The position numbers and the translations under genes are program-made. From IMG/VR virus record IMGVR_UViG_3300035665_000059, positions 1-50,165 of that record: a DNA stretch of 50,165 nucleotides. One strand, written 5' to 3'. The notes beneath the pieces were generated by a model that searched no databases, had not been told where the DNA came from, and saw only the letters and a program-made list of their open reading frames with translations. Source of the DNA: a virus. Positions 1 to 50,165 of this stretch are shown one piece after another. Position 1 is the stretch's first letter, and the number at the start of each line of letters is the position of its first letter.

Positions 1-820
1 TTCTGGATCAACATCACTACAGCCAGGTACTGCTGCTAGTGATGTTAATGCTAATACTACTACTATAAGTGGTAATAAGATCAGAACTGGAATTATAGAA
101 TCCACAGGATATAGCTATACTAGTGGTAATTTTTCTACTACTGGAACTCAAATTAACTTAGGCAACGGGCTAATTCGTTCTAGTAACTTTTCCATTGATA
201 GTAGTGGTAATGCGTTTTTTAAAGGAGACATTACTGGAGCTAGTGGTACTTTTGGTGGAAATATAGATGTTACAGGAACAGCAATTGTTAGAGGTGTTAA
301 CTCTTCTACATTTGGACTAACTAGCAACATCAGAACACCTAGTTCACCAAATGCTGACATAGGTGTTCTAGGAGTGGGAACCTTCTATGGAATATTTGGT
401 TCCGGCGTTAGTCAAGTAGGGGTATTTGGCGCTACTAGTACTACATATGGTGTACACGGAAAAACTACAGGAGGTACTGGCACTATAGGCGTATTTGGCG
501 AAGGAGGGGGTGGTGTAGGGGTAGATGCAACAAGTAGTTATGTTGCTGTAAGGGCTACGGCTAGTGGTTCTGGCACGGCTCTGTATGTAGCCGGACCTAT
601 GCAGATAACCAATACCAGTTTGGTAACTAACTTGAATGCCGATAAAGTAGATGGTAAAGATGCTAGTGCCTTTGTTGAAGTAGCTGCAGGTACAACCAAT
701 GCAAAATACATATACTATGTAAATAACACCACAGCACCTACCGACCCCAACAACAGAGCTGCGTGGATAAAATTATCTACAAATGACGGTGCAGTCGTAT
801 GGGTCCCAGGCTATGCATAA
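1..820 (+). CDS. Tail tip / fibre protein, C-terminal part (5' truncated by window)
   Basis: The reading frame is open from base 2 to the TAA at 818-820, so the gene begins before the window; the ATG at 374 is internal. The visible part is rich in Gly, Ser, Thr and Asn and contains beta-type repeats of the kind seen near the C-terminus of central tail fibre/tip attachment proteins (segments such as GLIRSSNFSIDSSGNAFFKG and DITGASGTFGGNIDVTG). A more compact end follows at 600-820, with NADKVDGKDAS and a Trp-rich close. I infer a host-contact protein at the distal tail. It is followed by a small gene 13 bases downstream. Function beyond fibre/tip protein is not certain. Confidence 0.7.
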   Translation, partial: SGSTSLQPGTAASDVNANTTTISGNKIRTGIIESTGYSYTSGNFSTTGTQINLGNGLIRSSNFSIDSSGNAFFKGDITGASGTFGGNIDVTGTAIVRGVNSSTFGLTSNIRTPSSPNADIGVLGVGTFYGIFGSGVSQVGVFGATSTTYGVHGKTTGGTGTIGVFGEGGGGVGVDATSSYVAVRATASGSGTALYVAGPMQITNTSLVTNLNADKVDGKDASAFVEVAAGTTNAKYIYYVNNTTAPTDPNNRAAWIKLSTNDGAVVWVPGYA

Positions 821-833
821 TGGAGAATATTAA

Positions 834-1169
834 ATGAGAGAGATCGCAGTTCCACAACAGACTATGCTAGAGGATATAATTTCTTTTGAACATAATCAGG
901 TTAATAGTTTTGTAAAAGTACTTGTAGGAAAGGGTCAAACAGTCAATGGAAAGTTTGAGCCTTTTCCTTCTCAGTCTTACGAAGCAATAACCATAATCAA
1001 TGTTCCAGGGTTAACAAACTCTATGACAGGAGAGGTAGTAAAACAAGAACACATGGATTATGATGAATTACTGAGTGAACACCCAGCTTGGGCACCAACA
1101 AAACCTGCTGGAGTCTTTCGCAAAGAAGACTTATGGCATTTTGTTGATTTAATCAGAGCTAGAGGTTAG
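834..1169 (+). CDS. Hypothetical protein (111 aa), tail region
   Basis: A 111-residue soluble protein that I do not recognise. There is no signal peptide, membrane segment or clear motif. The C-terminal half is acidic and Trp-containing (HPAWAPTKPAGVFRKEDLWH). It lies 13 bases after the tip/fibre gene, with GGAGAA before its ATG, and is the last gene before a strong terminator, so it probably shares the tip gene's transcript. A structural or fibre-accessory role is inferred only from its position. Confidence 0.7.
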   Translation: MREIAVPQQTMLEDIISFEHNQVNSFVKVLVGKGQTVNGKFEPFPSQSYEAITIINVPGLTNSMTGEVVKQEHMDYDELLSEHPAWAPTKPAGVFRKEDLWHFVDLIRARG

Positions 1170-1171
1170 AG

Positions 1172-1206
1172 AAAAATACCCCACCTTGTAGGTGGGGTAT
1201 TTTTTC
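1172..1206 (+). terminator. Rho-independent terminator
   Basis: A 10-bp perfect stem (1176-1185 with 1191-1200, core ACCCCACC/GGTGGGGT) has a 5-base loop. A-rich and T-rich tails extend the stem and give a run of six or more T. It ends the operon containing the tip gene. A homologous terminator lies at 13671. Confidence 0.93.
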
Positions 1207-1208
1207 AC

Positions 1209-1237
1209 TTGATCAAAGTATGCCCTTATGGTATAAT
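1209..1237 (+). promoter_or_regulatory. Sigma70-type promoter
   Basis: TTGATC at 1209-1214 and TATAAT at 1232-1237 are separated by exactly 17 bp. The promoter starts directly after the terminator T-run and drives the BppU-like gene at 1288. The unit is similar, base by base, to the one at 13709. Confidence 0.9.
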
Positions 1238-1287
1238 GGATACAAAATAAAAATGCACTATGTGGTGTATATCAACAAGGAGTTAAG

Positions 1288-1695
1288 ATGGCAACCACAC
1301 TATACTTTGTTCAATCGGACACTCTGCCACAGATCAAATTGACACTTACAGATGAAGTTACTAACAGCCCTAGAAATTTAACTGGCAAACAAGTAAGCTT
1401 ACATGCCAAACCATCCACTGGAACCGGAGTGGCTTTTACGCGCCCTGCCAGCTTAGACCTAAATGGTACAGACAGAGCGAATGGTATAGCCTATATAGTA
1501 TGGCAGGACGGTGATTTAAATCGACCGGCTGGAACCTACACAGCAGAAATTGAGATTTATGATTCCGGTCAGAATACCAGAGAAACAGTATATGAAACTC
1601 TAAACTTGGTAATCCGTGAAGATATCGCAGACATAACCCCACTTCCCACAACTCCGGGTAATACACCTCCGCCTAATGCTGCTCCTGGAGGTTAA
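1288..1695 (+). CDS. BppU-like tail/baseplate protein
   Basis: A 135-residue protein. Its first ~110 residues follow the pattern of the N-terminal domain of phage baseplate upper proteins: a short strand (LYFVQSDTLPQIKLTLTD), an NLTGKQVSLHAKP segment, then 'NGIAYIVWQDGDL..PAGTYTAEIEIYDS'. The tail is Pro-rich (last 20 residues). It is the first gene after the 1209 promoter with a good ribosome site (AAGGAG). Family membership is inferred from the sequence pattern. Its role is presumably to anchor fibres to the tail. A longer relative opens the second operon at 13795. Confidence 0.65.
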   Translation: MATTLYFVQSDTLPQIKLTLTDEVTNSPRNLTGKQVSLHAKPSTGTGVAFTRPASLDLNGTDRANGIAYIVWQDGDLNRPAGTYTAEIEIYDSGQNTRETVYETLNLVIREDIADITPLPTTPGNTPPPNAAPGG

Positions 1696-1697
1696 CC

Positions 1698-3284
1698 ATG
1701 GCTTCTCTTATAGCTAGTATTGTTTCCAAAACTACAGCAACAATTGAAAAAGTTTCTAGTTTGGCAAATGTTGCTGGCTATAGGTCAAGAACTATAGCCA
1801 GTGAAATACTACAAACAACCAAAACTAAAGCCGAATATCTTACAGGAATATTCTTTGTACTCATTAGTAGGTCCTACGAAGAAGCAGTGAATTTAACAGA
1901 GACTGTAAGCCGACTTTTTGGTAAAAATTCAACAGATCAGGTCAATGTTACTGACTCTAACGACTTAAATGTTGGCAAGAATCCAGCTGATCAAACAAAC
2001 ATTAGTGATACACTAGACCGCACTGTAGCCTTCTACAGAGAGATTGATGATCAAACTAACATTTCAGAGTTTGATGTTATCGACTTCAATAAAAACTCTG
2101 ATGATGGCATCAGTGTGTTTGAATCTGATGTAGTCAACTTCAACAAAAACCCTGACAATGGCATCGATGTACTTGAGACCAATGTTACAGATTTTAATAA
2201 AAACTCTGACGATGGTATCAGTGTACTTGAATCCGCTGTAGCAGACTTCACCAAGAGCTCTGTTGACCAGTTCAATCTCAATGACTTTTTAGATCGCACT
2301 GTAGAGTTCTCCAGAAATTTTACAGATCAAGTCGATGTAACAGACGACATAAACGGAGCAGCTGTTGATGATGATCAGGTAGCTGACTTCTTTAAGATTA
2401 CTGGTGATCAAGCAAATATAGCAGACGAATTAGATCGTACTGTAAACTTCTCCAGAGAGATTGTTGATCAAACCAGCATTTCAGAGTCTGATGTTATAGA
2501 CTTCAACAAGAACTCTGATGACCTGTTAAACATAATTGAATCAGATGATATTGATGTTGGTAAAAACTTAGACGATGAATTTAATACTACGGACGTTTTA
2601 AACAGACTGGTTCAGTTCTCTAGAGATTTTACTGATCAGAGTGACATTTCAGAGTCCAGCGTAACAGACTTTAACAAGAGCCTAACCGACTCTGCACAGT
2701 TGTCAGACATAATTTCTATACTATTACAAACGCTGTACTCGTATCAAGATAGCCTCAATGTTACTGATAACCTAGATCGCACTGTACAGTTTTCCAGAGA
2801 CTTTACAGATCAGTCAAACATTAGTGATGTTTTAAATCTATTAATGTCGTTTTCCAGAGTAGCGACTGACAATTTCAATATTAGCGAATCTAATATATTA
2901 AGCTTTAACAAAAGCGTATCCGACTCTGCCCAGCTATCTGATTCAATCTCTATAATAATACAGATTTTGTACGATATTCAGGACAGCCTAAATATCAGCG
3001 ATAATCTGACATACAACATGGACTATGTCAGAGATTTTACAGATCAAGTCAATGTAACAGACGACGTAAACGGTGCAGCTGTTGATGATGATCAGATAGC
3101 TAGCTTCTTTAAAGTTATGAGTGATCAGTTCAATTTAACTGACACCACAGAAAGTGCTTTTAACAAGCAGTCACAAGATAGTTTAAACCTATCAAACTCA
3201 GGAACAATCCTGAACCAGGATTATATCAACGGACCCGACTACTTTCTAGAGGATTATGTAGGGGTTTCCAGGACAATTACATAA
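1698..3284 (+). CDS. Tandem-repeat fibre protein (528 aa)
   Basis: From about residue 70 to 510 the protein consists of some 20 degenerate units of about 20 residues. One type reads DQxNISDxLDRTVxFSRxxT, the other DDGISVxESxVxDFNKNS. A larger block (VTDD.NGAAVDDDQ) occurs twice, near residues 212 and 455. The composition is strongly acidic (Asp/Asn/Ser), with almost no Gly, Pro or Cys. Such arrays usually form elongated shafts or ion-binding stalks; the repeated Asp suggests possible metal binding, but that is inference. The start is two bases after the BppU-like gene. A functional analogue with a different repeat ends operon two (18381). Confidence 0.75.
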   Translation: MASLIASIVSKTTATIEKVSSLANVAGYRSRTIASEILQTTKTKAEYLTGIFFVLISRSYEEAVNLTETVSRLFGKNSTDQVNVTDSNDLNVGKNPADQTNISDTLDRTVAFYREIDDQTNISEFDVIDFNKNSDDGISVFESDVVNFNKNPDNGIDVLETNVTDFNKNSDDGISVLESAVADFTKSSVDQFNLNDFLDRTVEFSRNFTDQVDVTDDINGAAVDDDQVADFFKITGDQANIADELDRTVNFSREIVDQTSISESDVIDFNKNSDDLLNIIESDDIDVGKNLDDEFNTTDVLNRLVQFSRDFTDQSDISESSVTDFNKSLTDSAQLSDIISILLQTLYSYQDSLNVTDNLDRTVQFSRDFTDQSNISDVLNLLMSFSRVATDNFNISESNILSFNKSVSDSAQLSDSISIIIQILYDIQDSLNISDNLTYNMDYVRDFTDQVNVTDDVNGAAVDDDQIASFFKVMSDQFNLTDTTESAFNKQSQDSLNLSNSGTILNQDYINGPDYFLEDYVGVSRTIT

Positions 3285-3298
3285 CCAGAAAGGTTTTT

Positions 3299-3748
3299 AT
3301 GAATTCCCAAGAAAATTTGAAAATTACAGGCAAGTTAAACATCGCAGTGACTGATGAAACGGGTGTGTTAAAAGACACTCGCGAAATTGACAACTTAGTA
3401 GTTACAAGCGGTTTAACCTATATTGTTAGCAGAATGGCGTCCGCCTCTGATACAGCCATGAGTCACATGGCGGTCGGAACAGGTGCAACTGCCGCTGCAG
3501 CTGGTAACACCACTCTCGGCACCGAAACTGCCCGGGTGGCTCTGAGCAGTACAACTCCTGGCACAATCAACATTGTGTATTCAGCCAGCTTTGGCGCTGG
3601 TGTTGGTACTGGTGCCTTAACAGAGGCAGGAATTTTTAATGCGTCCAGTGCTGGTACCCTGCTGTGCCGTACCGTGTTCAGTGTGATCAACAAGGCCGCC
3701 AACGACACCATGAGTATTACTTGGACTGTTACCTTGGCAGCAGTTTAA
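3299..3748 (+). CDS. Tail-fibre-type structural protein (149 aa)
   Basis: A 149-residue beta-rich protein with the layout of small phage tail fibre proteins. The N-terminal part reads LKITGKLNIAVTDETG and NLVVTSGLTYIVSRMA. A Gly/Ala/Thr-rich middle follows (HMAVGTGATAAAAGNTTLGTE), and then a C-terminal domain with TEAGIFNASSAGTLLCRTVF and a strand-rich end. No enzyme motif is seen. It starts 14 bases after the repeat protein (AGAAAGG ahead of the ATG) and is followed by a terminator, so it ends this transcription unit or sits before an attenuator. Confidence 0.7.
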   Translation: MNSQENLKITGKLNIAVTDETGVLKDTREIDNLVVTSGLTYIVSRMASASDTAMSHMAVGTGATAAAAGNTTLGTETARVALSSTTPGTINIVYSASFGAGVGTGALTEAGIFNASSAGTLLCRTVFSVINKAANDTMSITWTVTLAAV

Positions 3749-3756
3749 TCTTTACC

Positions 3757-3813
3757 AATAATGGCGAGAAATCCTCGCCATTATTTTTATAGGGCTGGTG
3801 GCCTTATAAAAAT
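3757..3813 (+). terminator. Double hairpin: terminator and overlapping second stem
   Basis: The first stem is 12 bp (3757-3768 with 3774-3785, core TGGCGAG/CTCGCCA), followed by TTTTTAT. A second 12-bp stem (3784-3795 with 3801-3812, one G.T pair) overlaps its 3' end by two bases, so the hairpins abut or compete slightly. No promoter is visible before the next gene at 3834, which suggests a leaky terminator or attenuator rather than a full stop. Confidence 0.75.
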
Positions 3814-3833
3814 AATGAATAACAGGAGTAGAA

Positions 3834-5081
3834 ATGGCAGCAATTACCACAAGACAAACCGCAGGTACGGGTGCCACAGTTGCCGGAGTACCACTCACCA
3901 ACACTCAGTTGGACACCAACTTTATTAATCTAAACACAGAGCTAGTTTCAGCAGCTAGTACTAGTGGTAGTTATAGTAATCCAGCTTGGATTACAGCTCT
4001 AGATGAAGCTAAGGTATTACCCGCACAAACAGGTCAAAGTGGTAAAGTTTTGGTTACCAACGGAACAGCAACCAGCTGGGGTACAGTAAGCGGCGGTATT
4101 ACATACACCAGAATAACCACTAACACTACTTTAACAGACAAGCAGGGTGTAGTTGCAGATACTACTGGTGGCACATTTACAGTTACACTTCCAGCTTCAC
4201 CAGCAACGGGTGCGCAGGTAGCTATTGCTGATGGTGCTAATTGGGGTACCAATAGCTTAACGGTAGCTAGAAATGGTAGCACTATTGAAGACTACGCAGA
4301 GGACTTGGTATTAGATATTACAGGTGCTTTAGTCAATTTAATTTATGACGGTAATACTTGGGAAGTCTATACTCAAACCGGTATTGGACAAAGTACTATA
4401 CCTGGTGGTTTTAATTATACTAGAGTGACTAGTGCTATAACAGTTGTAGATAAACAAGGTATTATTGCAGACACTACTGGTGGTAGTTTCACAATCACTC
4501 TTCCATCTACGCCAACAACTGGTACACAAATTGCAATTGCTGATGGAGCTAGCTGGGGTACCAACAATCTAACAATTGCCAGAAATGGTAATACTATAGA
4601 AAATCTGGCAGAAGATTTATTGTTAGATATTACAGGTGCGTTAGTGAACTTTATTTACGATGGTAATACTTGGGAAGTCTACACACAGGTAGGCGGCGTA
4701 GGTGGCACTATTCTTGCAGTAAGTAATGGAGGTACTGGTGTAACAACTAGCACTGGCTCTGGTAGCACAGTTTTGTCTATAACTCCAACATTAGTCACTC
4801 CAATTCTCGGCACTCCTACATCAATTACCTTAACCAATGCAACAGGATTACCGCTGACTACCGGTGTCACTGGCACATTACCTGTGGCCAACGGCGGCAC
4901 AGGCGCAGCTACATTTACAACCAATAATGTATTACTGGGTAATGGGACTTCTTCCTTTCAAAGCATAGCTCCTGGTGCATCAGGTAATGTTTTGGCGTCA
5001 GATGGAACTACTTGGCAATCTGTTGCACCAAGCATGTCAACAGGAAAAGCTATTGCAATGGCAATAGTATTTGGAGGATAA
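3834..5081 (+). CDS. Collar-type tail fibre with duplicated beta domain (415 aa)
   Basis: The N-terminal ~85 residues attach to the tail (TRQTAGTGATVAGVPLTNTQLD). Two tandem copies of a ~95-residue domain follow at about 85-190 and 190-285; each contains DKQGxxADTTGGxFTxTLP, GTxIAIADGAxWGTNxLT and GNTWEVYTQ. The C-terminal part carries collar repeats (GVTGTLPVANGGTGAATF and ASGNVLASDGTTWQS) typical of phage fibres. It is preceded by an AGGAG site. The C-terminal collar is shared with the fibres at 9437 and 11328, pointing to exchange of distal domains. Confidence 0.75.
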   Translation: MAAITTRQTAGTGATVAGVPLTNTQLDTNFINLNTELVSAASTSGSYSNPAWITALDEAKVLPAQTGQSGKVLVTNGTATSWGTVSGGITYTRITTNTTLTDKQGVVADTTGGTFTVTLPASPATGAQVAIADGANWGTNSLTVARNGSTIEDYAEDLVLDITGALVNLIYDGNTWEVYTQTGIGQSTIPGGFNYTRVTSAITVVDKQGIIADTTGGSFTITLPSTPTTGTQIAIADGASWGTNNLTIARNGNTIENLAEDLLLDITGALVNFIYDGNTWEVYTQVGGVGGTILAVSNGGTGVTTSTGSGSTVLSITPTLVTPILGTPTSITLTNATGLPLTTGVTGTLPVANGGTGAATFTTNNVLLGNGTSSFQSIAPGASGNVLASDGTTWQSVAPSMSTGKAIAMAIVFGG

Positions 5082-5084
5082 TTT

Positions 5085-5438
5085 ATGGCAGCACCTAATA
5101 TAGTAAACGTAGCCACAATAAATGGTAAAACGGCAGGTTTAGCCGTAACGGCATCGGCCAGTGCCATAGTCGCTAATGCTAGTAGCAGTAACAAAGTCTT
5201 AAAAATAAACGCTCTCTATGTCAGCAATGTTGCTGCCAGCAATGGTTGGGTAACTGTAGATGTTTTTAAGAATGCAACTACTGCATTTAGAATTGGTTTT
5301 CAAATCACAGTGCCTGTAAATGCTACTCTAGATGTCCTAAGCAAACCTATTTATTTAGAAGAAAACGATTCGCTGAGGCTGACTGCCAATGCTGTTTCTA
5401 CCCTAGAAGCAGTGGTGTCTTATGAGGACATTAGCTAA
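5085..5438 (+). CDS. Hypothetical fibre-associated protein (117 aa)
   Basis: A 117-residue beta-rich protein with low charge (AAPNIVNVATINGKTAGLAV at the start, then KINALYVSNVAASNGWVTVDVF and a C-terminal SLRLTANAVSTLEAVVSYED). This resembles small phage head or tail decoration/fibre proteins in general style, but I cannot name a family. It starts three bases after the preceding fibre and ends two bases before the first glycine-rich adhesin, so it is co-translated with the fibre cassette. Confidence 0.65.
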   Translation: MAAPNIVNVATINGKTAGLAVTASASAIVANASSSNKVLKINALYVSNVAASNGWVTVDVFKNATTAFRIGFQITVPVNATLDVLSKPIYLEENDSLRLTANAVSTLEAVVSYEDIS

Positions 5439-5440
5439 CT

Positions 5441-6328
5441 ATGCCAACTTTTCCTAGTACAAGTGGTGCTCCAGGTCGCTGGAGGTTGGGTGATGTTCGT
5501 GAAGCTGTTATGGGTAGTAATTGGCCTTCGCTCGCGGTATTGGTTGATGTGCTCGTAGTCGCTGGAGGAGGTGGTGGCGCAGATTACGGTGGCGGCGGTG
5601 CAGGGGGCTTGTGCGATCAAACTGGTCGGACACTTGCAAACGGGATCGCGTACACAGTAACGGTTGGTGCCGGTGGTAGCGGCGGTCAAACTTTTGGCAA
5701 CGTTGGCAGCAATTCTGTCTTTGACACCATTACTTCTCTTGGCGGCGGCGGCGGGGATGATATTAGTAATGGAACATCAGGCGGTTCTGGTGGCGGCGGT
5801 GGCTATAACGGTAATGGCGGGAGCGCTACGCAAGGAAACTCAGGCGGCGCGACGGGATACGGTAACGCTGGTGGCGGCGGCAACAATAACGGATCTAATC
5901 GGTACTCAGGAGGGGGCGGCGGCGGTGCTGGGGCGTCTGGTACATCCGGGACTACTACCGTCGCCGGTAATGGTGGCAACGGCAGACAGTACGCAATCAC
6001 AGGCACTAACACATACTACGCTGGCGGTGGAGCAGGCCAAGGAAAAATCGCGCTTACTGACAGCAACGGCACTGCCGGTTTAGGTGGTGGCGGAGCGGCA
6101 TCAGTCTATCCGGCAACAACGGGCGACGCTGGAACTGCAAACACTGGTGGTGGCGGTGGTGGCGGTGGGAATTACACAGTAAACGCACCGGGTGGAGCAG
6201 GAGGCTCTGGCGTAGTCATCATTCGTGCGCCACGCACGGCAGCATCCACCACAGGATCACCTACGGTAACTACGGACGGCTCATTTACCGTTTACAAATT
6301 CAACGCCTCAGGTTCAATAACATTCTAA
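5441..6328 (+). CDS. Glycine-rich adhesin, copy 1 (295 aa)
   Basis: A short N-terminal cap (MPTFPSTSGAPGRWRLGDV, then NWPSLAVLVDVLVVAGGGGG) leads into ~200 residues that are mostly glycine. Anchoring strands are spaced through it (YTVTVGAGGSGG, NSVFDTITSLGGGG, GGSGVVIIRAP). It ends with TTGSPTVTTDGSFTVY and ASGSITF. Long Gly-rich runs with this layout are known from phage fibre tips, where polyglycine-II helices form a receptor-binding head; that function is inferred here. GC content is clearly above the neighbouring genes because of GGC/GGT codons. Two further genes with the same cap and tail follow. Confidence 0.8.
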   Translation: MPTFPSTSGAPGRWRLGDVREAVMGSNWPSLAVLVDVLVVAGGGGGADYGGGGAGGLCDQTGRTLANGIAYTVTVGAGGSGGQTFGNVGSNSVFDTITSLGGGGGDDISNGTSGGSGGGGGYNGNGGSATQGNSGGATGYGNAGGGGNNNGSNRYSGGGGGGAGASGTSGTTTVAGNGGNGRQYAITGTNTYYAGGGAGQGKIALTDSNGTAGLGGGGAASVYPATTGDAGTANTGGGGGGGGNYTVNAPGGAGGSGVVIIRAPRTAASTTGSPTVTTDGSFTVYKFNASGSITF

Positions 6329-6337
6329 GGTGTACAT

Positions 6338-8098
6338 ATGCCTCAATTCCCTTCAACAACAGGTGCATCAGATATATGGAGTACTCTAGATCAGTACAGA
6401 GCGCAGCTGGGTAACAATTGGCCTAATCTCGGAGCCCTAGTTGACTACCTTGTTATTGCAGGTGGCGCAGGTGGCGGTGCTGGTGGCAACGCCTCTGGCG
6501 GCGGCGGTGGCGGTGCAGGTGGTTATAGAACTGCGTCAAGTTTTTCTGCTGTAACAGGGTCAGCAATTACTGTAACTGTTGGAGCAGGTGGTGCGGGCGC
6601 GGTTGGGGGCTCAGTAGGTTCAAGCGGCGGTAATTCAGTATTTTCAACAATTACTTCTAATGGCGGTGGCGGTGGCGCATCGGAAGGTCCAACTCCACCA
6701 AACTACTCAAACGCCGGGGCGTCAGGCGGCTCAGGTGGCGGGGGTACAGGTCGAGTAAGTAGCCCCGGTGGTGCAGGCAATACGCCTTCTATATTTCCGT
6801 CTCAAGGTAATGCTGGTGGGGCCGGTAATGCTGGCTCGGGGTTTCCTGGAGGAGGCGGCGGCGGTGCAGGAGCTGTTGGTGCCGATGGAGCCGCCAGCAC
6901 TGTGGCAGCAGGCGGTGCTGGTATGGCATCCTCAATTACGGGCACATCTGTAACCCGTGCCGGTGGCGGTGGTGGCGGTTCTTACACCCTAGGTGGCGGT
7001 GGTGGCGGTTCTGGAGGAGGCGGTGCTGGCGGGGCTTCTAACTCGCAAGGAACCGCAGGTACAGCTAACACTGGAGGTGGTGGAGGTGGTTCAAGCGGTC
7101 CTTCTACCGGCAACATTGGCGGAGCAGGTGGCTCTGGTGTTGTTATCCTTAGATCACAGTACGCTGTCACTGCAACTACGGGTTCTCCTACTGTAACCTA
7201 CAACGGATCTAATAGTATTTATACTTACACAGCATCTGGAACTATTACATTTAGCACTGCACTGCTCAATCCACCTACATCAGTTGAATACTTAGTAGTT
7301 GCTGGTGGTGGCGGTGGTGGAGCAAATAATGCAGCATCATCTGGCTCTAACTCTGTTTTCTCTACAATTACGTCTGCGGGAGGTGGTGGAGGTGGAGGAG
7401 ATGGTTATCCAAGCAGTAGTTCTGTCGGCTATGGTCTAAATGGTGGCAGCGGTGGCGGCAGTGGTTGGAATAATAATGGTGCTGGTGGACCGAGTTTTGG
7501 AGCAGGCAATACTCCTTCCACTTCTCCATCACAAGGCAATAATGGTGGTCATTCGGGTACAAATAACGGTGGTAGCAATTATAGCAGTGGTGGCGGCGGT
7601 GGGGCAGGTGCAGTTGGAGGCAATGCTAGTGGCTCTTCAAGTGTAGGTGGTGTAGGCGGTGCAGGTGCTGCTTCGTCTATAACAGGAAGCTCTGTGACTT
7701 ACGCAGGAGGCGGCGGAGGAGGGGCTTTTCCAGGTACTGCTGGGGTTGGTGGTGCTGGCGGAGGTGGTGCTGGTAATGTATCAGTTGCTGCAACTGCTGG
7801 AACTGCGAACACTGGAGGCGGTGGTGGTGGTCGCGCAGTCGGTGGAGGTGGTGGAGCAGGTGGTTTTAGAACGGCAACTGGGTTTTCCGTAGCTACTGGA
7901 ACACAATTAACCGTAACAGTTGGTGGTGGTGGTAGTGGTGGTACAACCGGTGGTGCTCAAGGTGGCTCTGGTATTGTTGTATTGCGTTACGCAGACACGT
8001 TCGATCTTGCTAGAGCTACAACAGGCTCTCCAACAATAACTACATCTGGTGGATTCCGAATTTACACATTTACGGCCAGTGGTTCAATTACATTTTAA
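6338..8098 (+). CDS. Glycine-rich adhesin, double-domain copy (586 aa)
   Basis: Same N-terminal cap as its neighbours (MPQFPSTTGASDIW, NWPNLGALVDYLVIAGG), followed by two full glycine-rich domains. Domain 1 ends near residue 305 with YTYTASGTITF. Domain 2 begins directly with SVEYLVVAGGGGGG and lacks the cap. It ends with TTGSPTITTSGGFRIYTF and ASGSITF. The gene therefore looks like a fusion of two adhesin units by loss of an intervening stop and start. In domain 2 the order of strands is altered near residues 490-560 (a second FRTATGFSVATGTQLTVTVG segment), consistent with internal recombination. Role inferred: receptor binding at the fibre tip. Confidence 0.8.
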   Translation: MPQFPSTTGASDIWSTLDQYRAQLGNNWPNLGALVDYLVIAGGAGGGAGGNASGGGGGGAGGYRTASSFSAVTGSAITVTVGAGGAGAVGGSVGSSGGNSVFSTITSNGGGGGASEGPTPPNYSNAGASGGSGGGGTGRVSSPGGAGNTPSIFPSQGNAGGAGNAGSGFPGGGGGGAGAVGADGAASTVAAGGAGMASSITGTSVTRAGGGGGGSYTLGGGGGGSGGGGAGGASNSQGTAGTANTGGGGGGSSGPSTGNIGGAGGSGVVILRSQYAVTATTGSPTVTYNGSNSIYTYTASGTITFSTALLNPPTSVEYLVVAGGGGGGANNAASSGSNSVFSTITSAGGGGGGGDGYPSSSSVGYGLNGGSGGGSGWNNNGAGGPSFGAGNTPSTSPSQGNNGGHSGTNNGGSNYSSGGGGGAGAVGGNASGSSSVGGVGGAGAASSITGSSVTYAGGGGGGAFPGTAGVGGAGGGGAGNVSVAATAGTANTGGGGGGRAVGGGGGAGGFRTATGFSVATGTQLTVTVGGGGSGGTTGGAQGGSGIVVLRYADTFDLARATTGSPTITTSGGFRIYTFTASGSITF

Positions 8099-8107
8099 AG
8101 GATAAAG

Positions 8108-9046
8108 ATGCCTGATTTTCCTTCGACTACAAGTGCTTCAGGCATCTGGACACTTAAAAAACATAAACGTGCAAAACAAGGCAGTAATTGGCCTATGGTT
8201 GTAACTCTAGTTGACTACCTAGTAATTGCTGGCGGTGGTGGTGGTGCGTTCAACGGCGGCGGCGGTGCGGGAGGTCTGCGTTCCGGCTCAAACATGAGCC
8301 TTACATCAAGTACTTCTTATACGGTCACAGTAGGCGCAGGTGGGACTGCGGGAACAAGCACTGGGGGTGGCGTTCCTTGGACTGCCGGGGGTGACGGCGG
8401 TAATTCAGTATTCAATGCCATCACATCAATTGGTGGCGGCGGTGGCGGAGCTAATGGAGTAAATGGCGCGGTGGGTAGGAATGGCGGCTCAGGTGGTGGC
8501 GCGTCTACTCCCGGAAATGGCACTACTTCAGGCGGAACTGGAATAGCCGGTCAAGGATTTGCAGGTGGGTCAGCAACAGGCAACCCAACCTATCCGGGCG
8601 GTGGTGGTGGTGGTGCAGGAGCCGCTGGTGGAAATGCAGACCCAACAAATAATGATGGGGGTAACGGCGGAATTGGCGCCCAGTCTTCAATTACTGGAGT
8701 CGCGACCCACTATGCCGGTGGCGGTGGAGGAGGTGCCGACTACTGGCGTTCTGGTGCAACTTTTGGCACTGGCGGGTTGGGCGGTGGCGGTAGCAGTAGC
8801 GCGGGTAATGGAGGCATAAACAGCGGCGTTGGAAATCCTGGCACTGCAAATACCGGAGGCGGTGGAGGTGGAGGTTCAGGAACAAATGTGTCCGGTGGAG
8901 GCGCGAGTGGAGGCGCAGGCGGCTCTGGCGTAGTCATCATCTCCGCACCAAGTGCAGCAGTATCCACCACAGGGTCGCCTACTGTCACAACTAACGCAGG
9001 TCGTACGATCTACACATTTAATGCCAGCGGCACTATAACTTTTTAA
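8108..9046 (+). CDS. Glycine-rich adhesin, copy 3 (312 aa)
   Basis: The third gene of the series. The cap is MPDFPSTTSASGIWTLKKHK and NWPMVVTLVDYLVIAGGGGG, followed by a glycine-rich body with conserved strands (YTVTVGAGGTAG, NSVFNAITSIGGGGG, ITGVATHYAGGGGGG, GGSGVVIISAP). The end is TTGSPTVTTNAGRTIYTF and ASGTITF. Body sequence differs from copies 1 and 2 mainly in the loops between Gly runs, as expected for variable receptor-contact loops on a common scaffold. The stop is nine bases before the next gene. Confidence 0.8.
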   Translation: MPDFPSTTSASGIWTLKKHKRAKQGSNWPMVVTLVDYLVIAGGGGGAFNGGGGAGGLRSGSNMSLTSSTSYTVTVGAGGTAGTSTGGGVPWTAGGDGGNSVFNAITSIGGGGGGANGVNGAVGRNGGSGGGASTPGNGTTSGGTGIAGQGFAGGSATGNPTYPGGGGGGAGAAGGNADPTNNDGGNGGIGAQSSITGVATHYAGGGGGGADYWRSGATFGTGGLGGGGSSSAGNGGINSGVGNPGTANTGGGGGGGSGTNVSGGGASGGAGGSGVVIISAPSAAVSTTGSPTVTTNAGRTIYTFNASGTITF

Positions 9047-9054
9047 AGGACAAC

Positions 9055-9423
9055 ATGGCTCACTTTGCTCAATTGGATGAAAATAATACAGTGATTCAAG
9101 TCATTGTGGTTCACAACAATGAAACTCTAGATAATGGTATAGAATCAGAAGCCAAAGGCGTAACATTCTGTCAATCTCTATTTCCTGGAACAAACTGGAA
9201 ACAAACGTCCTACAATGCCAACATTCGCAAGAACTATGCTGGTATTGGGTTTGTTTATGACTCAACCAGGGACGCCTTCATTCCTCCCAAACCATATAGC
9301 AGCTGGGTGTTAAACGAAACCACCTGTACTTGGACAGCTCCAACACCTTACCCCACAGACGGTAATCGGTATACTTGGGATGAGACGCAACAGGTTTGGG
9401 TAGAAGTCCAAACACCATTATGA
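9055..9423 (+). CDS. Small fibre-partner protein (122 aa)
   Basis: A 122-residue protein of a type often found beside tail fibre genes: MAHFAQLDENNTVIQVIVVH, EAKGVTFCQSLFPG, then KNYAGIGFVYDSTRDAFIPP and a C-terminal YPTDGNRYTWDETQQVWVEV. The conserved ending (YPTDGxxYxWdexxxxW) is shared with the protein at 10990. I infer a fibre assembly/chaperone or tip-cap role; no biochemical motif proves it. Its last 84 bases are repeated at 13581-13664, where they are read in another frame. Confidence 0.75.
   Translation: MAHFAQLDENNTVIQVIVVHNNETLDNGIESEAKGVTFCQSLFPGTNWKQTSYNANIRKNYAGIGFVYDSTRDAFIPPKPYSSWVLNETTCTWTAPTPYPTDGNRYTWDETQQVWVEVQTPL
9330..9413 (+). repeat. 84-bp repeat, donor-like copy (in frame in the 9055 gene)
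   Basis: Bases 9330-9413 encode the C-terminal motif TPYPTDGNRYTWDETQQVW of the 9055 gene. The same sequence with four differences by my count (about 95% identity) lies at 13581-13664. Confidence 0.9.
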
Positions 9424-9436
9424 ATTGGAACAACAT

Positions 9437-10258
9437 ATGCCAAATCTTTCGAACATAGTTTCACCAGGCAATGTACTTACCGCTTCCAGTTCAAATATAC
9501 TTACTAACAAGACTATCAGTGGTAGCACTAACACAGTCACGAATATACCTCTATCTACAGGAGTGACAGGTACATTGCCTATAGTGAACGGTGGTACTGG
9601 AGTAACAACTAGTACTGGTTCAGGTAACAGTGTACTGTCTACTAGCCCCACATTGGTTACGCCAATTTTAGGCACGCCTCAGTCTGTTACTTTAACTAAC
9701 GGAACTAATTTGCCGTTGTCAACGGGTGTCACAGGAACACTACCTATAGCAAATGGCGGCACTGGTGCTGTAACTCTTGCAGGTGCAAATATACCAGTTA
9801 CGACTGTAGCAAATACATTTACTGGAACTCAAACCTTTAGTGGTAGTTCTAGCGCACTTACAATGATACTTAATAATGCAGCCGAAGTTTGCAACATCTC
9901 GGCAACTGCTGCCACAGGTACTATCAACTATGATGTAACTACACAGTCTGTATTGTACTATACCAGCAACGCTACAGCCAATTGGACTGTTAACTTTAGA
10001 GCTTCGTCTGGTACTAGTTTAAACACAATAATGTCTGTAGGACAAACTGTAACAATAGCTTTTATGGTAACTCAGGGAACCTCTGCATTTTTTAATAATG
10101 TTGTGCAAGTAGATGGTACTCCTGTAATACCTAAATGGCAGGGCGGTACAGCTCCAACTGCAGGCAACGTATCTAGTATAGACAGCTATACCTACACTAT
10201 TATAAAAACTGGCAGTGAAGCATTTACAGTGTTAGCTGCTCAGACACAGTTCAAGTAG
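9437..10258 (+). CDS. Collar-type tail fibre (273 aa)
   Basis: An N-terminal PNLSNIVSPGNVLTASSSNI and TNKTISGSTNTVTNI segment is followed by two collar repeats (PLSTGVTGTLPIVNGGTGVT and a second GTLPIANGGTGAV). A beta-sandwich C-terminal domain of ~150 residues ends TGSEAFTVLAAQTQFK. A TTG at 9425 is in frame, but I chose the ATG at 9437 because it follows GGAACAACAT. The N-terminal part is almost the same as that of the 11328 fibre, so these two are alternative fibres with a common base and different tips. Confidence 0.75.
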   Translation: MPNLSNIVSPGNVLTASSSNILTNKTISGSTNTVTNIPLSTGVTGTLPIVNGGTGVTTSTGSGNSVLSTSPTLVTPILGTPQSVTLTNGTNLPLSTGVTGTLPIANGGTGAVTLAGANIPVTTVANTFTGTQTFSGSSSALTMILNNAAEVCNISATAATGTINYDVTTQSVLYYTSNATANWTVNFRASSGTSLNTIMSVGQTVTIAFMVTQGTSAFFNNVVQVDGTPVIPKWQGGTAPTAGNVSSIDSYTYTIIKTGSEAFTVLAAQTQFK

Positions 10259-10264
10259 AATATT

Positions 10265-10987
10265 ATGCCATTAATTAGTAGAAGAGGCGGTGCTGCTGCT
10301 CGTGGTTTTGGATTGTTTGGACGTCAAAGAGTACTCACAACTTTTACATTTCCAGCTGGAACCAGTAACTGGACAGCACCCGGTGGTGTAACTTCATTAG
10401 TCAGTGCAGTAGGTAAAGGTAGTGACGGAGTTAGTGACTACACTTATAGTGGCAGCATTTTGTGGTCTGTCGGCAATGTCCAGGCGTTGCCACTTGGAGA
10501 AATTAACTCCTCAGTTCCTCATGATTGGAGTGAGTGGTATAGTCCTGCACAATCTGCTGTAAACACAATGAATACTGGCTCTGGAATTAGCACCATAGCA
10601 TTGAGATATTTTCCGTATAATAATTTTAGGATATATGCGGACGGTATTAATTATAGGCAGTACGCCGTTGGTGACACAGGCGCGCAAACATTCGATTATG
10701 TAAAAGGTTCTGCATCATTGCAGGTTAGCAATTGGCCATCTAGCGGTACAATTACACCTGCTGCTGTAGCTGGCGGATCTTTTATTAGTATTTTGTTTAC
10801 TGGATTTGGGTATGGCTATTCTGGATCTGCTACCTCAGGCTTTGCTTTAAGTTTTTCTGGTGGTGGCTACTCTGGAGGTACTGGCACTCCTGCATCAAAC
10901 ACCACCTACAATAATGTTTCAGTAACACCTGGAACTACTTACACTATTGTTAACAATGGTGTCCTAACAATAACTTACTTTGTATAA
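10265..10987 (+). CDS. Tail fibre tip-type protein (240 aa)
   Basis: A basic N-terminal stretch (MPLISRRGGAAARGFGLFGR) precedes a beta-rich domain (TTFTFPAGTSNWTAPGGVTS). This sandwich start (TSNWTAPxGVTS) is common in phage fibre-tip domains and often precedes glycine-rich repeats, which here are reduced to GGGYSGGTGTP near residue 205. It may be a degenerate or alternative form of the glycine-rich adhesins upstream. Family name not certain. It is followed two bases later by a partner-type small gene. Confidence 0.65.
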   Translation: MPLISRRGGAAARGFGLFGRQRVLTTFTFPAGTSNWTAPGGVTSLVSAVGKGSDGVSDYTYSGSILWSVGNVQALPLGEINSSVPHDWSEWYSPAQSAVNTMNTGSGISTIALRYFPYNNFRIYADGINYRQYAVGDTGAQTFDYVKGSASLQVSNWPSSGTITPAAVAGGSFISILFTGFGYGYSGSATSGFALSFSGGGYSGGTGTPASNTTYNNVSVTPGTTYTIVNNGVLTITYFV

Positions 10988-10989
10988 TT

Positions 10990-11325
10990 ATGTATGCAAA
11001 AATAAAAGATAATGTAGTAATACAATTTCCGTATGGATTTGATGAATTGCAGTCTGAATTTGACAAAGTCTTAACGGGAAACATAGATATATTAAACACC
11101 TTTAAGCTTTCTAATGCATACTTAGATGGTTTTACAATCCACACTGTAACCCAGCAACAAAAGCCTTTGATGCATTCGGCAGGTGAAAAGCATATCTTGG
11201 CCGAATTGCCGGTATTAGTAAATGATCAATGGACACTTGTTTGGCAGGTAGAAGCAGTTCAGTATCCTACTGATGGAAAAACTTATAAATGGAACCCGAC
11301 AAGTAGAGCTTGGGATGAGGAGTAA
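10990..11325 (+). CDS. Small fibre-partner protein (111 aa)
   Basis: A 111-residue protein. The N-terminal half is unique (MYAKIKDNVVIQFPYGFDEL), while the C-terminal half has NDQWTLVWQVEAVQ and the ending YPTDGKTYKWNPTSRAWDE shared with the 9055 protein. It sits directly after one fibre gene and two bases before the next, the same gene order as at 9055 and 13062, suggesting each fibre travels with its own small partner. Chaperone or cap function is inference. Confidence 0.7.
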   Translation: MYAKIKDNVVIQFPYGFDELQSEFDKVLTGNIDILNTFKLSNAYLDGFTIHTVTQQQKPLMHSAGEKHILAELPVLVNDQWTLVWQVEAVQYPTDGKTYKWNPTSRAWDEE

Positions 11326-11327
11326 AC

Positions 11328-13061
11328 ATGGCAAATCTTTCCAATATTATTACACCTACCAATGTTCTAACAGCTAGTAGTACCAACACTCTTAGCAATA
11401 AAGTGATTAGTGGTACTAACAACACTATTACTAACGTTTCACTCACAACAAGTGTAACGGGCACACTACCAGTATCTAGTGGTGGCACTGGTGCCGCAAC
11501 CTTTGCACTTAATAATATTTTGCTTGGTAACGGGACTGCAGCACTACAGGAGATTGCTCCTGGAACTTCTGGAAATGTACTCACAAGCAATGGAACTACA
11601 TGGTCAAGTTCTGCTATTATAGATCCAGCTAAAGTTCCAACAACTGTAACAGCAAATAGCGCCGGTCCGTATCTTCCAGGAGTGGCTTACTCATGGAACA
11701 TCACAAATCTTGATGACTACACAACGTACACGCTCAGCACAACAAACGGGACCATTACTCGGTCTGCTGCAACTTTGACATACACGCCCTCTAGCTCTGG
11801 CTCCGGTGGTTGGACAATCAACGGAAGAAATATAGCTATTTCAATTGCATCTATTATTGCCTTTATTTCAACGTCTAATGTCTCAAATAACGTATTTTTT
11901 GCAGGTGCAAATGATTCAAATTCCACTTACAATATAGGGTTATGGACTGCGAATACTAATTTAGGTGGTACTTATACTACGGTTGTTGCGCAGTACTCCC
12001 CATCTGGAACTAGAAATTGGATAAAAGTTTTTTATCATTCGACTGATTTTTTTAGAGGAGCAGGGGTAAAGCTGGCTAGTGATAACACTTTATTTGTTTC
12101 AATGAGTGATACTAGCAACACAAGAGCGTACATATTGAAGCTAGATACATCTGGAAATGTATCATGGTCTAAATATTTGGCTAGTTTTAGTGTTGAAGTC
12201 GGTGCAGTAGCAGTTGACACTTCTAACAATGTTATTTTTGGCGGATCTAGCGGTGGGTTAACAGCTATTGCAAAATACAACACCAGCGGCACTCAGCAAT
12301 GGCAGTATAAATCCAGCGCAAATAGCGACTATATCTACGGAATAACTACCGACTCTAGCAACAACATCTTTTTTGTTACAGGAAATGGCTCAGATTGTAA
12401 AATTGTTAAGCTAAATTCGGCTGGTGCTGTTCAATGGGTTACTCGATTAACAAATACACAAATATATGGTTATAGTATTGCGCTAGACTCGGCTGGAAAT
12501 GTGTATGTGACTGGACAGTATTTTTTAAGTGGCACTACATATTATGGCTTTGTGTGCAAATTAAATTCATCTGGCACACTGCAATGGCAACGCCATATGT
12601 TGAATCAAAAATTCGACGGATGTGCAGTTGATTCATCAGATAATGTGTATGCTTCTGGACAAGACTACCCAGGTGGTAGTCCTACTGGGTATCAAACAGT
12701 TGCCAAATGGAATGGTTCTGGTACTTTGCAATGGCAACGAACGGTTTATTATGGTGCAACAAACACATCAAATAATCGCATTTCAATTGCAGGTTCTGCG
12801 TTTTACTTAACTAACAGCGGATATGCTTCAGGTTCGTACATCTTGGGGCAAAACAAATTTCCTATCGATGGGTCAATCCCTTCTTTCAGTATTGGTTCTG
12901 CCGCTGGAACTTATGCTGCATCAAGCTATACCGAGTCCGCTGGGAGTATGAGCAACCCCGCTGGGACTTTGACGCTTGACGCATCTTCTTTAACTGAAAC
13001 CACATCAACGCCAACGAATCAAGCGTTGACTTCTACTATTAATGCGAAACAGGCAACATAA
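11328..13061 (+). CDS. Tail fibre with beta-propeller-like distal domain (577 aa)
   Basis: Residues 1-110 are the standard fibre base and collar (ANLSNIITPTNVLTASSTNT, TSVTGTLPVSSGGTGAATF, TSGNVLTSNGTTWS). From about residue 190 to 500 the protein has at least six blade-like repeats of 45-50 residues containing D(S/T)SNNVxFxG and (K)xxxSGTxQWQ (for example VDTSNNVIFGGSS and NTSGTQQWQYKSS), the pattern of SBBP/NHL-type beta-propellers. The end (ASSLTETTSTPTNQALTSTI) is Thr/Ser-rich. I infer a propeller head binding a cell-surface ligand. It shares its base with the 9437 fibre, so the tip was probably swapped in by recombination. Confidence 0.75.
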   Translation: MANLSNIITPTNVLTASSTNTLSNKVISGTNNTITNVSLTTSVTGTLPVSSGGTGAATFALNNILLGNGTAALQEIAPGTSGNVLTSNGTTWSSSAIIDPAKVPTTVTANSAGPYLPGVAYSWNITNLDDYTTYTLSTTNGTITRSAATLTYTPSSSGSGGWTINGRNIAISIASIIAFISTSNVSNNVFFAGANDSNSTYNIGLWTANTNLGGTYTTVVAQYSPSGTRNWIKVFYHSTDFFRGAGVKLASDNTLFVSMSDTSNTRAYILKLDTSGNVSWSKYLASFSVEVGAVAVDTSNNVIFGGSSGGLTAIAKYNTSGTQQWQYKSSANSDYIYGITTDSSNNIFFVTGNGSDCKIVKLNSAGAVQWVTRLTNTQIYGYSIALDSAGNVYVTGQYFLSGTTYYGFVCKLNSSGTLQWQRHMLNQKFDGCAVDSSDNVYASGQDYPGGSPTGYQTVAKWNGSGTLQWQRTVYYGATNTSNNRISIAGSAFYLTNSGYASGSYILGQNKFPIDGSIPSFSIGSAAGTYAASSYTESAGSMSNPAGTLTLDASSLTETTSTPTNQALTSTINAKQAT

Positions 13062-13370
13062 ATGAGCGCTTACATCAATACTATTACCGGCCAATATCCA
13101 TTGTTCGAGGGAGATATACGGTTAGGAGATTTTAATATTGGGGAAGTTTTTGTACTTCCTGAAGGCTACGCTCTTGTGACAATCACAGATCCACCATTAC
13201 ATACAAAAAATCAATATGCGATTGAAGATATGCCAGTAAAAATAAATGAACAGTGGTTTAGCACTTGGACAGTTATTGATCTGACACTCGAGCAGATTGC
13301 GGAGCGAGATAGGCCGAGCATAGAAGTTGGCCAACCATTACCTATTCCTCAACCTGAGCCAGAACCATAA
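13062..13370 (+). CDS. Small fibre-assembly-type protein (102 aa)
   Basis: A 102-residue protein in the third fibre-partner position. It has INTITGQYPLFEGDIR, then PPLHTKNQYAIEDMPVKINE, QWFSTWTVIDLTLEQIAERD and a Pro/Glu-rich end (PLPIPQPEPEP). The layout matches tail-fibre assembly proteins, in which a central Trp segment precedes a Glu/Arg helix. The ATG follows the fibre stop by one base (TAAATG), so translation is coupled. Assignment is by pattern and position. Confidence 0.6.
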   Translation: MSAYINTITGQYPLFEGDIRLGDFNIGEVFVLPEGYALVTITDPPLHTKNQYAIEDMPVKINEQWFSTWTVIDLTLEQIAERDRPSIEVGQPLPIPQPEPEP

Positions 13371-13390
13371 CTAACAGATTTGAGGTACAA

Positions 13391-13654
13391 ATGAGTGATG
13401 AGTTTTCCCTACTAAATCATAAAGTCGACGTAATGAACGAAGTTGTTACAGATATGAAAGCATCTCTCAAAGAGCTTACCTCAGCAATTACAAAATTGAC
13501 ATTAATTGAAGAACGTCAGTTAAATGCTGCGGCGGCTCTTGAAAGAGCATTTAAAACAATAGAGAACATAGATCATCGAGTTGGACAGCTCCAACACCTT
13601 ACTTCACAGACGGTAATCGGTATACTTGGGATGAGACTCAACAGGTTTGGGTAG
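13391..13654 (+). CDS. Coiled-coil protein with grafted C-terminus (87 aa)
   Basis: Residues 1-63 form a heptad-rich helical segment (DEFSLLNHKVDVMNEVVTDM to FKTIENIDHRVG), similar in style to spike- or holin-associated short coiled coils. From base 13581 the DNA is a near copy of the end of the 9055 gene, but is read in a different frame, giving the unrelated C-terminus QLQHLTSQTVIGILGMRLNRFG. The parental frame would read TDGNRYTWDETQQVWVEV and stop at 13662. The graft thus replaced the original end of this gene. Whether the product is functional is unknown. Confidence 0.65.
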   Translation: MSDEFSLLNHKVDVMNEVVTDMKASLKELTSAITKLTLIEERQLNAAAALERAFKTIENIDHRVGQLQHLTSQTVIGILGMRLNRFG

Positions 13655-13664
13655 AAGTCTAAAC
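13581..13664 (+). repeat. 84-bp repeat, grafted copy (out of frame)
   Basis: Near-identical to 9330-9413, with differences at the CC/TT pair in the ACC..ACA segment, G/T in GAGAC(G/T)CAA, and C/T in GTC(C/T)AAAC. Here it overlaps the end of the 13391 gene and stops just before the second terminator. Confidence 0.9.
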
Positions 13665-13670
13665 TGTACG

Positions 13671-13706
13671 AAAAAATACCCAGCCCACAAAGCTGGGTAT
13701 TTTTTC
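13671..13706 (+). terminator. Rho-independent terminator
   Basis: A 9-bp stem (13676-13684 with 13692-13700, core ACCCAGC/GCTGGGT) is flanked by six A and six T. Same architecture and similar flanks as the terminator at 1172. It closes the adhesin operon. Confidence 0.93.
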
Positions 13707-13708
13707 GC

Positions 13709-13737
13709 TTGACCAACACTTGCCTTCATGATATAAT
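13709..13737 (+). promoter_or_regulatory. Sigma70-type promoter
   Basis: TTGACC at 13709-13714 and TATAAT at 13732-13737 with a 17-bp spacer, placed directly after the terminator T-run. The region is homologous to 1201-1250 (shared TTTTTTC.CTTGA.C, TGCC.T.ATG.TATAAT and CAAAAT). It drives the second operon, starting at 13795. Confidence 0.92.
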
Positions 13738-13794
13738 AGTACCAAAATCACAGAGCACGAAAAACTCGGCTCTATATAAATAGAGGAGTGCCCT

Positions 13795-14382
13795 ATGGCT
13801 GGTCCGACAAAGTTAAATCTTAAAATATATCAAGGCAGTACCTTTCGTGAGACGATCCGTTGGGAAAGTGCCTTAAAAGTATACGCACCTATTACCAATA
13901 TCTCAAAAACTGCACCCATGGTGGTCACTGCCGCTAGTCATGGAGTTCCAACAGGTTGGAGAGTAAAGATTAATGGTGCTATTGGCATGAAAGAAGCCAA
14001 CACAGGTGACAATTATTTAATCACTAGTGAAGTTGCTGCCAACACAGCGACGTTTAACTCAGTCAATGCACTCAACTATACAACTTACACTGGCGGCGGT
14101 GTCTTGGAATATAATCAACCCGTCGACTTGACTGGCTACGCTGCACGAATGCAGATTCGTGAAAAAATCACCAGTGAGACTGTGTTAGAAAATCTTACCA
14201 GCAGCAACGGAAAAATAATAATAGACAATACCAACAAGAGTATTAGTTTAATTATTAGTGCCACCACCACTGCAGCCTATACTTGGAAAACCGGTATTTA
14301 TTCTCTAGAATTGGAGAAGGACGGAGCGGTTATACCTTTGATATATGGCTCAGTAAGTGTTGAACCTGAGGTAACCAGATGA
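13795..14382 (+). CDS. BppU-like tail protein, longer form (195 aa)
   Basis: The fold pattern matches the 1288 protein but is longer. The N-terminus is LKIYQGSTFRETIRWES, and an inserted ~75-residue domain follows (MVVTAASHGVPTGWRVKING to NYTTYTGGGVLEY), typical of an immunoglobulin-like or fibre domain. The second half of the BppU-like domain then reads VDLTGYAARMQIREKITSET, NGKIIIDNTNKSISLIISA and a PEVTR end. The gene is first after the promoter, with GAGGAG before the ATG. Its stop overlaps the next start (ATGA). Probable role: adaptor anchoring distal tail proteins. Confidence 0.65.
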   Translation: MAGPTKLNLKIYQGSTFRETIRWESALKVYAPITNISKTAPMVVTAASHGVPTGWRVKINGAIGMKEANTGDNYLITSEVAANTATFNSVNALNYTTYTGGGVLEYNQPVDLTGYAARMQIREKITSETVLENLTSSNGKIIIDNTNKSISLIISATTTAAYTWKTGIYSLELEKDGAVIPLIYGSVSVEPEVTR

Positions 14383-14774
14383 AGTTGAGTGTTGATATTA
14401 GAAACAGTATGATTTCACAGTATGAGACATACTTGGGAACCTCACCGACCATAGAGTTACGCACAGGACCGGCACCCGCGTCTACCACTGACTTAGATAC
14501 TGGAACTCTCTTGGCCGTTATAGCACTGCCACTAGATTGGTTGAGTGCTCCTGTTAATGGTGCTGTATCACTGCAAGGATCTTGGATTGGTACTGCAACT
14601 TCCTCCGGTACAGCCACACACTATAGATTAAAAAATAGTAGTGGTATTACCCATGAACAAGGTTCGGTATCTATTACCGGAGGTGGTGGAGACTTAGAGT
14701 TAGACAACACCAATTTAGCATTGAATCAAATAGTTCAAGTAACAACTTGGACACGAACACAAGGAGGCCAATAA
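14379..14774 (+). CDS. Tail-associated structural protein (131 aa)
   Basis: A 131-residue beta-rich protein: MISQYETYLGTSPTIELRTG, ALPLDWLSAPVNGAVSLQGS, TATHYRLKNSSGITHEQGSV and LDNTNLALNQIVQVTTWT. Its order of segments parallels the next protein (14775), so the two look like diverged paralogues. Small proteins of this type are common beside tail fibres in phages of this kind and are taken to be structural. ATGA overlap with the upstream gene. Confidence 0.7.
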   Translation: MKLSVDIRNSMISQYETYLGTSPTIELRTGPAPASTTDLDTGTLLAVIALPLDWLSAPVNGAVSLQGSWIGTATSSGTATHYRLKNSSGITHEQGSVSITGGGGDLELDNTNLALNQIVQVTTWTRTQGGQ

Positions 14775-15146
14775 ATGGCAGTAACTTACACAACAGCAGT
14801 AAAAAATGCTCGTCTTAATGCGGTAACGACTGCCATTGGCACTACCGGAGTACTAGAGATTGGTACCTCAGCTATGGGAACAGTATTAGCCACTATAAAC
14901 CTAGCAAATCCGGCCGCCCCTGCGGCAGATAGCGGAGTATTAACATTTACTATGCCACAGAGCGATACAGCAGCGGATGCCACAGGCACTGCAGCAGCAG
15001 CTCGTATTCGTACTAGCAGTGGCGGTACCGACATTGTAACTGGTTTAACAGTGGGTACTAGCGGTACTGATATTGTCCTAGACAATATCAGCATCAATAC
15101 AGGACAAACCATCACTATTACCAGTGCAACTATCACACACGCCTAA
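14775..15146 (+). CDS. Tail-associated structural protein, paralogue (123 aa)
   Basis: A 123-residue Thr/Ala-rich beta protein (AVTYTTAVKNARLNAVTTAI, VLEIGTSAMGTVLATINLAN, AARIRTSSGGTDIVTGLTVG, LDNISINTGQTITITSAT). It shares layout with the 14379 protein, especially the ending LDN(I/T)...GQ(T/I)(I/V). It begins directly after the preceding stop (TAAATG). No enzyme motif. Structural role inferred. Confidence 0.7.
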   Translation: MAVTYTTAVKNARLNAVTTAIGTTGVLEIGTSAMGTVLATINLANPAAPAADSGVLTFTMPQSDTAADATGTAAAARIRTSSGGTDIVTGLTVGTSGTDIVLDNISINTGQTITITSATITHA

Positions 15147-15158
15147 GGAGCTTGAACT

Positions 15159-15599
15159 ATGTCAATGACCAACACGGCCGAAGCCAATTTCTTAGGCTTG
15201 CTATTTCAAAATATAAACTGGGCCAACATTGGAGACGCCACTGGCCTGAGAAATGCCTCAACAGCTGGCTCACTATTTATCAGCCTACACACAGCCGATC
15301 CAGGCGAGACAGGTACTCAAACTACCAATGAAACGACCTATACGTCGTATAGCCGAGTAGGTGTAGTAAGAAGTAACAGTGGATTTACGCTTACTGCACA
15401 GACTATTACCAACGCAGCTCTGGTACAGTTTCCACAGTGCACAGGCGGTACTTCAACAGTTACCCACTTTGGTATTGGCACAGACAGCTCAGGAGCCGGC
15501 AACTTGTTGTTAAAGGGTGCCCTAGCCTCACCTCTATCAGTTAGCAACGGTATTCAACCTCAATTTGCAGCAGCTGCTCTGAGTGTAACGGTTGATTAA
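15159..15599 (+). CDS. Tail-associated structural protein (146 aa)
   Basis: A 146-residue protein: TNTAEANFLGLLFQNINWAN at the start, then GSLFISLHTADPGETGTQTT, ETTYTSYSRVGVVRSNSGFT and THFGIGTDSSGAGNLLLKGA. This arrangement is recurrent among phage minor tail/fibre-base proteins. AAGGAG is present upstream. It lies between the paralogous small proteins and the two large paralogues at 15605 and 16476. Precise function not known to me. Confidence 0.75.
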   Translation: MSMTNTAEANFLGLLFQNINWANIGDATGLRNASTAGSLFISLHTADPGETGTQTTNETTYTSYSRVGVVRSNSGFTLTAQTITNAALVQFPQCTGGTSTVTHFGIGTDSSGAGNLLLKGALASPLSVSNGIQPQFAAAALSVTVD

Positions 15600-15604
15600 T
15601 TGTA

Positions 15605-16474
15605 ATGTTTAATACTATAAGTGACATTGCCAACTCTTGGGATACCAATAGGGTATGGCGACAACACTGGCATAAAACTGCAAACCCACAGATATCGGCT
15701 GCAAGTGGTGGATTTTGGTTAGATCTTTCCATGGCAGCTGGTACGCCCAAGTACAATGCTTATGTAGGTGATCAGTTGGCATTTACTCCCTTAATAGGGG
15801 GTGGTAATAATGGTATTAACTGTGGTACCGGTGGAGACAGCTGGATACACAGATACAACTTGAGTGGTGGTGGTACTTCAACAGCAGCATGGCCTGCTGG
15901 AGTGGTTATGTTAATGGACTATGTAGGGTTCTATCCGCTCGTAGACATGGACAACATAGACGAACAGGTCTTTGACAACACTCTTTTGAGTTCTCGCTAT
16001 AGCTCTGGTATGCGTTGTATGGTTGTTACAACGACCCCTCAAACAGCAGCTGCACCTACACAGGTCTTTTTAGAGTATGAGGGTAGTAATGGTGTAACCA
16101 CAGTATCCAGTTTCTTTGTAAATTCTACATTTGCCGCAGGTGCCCTCAACTGTTTTTCTAGCGCTACCGGTGGCAATGTTTCTGGTGTTGCTGCTCCATT
16201 TGTACCTCTTGGTTTTGGTACTTTTGATGTAAAAAAATTAAATAGTGTAACAATAACTGGTTCCTCTGGTGGATTTTGTGCCTTTGTTTTAGTTAAACCA
16301 ATTTTAGAAGCGATCATTGTGGATAACGCTACTCCATACGAGATCGAAGCGCCTCGAAATATGCTGCCCTACTACGTACCAAACGGAGCATATTTAAATC
16401 ATATAGTGTGTGGTAATAGTGGTAGTGCAGCTACTGGTATTACCAGAGGTCATATAACATTTGTAAGGAGATAA
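15605..16474 (+). CDS. Tail structural protein, short paralogue (289 aa)
   Basis: Segments shared with the next gene include a Trp-rich start (WRQHWHKTA), GGFWLDLSMAAGTPKYNAYV, VVMLMDYVGFYPLVDMDNID, LSSRYSSGMRCMVVTTTPQT, APFVPLGFGTFDVKKL and a C-terminal VLVKPILEA...RNMLPYYVPNGA. It is about 130 residues shorter than its paralogue, which carries an inserted carbohydrate-binding-like domain. No catalytic motif. Likely a virion surface or tail protein. Confidence 0.75.
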   Translation: MFNTISDIANSWDTNRVWRQHWHKTANPQISAASGGFWLDLSMAAGTPKYNAYVGDQLAFTPLIGGGNNGINCGTGGDSWIHRYNLSGGGTSTAAWPAGVVMLMDYVGFYPLVDMDNIDEQVFDNTLLSSRYSSGMRCMVVTTTPQTAAAPTQVFLEYEGSNGVTTVSSFFVNSTFAAGALNCFSSATGGNVSGVAAPFVPLGFGTFDVKKLNSVTITGSSGGFCAFVLVKPILEAIIVDNATPYEIEAPRNMLPYYVPNGAYLNHIVCGNSGSAATGITRGHITFVRR

Positions 16475-16475
16475 A

Positions 16476-17747
16476 ATGGGATTTGCAAGCTATGACGATC
16501 TGGTAAATCAGGTCACAACAAACAATAAAATCTGGCTACAGCCCTGGAATAAAATCTCTCCCACCACAATGGCTGCGGGGCGTTGGTATGATTTATTTTT
16601 AGGCAGCAGTGATCGCGGTCAAGGATACCACGGCAATCATGTTCGTAACTGGGGTTTTGATTCTATTGCCGAATGGACAGGTGTAGGTTCCGGGGGCTGG
16701 GCGTGGAATATTGCTGGTACCATGGTACATACTGCTGGTACTCCAGGGTCCTTATCCCAAACACCAGCAGCTACTATTATGGCTAGTACACCTTACACAA
16801 TTATTGTAACTACCAGTGCCCTTTCAGGGTCGGGCGGTATCATTATTGATATTGGTGGTACAGCATCTTCTTCTATTACTACAGCTACTACTTCTACACT
16901 ACAAGTCACCACGGGTGCATCACCTACACAGACTATAGCAATCACGGCGGCTAGTGGTCAAACGGTAACTGTAGATAACTTGATTGTTATTGCTGGTACT
17001 AGTAACGGTCAGTCTCCTCGATTCATGCCCTACGATAGTAGCATGCAGGGAAGTATTTGGCCAGGAGACTTAATTGGTGGCAGTGCGACCAAACACCTTC
17101 TCACCATGAGTGCACAAACAGCTGGTGCAACCACTGTACCTATTACACTGTTGTTAGTTGACCTATTGGGTAGTTACTCACGTATTGATGGTAATACAAA
17201 TACCGCTATTACCCTAAACAATACTTTGACGCTACCACGTTATACAACAGGTACAGGTGTACTGGCATATTCCGTTGTAGCTCCTGCAGCAACAGGTACT
17301 GGTGCTCACAACGTATTAGCTACTTATACCAATCAAGCCAACGTAGGTACCAGAAGTCTACCTCAAACCGTAGCAGCCACAGTAAGTGCAGTAAACTCAC
17401 ATATTTACCACAGTGGAACAGCTGCCAACAACATTGGCCCATTTTTACCACTACAAGCTGGTGACACAGGTATTCGATCTGTACAAACTTGGCAACAAAC
17501 CGCCGCCAATGGTACTGCAAATACCTTTACGAACTTGGTATTATGTAAGCCCATTATGGAACTTCAACTTACCACTCAGTTCTTATTGGCCGAACGTGAT
17601 ATGTTAAACCAGTTCCCTAGTTTACCACTGATACAAGAAGCAGCCGCCTCTTCAGGTGCTTGTTTAGGATTTTTGGCATATGCTGGTGCTGCTACGCCAG
17701 GTAATACTAACTTTTTTGGTGTTAACAGATACGCTTGGGGTGGTTAA
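16476..17747 (+). CDS. Tail structural protein with inserted CBM-like domain (423 aa)
   Basis: A paralogue of the 15605 protein: NKIWLQPWNKISPTTMAAGR, WYDLFLGSS, later TLPRYTTGTGVLAYSVVAPA, GPFLPLQAGDTGIRSVQTW and VLCKPIMELQLTT. At about residues 57-170 an extra domain is inserted: NWGFDSIAEWTGVGSGGWAW, MVHTAGTPGSLSQTPAATIM, STPYTIIVTTSALSGSGGII and DNLIVIAG. This is the pattern of galactose-binding-like/carbohydrate-binding beta-sandwiches attached to phage and glycanase proteins. I infer sugar binding on the host envelope. It starts directly after the preceding stop with an AAGGAG site. Confidence 0.75.
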   Translation: MGFASYDDLVNQVTTNNKIWLQPWNKISPTTMAAGRWYDLFLGSSDRGQGYHGNHVRNWGFDSIAEWTGVGSGGWAWNIAGTMVHTAGTPGSLSQTPAATIMASTPYTIIVTTSALSGSGGIIIDIGGTASSSITTATTSTLQVTTGASPTQTIAITAASGQTVTVDNLIVIAGTSNGQSPRFMPYDSSMQGSIWPGDLIGGSATKHLLTMSAQTAGATTVPITLLLVDLLGSYSRIDGNTNTAITLNNTLTLPRYTTGTGVLAYSVVAPAATGTGAHNVLATYTNQANVGTRSLPQTVAATVSAVNSHIYHSGTAANNIGPFLPLQAGDTGIRSVQTWQQTAANGTANTFTNLVLCKPIMELQLTTQFLLAERDMLNQFPSLPLIQEAAASSGACLGFLAYAGAATPGNTNFFGVNRYAWGG

Positions 17748-18362
17748 ATGGCTTTGCGTTTTAACGGTCAAAGCCCAACAACAGTAAACAGTTCTTTTTC
17801 TTCTTTTCCAAACAGGGTTATTGGTACAGTAACCGGCCTCACCTTACATACCGGGATGCAACCACTGTGGGGGGCTAGAAGAGCTGCATTAACCGCTTTT
17901 GGTGAACTGGCGGGTGTACCAGACGGCACTACTCATCCTATATCTTGGCAGATGCCTAACGCTGCTGGAAGGATCTCTTCTGGATACAATGCATCAACGT
18001 TTGTACCTACAGCACAAGGAACTCGCGGTTTGCCCACTTCTGGATCTGTAGGTATTACATTTGCTGTAGATCCCGCACAGCTTCAGTTGATTGTATCTAC
18101 TGATGGCACAACGGGCATAACCTTTACACTAGAGGGCAATGCTAAGGCAGTATTAGATGCTATAGCCAATATACAGTTACAATTTACTGTTGAAGATGCC
18201 CAAATTGGAGCTAAAGCCGACACTGAGGGTACTTCTTCTATGGTGTTTACTGCAACTGCAACTCCAAAAGCATTGGGTAATATAGAGGGAAGCATTACAC
18301 CATTTACCGAACTAAGTCCACAGAGCCTAGCACAAGCAGTTTGGTCCTATCAGCTGCCATAA
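17748..18362 (+). CDS. Tail structural protein (204 aa)
   Basis: The N-terminal ~110 residues contain FNGQSPTTVNSSFSSFPN, GARRAALTAFGELAGVPDGT and a Trp/Pro segment. The C-terminal ~95 residues form three short repeats of the type '(T)GITFTLEGNAKAVLDAIANI' and 'SMVFTATATPKALGNIEGSI', ending LSPQSLAQAVWSYQLP. The ending AVW(S/D)Y is common at the C-terminus of phage tail proteins that join a distal repeat region. It starts at the stop of the preceding gene (TAAATG). Structural role inferred. Confidence 0.7.
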   Translation: MALRFNGQSPTTVNSSFSSFPNRVIGTVTGLTLHTGMQPLWGARRAALTAFGELAGVPDGTTHPISWQMPNAAGRISSGYNASTFVPTAQGTRGLPTSGSVGITFAVDPAQLQLIVSTDGTTGITFTLEGNAKAVLDAIANIQLQFTVEDAQIGAKADTEGTSSMVFTATATPKALGNIEGSITPFTELSPQSLAQAVWSYQLP

Positions 18363-18380
18363 TACTCTTAGAGGTATAAT

Positions 18381-20039
18381 ATGACCACAGCAGCACAAAA
18401 ACTGGTTGCACTATCTGGATTGACCGGTGTTAGTGCTGCAAATCACTTAATAGCAATAAGTACTGGTGGCACCACTGCAGGTTCTAGACTGTTGAGCAGG
18501 TCTGGAATTGCCAGTGGTACTGCTGCTGAACATTTAAACAGTATAGTAATTGGTGGTAGTAGAACCGGTACCTTAACAGTTGTAGAAACTGGCTTAGACC
18601 AATTTAATGCTACCAATATTACTGGTGCTGTTACCGGATATTTAAGCGGTACTGAGACTGGCACTGACAGTTTCCAGGGGCTAGTAAGATCTATAATATC
18701 TGGTACGATAACAGGCCAAGAAGTAGGTCAAGATACTGCACTAATAGTTAGTAAATCTATCAATCTTGGTATCCTTACCAGCCAAGAAATAGGCCAAGAT
18801 ACAGCAAATCTAGCAGCAAAACTGCTAGTACGTGGTACACTATTACCCACTGAACTGTCTGATATCGCACAGCTATTGGGTAAGTTATCTGTTAGTGGTA
18901 CTCTAGCAGTCACAGAACTAACAGATACAATTCAAGCTATTGCCAAGATTTTAATTCGTGGTAACATAACAACTAGCGAATTAAGTTTAGATAGTGCCCA
19001 AGCAGTAGCTAAATTATTAGTAAGAGGTGCTCTGGTTGCCTCAGAGACTGGCAACGATGTAGCTCTTAGTGTAGCCAAGGTACTTGTTAACGGTACTTTG
19101 AGTGCCACAGAGTTTGGTGGCCAAGACGTATTCTCTAGTGGCGGCGTAGCAAAAATTGCTTATGGTACCGTTAATGCTCTAGAATCGGCAGACTATGGCT
19201 CAGTAATAGCAAAATTATTAGTCAATGGAACACTTGCCCCAACAGAGCTAACTACAGATCAAGCCGCCATACTGGCTAAATCTATAGTTACAGGTACGGT
19301 GGGCGTATCAGAGGCCCAAACAGACCAAGCTCAGATAGTAGCCAAAGCTATATTTAGGGGCCAACTGGCTGGTATAGAGCCAACTGTTGACATTGCCCAA
19401 GCACTGGCCAGGTCTATTGTTACAGGTTACTGGACCTCAACAGATTCTACAGATCAGGCAAGCAGTACTGGCAGAGTAGCCATAACAGGACTTGCTTCAG
19501 CACTTGAAAATCCAGATCAGTCCAATTTAATAGCTAAGTTACTGATTCGTGGTAACTTTAGTGCAACTGAAACAGAAACAGATAGTCTTCAGGGTCTTGC
19601 TAAATCAGTTATTTCTGGCTACTCTTCTACTACAGAGTTTGGTAGTGATTTTGCTCAATTTAGTGCTAAACTTTTACTAAAAGCGTCTTCTGTTAAATCA
19701 ATAGATATAGCATATACTTCTATTGGTCAAACCAAAATAGCTGTACTAAGTAATGTAGTAATACCACTTAACGGATCTAGCACAGCTGTAAGAATAGCTA
19801 TAAGCTCAAGGGTATCAGAAACCTACATAAGACAAGTAGAAGATGGCATAGTTATTAGTGCTTCCATACCTGAGCCCTTATTTATAACTGTTATATCTAA
19901 AGATAGTATAGTCTACCACGGAGTAGCCAGCGAGTTTATTATTACTCAAACTGTCGATGACATATTTGTCAGCACAGATAACGCAGTCCAAAATGTAACC
20001 GATGTTGGAGTAAAACAAGTAGTAATTACTGAACTATGA
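18381..20039 (+). CDS. Tandem-repeat tail protein (552 aa)
   Basis: After ~60 residues the protein is built from roughly 13 units of 26-28 residues with the consensus (V/I)xGTLxxTExxxDxAQxxAKLLVxG (for example LLVRGTLLPTELSDIAQLLG and LLVNGTLAPTELTTDQAAIL). A C-terminal domain of ~110 residues without repeats follows (KIAVLSNVVIPLNGSSTAVR, ISSRVSETYIRQVEDGIVIS). The regular Gly and hydrophobic spacing suggests a beta-solenoid or shaft. It is the last structural gene before the lysis genes. Repeat copies differ at the DNA level, so the expansion is old. Confidence 0.75.
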   Translation: MTTAAQKLVALSGLTGVSAANHLIAISTGGTTAGSRLLSRSGIASGTAAEHLNSIVIGGSRTGTLTVVETGLDQFNATNITGAVTGYLSGTETGTDSFQGLVRSIISGTITGQEVGQDTALIVSKSINLGILTSQEIGQDTANLAAKLLVRGTLLPTELSDIAQLLGKLSVSGTLAVTELTDTIQAIAKILIRGNITTSELSLDSAQAVAKLLVRGALVASETGNDVALSVAKVLVNGTLSATEFGGQDVFSSGGVAKIAYGTVNALESADYGSVIAKLLVNGTLAPTELTTDQAAILAKSIVTGTVGVSEAQTDQAQIVAKAIFRGQLAGIEPTVDIAQALARSIVTGYWTSTDSTDQASSTGRVAITGLASALENPDQSNLIAKLLIRGNFSATETETDSLQGLAKSVISGYSSTTEFGSDFAQFSAKLLLKASSVKSIDIAYTSIGQTKIAVLSNVVIPLNGSSTAVRIAISSRVSETYIRQVEDGIVISASIPEPLFITVISKDSIVYHGVASEFIITQTVDDIFVSTDNAVQNVTDVGVKQVVITEL

Positions 20040-20052
20040 TAGGAATATAACT

Positions 20053-20538
20053 ATGCTAGAATTTGCAGCAAGCGGTATTTTAGGATCAATCTTCGGTGGG
20101 CTGTTTCGACTAGCCCCCGAAGTACTCAAGTTCTGGGACCGAAAGGATGACCGCAAACACGAACTGAGCATGTACGGCTTACAGATTGACTTGGAAAAGA
20201 CCCGTGGTCAGGTCAAAATCGAAGAAAAGTACATTGACTATGGCATTGCAAATACTCAGGCTATTCAGAGCGCTTTTGAGAGTCAAGCCAAAGAGGCCTC
20301 TAACAGCTATCGTTGGGTAGCTGCACTGAGTGCCTTAGTCCGACCAATGGTGACTTATGTGTTATTTGGCATGTACGTGACATTTAAGGTAATCGTTATT
20401 TCTTACGCAATGCAAAATGGTGCCAACTGGATTGACATTGCAAACAAGCACTGGACACCAGACGACTTTGCAATGTTAAACATGATCCTGACATTCTGGT
20501 TCTTGGGCCGCAGTATTGAAAAGCGTAGTGGGTCATGA
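20053..20538 (+). CDS. Putative holin (3-TM type)
   Basis: A 161-residue protein of the three-transmembrane holin kind. It has a short hydrophobic N-terminal segment (LEFAASGILGSIFGGLF), a charged cytoplasmic helix region at 28-95 (WDRKDDRKHELSMYGLQIDL), and two membrane segments at about 100-120 (ALVRPMVTYVLFGMYVTFKV) and 135-152 (MLNMILTFWFLGRSI). Known members form lesions in the inner membrane that release or activate the endolysin. Its stop overlaps the lysozyme start (ATGA), which supports a lysis cassette. Confidence 0.8.
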   Translation: MLEFAASGILGSIFGGLFRLAPEVLKFWDRKDDRKHELSMYGLQIDLEKTRGQVKIEEKYIDYGIANTQAIQSAFESQAKEASNSYRWVAALSALVRPMVTYVLFGMYVTFKVIVISYAMQNGANWIDIANKHWTPDDFAMLNMILTFWFLGRSIEKRSGS

Positions 20539-21071
20539 CCCAAGAAGCCGTCAAACTGTGTACAGATGCCCTCTTACATCCCTTTGAGGGCTATCACAAA
20601 AAACTACAGAATGGTGATTGTGAAAGCTACCCCGACCCAGCCAGTCCACTGGCTCGGGGTAAGTTTTCAAAGGTTGAAGTAGCAAATATGACACCTGACC
20701 AGCTGCTCAAAGCTGGGCACCCTTGGACTATTGGTTGGGGTACTACAGGACCAGACATTGTGCCTGGACTGGTGTGGACACGTGAACAAGCTGACCGTCG
20801 ATTTGAGGCAATGCTCAGCAAATTTGTAAATGGGGCAATCAGCCTCAGCCCTAACCTGTTAAATGAACCGCCCAGAAGGTTGGCGGCAATCATTAGTTTT
20901 TGTTATAACTGTGGATTAGGTAACTACAGAATTAGCACTCTGCGAAAACGGGTCAATCAGGGTGACTGGTGGGGTGCATATGAAGAAATACAAAAATGGA
21001 ATAAAGCGCAAGGTATTGTGTTAAATGGATTAACACGCCGCCGCCTAGCAGAAGGCAAGTTTCTTCTTTAG
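20535..21071 (+). CDS. Endolysin, lysozyme (GH24-type)
   Basis: A 178-residue muramidase of the T4/lambdoid lysozyme type. The catalytic Glu is in HPFEGY (E18), the Asp in YPDPAS (D34) and the Thr in WTIGWGTTG (T70/T71). The insertion between E18 and D34 is longer than in T4 lysozyme. The C-terminal half contains RLAAIISFCYNCGLGNYRIS, typical of the family helix bundle, and ends in GLTRRRLAEGKFLL. No signal peptide, so release needs the holin. It hydrolyses the MurNAc-GlcNAc bond in peptidoglycan at lysis. The ATG overlaps the holin stop. Confidence 0.92.
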   Translation: MTQEAVKLCTDALLHPFEGYHKKLQNGDCESYPDPASPLARGKFSKVEVANMTPDQLLKAGHPWTIGWGTTGPDIVPGLVWTREQADRRFEAMLSKFVNGAISLSPNLLNEPPRRLAAIISFCYNCGLGNYRISTLRKRVNQGDWWGAYEEIQKWNKAQGIVLNGLTRRRLAEGKFLL

Positions 21072-21797
21072 GTGTTCTTCAACCAACCTTCAAAACCTAT
21101 GGCAAATTCAAGTGGCAAGAAAGCTCGCAGAGCAGCAAGTGAAGCCCCTAAATCCGAGTTCTTGACCAGAACAGGGTTTAAGGAAGTAAAACCACTAAAT
21201 TATATACAGGAAACGTATTTAAATGCTATAAAGACAAATGAAATTGTTTTTGGTATTGGAAGTGCGGGCACAGGCAAAACCTATGTGGCTGCAAGCTATG
21301 CTGCAAGTGAACTGTTTCACCGTCGCGTGGAAAAGATCATTTTAACCAGACCCAACGTAGAAACTGGCAGAGGTCTGGGATTCCTACCCGGCACACTGGA
21401 AGAAAAATACGAACCGTACCTAGATCCCTTTGATCAGGTGTTCCAACGGTCACTGGGCAGTGGTTTTTACGAGTACGCTTTGAAGAGCAAAGCCATTGAA
21501 CCACGTCCACTGGGCTTTATGAGAGGTGCCACTTTTGATAATGCCATTGTGTTGCTGGACGAGGCTCAAAACGCTACAAAAACAGAATTCAAAATGTTGT
21601 TGAGTCGTATTGGTCGCAATACCAAAATGATTATTAGCGGCGACCATGAACAGAGTGATATTGGTAATGACAGCGGCCTGACAGATGCAGTCACCAGACT
21701 AGAAGGCATACCCGGCATTGAAGTTGTCCGCTTCTTGGACAGCGACATTGTACGAAGCAAAATATGTAAACAAATAATCCTAGCTTATAAGAATTGA
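21072..21797 (+). CDS. phoH: PhoH-like ATPase
   Basis: A P-loop NTPase of the PhoH family, very common in phages. Walker A is GIGSAGTGKT (residues 61-70), followed by LTRPNVETGRGLGFLPGTLE, Walker B ALLDEAQ-type IVLLDEAQNAT (160-169) and a SGDHEQSD sensor region. The family is linked to RNA metabolism and stress, but the role in phages is not settled. The frame opens with a GTG directly after the lysozyme stop; an ATG nine codons later (21099) is a realistic alternative, and neither has a good ribosome site. It is an odd neighbour for lysis genes. Confidence 0.9.
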   Translation: MFFNQPSKPMANSSGKKARRAASEAPKSEFLTRTGFKEVKPLNYIQETYLNAIKTNEIVFGIGSAGTGKTYVAASYAASELFHRRVEKIILTRPNVETGRGLGFLPGTLEEKYEPYLDPFDQVFQRSLGSGFYEYALKSKAIEPRPLGFMRGATFDNAIVLLDEAQNATKTEFKMLLSRIGRNTKMIISGDHEQSDIGNDSGLTDAVTRLEGIPGIEVVRFLDSDIVRSKICKQIILAYKN

Positions 21798-21804
21798 GGA
21801 GACC

Positions 21805-22581
21805 ATGGCAAAAGAACTGTGTCCAGTGGGTACTATGTATCCAGATATTAATTTGAGCAACCACTTGGCAGCGGTTCAGTACGCCAACTATGGACCCGCA
21901 GAAGCCCGCGACAGCAACCCTGAATTTTGGGAAATGAAACAAGAAGTCTGGGGTGTTAGTGAAGGCCAAGCCCGTATGAGGGTATGTGCCAGTTGTCATC
22001 ACCACGATCGTTCACCAGAGACTTTGGACTGTATCATTGAGGGTCCGGTCGGTGAGTGGAACGAGAGCGACCTACCGGTCACTCCCAAGTTTACAGACAT
22101 TGACGGTATGCCGGTATGGTACTGTAGTCGTTGGAATATGACTGTGAGTCCCATCAGAGTGTGTGATCAGTGGGAAATGGAAGGCAACGGAGACCACGAC
22201 GAAGACATGCCGGACGAAGATTCTCAAAAGTCTTACTTTGAAAAGGCAGCAACAACTTACAAACCTACAACTGGCATGGCCTCCGCAGCACGGCGTGCAT
22301 TGAAGTGGAAAAAAGAAGGCCACTCCGGTGGAACCCGTGTCGGCCTGGCCAGAGCAAATCAACTTGTAAATCGTGAAAACTTGACTGCTAGTACAGTAAT
22401 GAGAATGCACTCATTTTTTAGCCGTCATGAAGTAGACAAGAGGGCAACAGGATTCAACAGTGGAGAAGAAGGTTTTCCAAGCCCCGGGCGAGTAGCTTGG
22501 GACTTGTGGGGTGGAGATGGTGGCCAGTCTTGGGCCAAAGCTAAGCGAGATCAAATAGTAAGGGCTCGCGAAAACAACTAA
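21805..22581 (+). CDS. Protein with Cys/His N-terminal half and conserved RMHSFF-type C-terminal domain
   Basis: The N-terminal half contains Cys/His clusters (CASCHHHD near 65-72, then a Cys in ETLDC, WYCSRWNMT and CDQW), suggesting a metal-bound fold. The C-terminal ~105 residues are a domain I have seen next to phage structural and protease proteins: GMASAARRALKWKKEGHSGG, VNRENLTASTVMRMHSFFSR, HEVD and a final AWDLWGGDGGQSWA. Its function is not known to me. It has GAGGAG upstream, seven bases after the PhoH stop. Confidence 0.7.
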   Translation: MAKELCPVGTMYPDINLSNHLAAVQYANYGPAEARDSNPEFWEMKQEVWGVSEGQARMRVCASCHHHDRSPETLDCIIEGPVGEWNESDLPVTPKFTDIDGMPVWYCSRWNMTVSPIRVCDQWEMEGNGDHDEDMPDEDSQKSYFEKAATTYKPTTGMASAARRALKWKKEGHSGGTRVGLARANQLVNRENLTASTVMRMHSFFSRHEVDKRATGFNSGEEGFPSPGRVAWDLWGGDGGQSWAKAKRDQIVRARENN

Positions 22582-22591
22582 GAGGTGACCT

Positions 22592-22915
22592 ATGGCTGAT
22601 CCAACAGGTTATTTAAGTGCAAAAGTAGCTAGTATGGTAGGCGGACTTTTTGGCGGATTTGCAATCCTGACCTTTATCAAACCCAAAACTATTGGTGAAG
22701 CATTTATGAGGGGTGGAATGAGTGTTGGCAGTTCAATGGTTTTTACACAACCACTGCTAGATATAGCTGGTATATCTAATAATTGGGAAACACAGCTCAT
22801 GGGCGGATTTTGTGTGGGATTTTTAGCATACACTGTATTAGGTATGATAGCTAATTTCCTACAGAAAAATCAACACAAAGACATTGTTGAAGTAGTCAAG
22901 GATGTAAAAAAATGA
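22592..22915 (+). CDS. Small membrane protein (107 aa)
   Basis: A 107-residue protein with probable membrane segments at about 15-30 (MVGGLFGGFAILTFI), 40-60 (GMSVGSSMVFTQPLLDIAGI) and 70-90 (MGGFCVGFLAYTVLGMIANF), and a charged lysine-rich C-terminus. The stop overlaps the next start (ATGA). Together with the next gene it may form an accessory lysis or envelope pair; this is inferred from membrane character and position only. Confidence 0.7.
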   Translation: MADPTGYLSAKVASMVGGLFGGFAILTFIKPKTIGEAFMRGGMSVGSSMVFTQPLLDIAGISNNWETQLMGGFCVGFLAYTVLGMIANFLQKNQHKDIVEVVKDVKK

Positions 22916-23253
22916 TTACCAGCCTAGCCGTATTTTTTAACTCTTGGACATTGTTGTTAAACTTTGTTAGCCACTTTGTAGTTTTTATAGGTATTCTCTA
23001 TGTTGCTATACACAATCGAGAACTGAAGTCTTGGGTTATTACTCCACTATGGTACTTGGGCCTGACTAGCGGGTTTGTGTGTGCCACAATTGTGGTTCAG
23101 TGGGCTGTAGGGCCCGAACACCCAATGAGCTACTGGACTTTAGGTGTTGTTGGTGAAATAATGTCACACTTTGTACTGGCAGCAATAAGTTTTATACTGT
23201 TTATAAAAACGCTCAAAGCAGACCTGAATTACAAAAGACTGCGCAAAAAATGA
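22912..23253 (+). CDS. Membrane protein (113 aa), four predicted TM segments
   Basis: Four hydrophobic stretches fill the protein: TLLLNFVSHFVVFIGILYVA, WVITPLWYLGLTSGFVCATI, a third around YWTLGVVGEIMSHFVLAAI and a fourth at SFILFIKTL. A basic tail follows (NYKRLRKK). It resembles holin- or antiholin-like small phage membrane proteins, but I cannot assign a family. Last gene of the plus-strand half. Its stop is followed at once by a bidirectional terminator. Confidence 0.7.
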   Translation: MITSLAVFFNSWTLLLNFVSHFVVFIGILYVAIHNRELKSWVITPLWYLGLTSGFVCATIVVQWAVGPEHPMSYWTLGVVGEIMSHFVLAAISFILFIKTLKADLNYKRLRKK

Positions 23254-23289
23254 AAAAAGCCCCTCAACTTGTGTTGAGGGGCTTTTTTC
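23253..23289. terminator. Bidirectional terminator between convergent halves
   Basis: A 10-bp GC-rich stem (23259-23268 with 23273-23282, GCCCCTCAAC/GTTGAGGGGC) has a 4-base loop and is flanked by six A on the left and six T on the right. It therefore terminates in both directions, between the plus-strand late genes and the minus-strand replication genes. Confidence 0.95.
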
Positions 23290-23437
23290 ATTCTTGAGGT
23301 CCTTGCTTAGGCAGCTGCTCTTGGGCCTGTTGTTGTAGCTTTTGACTCAAGGGATTTGCAACTCTTGCAGGTAGTTCTTGTAGCCCTGTCAAAATTGCAT
23401 TTGCTTCTTGTTCAGTTACCTTAAATGTGAATTCCAT
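23288..23437 (-). CDS. Hypothetical protein (49 aa)
   Basis: The frame is open to 23524, but the ATG at 23437 is the better start: it gives a compact protein beginning MEFTFKVTEQEANAILTGLQ and does not overlap the reductase, whose stop is at 23448. It has a helical, Gln-rich C-terminus (LSQKLQQQAQEQLPKQGPQE). The pattern (TEQEANxILxxLxELPxxxxxPL) recurs in small phage proteins at the end of replication operons. Function unknown. Confidence 0.7.
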   Translation of the reverse strand: MEFTFKVTEQEANAILTGLQELPARVANPLSQKLQQQAQEQLPKQGPQE

Positions 23438-23447
23438 GTTTTTTTCT

Positions 23448-25412
23448 TTATTTAATTGGGCAAGCTCCGGTGGAGCAGTCGTCTTGTACAATCTCATCAA
23501 AACTGTTGGCATTGTTGATATCAACTGGCAACAAGTTTTGGATGTACTCTTGATAGGTTTGTTCGTCTACTACTTCCTGTGGTAGGTAGAGATAGCCTAA
23601 ATCTTTTGCAGTCTTTGTAGGGTCACTACGAAATAAGAAGCTTACCCCTACATAGCAATCCCAGTTGTTTAATAGCCAGTTCTTAATACCCTCAACTTCG
23701 CTTGGATCATAGCTGATAGTTACCGACGTATTTTGCTGAGTCCAGCTGGTCTGAATCATCTTGTATCGTTCTAATTGATCAATAGCACTTTCCAAGTTGA
23801 CTTCCTTGCCATCTACCTTGTCAAATGGCACATCATCCCACTTGACTGGAAATGTGACGAGTACGCCACTAGGATCGGTGGGGTGGTTGATCACTTTGTA
23901 GTTAGCCGCGCGCAACTTGTCTACTACTGGATCGAACTTTGAGAACTGTACGTTGTTGAAGATGTACTTTCCAAGAGGCTTGTGTACTCCTTCTGTGGTA
24001 TCCATGATCTTGGATAGGGTTCCACTAGGTTTGATACAAGTAATGTTCTTTGGTCTTGGTAACCCGAGTTCATCGGCCATCCCAACTGCGGCAGCAGTTG
24101 CTGTACGCTTAAGATATTCATAGTCATAGCCTGTCATGTCAGGACGTTTTACAATGCCGGTCAGACCTACTCCACACAGGCGTAGGAAGTAGTTGTTCAA
24201 ATGCCAGCTCTCTTGTAAGATACCATCCTTTAGGTTTACACAAGTCTGGCGATAATTAGCGCGAGCAGCCAGTCTGATGGCTTCATGCATTCCTGCATTG
24301 TTGCCTTTAAACTTGCCAATGTCTGTTTCTGTCAAGTTGCAAAAGCTCTTGTTGCCTAATAGAATTTCTACACAAGGATTGCAACCAGCAAACCAAGGAG
24401 CACGACGAAGAGCTTCGACTGCATTGATAAAGCCCGGCTCGCTGCCGCCTGCGTCCAACATCAAGTCAAAGATTTGACTGATTTCTTCATATGTAGGCTT
24501 TTTGCGGAATACCAAGCTATTATTGCTCTGTTGGCGCTGACTGTTCCCATGCAGCCACCAATCTTTCTTGGCTAGGGCAAATTCTTTCCACTCGGGCTGG
24601 TCGTATTCAAAAAGAGCAATCTCAGCACTTCTACGACTAGAGAGTATAGTCCCAAGCCAATTAACAATGTCGAGAATATCCATCCGAGTAAGAAGGCTAT
24701 CGGCACGACCATTAAGAATACGGGCAATAGCACTATAAGCCACGCTAATCGCTTCGTCGCCACTACTAATCCATCCATAACCCTTTAGCCTTTCTCCTGC
24801 TGGGCGTAATTGACTAAAGTCCAACACCAAGGTTTCTGCCGGGTATTTACCTGCCAATAGTTTTCCAATACTCTTTGCCCAAGCTTCTGCACTATCACCA
24901 ACTTGAATTGTCCAAGTTTTTGTATCTTGGTCCCAGGTTTCCACATTGTGTTCATTTCCACCCTTTTCAGTTCGTGTGCTGCGAACAGTTTTGATGTTTT
25001 TGATGGGTTTTGAAAATCCATTCAGTGTGCCTACAACTGGCTTGAACCCAACACCGCAGCCTTGTAGCAGCAACCACAGTACGTCTACTACGTCGTATAC
25101 TGTTTCTACACAGGTAAAGCTACAATTGAATTGACTAGCTTCACGAGTCTTAGCAACGTCTGTACCACCCAACCACAACGTGCGGCCACTGGTCAACACC
25201 TTGCGATCCAACATCAACTGTTCTAGATCGTACAGTTCTGCATATTCTTGATCGTTTAGTTCGTCACCTTTTGCTCGAAGCCACAGCCATTCTTGGTGAT
25301 CAATCACTCGTGCAACTGTTTCTTGCCAGGTTTCAAAGTTCAATCCACTGTCGTCGGTAGGACGGTTATAGGTCCTTCGGGTTATTACTTGTGCTCTTGT
25401 ACTTGGTACCAT
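23448..25412 (-). CDS. nrdJ: Adenosylcobalamin-dependent ribonucleotide reductase (class II, monomeric)
   Basis: A 654-residue reductase that makes deoxynucleotides using coenzyme B12. Key residues align with the Lactobacillus-type triphosphate reductase. The active-site Cys-Glu pair is in GCNPCVE (C347, E349), and the disulfide pair is C97 (in FNCSFTC) and C358, 11 residues after C347 as in the model enzyme. The C-terminal shuttle pair is C646 and C651 in CSTGAC. It is shorter than the 739-residue model enzyme. A class II enzyme works with or without oxygen but needs B12, so the host probably imports or makes it. Substrate level (NTP or NDP) is inferred from the monomeric layout. Confidence 0.93.
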   Translation of the reverse strand: MVPSTRAQVITRRTYNRPTDDSGLNFETWQETVARVIDHQEWLWLRAKGDELNDQEYAELYDLEQLMLDRKVLTSGRTLWLGGTDVAKTREASQFNCSFTCVETVYDVVDVLWLLLQGCGVGFKPVVGTLNGFSKPIKNIKTVRSTRTEKGGNEHNVETWDQDTKTWTIQVGDSAEAWAKSIGKLLAGKYPAETLVLDFSQLRPAGERLKGYGWISSGDEAISVAYSAIARILNGRADSLLTRMDILDIVNWLGTILSSRRSAEIALFEYDQPEWKEFALAKKDWWLHGNSQRQQSNNSLVFRKKPTYEEISQIFDLMLDAGGSEPGFINAVEALRRAPWFAGCNPCVEILLGNKSFCNLTETDIGKFKGNNAGMHEAIRLAARANYRQTCVNLKDGILQESWHLNNYFLRLCGVGLTGIVKRPDMTGYDYEYLKRTATAAAVGMADELGLPRPKNITCIKPSGTLSKIMDTTEGVHKPLGKYIFNNVQFSKFDPVVDKLRAANYKVINHPTDPSGVLVTFPVKWDDVPFDKVDGKEVNLESAIDQLERYKMIQTSWTQQNTSVTISYDPSEVEGIKNWLLNNWDCYVGVSFLFRSDPTKTAKDLGYLYLPQEVVDEQTYQEYIQNLLPVDINNANSFDEIVQDDCSTGACPIK

Positions 25413-25420
25413 AATGTTCC

Positions 25421-25864
25421 TTAATTCTTTCCAGTACTGCCAAATCCGCCAGTACCGCGTTGTGTATCATTCCATTCTTCGTCTGACCAGTCACCCACAT
25501 CTGGTTTTACCAATAGGATAGGCACTATCACAAGCTGCACAATTCGATCGCCTTGGTAAATAACAGGGTTAAAATTCTGTCCTCCAGTATACATCAGACT
25601 GGCCATAATCTCTCCACGATAGTCCGAATCAATCACGCCTACCGAGTTTGTCATTACGATCCCGCTCTTGCTCAGAGAGCTGCGCGGAATCAACATGCCT
25701 ACATAGCCCTGTGGAATTTTTACACTTACTCCTGTACCTAGCAAAACTCTAATATTGAGAGGCATTTCGCAAGTGGATCTGGCCCGCAAGTCTAATCCAG
25801 CATCTGTGGGATTGGCTCTGGTGGGCATGCAATCCGGGTTCTGTAATTTAGTTTTCATAAACAT
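25421..25864 (-). CDS. dut: dUTP diphosphatase
   Basis: A trimeric-type dUTPase of 147 residues with all five motifs: DAGLDLRA (21-28), PRSSLS (60-65), GVIDSDYRGEI (76-86), GDRIVQLV (105-112) and RGTGGFGSTG (136-145). It hydrolyses dUTP to dUMP, which keeps uracil out of DNA and feeds the ThyX encoded at 44693. The start overlaps the end of the exonuclease by 17 bases; an ATG two codons later (25858) is equally possible. It lies between reductase and exonuclease in the same operon. Confidence 0.95.
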   Translation of the reverse strand: MFMKTKLQNPDCMPTRANPTDAGLDLRARSTCEMPLNIRVLLGTGVSVKIPQGYVGMLIPRSSLSKSGIVMTNSVGVIDSDYRGEIMASLMYTGGQNFNPVIYQGDRIVQLVIVPILLVKPDVGDWSDEEWNDTQRGTGGFGSTGKN

Positions 25865-26702
25865 TTTTTAGTGTTTGGTTAATGGTTTCACAATTCGTTG
25901 GACCCAGTGCTTCGTCACAAAACTCTAATAGGTCCATTAGTTTATAGTTCAACATCAAGTTGTCAGCACCAAACTCGTTAAGGTTTTGTACATATTTATA
26001 TCGACTAGCAATCGGCAAATTAGCAATGATATCCCAGGTACTGCCATACTGAGATACCAGAGTTTGCGCCTTTTTCGGACCAATTCCGGCCACACCAGGA
26101 ATGTTATCACCGGAATCGCCAGTAAGGCACTTGATACTAATGTGATCAGCAGGATTGTACTCATAGTGTTCGTTCCAATTCTCTAATGTAATTTCTTTGC
26201 GGGTGACGTAGCTGAACCGCATCACGTCTTCACACACCAACAGGTCCCAGTCCCGGTCTGACGAGATCAACACCACCTTGTTGATATCAAACTTTTTGCG
26301 GTGTTTGACAATATAGGCCCCAATGTCGTCAGCCTCACATTTGTCAAAACGAAATAGTGGATACTTTGATGAGTTCTTGTAGTGATCCATTACACGATTG
26401 AACTCTGTGAAAAATCTTTCAAACGCAAGCCGTTCTTCTGGGGTTTGTAGATCAAACTTGTCTTTGCGATTTTGTTTGTAGCCAGGATAGATACTCTTGC
26501 GATAGCTGCTACTGCCACTGTCGCAAGTCAAGATAACCTTGGCAGCTTTATAGCTTTTGCGAAGGCTGTCTACTGTTCTCACGTAACTGTCTAAGAAGTC
26601 AGTATCACCGCTATGCTTCCACCGAAAACCCAGGTTTAGACAGTCTACTATGATTGCCGTGTTGGGTTCCAGCTCTTGTACTTTGTTAAATTCAATACTC
26701 AT
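25848..26702 (-). CDS. 5'-3' exonuclease / flap endonuclease
   Basis: A 284-residue FEN-type nuclease related to T5 D15 and T4 RNase H. Metal ligands are visible: D20 (IIVDCLN), D61 (LTCDSG), the EADD cluster (123-126) and D149/D151 (SSDRDWD). A basic helical arch (SYRKSIYPGYKQNRKDK) and the H3TH motif GDSGDNIPGVAGIGPKKA are present. It would remove RNA primers and flaps during replication together with DNA polymerase and the ligase pair. It has its own promoter at 26726-26754. Confidence 0.93.
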   Translation of the reverse strand: MSIEFNKVQELEPNTAIIVDCLNLGFRWKHSGDTDFLDSYVRTVDSLRKSYKAAKVILTCDSGSSSYRKSIYPGYKQNRKDKFDLQTPEERLAFERFFTEFNRVMDHYKNSSKYPLFRFDKCEADDIGAYIVKHRKKFDINKVVLISSDRDWDLLVCEDVMRFSYVTRKEITLENWNEHYEYNPADHISIKCLTGDSGDNIPGVAGIGPKKAQTLVSQYGSTWDIIANLPIASRYKYVQNLNEFGADNLMLNYKLMDLLEFCDEALGPTNCETINQTLKNVYEN

Positions 26703-26725
26703 GTTGACTCTGTAGTTAATCTGTT

Positions 26726-26754
26726 ATTATACAGCATACGAGATGGTTATTCAA
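26726..26754 (-). promoter_or_regulatory. Promoter for exonuclease operon
   Basis: On the minus strand, TTGAAT (26749-26754) and TATAAT (26726-26731) have a 17-bp spacer. The upstream sequence AAATTTGTGTCTTG resembles the shared AATTTTG.CTTG box. It lies in the end of the resolvase-like gene and the gap before the exonuclease. Confidence 0.85.
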
Positions 26755-27203
26755 GACACAAATTTTGGTTTTTCTTGAACAATCCAGTCTTCTAGAATCG
26801 TTACATAGAACTCAAAACCGTTGCGACTGACATACAAGAATGGTACGTGTGTTTCTGGTAGGGCCTCAAAAGCACAAAACAACTTACTGCGATCGTGTTT
26901 AAAGATGAGCAAGGGCTCGCGGTTTACTTGATCGGCCTGTCGTTTACACTGAGTCCACCACTCAAACAGCTGTGGGTTCTTATCTGTTAAGACCTTACTA
27001 TTGAGGTGATCCTCTTTGTAGTGTTTGCACTCAACACACCACAGGTTCGTAACGCCTGGCACGTACAGATCGCCTTTTAAAAGATGCTTGGGATCAAGTG
27101 CCCCACTGCCTGGTGTGCGCTCCCATACCAAGCCTGTTAGTTGGCGTAATTTGTCTCGGATAACAGTTTCTGCTCTGCTGCCCTTATCTCTGCTGTCAAC
27201 CAT
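26751..27203 (-). CDS. Holliday-junction-resolvase-like nuclease
   Basis: A 150-residue protein with the PD-(D/E)xK layout of Hjc-type resolvases and related phage endonucleases: DKGSRAETVIRDKL with the N-terminal Glu (E11), then KGDLYVPG with the Asp, and WCVECKHYK with the E-x-K pair. A C-terminal segment (EPLLIFKHDRSKLFCAFE) matches the family's beta strand. It probably resolves branched DNA made during recombination-dependent replication. The neighbouring SbcCD pair and exonuclease support this. Exact substrate is not shown by sequence. Confidence 0.75.
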   Translation of the reverse strand: MVDSRDKGSRAETVIRDKLRQLTGLVWERTPGSGALDPKHLLKGDLYVPGVTNLWCVECKHYKEDHLNSKVLTDKNPQLFEWWTQCKRQADQVNREPLLIFKHDRSKLFCAFEALPETHVPFLYVSRNGFEFYVTILEDWIVQEKPKFVS

Positions 27204-28995
27204 TGTCTATCCTAGAAATGTTATTTTGTTTTATTACTGTAACCTTTTCTAGTAGAGGGTGTTGAAAGCCGTGACTTACTACAAAAGTATTTAGGTACTC
27301 CTCTTTGAGCAGTACTTCTACCAGCTTTTCTTTGCCTTCTAAGTCTAGGTTCTCAATGGTTTCGTCCAAGATTAACAGATTGATGCGAGTATTGCTCAAA
27401 CTCTGCATCAACTTGCGTATGCCCAACAATGCTGCTGCATTAACTCGGGCTCTTTCGCCGCCGCTCAGGGCTAGGATTTCAATGTCCTTGCCTTGATCTG
27501 TGATAACTACATTCAGTTTATCACTGCCTGCAATTCTGAAACCCAGCTGGAAACGACCACCACTTAATTCGCCCAAGTACTCGTTAGTGGTAGACTCTAA
27601 GTCCTTGACTAAGCATTCGATCTTGTAAGCCACTAGGCCTGTTGAACTAAAGGTTTTTACCAATACTTGTAGGGTAGACAATCTGGCACTGGCTTCTTCT
27701 AGTTCTCCTCTGTGTACAACTAGACTGGCTTCCATTTCTTCAAGTTGACTTAAAATAACGTCTACTTTTGCATTGTGAGCAATTGCTTTGCTGTTACTAT
27801 CCGTAATCTTTTTGATAGTGTCTTTGACTTGCTGTATAGAAGCCTCTGTAGACTTAATAGTCTGTTCCAGAGTTTTCTTATCTAATAGCTCGCTAGTAAT
27901 ATTGTGGTCATACAGAGCGTGGTATTCTTCGTAAAGCTCTTTGGTCTCGTTTAGCTTTTCCCACTCTTTGACCTCAAGCTCTAGGTTACGAATCAGTGCT
28001 TCAAGTTCTTGAACTCTGACACTAGCACTAGCCTTGGAAGATCTTTGCTCTTCTAATAGGTCATCTATTTTGTGTTTGTCAATGTCTTGTAGACAAGTAG
28101 GACAAACACTGCCCAGCTTACCCATCTTGGAAATAAAACTGTCACAATCTTTGACAGTTTTAGCAAGCTCAATCTTTTCACGAGTATACTCGGGTATTTG
28201 ACTACCAGGTTTTGCACCGACTGGTTGTAGTACTAAGCTTTCTAACAATTCTTTGTACTTGTTGTTTTGTACAATTGCTTTGTTTTTGGCTTCAATGTCT
28301 CTGAGGGTATCACGAACAGTCTGACAGACCTCTTCCAACTCTTTTGGTTGATCCGGTACTGGCTGCACTTCTTGCTTTGTCAAATCAGCAGCTCGGTACT
28401 TCTTTAGCCAGTCGTCGCAACTTGCTATCTTTGCATTTGCTGCTGTAACTGCTTTATCAACACCTGTAGCCAAGCCTTTAAACACATCTCCCAACTCTAC
28501 ATATTTTGTTAGGTTCAATAGGTCAATCAAAAACTTTTTACGATTGCCGTCTGTGGCAGTTAAGAACTCCAAACTGGCACTACTACTTTGATACACAATC
28601 TGACAAAATGTCTTGTGATCGTAGCCAATAAGCTCTTCGATGGTCTTGTAGGTAGCAGTAGAAGTATGACTGCTAATATCTTCGCCGTCGCATGTCAGTT
28701 TAACAGTTTGTGTGGCACCACGTACTGTTTTGATAACATAAGTACTGTCATCTTTGCCAAACTCTAGTTCAATAGAGTAGTTTTTGGCTTTTACATTGCG
28801 ATTTAAAATGTCAGCTTTCTTGATGCCTTTAGAGTTTTTGTTGTATAACACCTCTTCTAGGATCAGTGCAATACTACTCTTACCATGACCATTGCCACCA
28901 ACAATCTGAGTCAGTGGGGAACTGTCAAAGTTTATCTCGTTATTTTCACCATAACTGAAGGGATTGCTCCACTTCATCTTTTTGAGAACAATCAT
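27196..28995 (-). CDS. sbcC: SbcC/Rad50-like recombination nuclease subunit (T4 gp46 type)
   Basis: A 599-residue SMC-like ATPase. Walker A is VGGNGHGKSS (32-41). Coiled coils on both sides flank a zinc hook CPTC (298-301), and the ABC signature ALSGGERARVNAAALLG and Walker B INLLILDE lie near the C-terminus, followed by a D-loop (NLD). Works with the Mre11-type partner encoded at 29224 to process DNA ends. The start overlaps the stop of the glutaredoxin gene (ATGA), so the three genes are translationally linked. Confidence 0.93.
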   Translation of the reverse strand: MIVLKKMKWSNPFSYGENNEINFDSSPLTQIVGGNGHGKSSIALILEEVLYNKNSKGIKKADILNRNVKAKNYSIELEFGKDDSTYVIKTVRGATQTVKLTCDGEDISSHTSTATYKTIEELIGYDHKTFCQIVYQSSSASLEFLTATDGNRKKFLIDLLNLTKYVELGDVFKGLATGVDKAVTAANAKIASCDDWLKKYRAADLTKQEVQPVPDQPKELEEVCQTVRDTLRDIEAKNKAIVQNNKYKELLESLVLQPVGAKPGSQIPEYTREKIELAKTVKDCDSFISKMGKLGSVCPTCLQDIDKHKIDDLLEEQRSSKASASVRVQELEALIRNLELEVKEWEKLNETKELYEEYHALYDHNITSELLDKKTLEQTIKSTEASIQQVKDTIKKITDSNSKAIAHNAKVDVILSQLEEMEASLVVHRGELEEASARLSTLQVLVKTFSSTGLVAYKIECLVKDLESTTNEYLGELSGGRFQLGFRIAGSDKLNVVITDQGKDIEILALSGGERARVNAAALLGIRKLMQSLSNTRINLLILDETIENLDLEGKEKLVEVLLKEEYLNTFVVSHGFQHPLLEKVTVIKQNNISRIDNG

Positions 28996-29243
28996 TGACC
29001 TTCCTTGAAGTACTTGACTAGTTCATTAAATCCACCCACATAGTAGTTACCCACAAATATTTGTGGAACGCTACGAGCATCTGGCACCAATTCTAACAGG
29101 TGCTTTTTAGTCCATGGACCAGACGCATCTAGTTTTCTGACTTCTACTGTATAACCTTTTGATTTTAGCAAAGACACTGCATTGTTGCAAGCAAAACAAT
29201 TTTCTTGACTGTATACAATTGCATTAGTTAATTCTGTGTTCAT
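28992..29243 (-). CDS. grx: Glutaredoxin
   Basis: An 83-residue thioredoxin-fold protein with the active-site CFAC (18-21), a SVPQIFVG cis-Pro loop (around 59-66) and a GGF(N)EL end typical of glutaredoxins. It is sandwiched between the two SbcCD subunits, with overlaps on both sides, which is unusual. The most likely client is the class II ribonucleotide reductase encoded in the same strand block, whose C-terminal disulfide needs reduction. Client identity is inference. Confidence 0.92.
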   Translation of the reverse strand: MNTELTNAIVYSQENCFACNNAVSLLKSKGYTVEVRKLDASGPWTKKHLLELVPDARSVPQIFVGNYYVGGFNELVKYFKEGQ

Positions 29244-30186
29244 GGTTTTTTAATTCCTGCAATGCTTTTTGTATTGAGTCTTCATTTAAGTTCAATACAT
29301 AGCGTAAGTACTCGCACACTTCTTCACTCAGTGTTAGTTCTGGAGATAAAATAAGTGCTGTATCAGTTTCACGTTTGACAATCTTTTTGTCTATGAGGTG
29401 GCTGTCTTCTACACCACTCAATTCACTCATGTCGCCTTCTACCTCGTAGACAGTGTGGTGATAGTCTGTGGCAACCATGGCTTCGCCAGCCCTGACTGTT
29501 TTACGGATCAGTTGGGGAACTTCTAGTTTCTTCCAAACATGCTCCAAAGTATCAGAATCCACAACAATAACGCCGGTGTCGACAAGACCGCGATGAAAAC
29601 TAGTGGTAACGGGACTACCAGGGTAAAGAATATTACGCTGGCAATTGTCATAACTGTGAAGATCACCGGCGAGAACCAGACTCCAGCGGTCAAAGATTTC
29701 CAGAGGTACTTCGGGTTTAACATGTGGTGGTATCTCTCCTCTTACGTGGGTGCACAGTATACGATTGTGTAGGCTAACAAAAGTATTATCTGGATCTTTT
29801 TCCCACTCTTTGAGCTTGTTGTATGGTATAATATCTACTACTCCATTACTCCAGTAGTCGTCTACAACAGTCACCAATTCATTGATCTTGTTGGTAGCGC
29901 CTTTGAGATTGGTTAAAAAAGTAGTATTACGTTTGACTGCTTCGTGATTGCCGCTGTAGATGTATGTGGGAATGCTGCAACTGGCTACAAAATCAAAGTA
30001 GACTTCTAGTTCTTCCATGGACGGTAGTTTGTCAAATATGTCACCACCCACAATCATGGTATCACACTCTTTTTGAATCTCCCACAGCTGATCCATCAAG
30101 ACTTCATATCGATTGCGTGCCCATTCAACAGGGACATTTTTCTGGCCAAGCTTAATGTGAATATCTGCTATAAATAGTATCTTCAT
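29224..30186 (-). CDS. sbcD: SbcD/Mre11-like nuclease subunit (T4 gp47 type)
   Basis: A 320-residue metallophosphoesterase with the Mre11 signature blocks: ADIHIKLG (metal ligands D and H), VGGDIFDKLPS (Asp), YSGNHEA (Asn-His) and later THVRGEIPPH and LAGDLHSYDN. Partner of the SbcC-like ATPase. The pair makes 3' ends for recombination and probably degrades blocked ends. The end overlaps the glutaredoxin start. A terminator-like hairpin lies just upstream of its start, so it may depend on readthrough from the ssDNA-binding gene. Confidence 0.92.
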   Translation of the reverse strand: MKILFIADIHIKLGQKNVPVEWARNRYEVLMDQLWEIQKECDTMIVGGDIFDKLPSMEELEVYFDFVASCSIPTYIYSGNHEAVKRNTTFLTNLKGATNKINELVTVVDDYWSNGVVDIIPYNKLKEWEKDPDNTFVSLHNRILCTHVRGEIPPHVKPEVPLEIFDRWSLVLAGDLHSYDNCQRNILYPGSPVTTSFHRGLVDTGVIVVDSDTLEHVWKKLEVPQLIRKTVRAGEAMVATDYHHTVYEVEGDMSELSGVEDSHLIDKKIVKRETDTALILSPELTLSEEVCEYLRYVLNLNEDSIQKALQELKNHEHRIN

Positions 30187-30200
30187 AACACCTCAGTGAG

Positions 30201-30236
30201 AAAAGCCCCTAAGAGTTGTAGTTCTTAGGGGCTTTT
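30201..30236 (-). terminator. Terminator-like hairpin
   Basis: A strong stem (AGCCCCTAAGA-type, left arm 30204-30214, right arm about 30222-30232) has a short loop. It is followed on the minus strand by only four T, but on the plus strand by five T. It lies between the ssDNA-binding gene and the SbcD gene and probably gives partial termination of the abundant ssDNA-binding protein transcript. Confidence 0.75.
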
Positions 30237-30239
30237 TAA

Positions 30240-30878
30240 TTAACCTAGTTCTTTGATAGACTCTGGGTCTACACCGTCTTCACCATCACTAGCAGCGCCT
30301 GCTACAATCTTTTCGAGAGCGGCTTTTACTTCTTCTGGAGAAGGACGTGGGAACTTTGAATCAATGTTTTCCGCTCCTTCGGCCAAGGCCCTTTCATCTG
30401 GTGTCAGTGCACGAACCTTGCACTTCAACACACTTAAATTGTACTCTACATTGAATGGTAGAGGGCCGGTCTTGGTACGCTTGAATACAACATCCCAACC
30501 GCTGTCGTAGTCGGTTGGATCGCCCAAATCTTCTGCTGCATTGATGATTTGCTCAAACAGCTTCTTTTTCAGGTTTAGTGCCTTGACCTTGCCGTCTTTG
30601 GGATCGATGCAATTGATTGAGTACGCCCAGCTGCACTTCTTGTCAGAGAAGTAGCTCGGTACGTGGTCTACTTCCACATTTGTAAACTTTTCCTTTTCAC
30701 GATCAAAGGCCAAGCACTCGATAGGAATGTCTTTGTTGTTGGTACCCTTTAGCCAGTACACATATCGTGGTAGGACCCCGCCGATAAGACGAACAGTATT
30801 GTCACCGTCTTTGTACTCATAAGCCTCTACAGACTTCTTAACTGCCTTGCCTTTTGTTTCGCCAAATTTTAGAGCCAT
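30240..30878 (-). CDS. Single-stranded DNA-binding protein
   Basis: A 212-residue protein with the layout of phage ssDNA-binding proteins of the gp32 type: a basic start (LKFGETKGKAVKKSVEAYEY), an OB-like central region with aromatic residues (RYVYWLKGTNNKDIPIECLA and SYFSDKKCSWAYSINCIDPK), and an acidic C-terminal tail (AASDGEDGVDPESIKELG) for partner binding. It lies among helicase and recombination genes, as expected. It is shorter than T4 gp32 (301). A following hairpin may raise its dose relative to downstream genes. Confidence 0.85.
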   Translation of the reverse strand: MALKFGETKGKAVKKSVEAYEYKDGDNTVRLIGGVLPRYVYWLKGTNNKDIPIECLAFDREKEKFTNVEVDHVPSYFSDKKCSWAYSINCIDPKDGKVKALNLKKKLFEQIINAAEDLGDPTDYDSGWDVVFKRTKTGPLPFNVEYNLSVLKCKVRALTPDERALAEGAENIDSKFPRPSPEEVKAALEKIVAGAASDGEDGVDPESIKELG

Positions 30879-31263
30879 TGTAAATTTCCTCGTATTTGAA
30901 TTTGATTAGATTGGTTTCAATAATTAATAATGGATTGTTTTTTATTTTATCTATTAAAAGATCTGGAAAAAATGATCTGTCTAGTGTTATCACACCGTAT
31001 GTTTTATATAGGAACCAGTCACGACGTCCTGCCAATCGCACGTATTGCGTTCTATAACCAGGGTCAATGTTTTCTAGGTTCAATACTGGATCTGGATTCA
31101 GTAAGTAACTGGTGCCTTTTAACGATGTTTTACTAGGTTTATATTTAGATTTAGAGCTAGAGGGGATGCTGCCACGGTGATGATAGGTAAGCAGTGCTAA
31201 GAATTTATCGGGGTCACCTGCAGCTTCCCTCTCCAAGACCTCTAAGTTAAAAAATAAAGCCAT
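30838..31263 (-). CDS. Hypothetical protein (141 aa)
   Basis: A 141-residue basic protein of unknown function: ALFFNLEVLEREAAGDPDKF, LALLTYHHRGSIP, then GTSYLLNPDPVLN and an Arg/Tyr-rich centre (GYRTQYVRLAGRRDWFLYKT). It has a good ribosome site (AAGG) and its own promoter at 31284-31312. Its last 41 bases overlap the start of the ssDNA-binding gene, so the two are co-transcribed and probably co-regulated. It may be a replication accessory protein; no motif supports a specific role. Confidence 0.75.
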   Translation of the reverse strand: MALFFNLEVLEREAAGDPDKFLALLTYHHRGSIPSSSKSKYKPSKTSLKGTSYLLNPDPVLNLENIDPGYRTQYVRLAGRRDWFLYKTYGVITLDRSFFPDLLIDKIKNNPLLIIETNLIKFKYEEIYNGSKIWRNKRQGS

Positions 31264-31283
31264 TATCTGCCTTAAGAAATACT

Positions 31284-31312
31284 ATTATAGCATTTATGAT
31301 TTATTGTGGCAA
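31284..31312 (-). promoter_or_regulatory. Promoter for ssDNA-binding operon
   Basis: On the minus strand, TTGCCA (31307-31312) and TATAAT (31284-31289) are spaced 17 bp apart, and AATTTTGAC directly precedes the CTTGCCA. Member of the shared promoter family. Confidence 0.88.
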
Positions 31313-31330
31313 GTCAAAATTTATCTTGCC

Positions 31331-32644
31331 TTACAATCTTTCTACTGTCCAGCCCTTGTCCATGTAAAAACCCAATCGCAGTGCGGCTTGACGTTTTTCT
31401 GGTCCACTAGCAAATGCTATGTCTAGTACAATAGGATCTGGTTTGTTTGGGTGCAGTCTCATGACTCGCCCAATTATTTGTTCTAAGCTGATGGGATTGG
31501 AGGTAGGTACTGCCAATATAACACAACTCAGTCTGTTAATGGAGATTCCTTCTGAAAAGATTTGACGGCTTCCAGCAACACACATTTTTGTTTCGCTTTC
31601 GAGTTCTTCAATGATCTGTTTGCGTTGTTCGTATGTTGTGGAGCCTGTAACAAGCGCGCAAGTTTCTTTTCCAATCTTATTTCTCACTTTCTCCAAAAAC
31701 TCAGTTCGGTCAGCCACTATTAACACACTGTGTCCATGGCCTATCTGAATTGCTGCCATGGCTGCTACAAAGTTTTGATAGTCCTCACTGTAGAGTAGAT
31801 CGTTGATCTTTTCTACCCAGGTTCCATCATTTTTTAAGTGCAGTCCTGTGTTTATAATCTTTACCGTTGGGTTCAGTGTATGACTTTGTGGAGGTCTATA
31901 AATCTTGTCACCAAAGTAGTCACGAAACACAACGTGTTTGCCATCTGTACGTTCCATTGTACCACTTAAAGCAATACGATATCGGCTATACATACCGTCT
32001 ATCAATTGCCCAAAAGTTTCAGCGGGCACGTGGTGAGCTTCGTCTAGTATGATAGTACCAAACTCCTTACTCAATACTGCTATGTGCTTGATGACAGTTT
32101 GAATGTTGCCGATGACAATAAAGTGGTCTTCAATATCAAAGTCACCACTGCCAATGATTCCAGGCGTCAAGCCGTAAAGACTTTGTACTTCGCCTATCCA
32201 CTGATCACGCAAAAAGGTATTGTGAGTAATTACCAGCGTTTTTTGACCAAACTTGCGAGCCAAGTGTAGGGCAGTAAATGTTTTACCCCAACCCACTAGT
32301 GCGTTTATGAAACAGGTATCCTCGACTTGATCGTACACTGGTTGTTGACTGTCTCGTAGCTGAAACCGTGGATTTGGGAAGGGTACTTCGTGAGTGACCC
32401 TTTTATCTACGATTTCATACTCTGGTGGTATCAGGTCCCATCGACCCTGAGGAATACTCACTATGTCTCGTGGCAAGATCTTGTAGTTTTTGATAGTTTC
32501 AATCTTCTTGGTTTTGCCCTTTTGACCGGCTCTGGTTTCGATCCGGTATGTAAGGCTATCTATCAACTGCTTTAGGTGTTCGTGGTTTTTCGGTTTTAAG
32601 TATATTCGATTGCTAACAATTGCTTTTGGTTTTTCTGCTGTCAT
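31331..32644 (-). CDS. UvsW-type DNA/RNA helicase (superfamily 2)
   Basis: A 437-residue SF2 helicase: Walker A VGWGKTF (117-123), motif Ia VITHNTFLRDQW (138-149), DEAHH (201-205), SGTM (motif III) and C-terminal motifs ending in QIIGRVMRLHP (VI). An N-terminal ~95-residue domain precedes the motor, as in T4 UvsW and XPB-like helicases. It probably rewinds or migrates branches at forks and R-loops. The start overlaps the next upstream gene by four bases (ATGA). Confidence 0.88.
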   Translation of the reverse strand: MTAEKPKAIVSNRIYLKPKNHEHLKQLIDSLTYRIETRAGQKGKTKKIETIKNYKILPRDIVSIPQGRWDLIPPEYEIVDKRVTHEVPFPNPRFQLRDSQQPVYDQVEDTCFINALVGWGKTFTALHLARKFGQKTLVITHNTFLRDQWIGEVQSLYGLTPGIIGSGDFDIEDHFIVIGNIQTVIKHIAVLSKEFGTIILDEAHHVPAETFGQLIDGMYSRYRIALSGTMERTDGKHVVFRDYFGDKIYRPPQSHTLNPTVKIINTGLHLKNDGTWVEKINDLLYSEDYQNFVAAMAAIQIGHGHSVLIVADRTEFLEKVRNKIGKETCALVTGSTTYEQRKQIIEELESETKMCVAGSRQIFSEGISINRLSCVILAVPTSNPISLEQIIGRVMRLHPNKPDPIVLDIAFASGPEKRQAALRLGFYMDKGWTVERL

Positions 32645-33177
32645 ACCATTCTTACTGTGTCGGTCAGTTTGTCTGGATACAGTCCGTATAACAAGTACCC
32701 TGTACCCACCAATAACAATCCGGCATATTTACAGTCTTGGTTTGGCGCGTGCAAAACTTTGAATCTGGTTCCAATGCCCTGCACTTCTACAATGGCACCG
32801 CCTGTTTTGATAGGAATGATCTGACTGATACTTTTAAACACAAGAGGTACCCTTTTGGTCTTACGGTACTCAAAAACGTATCCGTTGCTGTCAATAAACC
32901 AAGTGCCGCCTTTGCTCAATTTGATCATGTCGCCCAAAAAGAACACTGCATGTCTCAGCTTTGCCAAGGCCACGCCACTGTTCTTCAATTGCAGCCTTCT
33001 CATGGCAAGACTGTTGCCTGGTGTACCGGTATCGTCAACTACTAGGGTCTTGGTTTCTACCTCACCATCTTTGTGGTGTGTTTCGTAGTGGTAATACCAA
33101 CGTGTGCCTTCACGATTGGGCTTGTCATGACCCAAGTGATAGATTGGAAACTGAATCTGATTAAGCATTTTTAACAA
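32641..33177 (-). CDS. Hypothetical protein (178 aa)
   Basis: An unrecognised 178-residue protein (QFPIYHLGHDKPNREGTRWY, GDMIKLSKGGTWFIDSNGYV, YRKTKRVPLVFKSISQIIPI, FKVLHAPNQDCKYAGLLLVG). Mostly beta with basic patches. The VGTGYLLYGLYPDKL end suggests a compact fold, and such proteins accompany polymerase genes in several phages. It overlaps the polymerase by 17 bases upstream and the helicase by four downstream, so it is embedded in the replication operon. Confidence 0.75.
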   Translation of the reverse strand: MLKMLNQIQFPIYHLGHDKPNREGTRWYYHYETHHKDGEVETKTLVVDDTGTPGNSLAMRRLQLKNSGVALAKLRHAVFFLGDMIKLSKGGTWFIDSNGYVFEYRKTKRVPLVFKSISQIIPIKTGGAIVEVQGIGTRFKVLHAPNQDCKYAGLLLVGTGYLLYGLYPDKLTDTVRMV

Positions 33178-35452
33178 GAATTCCGTTTTCTAGTGTGTAG
33201 TGTTCTTCGAACTTGTCAAAGCTGTAGTCTTGGCCCACATCTTGATCTACGCCAATAGGTGATCCCAGGATGCTGCAGCCGCGGTCTTTTTGTGTGTTAA
33301 GTTTCAAGATTTCACAGTAAGTTTCTACGTGTTCGTCTTTTACCAGTGCTACAATGCTGTCGTGTACCAACATAAAGATTTTAGCGTCTAAGTTGATGTT
33401 ATTGCAAAAGTCCTGAGTATCCATAGCACCCAACAAGTTTATGTCACTGCACAGGCTTTGTACTTCTGCGTTAATACCGCTACGTACTTCATGCGCTGCA
33501 ATGCCTTTGTCCGCGGAGAATACGTTTGGTAAACGCCGTTTACGGCCAAAGAAACTATAGGTATACCCATTAGTCTCAATGAATGTCTTTCTGTTATCCA
33601 GCCAAGCCTTGAGCTTCTTAAACCTAGTAAAATACTGGCTAATGTCGTCTTTTGCCTGACTGATAGGGTAGGGTTCTCCAGTCGCTTTCGATACTGACTG
33701 GCTAACTTTCGCTGGGCCCGAACCGTATAAAATCCCAAACGAGATTGCTTTAGCACTTTGCCGCATGGAACCATACTGTTTTTTAACATCTTCTACCTCA
33801 CATGGCAGGTTGAATACCATCTTTGCGATTGAACTGTGAAAGTCTCCGCCGCTAGAGAACACACTTTGCAGGTTCTTATCACCACTCAACACAGCGGCAT
33901 AGTACATTTCACCTGTTTGCAAGTCTTGACTTACAATCTTGTAACCAGTTGGAGCGACAATACATCCTTTAATGATAGGATCGTCTCGTGGAATTTGCTG
34001 AGCATTAAATTTACCACTGCTAGATAAACGCCCGCTTGTGGTAAAGATAAGATTAAAATTGGTACGAATTCGGCTATCACGATCTAACTCCGGTAATATT
34101 TTGCTAACATAGCTTGACTGAATCTTAGCAAGCTGACGAACTGAGAGGATCTGGGCAGGAAGGGGATGCTCTTCACTGAGTTCCTCAAGTACTTCGGCAT
34201 CCGTTGATAGTGCCCCCGTTTTGGTGAGTTTGCCTGTTGGAGTAAGTCCCACATAGTCAAATAACACTGTTCTAAGCTGTTGGACCGAGTTGGGATTGAA
34301 TATCTTGCCACTATCTTTCTCGAATGCTTTAACTTCCTCAAAACTATAAACTTTTTCCTTTGCCTCCAATATCCACTTGTCTAGGTAGTTACCAGCAGCC
34401 TCCAATCGTGGCTTGCTCATGGGAATACCCACCTCTTCCATGTCCATCAAGAACAAAGTACCGCGGATCAACAGATTTTGGTACACCCAAGTCAGTTTGG
34501 GATTCTTTTGGATCAACGGATGGAACTTTTCGTACAATTCTAGGGTCACAGCAGTGTCGATTGAGGCATACTTGCTGATCACATCAAAGGGAATGAGGTC
34601 GTAAGTAAAGTCTTCTTCTAGCAGGCCCTGCTGCTTGCAGTAACTCTTCTTGAAGTCGTCTAGTTCACTGTCGTAATCGCCGTAGTCGGTGTACTTTAGG
34701 GCCAGCTGCTTCAAACCATGACTGTCAGTCTCGTCCAATACATAGTGCATAACCATAGTGTCGTGCACTTTGGCTCTGTTGAAGTTGATGCCTAGATGGT
34801 AATAGATCATCTTGTAGTCAAACTTCATGTTGTGAAACACAATGCTGTACTTGCTAACGATTTTGTTGATCAAGTCCAGGTGCCGGACGTCTAAAACATC
34901 TGTCAAGATATATCGACCCTGTTTCTTTTTGTAGCTCAGGCTCAAACCCAACACATACCCATCTCGTGGATACAGTGCAGTTGTTTCCGTGTCTAGTGCA
35001 ACCACATCTACGGCATTGTCGAACACTTCTTGTAGGTACTCCAATGCTTCTTCAGAGTCGTTGATGCCCTTGAAGTCGCCTGTTTGGCTACTATTCTTGA
35101 CGTTGCCTGCTGCATACTGCTTGATCTTGTCTGCTGCACGCTCAAAATCGGGTTTGCCCTCTGGCTTAAAAATCAACATGGCTGGGTTGGTAATACACAC
35201 CCACTTGTCATCAATCAACAATCCAGCATAGTTGGTAACACTGCTGACTTTGGCATACTCTTTTGCAGCCTCTGAGCCTACCAAGATCACTAGGTCAAAC
35301 GGATCTAACAGACTCCGATCCAAGTCCACATCTTTTTTCAGCAACTTTTGAATTGGTACTGAACTCATGTGAAAAACCTCAAACTCAAAGTCAAAGTACT
35401 TTGAGTAGTCATTACGACTAGGTGCTTTATCAACTATTGCTATCTTTTTCAC
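33161..35452 (-). CDS. DNA polymerase (family A) with 3'-5' exonuclease
   Basis: A 763-residue replicative polymerase. The exonuclease domain carries D154/E156 (ALDTETT), D212 (FHNMKFDYK) and D299 (YASIDTA). Polymerase motifs: TTSGRL (471-476), motif A SQDLQTGEMY with D510, motif B RQSAKAISFGILYG (564-577) and motif C VHDS (H697, D698). There is no 5' nuclease domain; that function is supplied by the separate exonuclease at 25848. Neighbouring primase and helicase genes complete the fork machinery. Confidence 0.96.
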   Translation of the reverse strand: MKKIAIVDKAPSRNDYSKYFDFEFEVFHMSSVPIQKLLKKDVDLDRSLLDPFDLVILVGSEAAKEYAKVSSVTNYAGLLIDDKWVCITNPAMLIFKPEGKPDFERAADKIKQYAAGNVKNSSQTGDFKGINDSEEALEYLQEVFDNAVDVVALDTETTALYPRDGYVLGLSLSYKKKQGRYILTDVLDVRHLDLINKIVSKYSIVFHNMKFDYKMIYYHLGINFNRAKVHDTMVMHYVLDETDSHGLKQLALKYTDYGDYDSELDDFKKSYCKQQGLLEEDFTYDLIPFDVISKYASIDTAVTLELYEKFHPLIQKNPKLTWVYQNLLIRGTLFLMDMEEVGIPMSKPRLEAAGNYLDKWILEAKEKVYSFEEVKAFEKDSGKIFNPNSVQQLRTVLFDYVGLTPTGKLTKTGALSTDAEVLEELSEEHPLPAQILSVRQLAKIQSSYVSKILPELDRDSRIRTNFNLIFTTSGRLSSSGKFNAQQIPRDDPIIKGCIVAPTGYKIVSQDLQTGEMYYAAVLSGDKNLQSVFSSGGDFHSSIAKMVFNLPCEVEDVKKQYGSMRQSAKAISFGILYGSGPAKVSQSVSKATGEPYPISQAKDDISQYFTRFKKLKAWLDNRKTFIETNGYTYSFFGRKRRLPNVFSADKGIAAHEVRSGINAEVQSLCSDINLLGAMDTQDFCNNINLDAKIFMLVHDSIVALVKDEHVETYCEILKLNTQKDRGCSILGSPIGVDQDVGQDYSFDKFEEHYTLENGILVKNA

Positions 35453-36299
35453 TTATGTATTCCTTGATGCTGTCCACATACTCTTGGCTCAACTCACCTG
35501 GGTCACTGTCGTCTTCTAACATAATCTTTTCAGTTATGTACCCACACTCTTGCAACACAGGTTCCAGTTTGTTCATGGCATCCTGTCCTGCTTTATCGCC
35601 ATCGTACATGAGATATAATTTTACTATGCCCTGAGCTTTCAAACCCAACAGTTTAAGCTCTGGTTCTTTGAATAAGGTGTTTGTTCCAAAGGTACAGCAC
35701 ACGTTATGCAACCCCTTGTCGTACAGGTTCAGCATGTCAAATATGCCTTCTACTAACACTGCACTGGTATAGCGTTCGGGAAACACCTCTGGATAGATGG
35801 GCATTGTAACACCACGAGGATGGTTCAAGTAACGCGGATTGCCATCACTCATCATGTGACGGCCCACGTAAACCATGGTCTTGCCACGAATGTCTTTGAT
35901 AGGAAACCAAATTCTGTCGGTTAATTCACTGCTACTGTTTACGTAAAAGGCATCGAACTCTTTTAAGGTTTTAACACTGATACCTCGAAAAGGCTTTGTC
36001 ATTGGAACAGAGGCCTCTGGAAACTCCACTCCGTTGAAGTTTAGGTTTAACTCTTTTAACTTTTCTTTTAGTTTGGCCACTTTGATACTAGTAAAATTAC
36101 CTACTACGCCAAAGTGTTTGAATATGTTTGTTTTAAATCCACAACTAAAACAGTGACTGACTCCAGTGACGCGATCTACTCTGAAACTGGGATTGCTGTC
36201 GTCATGCTCAGGATTGAGGCAGCGAATAAGGTAATCCCTGCCACTCACTGTGAAACTGATGTTTTGTTTATTTAGTAGGTCTAGTACGTGGTCCGTCAT
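35430..36299 (-). CDS. DNA primase (CHC2-type zinc finger, TOPRIM)
   Basis: A 289-residue primase. Zinc ligands C27 and H32 (CLNPEH), with C50 and C53 (HCFSC), form the CHC2-like finger. The TOPRIM core includes AVLVEGIFDMLNLYD and LYLMYDGDKAGQDAM. It lacks a C-terminal helicase-interaction domain, as in many small phage primases, and is shorter than DnaG. It probably works with the DnaB-type helicase encoded at 36489. The stop overlaps the start of the polymerase by 23 bases. Confidence 0.92.
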   Translation of the reverse strand: MTDHVLDLLNKQNISFTVSGRDYLIRCLNPEHDDSNPSFRVDRVTGVSHCFSCGFKTNIFKHFGVVGNFTSIKVAKLKEKLKELNLNFNGVEFPEASVPMTKPFRGISVKTLKEFDAFYVNSSSELTDRIWFPIKDIRGKTMVYVGRHMMSDGNPRYLNHPRGVTMPIYPEVFPERYTSAVLVEGIFDMLNLYDKGLHNVCCTFGTNTLFKEPELKLLGLKAQGIVKLYLMYDGDKAGQDAMNKLEPVLQECGYITEKIMLEDDSDPGELSQEYVDSIKEYISEKDSNS

Positions 36300-36492
36300 A
36301 TCTGCGTTTTTCCCAGTTGTATCCTGCTTCAGCCCGTTTAAGTACGCGTTCCAACTTTAGTTTAATGCCTACAAGTTCTTTGTACTCTCTCAATGAGCCA
36401 ACGTAGTTTGCAAGACTAAACTTACCTAGAATTATACTCATTAACTCATTGGCTTCTTTTAAGTTTTTTAGTTGCTTTTCTTTGTAGTTCAT
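36268..36492 (-). CDS. Hypothetical small helical protein (74 aa)
   Basis: A longer open frame to 36501 exists, but the ATG at 36492 overlaps the helicase stop (ATGA), the usual coupling in this operon. The product is a Lys/Glu-rich helical protein (NYKEKQLKNLKEANELMSII, KLKLERVLKRAEAGYNWEKR) with a basic end (RRYDGPRTRPTK). It could be a helicase-primase adaptor or loader, given its place between the two genes, but no motif shows this. Confidence 0.7.
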   Translation of the reverse strand: MNYKEKQLKNLKEANELMSIILGKFSLANYVGSLREYKELVGIKLKLERVLKRAEAGYNWEKRRYDGPRTRPTK

Positions 36493-37874
36493 ATGTTCCA
36501 AGGAATATCACTGTCGCTGTCGTCTTGCTTTGCTGCTTGTTTCTTTTTCGAAGCTCTCTTAACGGTTTCTTTTTTCTCAGGGGCTTCAATCTCATGAGGG
36601 CTGATGCGCAGACTATCCCAGTTGATTGGTGATGTAAAAGTCATTTCACGACCGCCACGAATCTTTGTGGTAGAGAAGGTGAGTGCACCCTTCTCCTTTT
36701 CATGGGCTTCCATTACCAGGGCAATGTCAGCAGCATCAAGAATGCCCTTGGCAAACCGTGCCTCACCACTTGCATCAATCTGATAAGGGCTAACCATAAC
36801 AAGATCGTATTTTCTGCCCAATTCTTTCAACTTTTTAGAGATTACAATCTGTGGCTGCCAATCAAACTGGCTGGCTCCTTCAACTACAATCTGGTTCAAG
36901 TAGTCTACTACTGCCACTGTAAACTTGTCACCAAACTTGGCTTTCAACTTGCCAAGATGTAAGTCTAGACTGGTCAGGGTCAGTGCACGATCATCAATGA
37001 TAATCATTTGATTGTCAGGCTTCAATCGCTTTTCACGTACTAAAGCCTGCTCAAATTTGATCTTGTCTCGGTGAGCTTTGAAGGCTTCTACCAGGTCATC
37101 ACTGTCTTGAAACATACCAGCTCTGGCTTTGACAACCTTTAACAGTTCGTCTTCTGTTAAACGATTTTGTTTCAAGTTTTGATGGCTCACATCAGCCAAG
37201 ATGCTCAAGTTACGTTCGAGCACCTCGTGTGCAATCATTTCAATGCTGAAGATAACACTTGTATTACCAGACTCGTACTGGTTAACAGCAATATTGCTAC
37301 TGCAAATAGATTTGCCGCTACCTCGCTTACCCCCGATGAGGACAAGTTCTTGTCTAGCCACGCCAGCAAGAGTAGCATCGAAAGTATTGTTAAAACCAAG
37401 GTGTATACGATCACGCGCTAATTCCTCTGCATTCTTGAACAGCATAATGTCTGCCATGTTGTAGACGCCCTCTGTGGTGAGAGTCTTGTCATCCAACGTC
37501 AACACCATTGCAGCCAGGTTTTCCTTGATTTCCTGTGTGTCGTAGACTGGCAGTTTGTCTATAAACTTATCTAGTAGTTTGATTGTTTCGTTCTGCGTGT
37601 ATTGGTCTATTAAGGCATTTAAGGCTACTTCAGAACTAATGTCAGGATTGTCGGCCAACTTCAGTGTGGCCAACGTTCTGAGAGCAGGACCCTCTCGTAG
37701 TGTGAGTTCTAGCTCATCAAAAGAAGGAATTGCACTGTAATTATCGTAGTACTTCTTAACTGCGCTATACAGACTTGAAAAAGCTGGATCCAGAAAGACG
37801 AGCTTTAACCTGGACCAAATGTCCAAGCTCCTTTCTGTCAACAACTTGTTTAAGACAATAGCACTACAATCCAT
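36489..37874 (-). CDS. Replicative DnaB-type helicase
   Basis: A 461-residue RecA-fold helicase: Walker A GGKRGSGKS (181-189), VIFSIEMIA (DnaB H1a-like), Walker B-like MIIIDDRALTL and VAVVDYLNQIV, and later YDLVMVSPYQIDASGEARFA with the Arg-containing end GALTFSTTKIRGGREM. The C-terminal tail is Lys-rich (KKETVKRASKKKQAAKQDDS) and probably disordered. It unwinds DNA at the fork. The start overlaps the next upstream gene by one base (37874). Confidence 0.93.
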   Translation of the reverse strand: MDCSAIVLNKLLTERSLDIWSRLKLVFLDPAFSSLYSAVKKYYDNYSAIPSFDELELTLREGPALRTLATLKLADNPDISSEVALNALIDQYTQNETIKLLDKFIDKLPVYDTQEIKENLAAMVLTLDDKTLTTEGVYNMADIMLFKNAEELARDRIHLGFNNTFDATLAGVARQELVLIGGKRGSGKSICSSNIAVNQYESGNTSVIFSIEMIAHEVLERNLSILADVSHQNLKQNRLTEDELLKVVKARAGMFQDSDDLVEAFKAHRDKIKFEQALVREKRLKPDNQMIIIDDRALTLTSLDLHLGKLKAKFGDKFTVAVVDYLNQIVVEGASQFDWQPQIVISKKLKELGRKYDLVMVSPYQIDASGEARFAKGILDAADIALVMEAHEKEKGALTFSTTKIRGGREMTFTSPINWDSLRISPHEIEAPEKKETVKRASKKKQAAKQDDSDSDIPWNI

Positions 37875-38173
37875 TATACTACTCGAGATTCGTTATCGAT
37901 AATTACTTGATCAATTATTTCTTCTACTTTATACAATACGTCGCTGCGAAGCTTTTTAATGTCTTGCTGATAGTTGTCGCCACTATCATACAACAAACTC
38001 AACTGTTCATGTGTAGTCAACTGTTGCAGTCCAAAGTAAATCATGTCGTACGCCATTGTACTCTCAGGCGTTACTTCTACTTTGCAAGCCTTGCCATAGT
38101 TATGCGTTGCTTGGCGCACCACTTCTTCAACGGTCAGGCTGTCGTTATCATGATATGTTATTGTTACCTTCAT
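37874..38173 (-). CDS. Hypothetical protein (99 aa)
   Basis: The start at 38173 is chosen because TGGAGAATC precedes the ATG; five codons upstream another ATG lies without such a site. The product (KVTITYHDNDSLTVEEVVRQ, then YDMIYFGLQQLTTHEQLSLL, YQQDIKKLRSDVLYKVEEII) is alpha/beta and acidic at both ends. It has no family motif that I recognise. It is the first gene after a terminator, transcribed with helicase and primase. Confidence 0.75.
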   Translation of the reverse strand: MKVTITYHDNDSLTVEEVVRQATHNYGKACKVEVTPESTMAYDMIYFGLQQLTTHEQLSLLYDSGDNYQQDIKKLRSDVLYKVEEIIDQVIIDNESRVV

Positions 38174-38186
38174 GATTCTCCAGTGC

Positions 38187-38219
38187 AAAAAGGGATAGAG
38201 TTTTTAGTCTCTATCCCTT
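38187..38219 (-). terminator. Rho-independent terminator
   Basis: An 11-bp stem (38190-38200 with 38209-38219, AAGGGATAGAG/CTCTATCCCTT) is followed on the minus strand by TTTTTGC. It ends transcription of the 38239 gene. Confidence 0.9.
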
Positions 38220-38238
38220 GTATATAAAACTGCTGTGT

Positions 38239-38988
38239 TTAAGCAGCTACGGCCTTGGCTTCAGCCTTGGCCTTCTTTGCTTGACCGTCATAGTCAGCAA
38301 CCTTGATGCCACGACGGGTTAGGAGCGTCTTGATGCCACGCTCTGTCTTGTCTGCTGCGGCTGCGATTTCTGCAACAGTCATGGTAACAACCTTGTCACC
38401 CAGAGCACTCACGGGATCAACCGTGTTCTGTGCATGGCTTTCACGCTGAGCAGGGATCTTTTCGATCTGACCGTTGCGTGTCAGGCTCAGTGCCTTGCCA
38501 CGTACGCTTGCAATGCTCTTGTTCAATGCGACAGCAATGTCTTCAATGAACTTGCCAGCCTGTACCATAGTCACAAACTTGGTTTCTTCGGCCTCACTAT
38601 AAGTGCGGGCAGCTTCTACCTTTTCAGCAGGCTTGACTGAACCTGTTAGTTCTAGGGCTAGCAACTTGCCCTGAATTTGCTTGGCAGTGAACTTGCCATC
38701 AGCAAAACGCTCTGCGATTTCCTTGTAGGTCAGGGCACCTGCCTTGCGAGCAACAAATTCCTTCAATGAGGCTGTTTCGCCTTCAGTAAATGCACTGGTC
38801 TTTTCCTTGGCCATGGAAGCTACTTCGCGGTCAAGTTGACGTAGCTTGCTTGCCACTGAACGAGTACTGAACTCTAGTTCGGCAGCGGCTTGTTCTACCT
38901 TGGCTACGCTAACTGGGCTGGCCGTACCTACAATGCTTAGTAGACGCGCAACAGCCTCATCTGACCACTTCTTTGCTTTTTCTGTCAT
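38239..38988 (-). CDS. Repeated SANT/HTH-like DNA-binding protein (249 aa)
   Basis: Four similar helical units are visible, each opening with a Trp- or aromatic-led (W/F/Y)S/T..E segment and ending in a recognition-like helix. The units are KWSDEAVARLLSIVGTA..STRSVASKL; AFTEGETASLKEFVARKAGA..TAKQIQGKL; TYSEAEETKFVTMVQAGKF..SIASVRGKA; and a shorter ALGDKVVTMTVAEIAAAADK..TERGIKTLL. The C-terminus is Ala/Lys-rich (QAKKAKAEAKAVAA). This is the look of a tandem Myb/SANT-type DNA-binding protein. Target sites and role (nucleoid, regulator or replication factor) are unknown. It is followed by a strong terminator. Confidence 0.75.
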   Translation of the reverse strand: MTEKAKKWSDEAVARLLSIVGTASPVSVAKVEQAAAELEFSTRSVASKLRQLDREVASMAKEKTSAFTEGETASLKEFVARKAGALTYKEIAERFADGKFTAKQIQGKLLALELTGSVKPAEKVEAARTYSEAEETKFVTMVQAGKFIEDIAVALNKSIASVRGKALSLTRNGQIEKIPAQRESHAQNTVDPVSALGDKVVTMTVAEIAAAADKTERGIKTLLTRRGIKVADYDGQAKKAKAEAKAVAA

Positions 38989-38990
38989 GT

Positions 38991-39743
38991 TTATGCTTTC
39001 TTTAAAAATTGAGTTAAATTGTCAACGATTGTTATACCGTATTGTTCTGCTTTTTTACGCTTAGAACTGTTGTCATTAGCTTCGTCTACCAAGTAACTCA
39101 GTGCTTTTGTAACACTGTCAACTACTCGGTACCCGGCTGTGACCAGTGCTTCACTGGCCTCACTCTTGGTCTTAAACGAAGTCAATTTACCTGTGATACA
39201 AACAGTTGGTCCGCTTGTACTGTGGGTAACTTGAACATTGGAACGGAAAGAGAACGGTAAAAACTCCTTCAATTCCTTGTATTCTGTTTCTAGCCAATCC
39301 ATCAAATTGGTTGTGGCCTTGTCTCCCAATCCTGCTTGTTTACACTTTTCGTGGTCGATTTCGTCAATGTGGGTCACAACACCAGCAATCTTGTTGCTGG
39401 CTGTGGTTCCAATCAGTGGAATGGAAAAACTACTCAACACTGTTGCCAAGTCAGCAACTCTGGCTTTATCAATCTCACCCAATAGTTTGATGGCCACCTT
39501 TGTGCTGCCCAGTGCCTCGACCAATTGATCTTGTTCTAGGTAAAAGATTTCTGTCAAGTCGCTCAACTGAAGCTTCTCCACAGTTTTAGGGCCAAAACCC
39601 TTGATGCCCAGTGTCTTACAAAAGTGTTCTACTTTTGAGTATAACTGAGCACTGCAACCAACATTGCGACAAAACAGTTGGTCGTTGACTTGTTGGAGTG
39701 TGTAGTCACAGCAGGGGCAGTTGGTTGGAATGAGGATCTTCAT
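38991..39743 (-). CDS. ligB: NAD-dependent DNA ligase, C-terminal subunit
   Basis: Corresponds to the second half of bacterial LigA. A four-Cys zinc finger (NCPCCDYTL with C9/C12, then C25 and C30), a helix-hairpin-helix region (GIKGFGPKTVEKLQLSDLTE and TASNKIAGVVTHID) and a C-terminal BRCT domain (PTVCITGKLTSFKTKSEASE, YLVDEANDNSSKRKKAEQYG). It lacks the adenylation domain, which is encoded separately at 39839. The split is between OB fold and zinc finger, as described for the two ligase genes of T5. It has its own promoter at 39769-39797, which suits subunit balance. Confidence 0.93.
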   Translation of the reverse strand: MKILIPTNCPCCDYTLQQVNDQLFCRNVGCSAQLYSKVEHFCKTLGIKGFGPKTVEKLQLSDLTEIFYLEQDQLVEALGSTKVAIKLLGEIDKARVADLATVLSSFSIPLIGTTASNKIAGVVTHIDEIDHEKCKQAGLGDKATTNLMDWLETEYKELKEFLPFSFRSNVQVTHSTSGPTVCITGKLTSFKTKSEASEALVTAGYRVVDSVTKALSYLVDEANDNSSKRKKAEQYGITIVDNLTQFLKKA

Positions 39744-39768
39744 GGCTTTTTAACTATTTAGAACAGTA

Positions 39769-39797
39769 ATTATAGCTTGTTTGATAGCTGTATGCAA
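39769..39797 (-). promoter_or_regulatory. Promoter between the two ligase genes
   Basis: On the minus strand, TTGCAT (39792-39797) and TATAAT (39769-39774) with a 17-bp spacer. AATTTTGTC precedes the CTTGCAT, so this is a clear member of the shared family. It drives the C-terminal ligase subunit. Confidence 0.9.
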
Positions 39798-39838
39798 GAC
39801 AAAATTTGTTGTGCCCCAAGGCCTAAAATACACTTGAC

Positions 39839-40786
39839 CTACTCTACCTTGTAGACAATTTCAGGAATGATTTCACCTGCCCTACGAATCGCCACTCGGT
39901 CACCGATGTGTAAGTCTAGGGCTCGGATAAATCCTGGATTGTTTAAAGTGGCACGGCTTACCATGGCATCACCTACTAACACTGGCTCCAGTATTGCGAC
40001 AGGAGTTACCTTGCCAGTCTTGCCCACACCCCACTCTACATCCAGTAGCACAGTTTCAACGCACTCACCACGAGTCTTTTTGGCATACGCTCCACGAGGA
40101 TGTTTTGCAGTATAGCCCAAACCTTCAAAAGTCTGATTGCTGTCTACACGAAATACGACCCCGTCTGTGGGATAGATGTGGTGTAAGTTGTCGTCAAATA
40201 CGGTGTTGAAACCCCAGCTCTTCAAACACTTCAAGTCCCAGGTATAGCTTGGTGTCAGGGCTGGAGTGCATTGATAAGCAAAGAACTCCACACTGCGGGT
40301 GGAGAACTCCTCCAATGAACCCAGGTTGAGAGCACCTGCTGCATAGTTGCGGCTGTTTTCCACATGGGCTGGGGCACACACTTCACCTGTGACCTGAAGC
40401 ACCCCACTCTGGTCGATGGTCTTGGGCACAAGTCGGGCCAGTTTGGGTGTAACATCACGCCCCTCTTTGCCATCCCCTCGGGTCAGTGCACGCACAAACA
40501 CTCCGTCTACATACAGAAGGGACACAGCCGCGCCGTCCAGTTTGGGAGTCATTACCACATTGGTATAGTGTTCAAACAGTGGGTTAGGGCGGTCTTCGTC
40601 TTCGTACCACTTTTGCAGTGAGTACATGGGGTACAAGTGCCGTTGTACATCGCCATGCTGAGCAGCGCCTACTTTGTTGTAGCCACAGCTTTCAGCAAGA
40701 TTGTCAAACTGTTCGTCTGAAATAATAGGTGTACCATTGTAGTAGTGACGACTGGCATTGTCTAAAAACTCTGTTAGATTGTTCAT
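39839..40786 (-). CDS. ligA: NAD-dependent DNA ligase, catalytic subunit
   Basis: A 315-residue catalytic half. The N-terminal NMN-binding region has NASRHYYNGTPIISDEQFDN, and the nucleotidyltransferase domain has the AMP-accepting lysine in TPKLDGAAVSLLYVDG (K82, D84, G85), TRGDGKEGRDVT and GVVFRVDSN. An OB fold ends the protein (WGVGKTGKVTPVAILEPV, GDRVAIRRAGEIIPEIV). Zinc finger, HhH and BRCT are in the other gene. The two subunits must associate to seal nicks. Stop at 39839. Confidence 0.93.
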   Translation of the reverse strand: MNNLTEFLDNASRHYYNGTPIISDEQFDNLAESCGYNKVGAAQHGDVQRHLYPMYSLQKWYEDEDRPNPLFEHYTNVVMTPKLDGAAVSLLYVDGVFVRALTRGDGKEGRDVTPKLARLVPKTIDQSGVLQVTGEVCAPAHVENSRNYAAGALNLGSLEEFSTRSVEFFAYQCTPALTPSYTWDLKCLKSWGFNTVFDDNLHHIYPTDGVVFRVDSNQTFEGLGYTAKHPRGAYAKKTRGECVETVLLDVEWGVGKTGKVTPVAILEPVLVGDAMVSRATLNNPGFIRALDLHIGDRVAIRRAGEIIPEIVYKVE

Positions 40787-41091
40787 AGTTCTATTGTAGT
40801 GGGTTTGGGCTGTGACTTCAAGTGAGAAATTTTGTTTTCCAAGTGTTGGATAATACTGTCAGCGCCCTCTGCTTGACTACACAGCTCCAACAACCCATCT
40901 AGTACAGCATAAGTATTTTGAATTGTAGCAGGAATGGATGCACCCTCTTTGGTTGCAATCCACTCACCCTCATAGCTCAAAAAGTACTTTCGTAGGTGTA
41001 GGTACTCTACTTCACGAAAACTGCTGACCGTTAAGCGATACTGGTATCCCTTTTCCATGTTTTCATAGATTAACTTCTCATAAACATCCAT
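40783..41091 (-). CDS. Hypothetical protein (102 aa)
   Basis: An unrecognised 102-residue protein beginning MDVYEKLIYENMEKGYQYRL, with a central Glu-rich helical part (GLLELCSQAEGADSIIQHLE). It is acidic overall. Its stop region overlaps the ligase start by four bases, so it is translated with the ligase. It may help regulate or fold the ligase, but nothing in the sequence shows this. Confidence 0.7.
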   Translation of the reverse strand: MDVYEKLIYENMEKGYQYRLTVSSFREVEYLHLRKYFLSYEGEWIATKEGASIPATIQNTYAVLDGLLELCSQAEGADSIIQHLENKISHLKSQPKPTTIEL

Positions 41092-41092
41092 G

Positions 41093-41704
41093 CTATACCT
41101 TTACACCCAGTTCTGTCAAGTGCTTTAGTGATGCCAGTTCGCTAGCAGGTTGATAGGCATAGCACATCCATTTTTCGCTCAGCAACCACAGTCTGTATAC
41201 GCGCTCTTCTGGGTGAGGAAACTCGCCTTCCACCACAGCCATGCTGTCATAGCGTGCACTGTAGACTCGTTCACCCATGTCAAACTTTGTACGAACTGCG
41301 CCTTCTGGAATCAGTTCGGGTTTGAAGTAGTCGTGTGATCTGCTACGGATTGGCACTTCGTACCGGTCTAACACCTGTTTTACAAAAGTGTTAGGCCGGT
41401 GGATACTGTTGCTCAAACTGTCGATTGTGTCGCCTTCCAAGTAACCACTGATAATATAGCTGATCTCTTCCGATGTGGCGGGTGTTCCGCGCTTTTCTTG
41501 ACGGTAGCGACGATCACGCGCCTTCTTTTCTTTGTGCTTTTCGATGAGATTGCCCAACCGGGTGGTATTGTAGGCAATGTTTAAGATCGAGCACGCCTCT
41601 TTTTTGGTGATTGGCTTTTCGGCCTCCAACAGTGCAATAACTTTGTCTAGGTTGGAGGGATCCAGCTTTTCATCATCACCGTTTTTAGTCTTTTTAGAGG
41701 GCAC
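41093..41704 (-). CDS. HTH-containing regulatory or DNA-binding protein (203 aa)
   Basis: The N-terminal part is highly charged (PSKKTKNGDDEKLDPSNLDK). Helix-turn-helix-like segments follow: PITKKEACSILNIAYNTTRL (about 31-50) and EEISYIISGYLEGDTIDSLS..HRPNTFVKQVL (about 78-112). The basic linker between them (KHKEKKARDRRYRQEKRGTP) suits DNA contact. The C-terminal half is beta-rich (MGERVYSARYDSMAVVEGEF). It is probably an early transcription regulator or DNA-binding protein. Its end is one base from the 40783 gene, and its start overlaps the small 41694 gene. Confidence 0.7.
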   Translation of the reverse strand: MPSKKTKNGDDEKLDPSNLDKVIALLEAEKPITKKEACSILNIAYNTTRLGNLIEKHKEKKARDRRYRQEKRGTPATSEEISYIISGYLEGDTIDSLSNSIHRPNTFVKQVLDRYEVPIRSRSHDYFKPELIPEGAVRTKFDMGERVYSARYDSMAVVEGEFPHPEERVYRLWLLSEKWMCYAYQPASELASLKHLTELGVKV

Positions 41705-41903
41705 GATCCATCACCTTTCTTTCACCGTTTTCATCAAAACCACACAATACCTGGGGAACGTCACTCCAGTCGGTCCAGGTATGCTCTGTTACCCAACCCG
41801 GGTTACCATCAGCGCCCATTGTGGACCGGACTTCGCGTTCACGAACTCTGTACTGCAACACACGGTGGCCACTTCCAAAAACCAGCCAGCGAAGTTCAAT
41901 CAT
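41694..41903 (-). CDS. Hypothetical small protein (69 aa)
   Basis: A 69-residue Trp-rich protein (MIELRWLVFGSGHRVLQYRV, TEHTWTDWSDVPQVLCGFDE). It has a strong ribosome site (GGAGGATTT before the ATG) and overlaps the 41093 gene by 11 bases, consistent with a real short gene. Function unknown. The high Arg content in the first half is typical of small phage modulators. Confidence 0.75.
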   Translation of the reverse strand: MIELRWLVFGSGHRVLQYRVREREVRSTMGADGNPGWVTEHTWTDWSDVPQVLCGFDENGERKVMDRAL

Positions 41904-41922
41904 AAATCCTCCAATAACGACT

Positions 41923-41944
41923 AAAGGCGGCCTGAGCCGCCTTT
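41923..41944 (-). terminator. Hairpin terminator, short T-run
   Basis: A 9-bp GC-rich stem (41923-41931 with 41936-41944, AAAGGCGGC/GCCGCCTTT) has a 4-base loop. The minus-strand T-run is only three bases, so termination may be partial. It follows the 41948 gene. Confidence 0.7.
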
Positions 41945-41947
41945 TAA

Positions 41948-42307
41948 TTAACCAGAGATAACGCCGGTCAGATAGACAGCGGCCTTGCCGGTCAGCTTGT
42001 CTAGAATTTCATCGTCTACGGTACCACCCTTGGCAGCAATAGCAGCCTTCAGTGCAGCGATGCTGCTCTCCTTCGAGACACGCTTAGTGCCCTCTGAGCC
42101 ACCGCTTGGCTTCTTGGTATCGCCACCACTGGCTGCTTCCTTTTTTACATAGACGCCTGCTTGTACCAACACCATACGTACGCCGTTGGGGCTTTGTTCA
42201 AAAGTTTCTGCAATATCTTTGATGATTTCGGTACTGGTCTCAGGAGTGGGTTCTGCATCCTTGTATGCCTTGATTACTTGAGCCTTGGTTTCGTCGGTCC
42301 ATGCCAT
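41948..42307 (-). CDS. Small HTH-like DNA-binding protein (119 aa)
   Basis: A 119-residue protein with an N-terminal helical domain MAWTDETKAQVIKAYKDAEP, TSTEIIKDIAETFEQSPNGV and RMVLVQAGVYVKKEAA. Its Trp-led first helix and short recognition helix resemble the repeat units of the 38239 protein. A flexible Gly/Ser/Lys linker follows (SGGDTKKPSGGSEGTKRVSK), then a C-terminal helical segment. It is probably a DNA-binding protein related to the SANT-like one; function unproven. Confidence 0.7.
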   Translation of the reverse strand: MAWTDETKAQVIKAYKDAEPTPETSTEIIKDIAETFEQSPNGVRMVLVQAGVYVKKEAASGGDTKKPSGGSEGTKRVSKESSIAALKAAIAAKGGTVDDEILDKLTGKAAVYLTGVISG

Positions 42308-42319
42308 GATTGTTTTCCT

Positions 42320-42583
42320 TTAGTGATAAGATTTAGTTGATTTAGGGGAGTAGCCACACTGCAAGAGTTCTTCTTCCAGCAGTTTGTCGTACAGGGCTTC
42401 GTAACATGCCACAAGCGTGTACAGTGTGTCTGTAGGCACAACACTAGGCGGCAGGTCTTCTGGATTCAGTTTGTCACTGCACAGTTCTTCAATCTTTTCC
42501 TTGACTTGTAGGCTCTGTTGAAGCGTTTGAAATAACAGTTTGTTATCCCACACTCTGAACTTGCGGTGTGATTTTGAATTCAT
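42320..42583 (-). CDS. Hypothetical protein (87 aa), probably leaderless
   Basis: The frame extends upstream, but the promoter -10 box (42591-42596) lies inside that extension, so the true start must be downstream. The ATG at 42583 lies seven bases after TATAAT, at the expected +1, suggesting a leaderless mRNA; the in-frame ATG at 42589 is too near the -10. Product: NSKSHRKFRVWDNKLLFQTL, then helical VKEKIEELCSDKLNPEDLPP. It ends SPKSTKSYH. The N-terminus is basic. Function unknown. Confidence 0.7.
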   Translation of the reverse strand: MNSKSHRKFRVWDNKLLFQTLQQSLQVKEKIEELCSDKLNPEDLPPSVVPTDTLYTLVACYEALYDKLLEEELLQCGYSPKSTKSYH

Positions 42584-42590
42584 TGACATT

Positions 42591-42619
42591 ATTATAAGTC
42601 TTTGGGTTGTGTTGTTCAA
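42591..42619 (-). promoter_or_regulatory. Promoter for 42320 gene
   Basis: On the minus strand, TTGAAC (42614-42619) and TATAAT (42591-42596) with a 17-bp spacer, preceded by AATTTTGCAT. It overlaps the upstream part of the longer reading frame, setting the start at 42583. Confidence 0.88.
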
Positions 42620-42633
42620 ATGCAAAATTTTTG

Positions 42634-42732
42634 ACCATATTTCAACACACTATTGGCGTGATAAGATAAGAGCCATCTCGTTTAAAGGTTGCTATTACTG
42701 AGCAAACCTCCATTAATGCGCTGAAATATGGT
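42634..42732 (-). repeat. Inverted repeat directly 3' of tRNA-Thr
   Basis: An 11-bp perfect inverted repeat (42634-42644 with 42722-42732, ACCATATTTCA/TGAAATATGGT) has a 77-base loop. In the minus-strand RNA the stem begins with the discriminator and CCA of tRNA-Thr, so the tRNA end would be paired until processing. The loop holds a smaller stem (AGGTTTGCT / AGCAACCT). No gene or T-run follows, so it is not a terminator. Confidence 0.75.
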
Positions 42733-42803
42733 GCCCCCACCTGGAATCGAACTAGGAATTAATGCTTACAAGGCAATCGTTATAGCCATTTAACTATAGG
42801 GGC
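42729..42803 (-). tRNA. tRNA-Thr(UGU)
   Basis: Acceptor stem GCCCCTA/TGGGGGC, discriminator A, encoded CCA, D-stem GTTA/TAAC, anticodon loop CTTGTAA, T-loop TTCGATT. One mismatch in the anticodon stem and one in the T stem. It reads ACA and other ACN codons. Confidence 0.92.
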
Positions 42804-42808
42804 AAGTG

Positions 42809-43047
42809 GCACGACAGCCCATCCTGTTTTCGTCGTGCGCAGAGGCGGGTTCCTTTCGGGGGTGTACAGGCCCGCCAATACAAGCACTAGCCGGTTGAAT
42901 GCAGCCGACCAGTCTTCTTTATCAGTGAAGTGCTAGTATTTTATAAACACACCGGGGACCACGGTGCGCACCGTACGGCCTGACCCGCGGAAGGTGTCTC
43001 GAGAATACTCCGCATATATGTATTAAGTGGCGGTGTGTTTATAAAAT
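42809..43047 (-). ncRNA. Structured non-coding segment of unknown identity
   Basis: No ORF or tRNA fits this stretch, yet it is an almost continuous series of stems. They are 42809-42815/42832-42838 (7 bp), 42844-42849/42871-42876 (6 bp), 42886-42894/42905-42913 (9 bp with wobble) or the alternative 42879-42888/42929-42938, and the 17-bp stem 42938-42954/43031-43047 with inner hairpins. On the minus strand it directly follows the tmRNA tag domain and precedes tRNA-Thr. It may be the 3' domain (pseudoknots) of the tmRNA coding piece or an independent RNA. I see no ribozyme core I recognise. Confidence 0.6.
42938..43047 (-). repeat. 17-bp perfect inverted repeat with 76-base loop
   Basis: Arms 42938-42954 and 43031-43047 (ATTTTATAAACACACCG and complement). 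The loop contains a GCGGAG/CTTCCGC stem and the palindrome ACGGTGCGCACCGT (42961-42974). It immediately follows hairpin P5 of the tmRNA on the minus strand. Confidence 0.85.
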
Positions 43048-43400
43048 GCCACATGATTTGTAACAAGGACATGTGGCCAAACCTTGGCTCAGCTAGTTTT
43101 TTAGGCTGCTAGAGCGTAAACGCTGTCGTTTGCATTTAAGTTTTTTGCTGTTTCGGATTGAGAAACCCCAACCCTACGGCTGTCGCATTGCCGAGTTGCC
43201 GTCTTCACTATCTCACGCTGTCGAAACCACGTCCGGCCCATTAGAAAGTAGTTTGACAGAAGATCGCCCCAATTGGCTGCTGGCCGCTTCTGATTAGGGC
43301 TGCCACACCCGTGAACTAACAAACTACTTTCTGGTGGACCGGGGCGGGAATGATCCGCCGTCCAACATGCCTTCGATCTGACAGAATTACAACCATATTC
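43048..43400 (-). ncRNA. ssrA: Circularly permuted two-piece tmRNA
   Basis: Ribosome-rescue RNA with the acceptor piece placed before the coding piece. Acceptor piece: a T-arm (GGCGG-ATCATTC-CCGCC) and CCGGTCC-A-CCA, with the 3' end at 43332. Coding piece: starts at 43239 with GGGCCGG, which pairs with CCGGTCC to give a 7-bp acceptor stem with the G3.U70 pair and A73 that alanyl-tRNA synthetase needs. The conserved D-loop TGGTTTCGACA follows (43229-43219), then pseudoknot PK1 (43173-43150; GGTTG/CAATC and GTTTC/GAAAC) and the tag reading frame GCA...TAA (43133-43101) coding ANDSVYALAA. Hairpin P5 is 43077-43070/43055-43048. The 43240-43331 spacer is excised. The acceptor-piece 5' end and coding-piece 3' end are not certain. 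Confidence 0.92.
43243..43332 (-). repeat. 13-bp stem closing the tmRNA intervening segment
   Basis: A perfect inverted repeat 43243-43255 with 43320-43332 (AGAAAGTAGTTTG/CAAACTACTTTCT). In the precursor it stacks on the acceptor stem: CCGGTCC-ACC-stem-loop-stem-AAT-GGGCCGG. It holds the two tmRNA pieces together before processing. The loop includes a GGCAGCC..GGCCAGCAGCC GC-rich region. Confidence 0.9.
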
Positions 43401-43499
43401 TACTACAATCGGGACTCGAACCCGTATGCGACCCGTTCTTCCTGGCCTGTCTACTCTGTATCCGGATTTAGGAGTAAACTATCGGTGTTCCAGTGTAGT
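43401..43499 (-). tRNA. Aberrant tRNA-like element (no normal anticodon arm)
   Basis: A canonical T-arm (CGGG-TTCGAGT-CCCG) and a six-base-pair acceptor stem (ACTACA/TGTAGT) are present, but the 99-base span has no 5-7-5 anticodon arm. The middle folds as CTGG/CCAG around an 8-bp stem (GTTTACTC/GAGTAGAC) with a 15-base loop. CCA is not encoded. It could be a decayed class II tRNA, a D-armless tRNA, or part of the leader of the tmRNA acceptor piece, which starts next to it. Confidence 0.5.
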
Positions 43500-43515
43500 C
43501 GGCTAAGTAGTGGTA

Positions 43516-43788
43516 CTAGATTTCTTCGGTGACAACACCATCCATCTTGTCTTCAAAAAACTGACGGTACCGGTGGTTCAGATCGTACTGACGTTGCAGT
43601 GCTTCAACCTGTGCCAGGAATGTAGAACGGGCTGCTTCATAGGCCAGTGCAAAATTCACCACGGCCTCATCGTCTTGTTCGGTAACGTCGATGCCACTCA
43701 GTTTGGTAGTGGGCTCTTGAACCACCAATACTTGGCGGTTACTGATCTTGCCCTTCAGGTCTGTGTATACAAATGTTTTCAGTTTCAT
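43516..43788 (-). CDS. Hypothetical protein (90 aa)
   Basis: A 90-residue protein with MKLKTFVYTDLKGKISNRQV, then ELSGIDVT-like KLSGIDVTEQDDEAVVNFAL and a helical end AQVEALQRQYDLNHRYRQFF. Acidic centre and end. No recognisable family. It has its own promoter at 43814-43842. It is followed by the RNA block containing the tRNA-like element and tmRNA, so this promoter may also feed them. Confidence 0.75.
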   Translation of the reverse strand: MKLKTFVYTDLKGKISNRQVLVVQEPTTKLSGIDVTEQDDEAVVNFALAYEAARSTFLAQVEALQRQYDLNHRYRQFFEDKMDGVVTEEI

Positions 43789-43813
43789 GGGGTTTTACCG
43801 TTTGAGAACAACT

Positions 43814-43842
43814 ATTATAGCCCAAAAGCTAGGGTGTTTCAA
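43814..43842 (-). promoter_or_regulatory. Promoter ahead of 43516 gene and RNA block
   Basis: On the minus strand, TTGAAA (43837-43842) and TATAAT (43814-43819) with a 17-bp spacer. AATTTTGGC precedes CTTGAAA. No terminator separates it from the tmRNA and tRNA-Thr, so it probably transcribes them too. Confidence 0.88.
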
Positions 43843-43851
43843 GCCAAAATT

Positions 43852-44112
43852 TTATTGAGTCTTTTCCAAGTTGACAGCAAGTGCAGACCTAAAACGGGCA
43901 CCCATGCTGGGTACTACACATGAGGAGATGATCAGTGGAGCGATTAATACACTCATCAAGAAAAAGGTCACTACACTGATCCTCCAGTGGGTCACCACCA
44001 TCAACTCAGGGTGTGTGATTCTTAAACTGCTAATCACAGGCCAAAACAGTTCATATACTGCAACCAATCCTGTGGTGACTGCACATAGGAGATAGAAACT
44101 TAGTACTGTCAT
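43852..44112 (-). CDS. Small membrane protein (86 aa)
   Basis: The start at 44112 overlaps the stop of the preceding gene (ATGA) and has AAGGTGGG upstream; the longer open frame begins with GTG. Two hydrophobic helices are obvious: TVLSFYLLCAVTTGLVAVYE and ISVVTFFLMSVLIAPLIISS. The C-terminus is charged (SMGARFRSALAVNLEKTQ). It may be an inner-membrane protein or holin-like accessory. No family assigned. Confidence 0.75.
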   Translation of the reverse strand: MTVLSFYLLCAVTTGLVAVYELFWPVISSLRITHPELMVVTHWRISVVTFFLMSVLIAPLIISSCVVPSMGARFRSALAVNLEKTQ

Positions 44113-44492
44113 TGAACCCACCTTGCACGTGCACCAAAGCTAAACATGATCTTTTCATTGGTGTTAGGTGGTCGTTCCTTGCTGTACGGTCCAGGTGATA
44201 ACAGTGCTGCTGCCTGAGTCTTCTCATTGTTGGAAAACATGTCCATGTCTACCCTGCCACAGAACCTCTTGAACAGCACGGCTTGACGAATCATACTGTG
44301 CGTCCAAAATGGTGTTGTGGGGGTACGTCGACGGTATGCTACATTGCTGATGGCCTTGGCCAGTTGTTCGTTGTTGGGGTGGTCTTTCAGTGCCCTCTTC
44401 AAACGCTTGATACGATTGCGCTCCCAGACTCGAGATGTTTTGTAGTTTGCTGACTGAGAAACCTTGCTGTTGCCGCCACTCTTATTTGCCAT
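44109..44492 (-). CDS. Hypothetical basic protein (127 aa)
   Basis: A 127-residue Arg/Lys-rich protein (ANKSGGNSKVSQSANYKTSR, VWERNRIKRLKRALKDHPNN, VAYRRRTPTTPFWTHSMIRQ). The N-terminal part looks disordered and nucleic-acid-binding. The C-terminus SKERPPNTNEKIMFSFGARA is conserved-looking but unassigned to me. Overlaps with both neighbours indicate operon membership. An RNA- or DNA-associated role is only a guess. Confidence 0.75.
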   Translation of the reverse strand: MANKSGGNSKVSQSANYKTSRVWERNRIKRLKRALKDHPNNEQLAKAISNVAYRRRTPTTPFWTHSMIRQAVLFKRFCGRVDMDMFSNNEKTQAAALLSPGPYSKERPPNTNEKIMFSFGARARWVQ

Positions 44493-44739
44493 ATTTTGTA
44501 AATACCTCGTAGTATGTTATTTTGTTTTCTTTGTGTTCTAAAATCTTGATCAATCCCAACTCTTCCAAGAACCCCATGCAAGTTACCACTTCCTCTGGGC
44601 TTTCACAGACGACGCCACCCATAAAGAGGTAATCTTTGATATGGTTTACCACTTCTAGGGTCAGATAGTTTCCAGATAGGGGTTTTAAGTAGTCAAGTAT
44701 TAGACCCAGTGGATTGAAGTTGTTCTGATAGATTTTCAT
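44482..44739 (-). CDS. Hypothetical protein, winged-helix-like (85 aa)
   Basis: I chose the ATG at 44739 (MKIYQNNFNPLGLILDYLKP); the ATG at 44751 has its ribosome site too close. The sequence reads as helix-helix-helix-beta wing (LTLEVVNHIKDYLFMGGVVC, EEVVTCMGFLEELGLIKILE, NKITYYEVF), the pattern of small winged-helix proteins. It overlaps the end of ThyX by 47 bases and the next gene by 11. A transcription regulator is possible. Confidence 0.65.
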   Translation of the reverse strand: MKIYQNNFNPLGLILDYLKPLSGNYLTLEVVNHIKDYLFMGGVVCESPEEVVTCMGFLEELGLIKILEHKENKITYYEVFTKYGK

Positions 44740-45391
44740 TGTGTAACACATCCTTCAGAGCCGGAAACTCGCCTAACAAGATGTCTAAGCAGGCCTGGGC
44801 TACTTCACGGTGCTCTTTTTGGGTACCCATATCTGTTCTCAACATGCAGTAGTGAATCCAGCTGCGTACACTTCCGGCCATATATAGACGGCTATGTGTT
44901 AAACCTTCTGGCAACACAGCACGGGCCTGTTCTTTTGCAATACCGTTGGTCAAGGCCCAGGTATACGCTCGTTTTACTACTCGTAACACGTCTTGTTGTT
45001 GGGCTTCCCAGACTTCCACTAGCTCTTTGTCGTCTGTCTCCAAACTGGCCTGACGATTCTTGAGGTCCTGCATTCGTGCTTCACGGATTTCAAAACCCAA
45101 GTCGTCTGCACGGGCATATCGCTGGCTGAATTCTTGGAAAGAGAAGCTGCGATGACGTAATATCTGTCGTGCAATATCACGGGTAGTGTTGATCTCCACT
45201 ACCATGTGAGCCATTTCAAAGGGGCTCCAGTGTTGGTTTTTCACCAAGTATTTAAGCAGCTTTGGCGCGGTCTCTGTGTTGAGCTGGTTACTGGGATTGC
45301 TAACACGTGCAATATAGGCCAACATGTCGTTGACAGTTGGAACTTCTGGAATCTTGCTTTCTGTGACTCCTACTAATCTTACAGCGTTCAA
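44693..45391 (-). CDS. thyX: Flavin-dependent thymidylate synthase
   Basis: A 232-residue ThyX. The signature RHR..S-x6-S.RY is RHRSFSFQEFSQRY (79-92). HWSPFEMAHMVVEI (54-67) and the C-terminal QARAVLPEGLTHSRLYMAG and WIHYCMLRTDMGTQKEHRE segments hold further FAD- and dUMP-binding residues. It converts dUMP to dTMP with methylene-tetrahydrofolate, NADPH and FAD. Together with the encoded dUTPase and deaminase-like protein it supplies thymidylate for phage DNA. The start overlaps the upstream gene by four bases. Confidence 0.96.
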   Translation of the reverse strand: MNAVRLVGVTESKIPEVPTVNDMLAYIARVSNPSNQLNTETAPKLLKYLVKNQHWSPFEMAHMVVEINTTRDIARQILRHRSFSFQEFSQRYARADDLGFEIREARMQDLKNRQASLETDDKELVEVWEAQQQDVLRVVKRAYTWALTNGIAKEQARAVLPEGLTHSRLYMAGSVRSWIHYCMLRTDMGTQKEHREVAQACLDILLGEFPALKDVLHNENLSEQLQSTGSNT

Positions 45392-45693
45392 CGGCGGTCT
45401 TCCTTTTGAAAGAAATCGAGTACTTGGTCTAGTTCATTGTAAGTACGTTCATGAATGTTATCACACTCTTGTATCATCTTATGCATCTTTTTAGCTGCAA
45501 ACAACACCATATCTGCTTCGTGCGCATTGTCCAGTGCAAGTGGAAAGTGTCGACCACAGGTGTCATAAAAGCACACTTGGTCTTCGTCTAGTACGGCACG
45601 GTACCAGTAGTGTTGTCCGTTATGTTCAAATGTTTCACTGGGATCAACGTTGTTATATTCGTTGAAGTCTACGGGGCCAAAAAATAGTTCCAT
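45388..45693 (-). CDS. Hypothetical protein (101 aa)
   Basis: An acidic 101-residue protein (ELFFGPVDFNEYNNVDPSET, YDTCGRHFPLALDNAHEADM, ERTYNELDQVLDFFQKEDRR). A central beta part and helical C-terminus. No family recognised. It is first after the tRNA cluster terminator and overlaps the ThyX start, so it is translated with ThyX. An accessory to thymidylate synthesis is possible but not shown. No clear promoter was found between the terminator and this gene. Confidence 0.7.
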   Translation of the reverse strand: MELFFGPVDFNEYNNVDPSETFEHNGQHYWYRAVLDEDQVCFYDTCGRHFPLALDNAHEADMVLFAAKKMHKMIQECDNIHERTYNELDQVLDFFQKEDRR

Positions 45694-45725
45694 TACTTTC
45701 TTTCGTGGTTAAAATTAAAAACGCA

Positions 45726-45755
45726 AAAAGCCACAGCAGATTCTGCTGTGGCTCA
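45726..45755 (-). terminator. Terminator after the tRNA cluster
   Basis: A strong 12-bp stem (AGCCACAGCAGA / TCTGCTGTGGCT) with a minimal loop is followed on the minus strand by TTTTTGCGTTTTT. Its upstream arm lies a few bases after the CCA of tRNA-Leu. It ends the long tRNA transcript. Confidence 0.92.
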
Positions 45756-45758
45756 TGT

Positions 45759-45846
45759 TGGTACCCCCGGCCGGACTCGAACCGGCACGCACATAGTCGG
45801 CGAGGGATTTTAAGTCCCTTGTGTCTACCAATTCCACCACAGGGGC
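45759..45846 (-). tRNA. tRNA-Leu(UAA)
   Basis: Class II tRNA. Acceptor GCCCCTG/CGGGGGT, discriminator A and encoded CCA, D-loop with TTGGTAGAC, anticodon arm AGGGA-CTTAAAA-TCCCT, long variable arm, T-arm GCCGG-TTCGAGT-CCGGC. Confidence 0.96.
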
Positions 45847-45851
45847 GTACA

Positions 45852-46253
45852 TCAGGCAATGACGTCGTGATAGAACATACACAGCAAATTGCCTACAATG
45901 GTATCATCATGACCATAACGAACAGGAACCATGACGGTATTTCCATTGACAAAACGATCTACTGCTAGTTCTGCACCAATCTTCTTGTTGAAGCTGTCTT
46001 TGGGTGAGCAATATGCCAGAGCAACCTCTACCATACGAGTGTTACGCCAGTTGCTGCACTTGCGATAAGCAATTGTAACACCGCCACGATTGTCGTGACG
46101 ATTATAACCATGACAAATTCGAAGGTCTAAATCTTCTATGTCGTCTAGGTAGGTGTTGGTATACATAGGGGTTGGATTGATTGGAAAAGGCCAGGCTTGT
46201 TGTGCCTTGGGAAAGTCAATCTTGTTACGGGTGTTTGTTTGGTAAATTATCAT
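45852..46253 (-). CDS. Hypothetical protein (133 aa)
   Basis: The frame extends 51 bases upstream towards tRNA-Asp, but the ATG at 46253 is the first sensible start; no strong ribosome site is visible. Product: MIIYQTNTRNKIDFPKAQQA, DIEDLDLRICHGYNRHDNRG, then GVTIAYRKCSNWRNTRMVEV, VDRFVNGNTVMVPVRYGHDD. Beta-rich, with an NRGG motif that recalls small phage early proteins. Not recognised. It lies between tRNA-Asp and tRNA-Leu, and its stop is only six bases before tRNA-Leu. Confidence 0.75.
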   Translation of the reverse strand: MIIYQTNTRNKIDFPKAQQAWPFPINPTPMYTNTYLDDIEDLDLRICHGYNRHDNRGGVTIAYRKCSNWRNTRMVEVALAYCSPKDSFNKKIGAELAVDRFVNGNTVMVPVRYGHDDTIVGNLLCMFYHDVIA

Positions 46254-46271
46254 GGTGATGTTGTGGTTAGT

Positions 46272-46346
46272 TGGCGGCCTCAAGGGGAATCGAACCCCTG
46301 CCATCGCCGTGACAGGGCGACATTCTTGCCGTTAAACTATGAAGCC
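46272..46346 (-). tRNA. tRNA-Asp(GUC)
   Basis: Acceptor GGCTTCA/TGAGGCC, discriminator G, encoded CCA, anticodon arm TCGCC-CTGTCAC-GGCGA, T-arm AGGGG-TTCGATT-CCCCT. Confidence 0.96.
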
Positions 46347-46504
46347 GACTTATTCCAAGCTGCTTGGATTTGTTCATAGACTTGTTCAAACTGTTGTAGA
46401 GTACAGCCAGTACTTTTCATTACAAAAGTTCGAAGTTGTTCGCCTACCATGTTTAGGTCCAATGCAGTCACGATTGTTTTGAAGACAAAGTATTCATTAT
46501 CCAT
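46337..46504 (-). CDS. Micro-protein ending inside tRNA-Asp (55 aa)
   Basis: A short reading frame not covered by longer genes: MDNEYFVFKTIVTALDLNMV, then EQLRTFVMKSTGCTLQQFEQ and VYEQIQAAWNKSAS. The composition is normal for a helical protein. Its TAG stop lies in the first ten bases of tRNA-Asp. The start is close to the -10 box at 46507, so the exact initiation site is doubtful. A real gene is likely because a consensus promoter sits directly upstream. Confidence 0.65.
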   Translation of the reverse strand: MDNEYFVFKTIVTALDLNMVGEQLRTFVMKSTGCTLQQFEQVYEQIQAAWNKSAS

Positions 46505-46506
46505 AT

Positions 46507-46535
46507 ATTATAGTCCAAATAACACAACACTTCAA
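46507..46535 (-). promoter_or_regulatory. Promoter within the tRNA cluster
   Basis: On the minus strand, TTGAAG (46530-46535) and TATAAT (46507-46512) with a 17-bp spacer, preceded by AATTTTTGAC. It drives the 55-residue ORF, tRNA-Asp, the 133-residue gene and tRNA-Leu. Confidence 0.88.
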
Positions 46536-46549
46536 GTCAAAAATTAAAT

Positions 46550-46625
46550 TGGTCCACTCTCTTGGAATCGAACCAAGTCCCCTGGATTTTCAGTCCAGTG
46601 TACGCACCAGCTATACCAAAAGTGG
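46550..46625 (-). tRNA. tRNA-Phe(GAA)
   Basis: Acceptor CCACTTT/AGAGTGG, discriminator A, encoded CCA, anticodon arm CTGGA-CTGAAAA-TCCAG, T-arm CTTGG-TTCGATT-CCAAG. One base separates it from tRNA-Val. Confidence 0.96.
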
Positions 46626-46626
46626 T

Positions 46627-46701
46627 TGGTAGGATGTGACGGACTCGAACCGCCGACAGTCGTCTTGTAAGGGCGATGTTCTACCACTGAACTAACATCC
46701 T
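46627..46701 (-). tRNA. tRNA-Val(UAC)
   Basis: Acceptor AGGATGT/ACATCCT, discriminator A, encoded CCA, anticodon loop CTTACAA with one mismatch in the stem (30-40), T-loop TTCGAGT. Confidence 0.95.
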
Positions 46702-46702
46702 A

Positions 46703-46781
46703 TGGAGCGGGCAGGGAGAGTCGAACTCCGCGTTCTTCAGCTTGGAAGGCTGTTGGTGGCCCCTTCACCTTGTCTGCCCGC
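46703..46781 (-). tRNA. tRNA-Gly(UCC)
   Basis: Acceptor GCGGGCA/TGCCCGC, discriminator T, encoded CCA, anticodon loop CTTCCAA, T-loop TTCGACT. The D-arm is atypical (GGTG/CACC with loop AAGGGGC) and the gene is 79 bases long. A short ORF ends inside it. Confidence 0.92.
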
Positions 46782-46874
46782 AAGTACCTCTTCAACCTCA
46801 ACAAAGTTGTGGTCGTCAAAACTCCACAACAGGTAGCTTTGTGGAGTGTCATCAAAAATCTTTATTACGTCCAT
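46737..46874 (-). CDS. Micro-protein ending inside tRNA-Gly (45 aa)
   Basis: A small frame with a good ribosome site (CTAAGGATTTA before ATG) fills the gap between tRNA-His and tRNA-Gly: MDVIKIFDDTPQSYLLWSFD, DHNFVEVEEVLAGRQGEGAT. The last 14 or so codons use tRNA-Gly sequence and the TGA lies just after its anticodon, so the product has a C-terminus dictated by the tRNA. Acidic with aromatic residues. Function unknown; it would be lost from a purely length-filtered annotation. Confidence 0.55.
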   Translation of the reverse strand: MDVIKIFDDTPQSYLLWSFDDHNFVEVEEVLAGRQGEGATNSLPS

Positions 46875-46888
46875 ATTAAATCCTTAGG

Positions 46889-46960
46889 GGTGACCTACGA
46901 GACTCGAACTCGTACCCCCACAGTCACAATGTGAGGTGCTGACCATTACACCAAGGTCAC
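46889..46960 (-). tRNA. tRNA-His(GUG)
   Basis: Acceptor GTGACCT/AGGTCAC, discriminator C, anticodon arm TCACA-TTGTGAC-TGTGG, T-arm ACGAG-TTCGAGT-CTCGT. CCA is not encoded (C-C-C-T follows). The base before position 1 is C, so the usual encoded G-1 opposite C73 is missing. Confidence 0.93.
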
Positions 46961-46971
46961 GCCTAAGGATT

Positions 46972-47046
46972 TGGAGCCACCGGAGAGACTCGAACTCCCG
47001 ACCACTACGTTCGTAGCGTAATGCTCTTCCACTGAGCTACGGTGAC
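46972..47046 (-). tRNA. tRNA-Arg(ACG)
   Basis: Acceptor GTCACCG/CGGTGGC, discriminator T, encoded CCA, anticodon arm TTACG-CTACGAA-CGTAG, T-loop TTCGAGT. A34 needs conversion to inosine by the host deaminase. Confidence 0.95.
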
Positions 47047-47047
47047 C

Positions 47048-47121
47048 TGGAAACCCCTCAGAGAATCGAACTCTGGTGTTCAGATTTGCAATCTGCTGCC
47101 TAACCTCTTGGCTAAGGGGTT
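47048..47121 (-). tRNA. tRNA-Cys(GCA)
   Basis: Acceptor AACCCCT/AGGGGTT, discriminator T, encoded CCA, anticodon loop TTGCAAA, T-arm CAGAG-TTCGATT-CTCTG. One base from tRNA-Arg. Confidence 0.95.
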
Positions 47122-47154
47122 ATTAGAATGTTACTTCTTACATAATTTTCTTTG

Positions 47155-47244
47155 TGGCGGAAGTGGAGAGAGTCGAACTCCCAAGGCTGTTTCCAACTCG
47201 GCTGTTTTCAAGACAGTTTTCGTCGCCAATCGATTTGCACTTCC
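47155..47244 (-). tRNA. tRNA-Ser(UGA)
   Basis: Class II. Acceptor GGAAGTG/CACTTCC, discriminator G, encoded CCA, anticodon loop CTTGAAA, long variable arm, T-arm GGGAG-TTCGACT-CTCTC-type. Confidence 0.95.
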
Positions 47245-47251
47245 CTTTGGG

Positions 47252-47322
47252 TTCCGATTACGGACTCGAACCGCAACTTCAAGGTTTTGGAGACCTGACG
47301 ACTAGCCATTGTCTTAATCGGA
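47252..47322 (-). tRNA. tRNA-Trp(CCA)
   Basis: Acceptor TCCGATT/AATCGGA, discriminator A, anticodon loop CTCCAAA, T-arm TGCGG-TTCGAGT-CCGTA. The 3' end reads A-CCC-A, so a proper CCA is not encoded. Confidence 0.94.
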
Positions 47323-47374
47323 AGCTGTATTTGGCAGTGACATTTTCATCAAAAAATTTTTTTGATGAAGTTTG

Positions 47375-47557
47375 TTATTGTGTACTGCTTATACTAATCT
47401 TAGCTGCTTCTGGGGTTGCTACGATAGGGGCGTCGTGCGCGCAGGTTCTAAAAAACCTTCCATCATAGGCAATAACTGGTTGTCCACATTCATAACAAAT
47501 AAATAGTGGATTTTCCATTTGTTTATTGTTAGCCTCTTGAGCCTGTGAAGTAATCAT
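47375..47557 (-). CDS. Small zinc-ribbon-like protein (60 aa)
   Basis: Contains a two-knuckle pattern: FICYECGQPVIAYDGRFFRT followed by CAHDAP (Cys, Cys, then Cys and His), suggesting a single small zinc-binding site. An N-terminal extension before MENPLF is Asn/Gln-rich, and the internal ATG at 47515 is an alternative start. It lies between tRNA-Trp and tRNA-Ser(GCU). Many phages carry such small Zn proteins near their tRNAs; function unknown. Confidence 0.65.
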   Translation of the reverse strand: MITSQAQEANNKQMENPLFICYECGQPVIAYDGRFFRTCAHDAPIVATPEAAKISISSTQ

Positions 47558-47632
47558 TTTGAAGCAGCCCTTACAGGCTCCGTGGCCAGAAAAAATTTGT
47601 TCATACTATTACCCTTTGTTACTTAAAAAATT

Positions 47633-47724
47633 TGGCAGTGAGTGAGGGATTCGAACCCTCGGACCCTGTTTCCAGAATCTCTTTCTTAGCAGGAAAGTGA
47701 TTTAAACCGCTCATCCAACTCACT
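47633..47724 (-). tRNA. tRNA-Ser(GCU)
   Basis: Class II. Acceptor AGTGAGT/ACTCACT, discriminator G, encoded CCA, anticodon arm CTTTC-CTGCTAA-GAAAG, variable arm with TTCTGGAAACAG, T-arm GAGGG-TTCGAAT-CCCTC. Confidence 0.96.
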
Positions 47725-47725
47725 G

Positions 47726-47800
47726 TGGTGGTTAAGGCTGGATTCGAACCAACGACCCCGACCGTATGAAGGTCTTGCACTACCGCTGTGCTACATAACC
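47726..47800 (-). tRNA. tRNA-Met(CAU), elongator-like or Ile2
   Basis: Acceptor GGTTATG/CTTAACC with one T.T mismatch, discriminator A, encoded CCA, anticodon loop TTCATAC, T-arm GTTGG-TTCGAAT-CCAGC-type. It lacks the three G-C pairs of initiator tRNA. If C34 is changed to lysidine it would read AUA. Confidence 0.9.
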
Positions 47801-47808
47801 AGATTGTT

Positions 47809-47883
47809 TGGCTCCACAGGCAGGGATCGAACCTACGACCAATTGATTAACAGTCAACTGCACTACCGCTGTGCTACTGTGGA
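47809..47883 (-). tRNA. tRNA-Asn(GUU)
   Basis: Acceptor TCCACAG/CTGTGGA, discriminator G, encoded CCA, anticodon arm TTGA-CTGTTAA-TCAA, T-loop TTCGATC. D-arm sequence (AGCACAGCGGTAGTGC) matches that of tRNA-Met(CAU) next to it, a sign of shared origin or conversion. Confidence 0.95.
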
Positions 47884-47893
47884 AATGTATTCT

Positions 47894-48103
47894 TTAATCT
47901 TCGTCTTCGTCTTCCATACCCTGATGGTACTTGGCAGCTTTGACAATGTCTTCTGTTACGGTATCATAGTCCTCATTGTAGATAAAACTAACGATTTGTG
48001 CCATGTCCTCTGCCCAAGAGATAAACTGCGTGGGCTTGTCAAGGGTAGGAGACATTTCCCCAAGATGTTCAATTGTCCGCTCATAGCTCTTTGTGTAGTA
48101 CAT
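47894..48103 (-). CDS. Hypothetical acidic protein (69 aa)
   Basis: A 69-residue acidic protein (YYTKSYERTIEHLGEMSPTL, FISWAEDMAQIVSFIYNEDY, DIVKAAKYHQGMEDEDED). It has a good ribosome site (AAAAGGAAATAG) and is helical. The extremely acidic C-terminus and Tyr-rich N-terminus recall DNA-mimic or inhibitor proteins, but this is only a resemblance. It follows the deaminase-like gene by 14 bases and precedes tRNA-Asn. Confidence 0.75.
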   Translation of the reverse strand: MYYTKSYERTIEHLGEMSPTLDKPTQFISWAEDMAQIVSFIYNEDYDTVTEDIVKAAKYHQGMEDEDED

Positions 48104-48117
48104 TTAACTATTTCCTT

Positions 48118-48426
48118 TTAGGTGTGTTCAACTATTTCGATACCAGCCGATCTAATGGCACTACTACACACTACACACGGCCGAGCCGTGGCCGGGGAAC
48201 CGTCTTCCAAAAACCGAAATATCTTCATTGAATGCGCCTTACTCAAGTCACGGCACAGTGAGATTGCATGAATCTCTGCATGAAGAAACACACGGTGGGG
48301 TTCCCCGGCCAGTTTAGCGTGGGCTGCTTGAAGTGGGTGAGTTTTGATGTAACTGTTCTTACCCACACTCATCACTCTACCACGCTTGTCATAAATTATT
48401 GCAGTGATGTTGTATCGTTTCGTCAT
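48118..48426 (-). CDS. Deoxycytidylate-deaminase-like protein (102 aa)
   Basis: A zinc-dependent cytidine/dCMP deaminase fold: H49-A50-E51 (FLHAEIHAI) supplies a zinc ligand and the proton shuttle, and PCVVC (83-87) supplies two Cys ligands. At 102 residues it is much shorter than T4 dCMP deaminase (193) and lacks the regulatory insert, so substrate (dCMP, dC or RNA) is not certain. A dCMP-to-dUMP step would feed ThyX. The start lies six bases after a -10 box, directly after the upstream stop (TAGATG), so the mRNA from that promoter would be leaderless. Confidence 0.82.
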   Translation of the reverse strand: MTKRYNITAIIYDKRGRVMSVGKNSYIKTHPLQAAHAKLAGEPHRVFLHAEIHAISLCRDLSKAHSMKIFRFLEDGSPATARPCVVCSSAIRSAGIEIVEHT

Positions 48427-48642
48427 CTAATCATTATACGGCTTTGGCTGTGACTTTTCAATATAAGTTTTTTCACAGTCTTCGAGTGGTTCTTGAAAGT
48501 ACTCAGCCTTCATGACCACACTCTTGTATTCTCGTGCATGTATAGCGCGCTCTGCCGCTTCACAGCTGGAGAGGTTGTCAAAAACACAACGCCCACGTTC
48601 ACCGTACTTGTATTTGTTATTATTGCACTTGTAGCATGGCAT
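48427..48642 (-). CDS. Hypothetical Cys-containing protein (71 aa)
   Basis: Starts MPCYKCNNNKYKYGERGRCV with a CxxC knuckle and a third Cys at 19. The centre has NLSSCEAAERAIHAREYKSV and the end is EKSQPKPYND. Possibly a zinc-binding micro-domain followed by a helical part. The last codons contain the -10 box of the deaminase promoter. The stop (TAG) is followed directly by the deaminase ATG. Function unknown. Confidence 0.75.
   Translation of the reverse strand: MPCYKCNNNKYKYGERGRCVFDNLSSCEAAERAIHAREYKSVVMKAEYFQEPLEDCEKTYIEKSQPKPYND
48433..48461 (-). promoter_or_regulatory. Promoter inside the 48427 gene
   Basis: On the minus strand, TTGAAA (48456-48461) and TATAAT (48433-48438) with a 17-bp spacer. 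The upstream AATTTTG box is not conserved (ACTTATA instead). It overlaps coding sequence and serves the deaminase-like gene, with +1 close to its ATG. Confidence 0.8.
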
Positions 48643-48650
48643 ACTATCTC

Positions 48651-49031
48651 CTACAGTTGACTCATATAAAAGTTGTGGACTGCTTGTTCACTATCCTGAA
48701 CACCTAAGTGGGCGGCAAAAGCCTTCAAGAGGTCGCGTTCCTGATCCATATCAAAGATTGAATTGTGTAGGGCCAGGTATCCAGCCATCTGTGCCTGTGC
48801 ATAGCTTTCAGGACCAAAACCAAATACGTCATATAGTACGTATCGGTAGGTGCCACGTTCTTCAATCTCGCCACGGTGGATGCGACGCACGACCGCACAG
48901 AAGGCCTTCAACTGATCTTCTTTAGTGAGTGAGTTCCAGTAGGACTCCTGCTCGTGTTCAATAGCACTCATGTCTTGGTTAAATATGTCACTGATTTCGT
49001 ACAATGCTTTTCCTAATTCTTGCTGTTCCAT
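48651..49031 (-). CDS. Hypothetical protein (126 aa)
   Basis: A helical 126-residue acidic protein (EQQELGKALYEISDIFNQDM, ESYWNSLTKEDQLKAFCAVV, RIHRGEIEERGTYRYVLYDV, FGFGPESYAQAQMAGYLALH). This pattern (LTxEDQLxxFxAVxxRIxxGElxxxGSYRxVLYD) is recurrent in phage early regions but has no function I know. Good ribosome site (AAGGAAAATC). Located between the tRNA-Met/Ile-like genes and the Cys protein. Confidence 0.8.
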   Translation of the reverse strand: MEQQELGKALYEISDIFNQDMSAIEHEQESYWNSLTKEDQLKAFCAVVRRIHRGEIEERGTYRYVLYDVFGFGPESYAQAQMAGYLALHNSIFDMDQERDLLKAFAAHLGVQDSEQAVHNFYMSQL

Positions 49032-49044
49032 GATTTTCCTTGTT

Positions 49045-49121
49045 TGGTAGGCTGTGTTGGGCTCGAACCAACGACTAACCGATTATGAGTCGGCTACTCT
49101 GACCAACTGAGTTAACAGCCC
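49045..49121 (-). tRNA. tRNA-Met(CAU), second copy (Met or Ile2)
   Basis: Acceptor GGGCTGT/ACAGCCT (G1.T72), discriminator A, encoded CCA, D-stem ACTC/GAGT, anticodon arm GCCGA-CTCATAA-TCGGT, T-arm GTTGG-TTCGAGC-CCAAC. Different from the tRNA at 47726. One of the two may be the lysidine-type Ile tRNA. Confidence 0.93.
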
Positions 49122-49126
49122 GGTTT

Positions 49127-49229
49127 TGGTAGAAGGGGTGGGAATCGAACCCACATTACTCCGCCTTATCTAGACGGTGCTCTACGAGTGTATAAGGCTC
49201 GCCCTTAGGCCAATATTAGCAACCCTTCC
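49127..49229 (-). tRNA. tRNA-like gene with D-loop insertion (Ile GAU-type loop, A33)
   Basis: The acceptor (GGAAGGG/CCCTTCT), T-arm (GTGGG-TTCGATT-CCCAC), discriminator A and CCA are normal. The anticodon stem CCGTC/GGCGG is good, but its loop is TAGATAA, with A in place of the universal U33; the anticodon would be GAU. The D-arm starts GCTA-ATATTGG and ends TA-GAGC, with about 25 extra bases between, including a perfect TAAGG-GCGAG-CCTTA hairpin. At 103 bases it is too long for a class I tRNA. It may be a decayed or specialised Ile tRNA. Confidence 0.6.
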
Positions 49230-49429
49230 ATAAGTTACCACACGTTAAAATGATCTTCTGCGTTACAGCGCAATCTCCCACTTGTACAGGGCGATACATT
49301 TGTGTGGTAACTTATAGAGAGTAGATACTACTACATGCTGGTTACACTGTCCAGTCAATACCGTTACGCTAGTGAAGCATCCTAGTCACCAATAGTAGCT
49401 TTATAGGTTCAGTGGATTGGTTACCACAC
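49230..49429 (-). ncRNA. Structured non-coding segment with three copies of a 10-base arm
   Basis: GTTACCACAC occurs at 49234-49243 and 49420-49429, and its complement lies between at 49302-49311. The first pair extends to a 14-bp perfect stem (49230-49243/49302-49315) enclosing 58 bases; the other pairing would enclose about 108 bases. Inside are smaller stems (TTGCG/CGCAG, TGTA/TACA, CCAAT/ATTGG, CTGG/CCAG). No ORF and no standard tRNA is present. The element abuts the 5' end of the aberrant Ile-like tRNA. Confidence 0.6.
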
Positions 49430-49441
49430 TCTACTCAAAAT

Positions 49442-49516
49442 TGGTTGCCAGTGCTTGAATCGAACAAGCAATAAGCGCTTATCAAGCGCCCGTTATAACC
49501 ATTTAACTAACCGGCA
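49442..49516 (-). tRNA. tRNA-Ile(GAU)
   Basis: Acceptor TGCCGGT/ACTGGCA, discriminator A, encoded CCA, D-stem GTTA/TAAC, anticodon arm GGCGC-TTGATAA-GCGCT, T-arm GCTTG-TTCGATT-CAAGC. Confidence 0.95.
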
Positions 49517-49517
49517 A

Positions 49518-49592
49518 TGGCAGGGGATGATGGATTCGAACCACCGAATGCCTGAATCAAAATCAGGTGCCTTACCGCTTGGCGAATCCCCT
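49518..49592 (-). tRNA. tRNA-Gln(UUG)
   Basis: Acceptor AGGGGAT/ATCCCCT, discriminator G, encoded CCA, anticodon arm CCTGA-TTTTGAT-TCAGG, T-loop TTCGAAT. One base from tRNA-Ile. Confidence 0.95.
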
Positions 49593-49812
49593 ACAATACT
49601 CGTACACTATCTACACGATTCCAACAAATCCACACTGAGCTGTAGCCAAATCGCAAACTGTTGGAGTCCCGAACGCTGCAATACGGTCCGTTGATGACCT
49701 TGAAGTCACGACCTGCCATCCATTCGTTCACAGCATCTTCTGAACTCAGATAAACCCTGCCATACGCAGGAATCAATTCTAGAGGACCACTAACTTGTGC
49801 AATTGCTTCCAT
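49591..49812 (-). CDS. Hypothetical protein (73 aa)
   Basis: A 73-residue protein (MEAIAQVSGPLELIPAYGRV, YLSSEDAVNEWMAGRDFKVI, NGPYCSVRDSNSLRFGYSSV, WICWNRVDSVRVL). The order of strands suggests a small alpha/beta fold; SSEDAVNEWMAGRDFKV looks like a binding helix. A good ribosome site (CAAGGAAAAAAAATG). The TAG stop overlaps the first two bases of tRNA-Gln. Function unknown. Confidence 0.75.
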   Translation of the reverse strand: MEAIAQVSGPLELIPAYGRVYLSSEDAVNEWMAGRDFKVINGPYCSVRDSNSLRFGYSSVWICWNRVDSVRVL

Positions 49813-49832
49813 TTTTTTTCCTTGAAAGTACT

Positions 49833-49909
49833 ACCAAATATTATCACACCAGAAGAGGCGACCCTGTGGCCACAAGTTCCGGCTTATCTCTGGTGTGATA
49901 ATGTTTGGT
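49833..49909 (-). repeat. 21-bp inverted repeat (one mismatch) 3' of tRNA-Lys
   Basis: Arms 49833-49853 and 49889-49909 (core TTATCACACCAGA and its complement) with a 35-base loop that contains the palindrome TGTGGCCACA. In the minus-strand RNA the stem begins with the discriminator and CCA of tRNA-Lys, as in the tRNA-Thr hairpin. No T-run follows. Confidence 0.8.
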
Positions 49910-49981
49910 ACGGGCGGCGGGGTTCGAACCCACGACCAACGGATTAAAAGTCCGCTGCTCTACCGGCTGAGCTACACCCGC
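49906..49981 (-). tRNA. tRNA-Lys(UUU)
   Basis: Acceptor GCGGGTG/CGCCCGT, discriminator A, encoded CCA, D-arm TAGCTCAGCCGGTAGAGC, anticodon arm with CTTTTAA, T-arm GTGGG-TTCGAAC-CCCGC-type. Confidence 0.95.
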
Positions 49982-50103
49982 GTAGAACTGCGGGCCTGAG
50001 CACGCAGTTGTTTGTTGGACTTGCTGTGCCGTCCAGCCTTACGAAAAAGAACAGCCGCTACAAAGGGATTGCGCGGCTGTTTGTTTGGTATCTTGATCTT
50101 CAT
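49972..50103 (-). CDS. Small basic protein ending inside tRNA-Lys (43 aa)
   Basis: Reading frame MKIKIPNKQPRNPFVAAVLF, RKAGRHSKSNKQLRAQARSS, ending TRV. It has a strong ribosome site (TGAGGAAATC) and the promoter at 50125-50153. Highly basic. The motif NPFVAA.LFRKAG.H.KS is one I have seen in very small phage proteins near tRNAs. A ribosome- or RNA-associated role is plausible from charge but unproven. The stop codon lies in the D-arm start of tRNA-Lys. Confidence 0.7.
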   Translation of the reverse strand: MKIKIPNKQPRNPFVAAVLFRKAGRHSKSNKQLRAQARSSTRV

Positions 50104-50124
50104 GATTTCCTCAGCCAAAACATT

Positions 50125-50153
50125 ATTATAGACTAAAGGATTATCAAAATCAA
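50125..50153 (-). promoter_or_regulatory. Promoter at right edge of window
   Basis: On the minus strand, TTGATT (50148-50153) and TATAAT (50125-50130) with a 17-bp spacer, preceded by AAAATTTAATC. It drives the 43-residue basic protein and the right part of the tRNA cluster. Confidence 0.87.
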
Positions 50154-50165
50154 GATTAAATTTTG

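Follow-up and report, generated by a model that had tools for sequence, protein, structure and literature searches.

The metagenomic virus contig IMGVR_UViG_3300035665_000059 carries a complete, circularly permuted tmRNA gene on its minus strand (within 43048-43400). Our sequence comparisons make it likely that this is a working beta-type permuted phage ssrA whose spacer serves as a slot for small RNAs, and that one of these RNAs, E2, is a probable homodimer. We refer to the whole contig (50,165 bases, perhaps a fragment) as the window. Its DNA polymerase shows 49% identity to T5-like phage polymerases, and the same record encodes a ribonucleotide reductase, an SbcC-like nuclease, a DnaB-type helicase and ThyX. 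The first 25 kb of the window had no near DNA match among 50,697 phage records, and a distant search with the tmRNA region returned tRNA-Thr as its sole match. Using ARAGORN, 16 tRNA genes were found on the tmRNA's strand between 42.7 and 50 kb, with a few more weak candidates under relaxed settings. The tmRNA gene is thus part of a phage tRNA array, in which tRNA-Thr(TGT) is its nearest tRNA neighbour (42729-42803, minus strand, identified by Rfam and ARAGORN) and which continues at 45759-49981.

The permuted two-piece architecture that had been predicted for this phage locus was recovered by two Rfam 15 covariance models and by ARAGORN, in a record that also holds phage genes and the tRNA array. 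RF04321 (tmRNA_permuted) matched positions 43394-43101 with 115.7 bits (cut-off 47, E 5.7e-22) and RF01850 (beta_tmRNA) matched 43433-43042 over its full model length (1-331 of 331) with 91.8 bits (E 1.5e-26), 8 bits above its curated cut-off of 84. ARAGORN reported a permuted tmRNA at 43424-43010 with the tag ANDSVYALAA. By these scores, the element as a whole is far beyond chance. All parts lie on the minus strand, which the original prediction left unstated. The acceptor piece (43332-43394, from the RF04321 alignment and ARAGORN) consists of a P2 strand, the T-arm GGCGG-ATCATTC-CCGCC (43343-43359), the 3' acceptor strand, A73 and an encoded CCA; its true 5' end may lie as far upstream as about 43424. 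It is followed by a spacer of 92 nt (43240-43331), whose removal is expected at precursor maturation, and by the coding piece (43049-43239), which comprises the 5' acceptor strand GGGCCGG, P2, a pseudoknot, the tag frame and the 3' domain. Both inner ends, CCA at 43332 and the coding piece start at 43239, are as originally predicted. So is the acceptor stem GGGCCGG/CCGGTCC, in which 7 of 7 pairs form and G3-U70 is present. Conserved TGGTTTCGACA of the tRNA-like domain (43219-43229), an H-type pseudoknot upstream of the resume codon (GGGTTG-gg-GTTTC-t-CAATCC-GAAAC, 43150-43174, pairing read from the sequence) and the tag frame (43101-43133, ARAGORN) were likewise found where expected. The frame has its resume codon, and the encoded ANDSVYALAA ends in hydrophobic AA before the stop. 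The predicted 13-bp stem closing the spacer is real as well: positions 43233-43255 and 43320-43342 are 87% complementary and contain a perfect helix of 12-13 bp. Further, a 3'-domain pseudoknot (CAAGG/CCTTG and CCACATG/CATGTGG, 43049-43087) holds CCTTGTTAC, which is conserved in the beta-type model.

The window's T-loop, ATCATTC, on which the original prediction did not remark, differs from the usual TTCGAYT/TTCRANY and represents a reversal of the usual T54-A58 pair. It is common only to the window, L009/L011 and L012, while most other relatives have the usual form. Some P2 positions are also mismatched. Given these two features, the window's copy could be weakened. Membership in RF04321 nevertheless stands, judged by a score far over the cut-off.

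We gathered relatives through the constant downstream neighbour of the tmRNA gene, a 119-aa DNA-binding protein of PHROG 1725 (41948-42307, minus strand), yielding 80 loci. Forty of these were testable, having at least about 5.5 kb of sequence upstream of the PHROG 1725 gene, and were analysed with ARAGORN and RF04321 combined. In 33 of these 40 loci, some of which are close kin of one another, a permuted tmRNA shares the strand of the PHROG 1725 gene and lies 0.6-5.5 kb upstream of it. The remaining seven were without it (L075 among them, by ARAGORN only). Of 47 viral records from relatives, 29 scored above the RF04321 cut-off. On this sequence evidence, most members of an uncultured T5-like phage clade carry the tmRNA gene, which can be regarded as near-core there. 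Acceptor stems covary among the relatives (GGGCCAG/CTGGTCC, GGGCCTG/CAGGTCC, GGGCCGG/CCGGTCC, GGGGCTG/CAGCTCC and GGGGGAG/CTCCTCC) while G3-U70 is constant in all five. No SmpB gene (PF01668) was found in any of 48 viral records, the single match coming from a bacterial genome searched alongside, which argues that the tmRNA depends on host SmpB. A phylum sample around genome G048 yielded no tmRNA exceeding the RF01850 cut-off; judged by their tags, the loci checked belong to the alphaproteobacterial kind.

Viral spacers are long, with a median of 74 nt compared with 31 nt for alphaproteobacterial permuted tmRNAs (p 4e-8, lengths from ARAGORN domain coordinates), the reference being alphaproteobacterial whereas the window tmRNA is beta-type. 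They are made up of recurring modules that are unrelated to one another. One module, GTCCTAGATGAAAGAAACCTC, for example, occurs in L023, L037, L039, L056 and L069 (diverging in L023), GCGATGCATAGC in L029, L035, L053 and L079, and GGTCTTGGTCGTTACC in L007, L032, L051 and L087; further modules are shared by L018/L050 and by L026/L078. E1c, the second conserved small-RNA module of the window (42882-42940, minus strand), has copies of 92-94% identity as spacers in five phages (L024, L043, L067, L070 and L074). E2 is the spacer in L130, in alpha-type tmRNAs (L136, L149, L151, L156, L163, L167 and, weakly, L077) and in the beta-type tmRNA of L172 (158.8 bits), which indicates that it moved between, or was taken up by, different tmRNA lineages. 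Neither E1c nor E2 is confined to tmRNA genes; the window has the two of them directly 3' of its tmRNA. Conserved small RNAs in the spacer and the flank were overlooked in the original prediction. Only the window's closest relatives were found to share the sequence of its own spacer. Since some relatives have spacers of 5-8 nt or are without the gene, both cargo and gene are dispensable. The tmRNAs of L014, L015 and L025 encode no CCA, and their spacers are only a few nucleotides long. Other spacers (L013, L047, L049 and that of Methylophilales phage Melnitz, L126 around 46030-46200) hold a small open reading frame that enters the tRNA-like part, and relatives of the L047 frame occur in L165, L090, L050, L148 and L088, there outside known spacers. 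The spacer of L068 (7378-7769) resembles a tRNA, with T-arm GGTTCGAATCC and a non-canonical anticodon loop.

In the window, E2 occupies 42938-43047 on the minus strand, immediately 3' of the tmRNA. It is a structured small RNA element of about 85-110 nt whose core pattern was found in 52 viral contigs, often beside or inside tmRNA and tRNA genes. Parsing of the copies gave 41 distinct elements, 40 of them complete. A covariance model, R2, recovered 41 of 42 sources in full, the remaining one ending at a contig edge, and detected E2 in six of twelve long records, one copy each. The order of elements is P1 (variable in sequence), nearly invariant CCACUUAAUACAUANAU, P2 (GCGGA/UCCGC plus two covarying pairs), hairpin P3, GGGU, hairpin P4 and P1'. 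In the structural alignment, 92.5% of cells were paired and 239 two-sided changes were counted, compared with 77 in shuffles and at most 41 with the partner slid; the alignment was fitted to the structure and so favours pairing, but the gap to the slid control far exceeds the bias we would expect. RNAalifold on a MAFFT alignment returned no covarying pair, a result of P1 and P4 being misaligned by MAFFT, which the covariance model solved. Among 34 distinct segments of hairpin P3, 29 contained a palindrome 6 nt or longer (4.2 expected, maximum of 12 in 3000 shuffles), a comparison that is not a formal probability because E2 copies are related. Eight tetramers were seen at the palindrome centres (CCGG, TCGA, CTAG, GTAC, CATG, TGCA, CGCG and GCGC). 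A stricter count of palindromic four-base loops gave 20 of 34 against 2.5 expected. Palindromes in non-E2 spacer families were left out as evidence, since chance alone is expected to produce 6-mers in a stretch of 90 nt. A self-complementary loop kept through sequence change is probably the signature of a homodimerising RNA.

E2 in the window and 10 other loci had no Rfam 15 match at E <= 1, GOLLD, ROOL and OLE included. A twister or other ribozyme was considered and rejected, there being no Rfam match. E2 likewise had no match in the 50,697 phage records, in 72,556 plasmids or in 398 genomes from the phylum sample around G048, and its core string had no match in the literature searched. E2 and the spacer cargo therefore appear to be new, whereas the tmRNA is of a known kind.

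The most serious alternative is that the spacer modules and E2 are mere processing hairpins, of the RNase III or terminator-like kind, with no role after cleavage. Long stems do close the spacer modules and E2, and stand-alone E2 copies have a U-run after P1, like intrinsic terminators. However, a terminator or processing stem needs neither the nearly invariant unpaired core of E2 nor a loop kept palindromic through many sequences, and E2 is found away from tmRNA genes as well. We consider this explanation unlikely, though it deserves real weight. Conservation suggests that spacer RNAs survive as products and that E2 dimerises. Going further, the excised spacer may be an expression slot for functional small RNAs and E2 a new self-assembling family of ~90 nt, active during infection; this fuller reading is put forward tentatively, as slightly less likely than not. 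Our preferred guess is that E2 would act as an RNA dimer binding a translation or tRNA-related host factor, as it is often located beside tRNA and tmRNA genes.

Across relatives, tags end mostly in ALAA, and ten distinct nucleotide sequences code for ANDEVFALAA, which argues that the peptide is under selection. We searched 84,980 bacterial and archaeal genomes for the exact pattern ANDxV[FY]A behind TAAATGC. Three genomes matched, corresponding to two Holosporaceae and one Clostridiaceae contig. One of the Holosporaceae matches proved to be a permuted tmRNA whose tag is longer; in the Clostridiaceae contig ARAGORN finds no tmRNA. The window tag type thus has no confirmed counterpart in these genomes for the exact pattern, which TAAACGC-like codons would escape. 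Phage tags are therefore not simply host tags; the original suggestion of a phage-specific tag is borne out to this extent and holds for the codon choice that was searched.

Conservation of the tag also weighs against the phage tmRNA being a decoy that occupies host SmpB or AlaRS and inhibits host trans-translation. Mycobacteriophage DS6A has a TLD-only RNA for which such a role has been put forward (PMC4131195 and PMC11915505 discuss it). This role would fit the lack of a phage SmpB in the searched records and an altered T-loop that could uncouple function. A decoy needs neither a tag frame nor pseudoknots, but here the tag is conserved as a peptide, mostly with its ALAA end, and we regard this role as improbable. 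Slightly more improbable still is a decaying passenger gene acquired from a host and out of use. The unusual T-loop of the window lineage, the absence of the gene from 7 of the 40 testable relatives and the modest RF01850 score would all be expected of one, but stems, CCA, G3-U70 and tag are intact in dozens of diverged phages, acceptor stems show compensatory changes and the tag varies synonymously. A bacterial ssrA joined to phage DNA by an assembly or binning artefact, conceivable for a metagenomic contig that is a virus record and perhaps a fragment, can be dismissed almost entirely, given that dozens of independent contigs carry this gene at this position and that the tag pattern is without confirmed bacterial or archaeal counterpart.

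Based on the anatomy and on established knowledge of tmRNAs, the window gene most likely serves ordinary trans-translation, for which the host would supply SmpB, AlaRS, RNase P and ClpXP. A single precursor would be transcribed from the minus strand and cut by host tRNA-processing enzymes, RNase P acting at G1 and 3' processing at CCA. The acceptor and coding pieces would stay joined via the acceptor stem and P2 while the spacer is released. Host AlaRS would charge the two-piece tmRNA through G3-U70, and the charged molecule would bind host SmpB and enter ribosomes stalled on broken mRNAs. It would then add ANDSVYALAA and free the ribosome, with ClpXP of the host also involved, and translation capacity would persist during destruction of host mRNA. 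The spacer would double as a slot, filled by a small reading frame or by a conserved small RNA of one kind or another that processing would release, and E2 probably forms homodimers through its palindromic loop. Should the spacer modules persist as stable RNAs after their release, the same transcript would give rise to an RNA that rescues ribosomes and to a second, unrelated RNA with a regulatory or structural role.

Compared with the permuted tmRNAs of betaproteobacteria (RF01850/RF04321), the window gene shares gene order, the tRNA-like domain, the pseudoknot, CCTTGTTAC and an AND...ALAA tag, but is phage-borne and has a longer spacer with cargo, distinct tags and a variant T-loop. The one-piece tmRNAs of the mycobacteriophage Bxz1 group and Bacillus phage G are phage-encoded too; they are not permuted and have no excised spacer. 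These phages are listed in PMC4131195, and PMC11915505 gives a list of 79 bacteriophage tmRNA sequences. The original prediction knew of no described permuted phage tmRNA, but the kind is not undescribed: 53 two-piece tmRNAs among 133 distinct phage tmRNAs were reported in 2022, one of them in Methylophilales phage Melnitz (PMC9004378). Rather than a first case, the window gene belongs to a large uncultured phage group in which it is near-core and carries its own tags. We re-found the Melnitz two-piece tmRNA with 113.4 bits for RF04321 and 106.7 bits for RF01849. It is likewise a permuted ssrA in a lytic phage with a long, stem-closed spacer (142 nt, ARAGORN). Melnitz differs in being a T4-like myophage; its tmRNA is alpha-type, and a glutamine riboswitch follows downstream of the tag. 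The window represents a T5-like phage with a beta-type tmRNA, and its relatives have conserved small RNAs as spacers.

In case of E2, the closest parallels are large RNAs. GOLLD and ROOL come from phages, where they lie close to tRNA islands, and GOLLD, ROOL and OLE form homo-oligomers (PMC12286853). In the OLE L9.3 loop, tetranucleotides switching between palindromes were taken as evidence for intermolecular pairing (PMC12286853), and the same argument applies to the E2 loop, which also switches between palindromes. All three are much larger than E2, which at ~85-110 nt can be a tmRNA spacer. Natural RNAs believed to homo-oligomerise are few, and E2 would be a small and tractable addition to them; its setting in phage tRNA arrays is that of GOLLD and ROOL.

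The window's tRNA array holds further elements on the minus strand. Directly upstream of the acceptor piece, a T-arm-like stretch, GGGTTCGAGTCCC (43395-43500), has no match to the Rfam tRNA model and is perhaps a decayed class II tRNA. A tRNA-Ser(TGA) at 47155-47244 appears only under relaxed ARAGORN settings and scores 36.2 bits on the tRNA-Sec model, under that model's cut-off. Elements of 80-120 nt with closing stems of 13-23 bp lie among the tRNA genes at 42634-42732, 48189-48311, 49227-49318 and 49832-49910, and those at 48189-48311 and 49227-49318 are kept in the window's close relatives.
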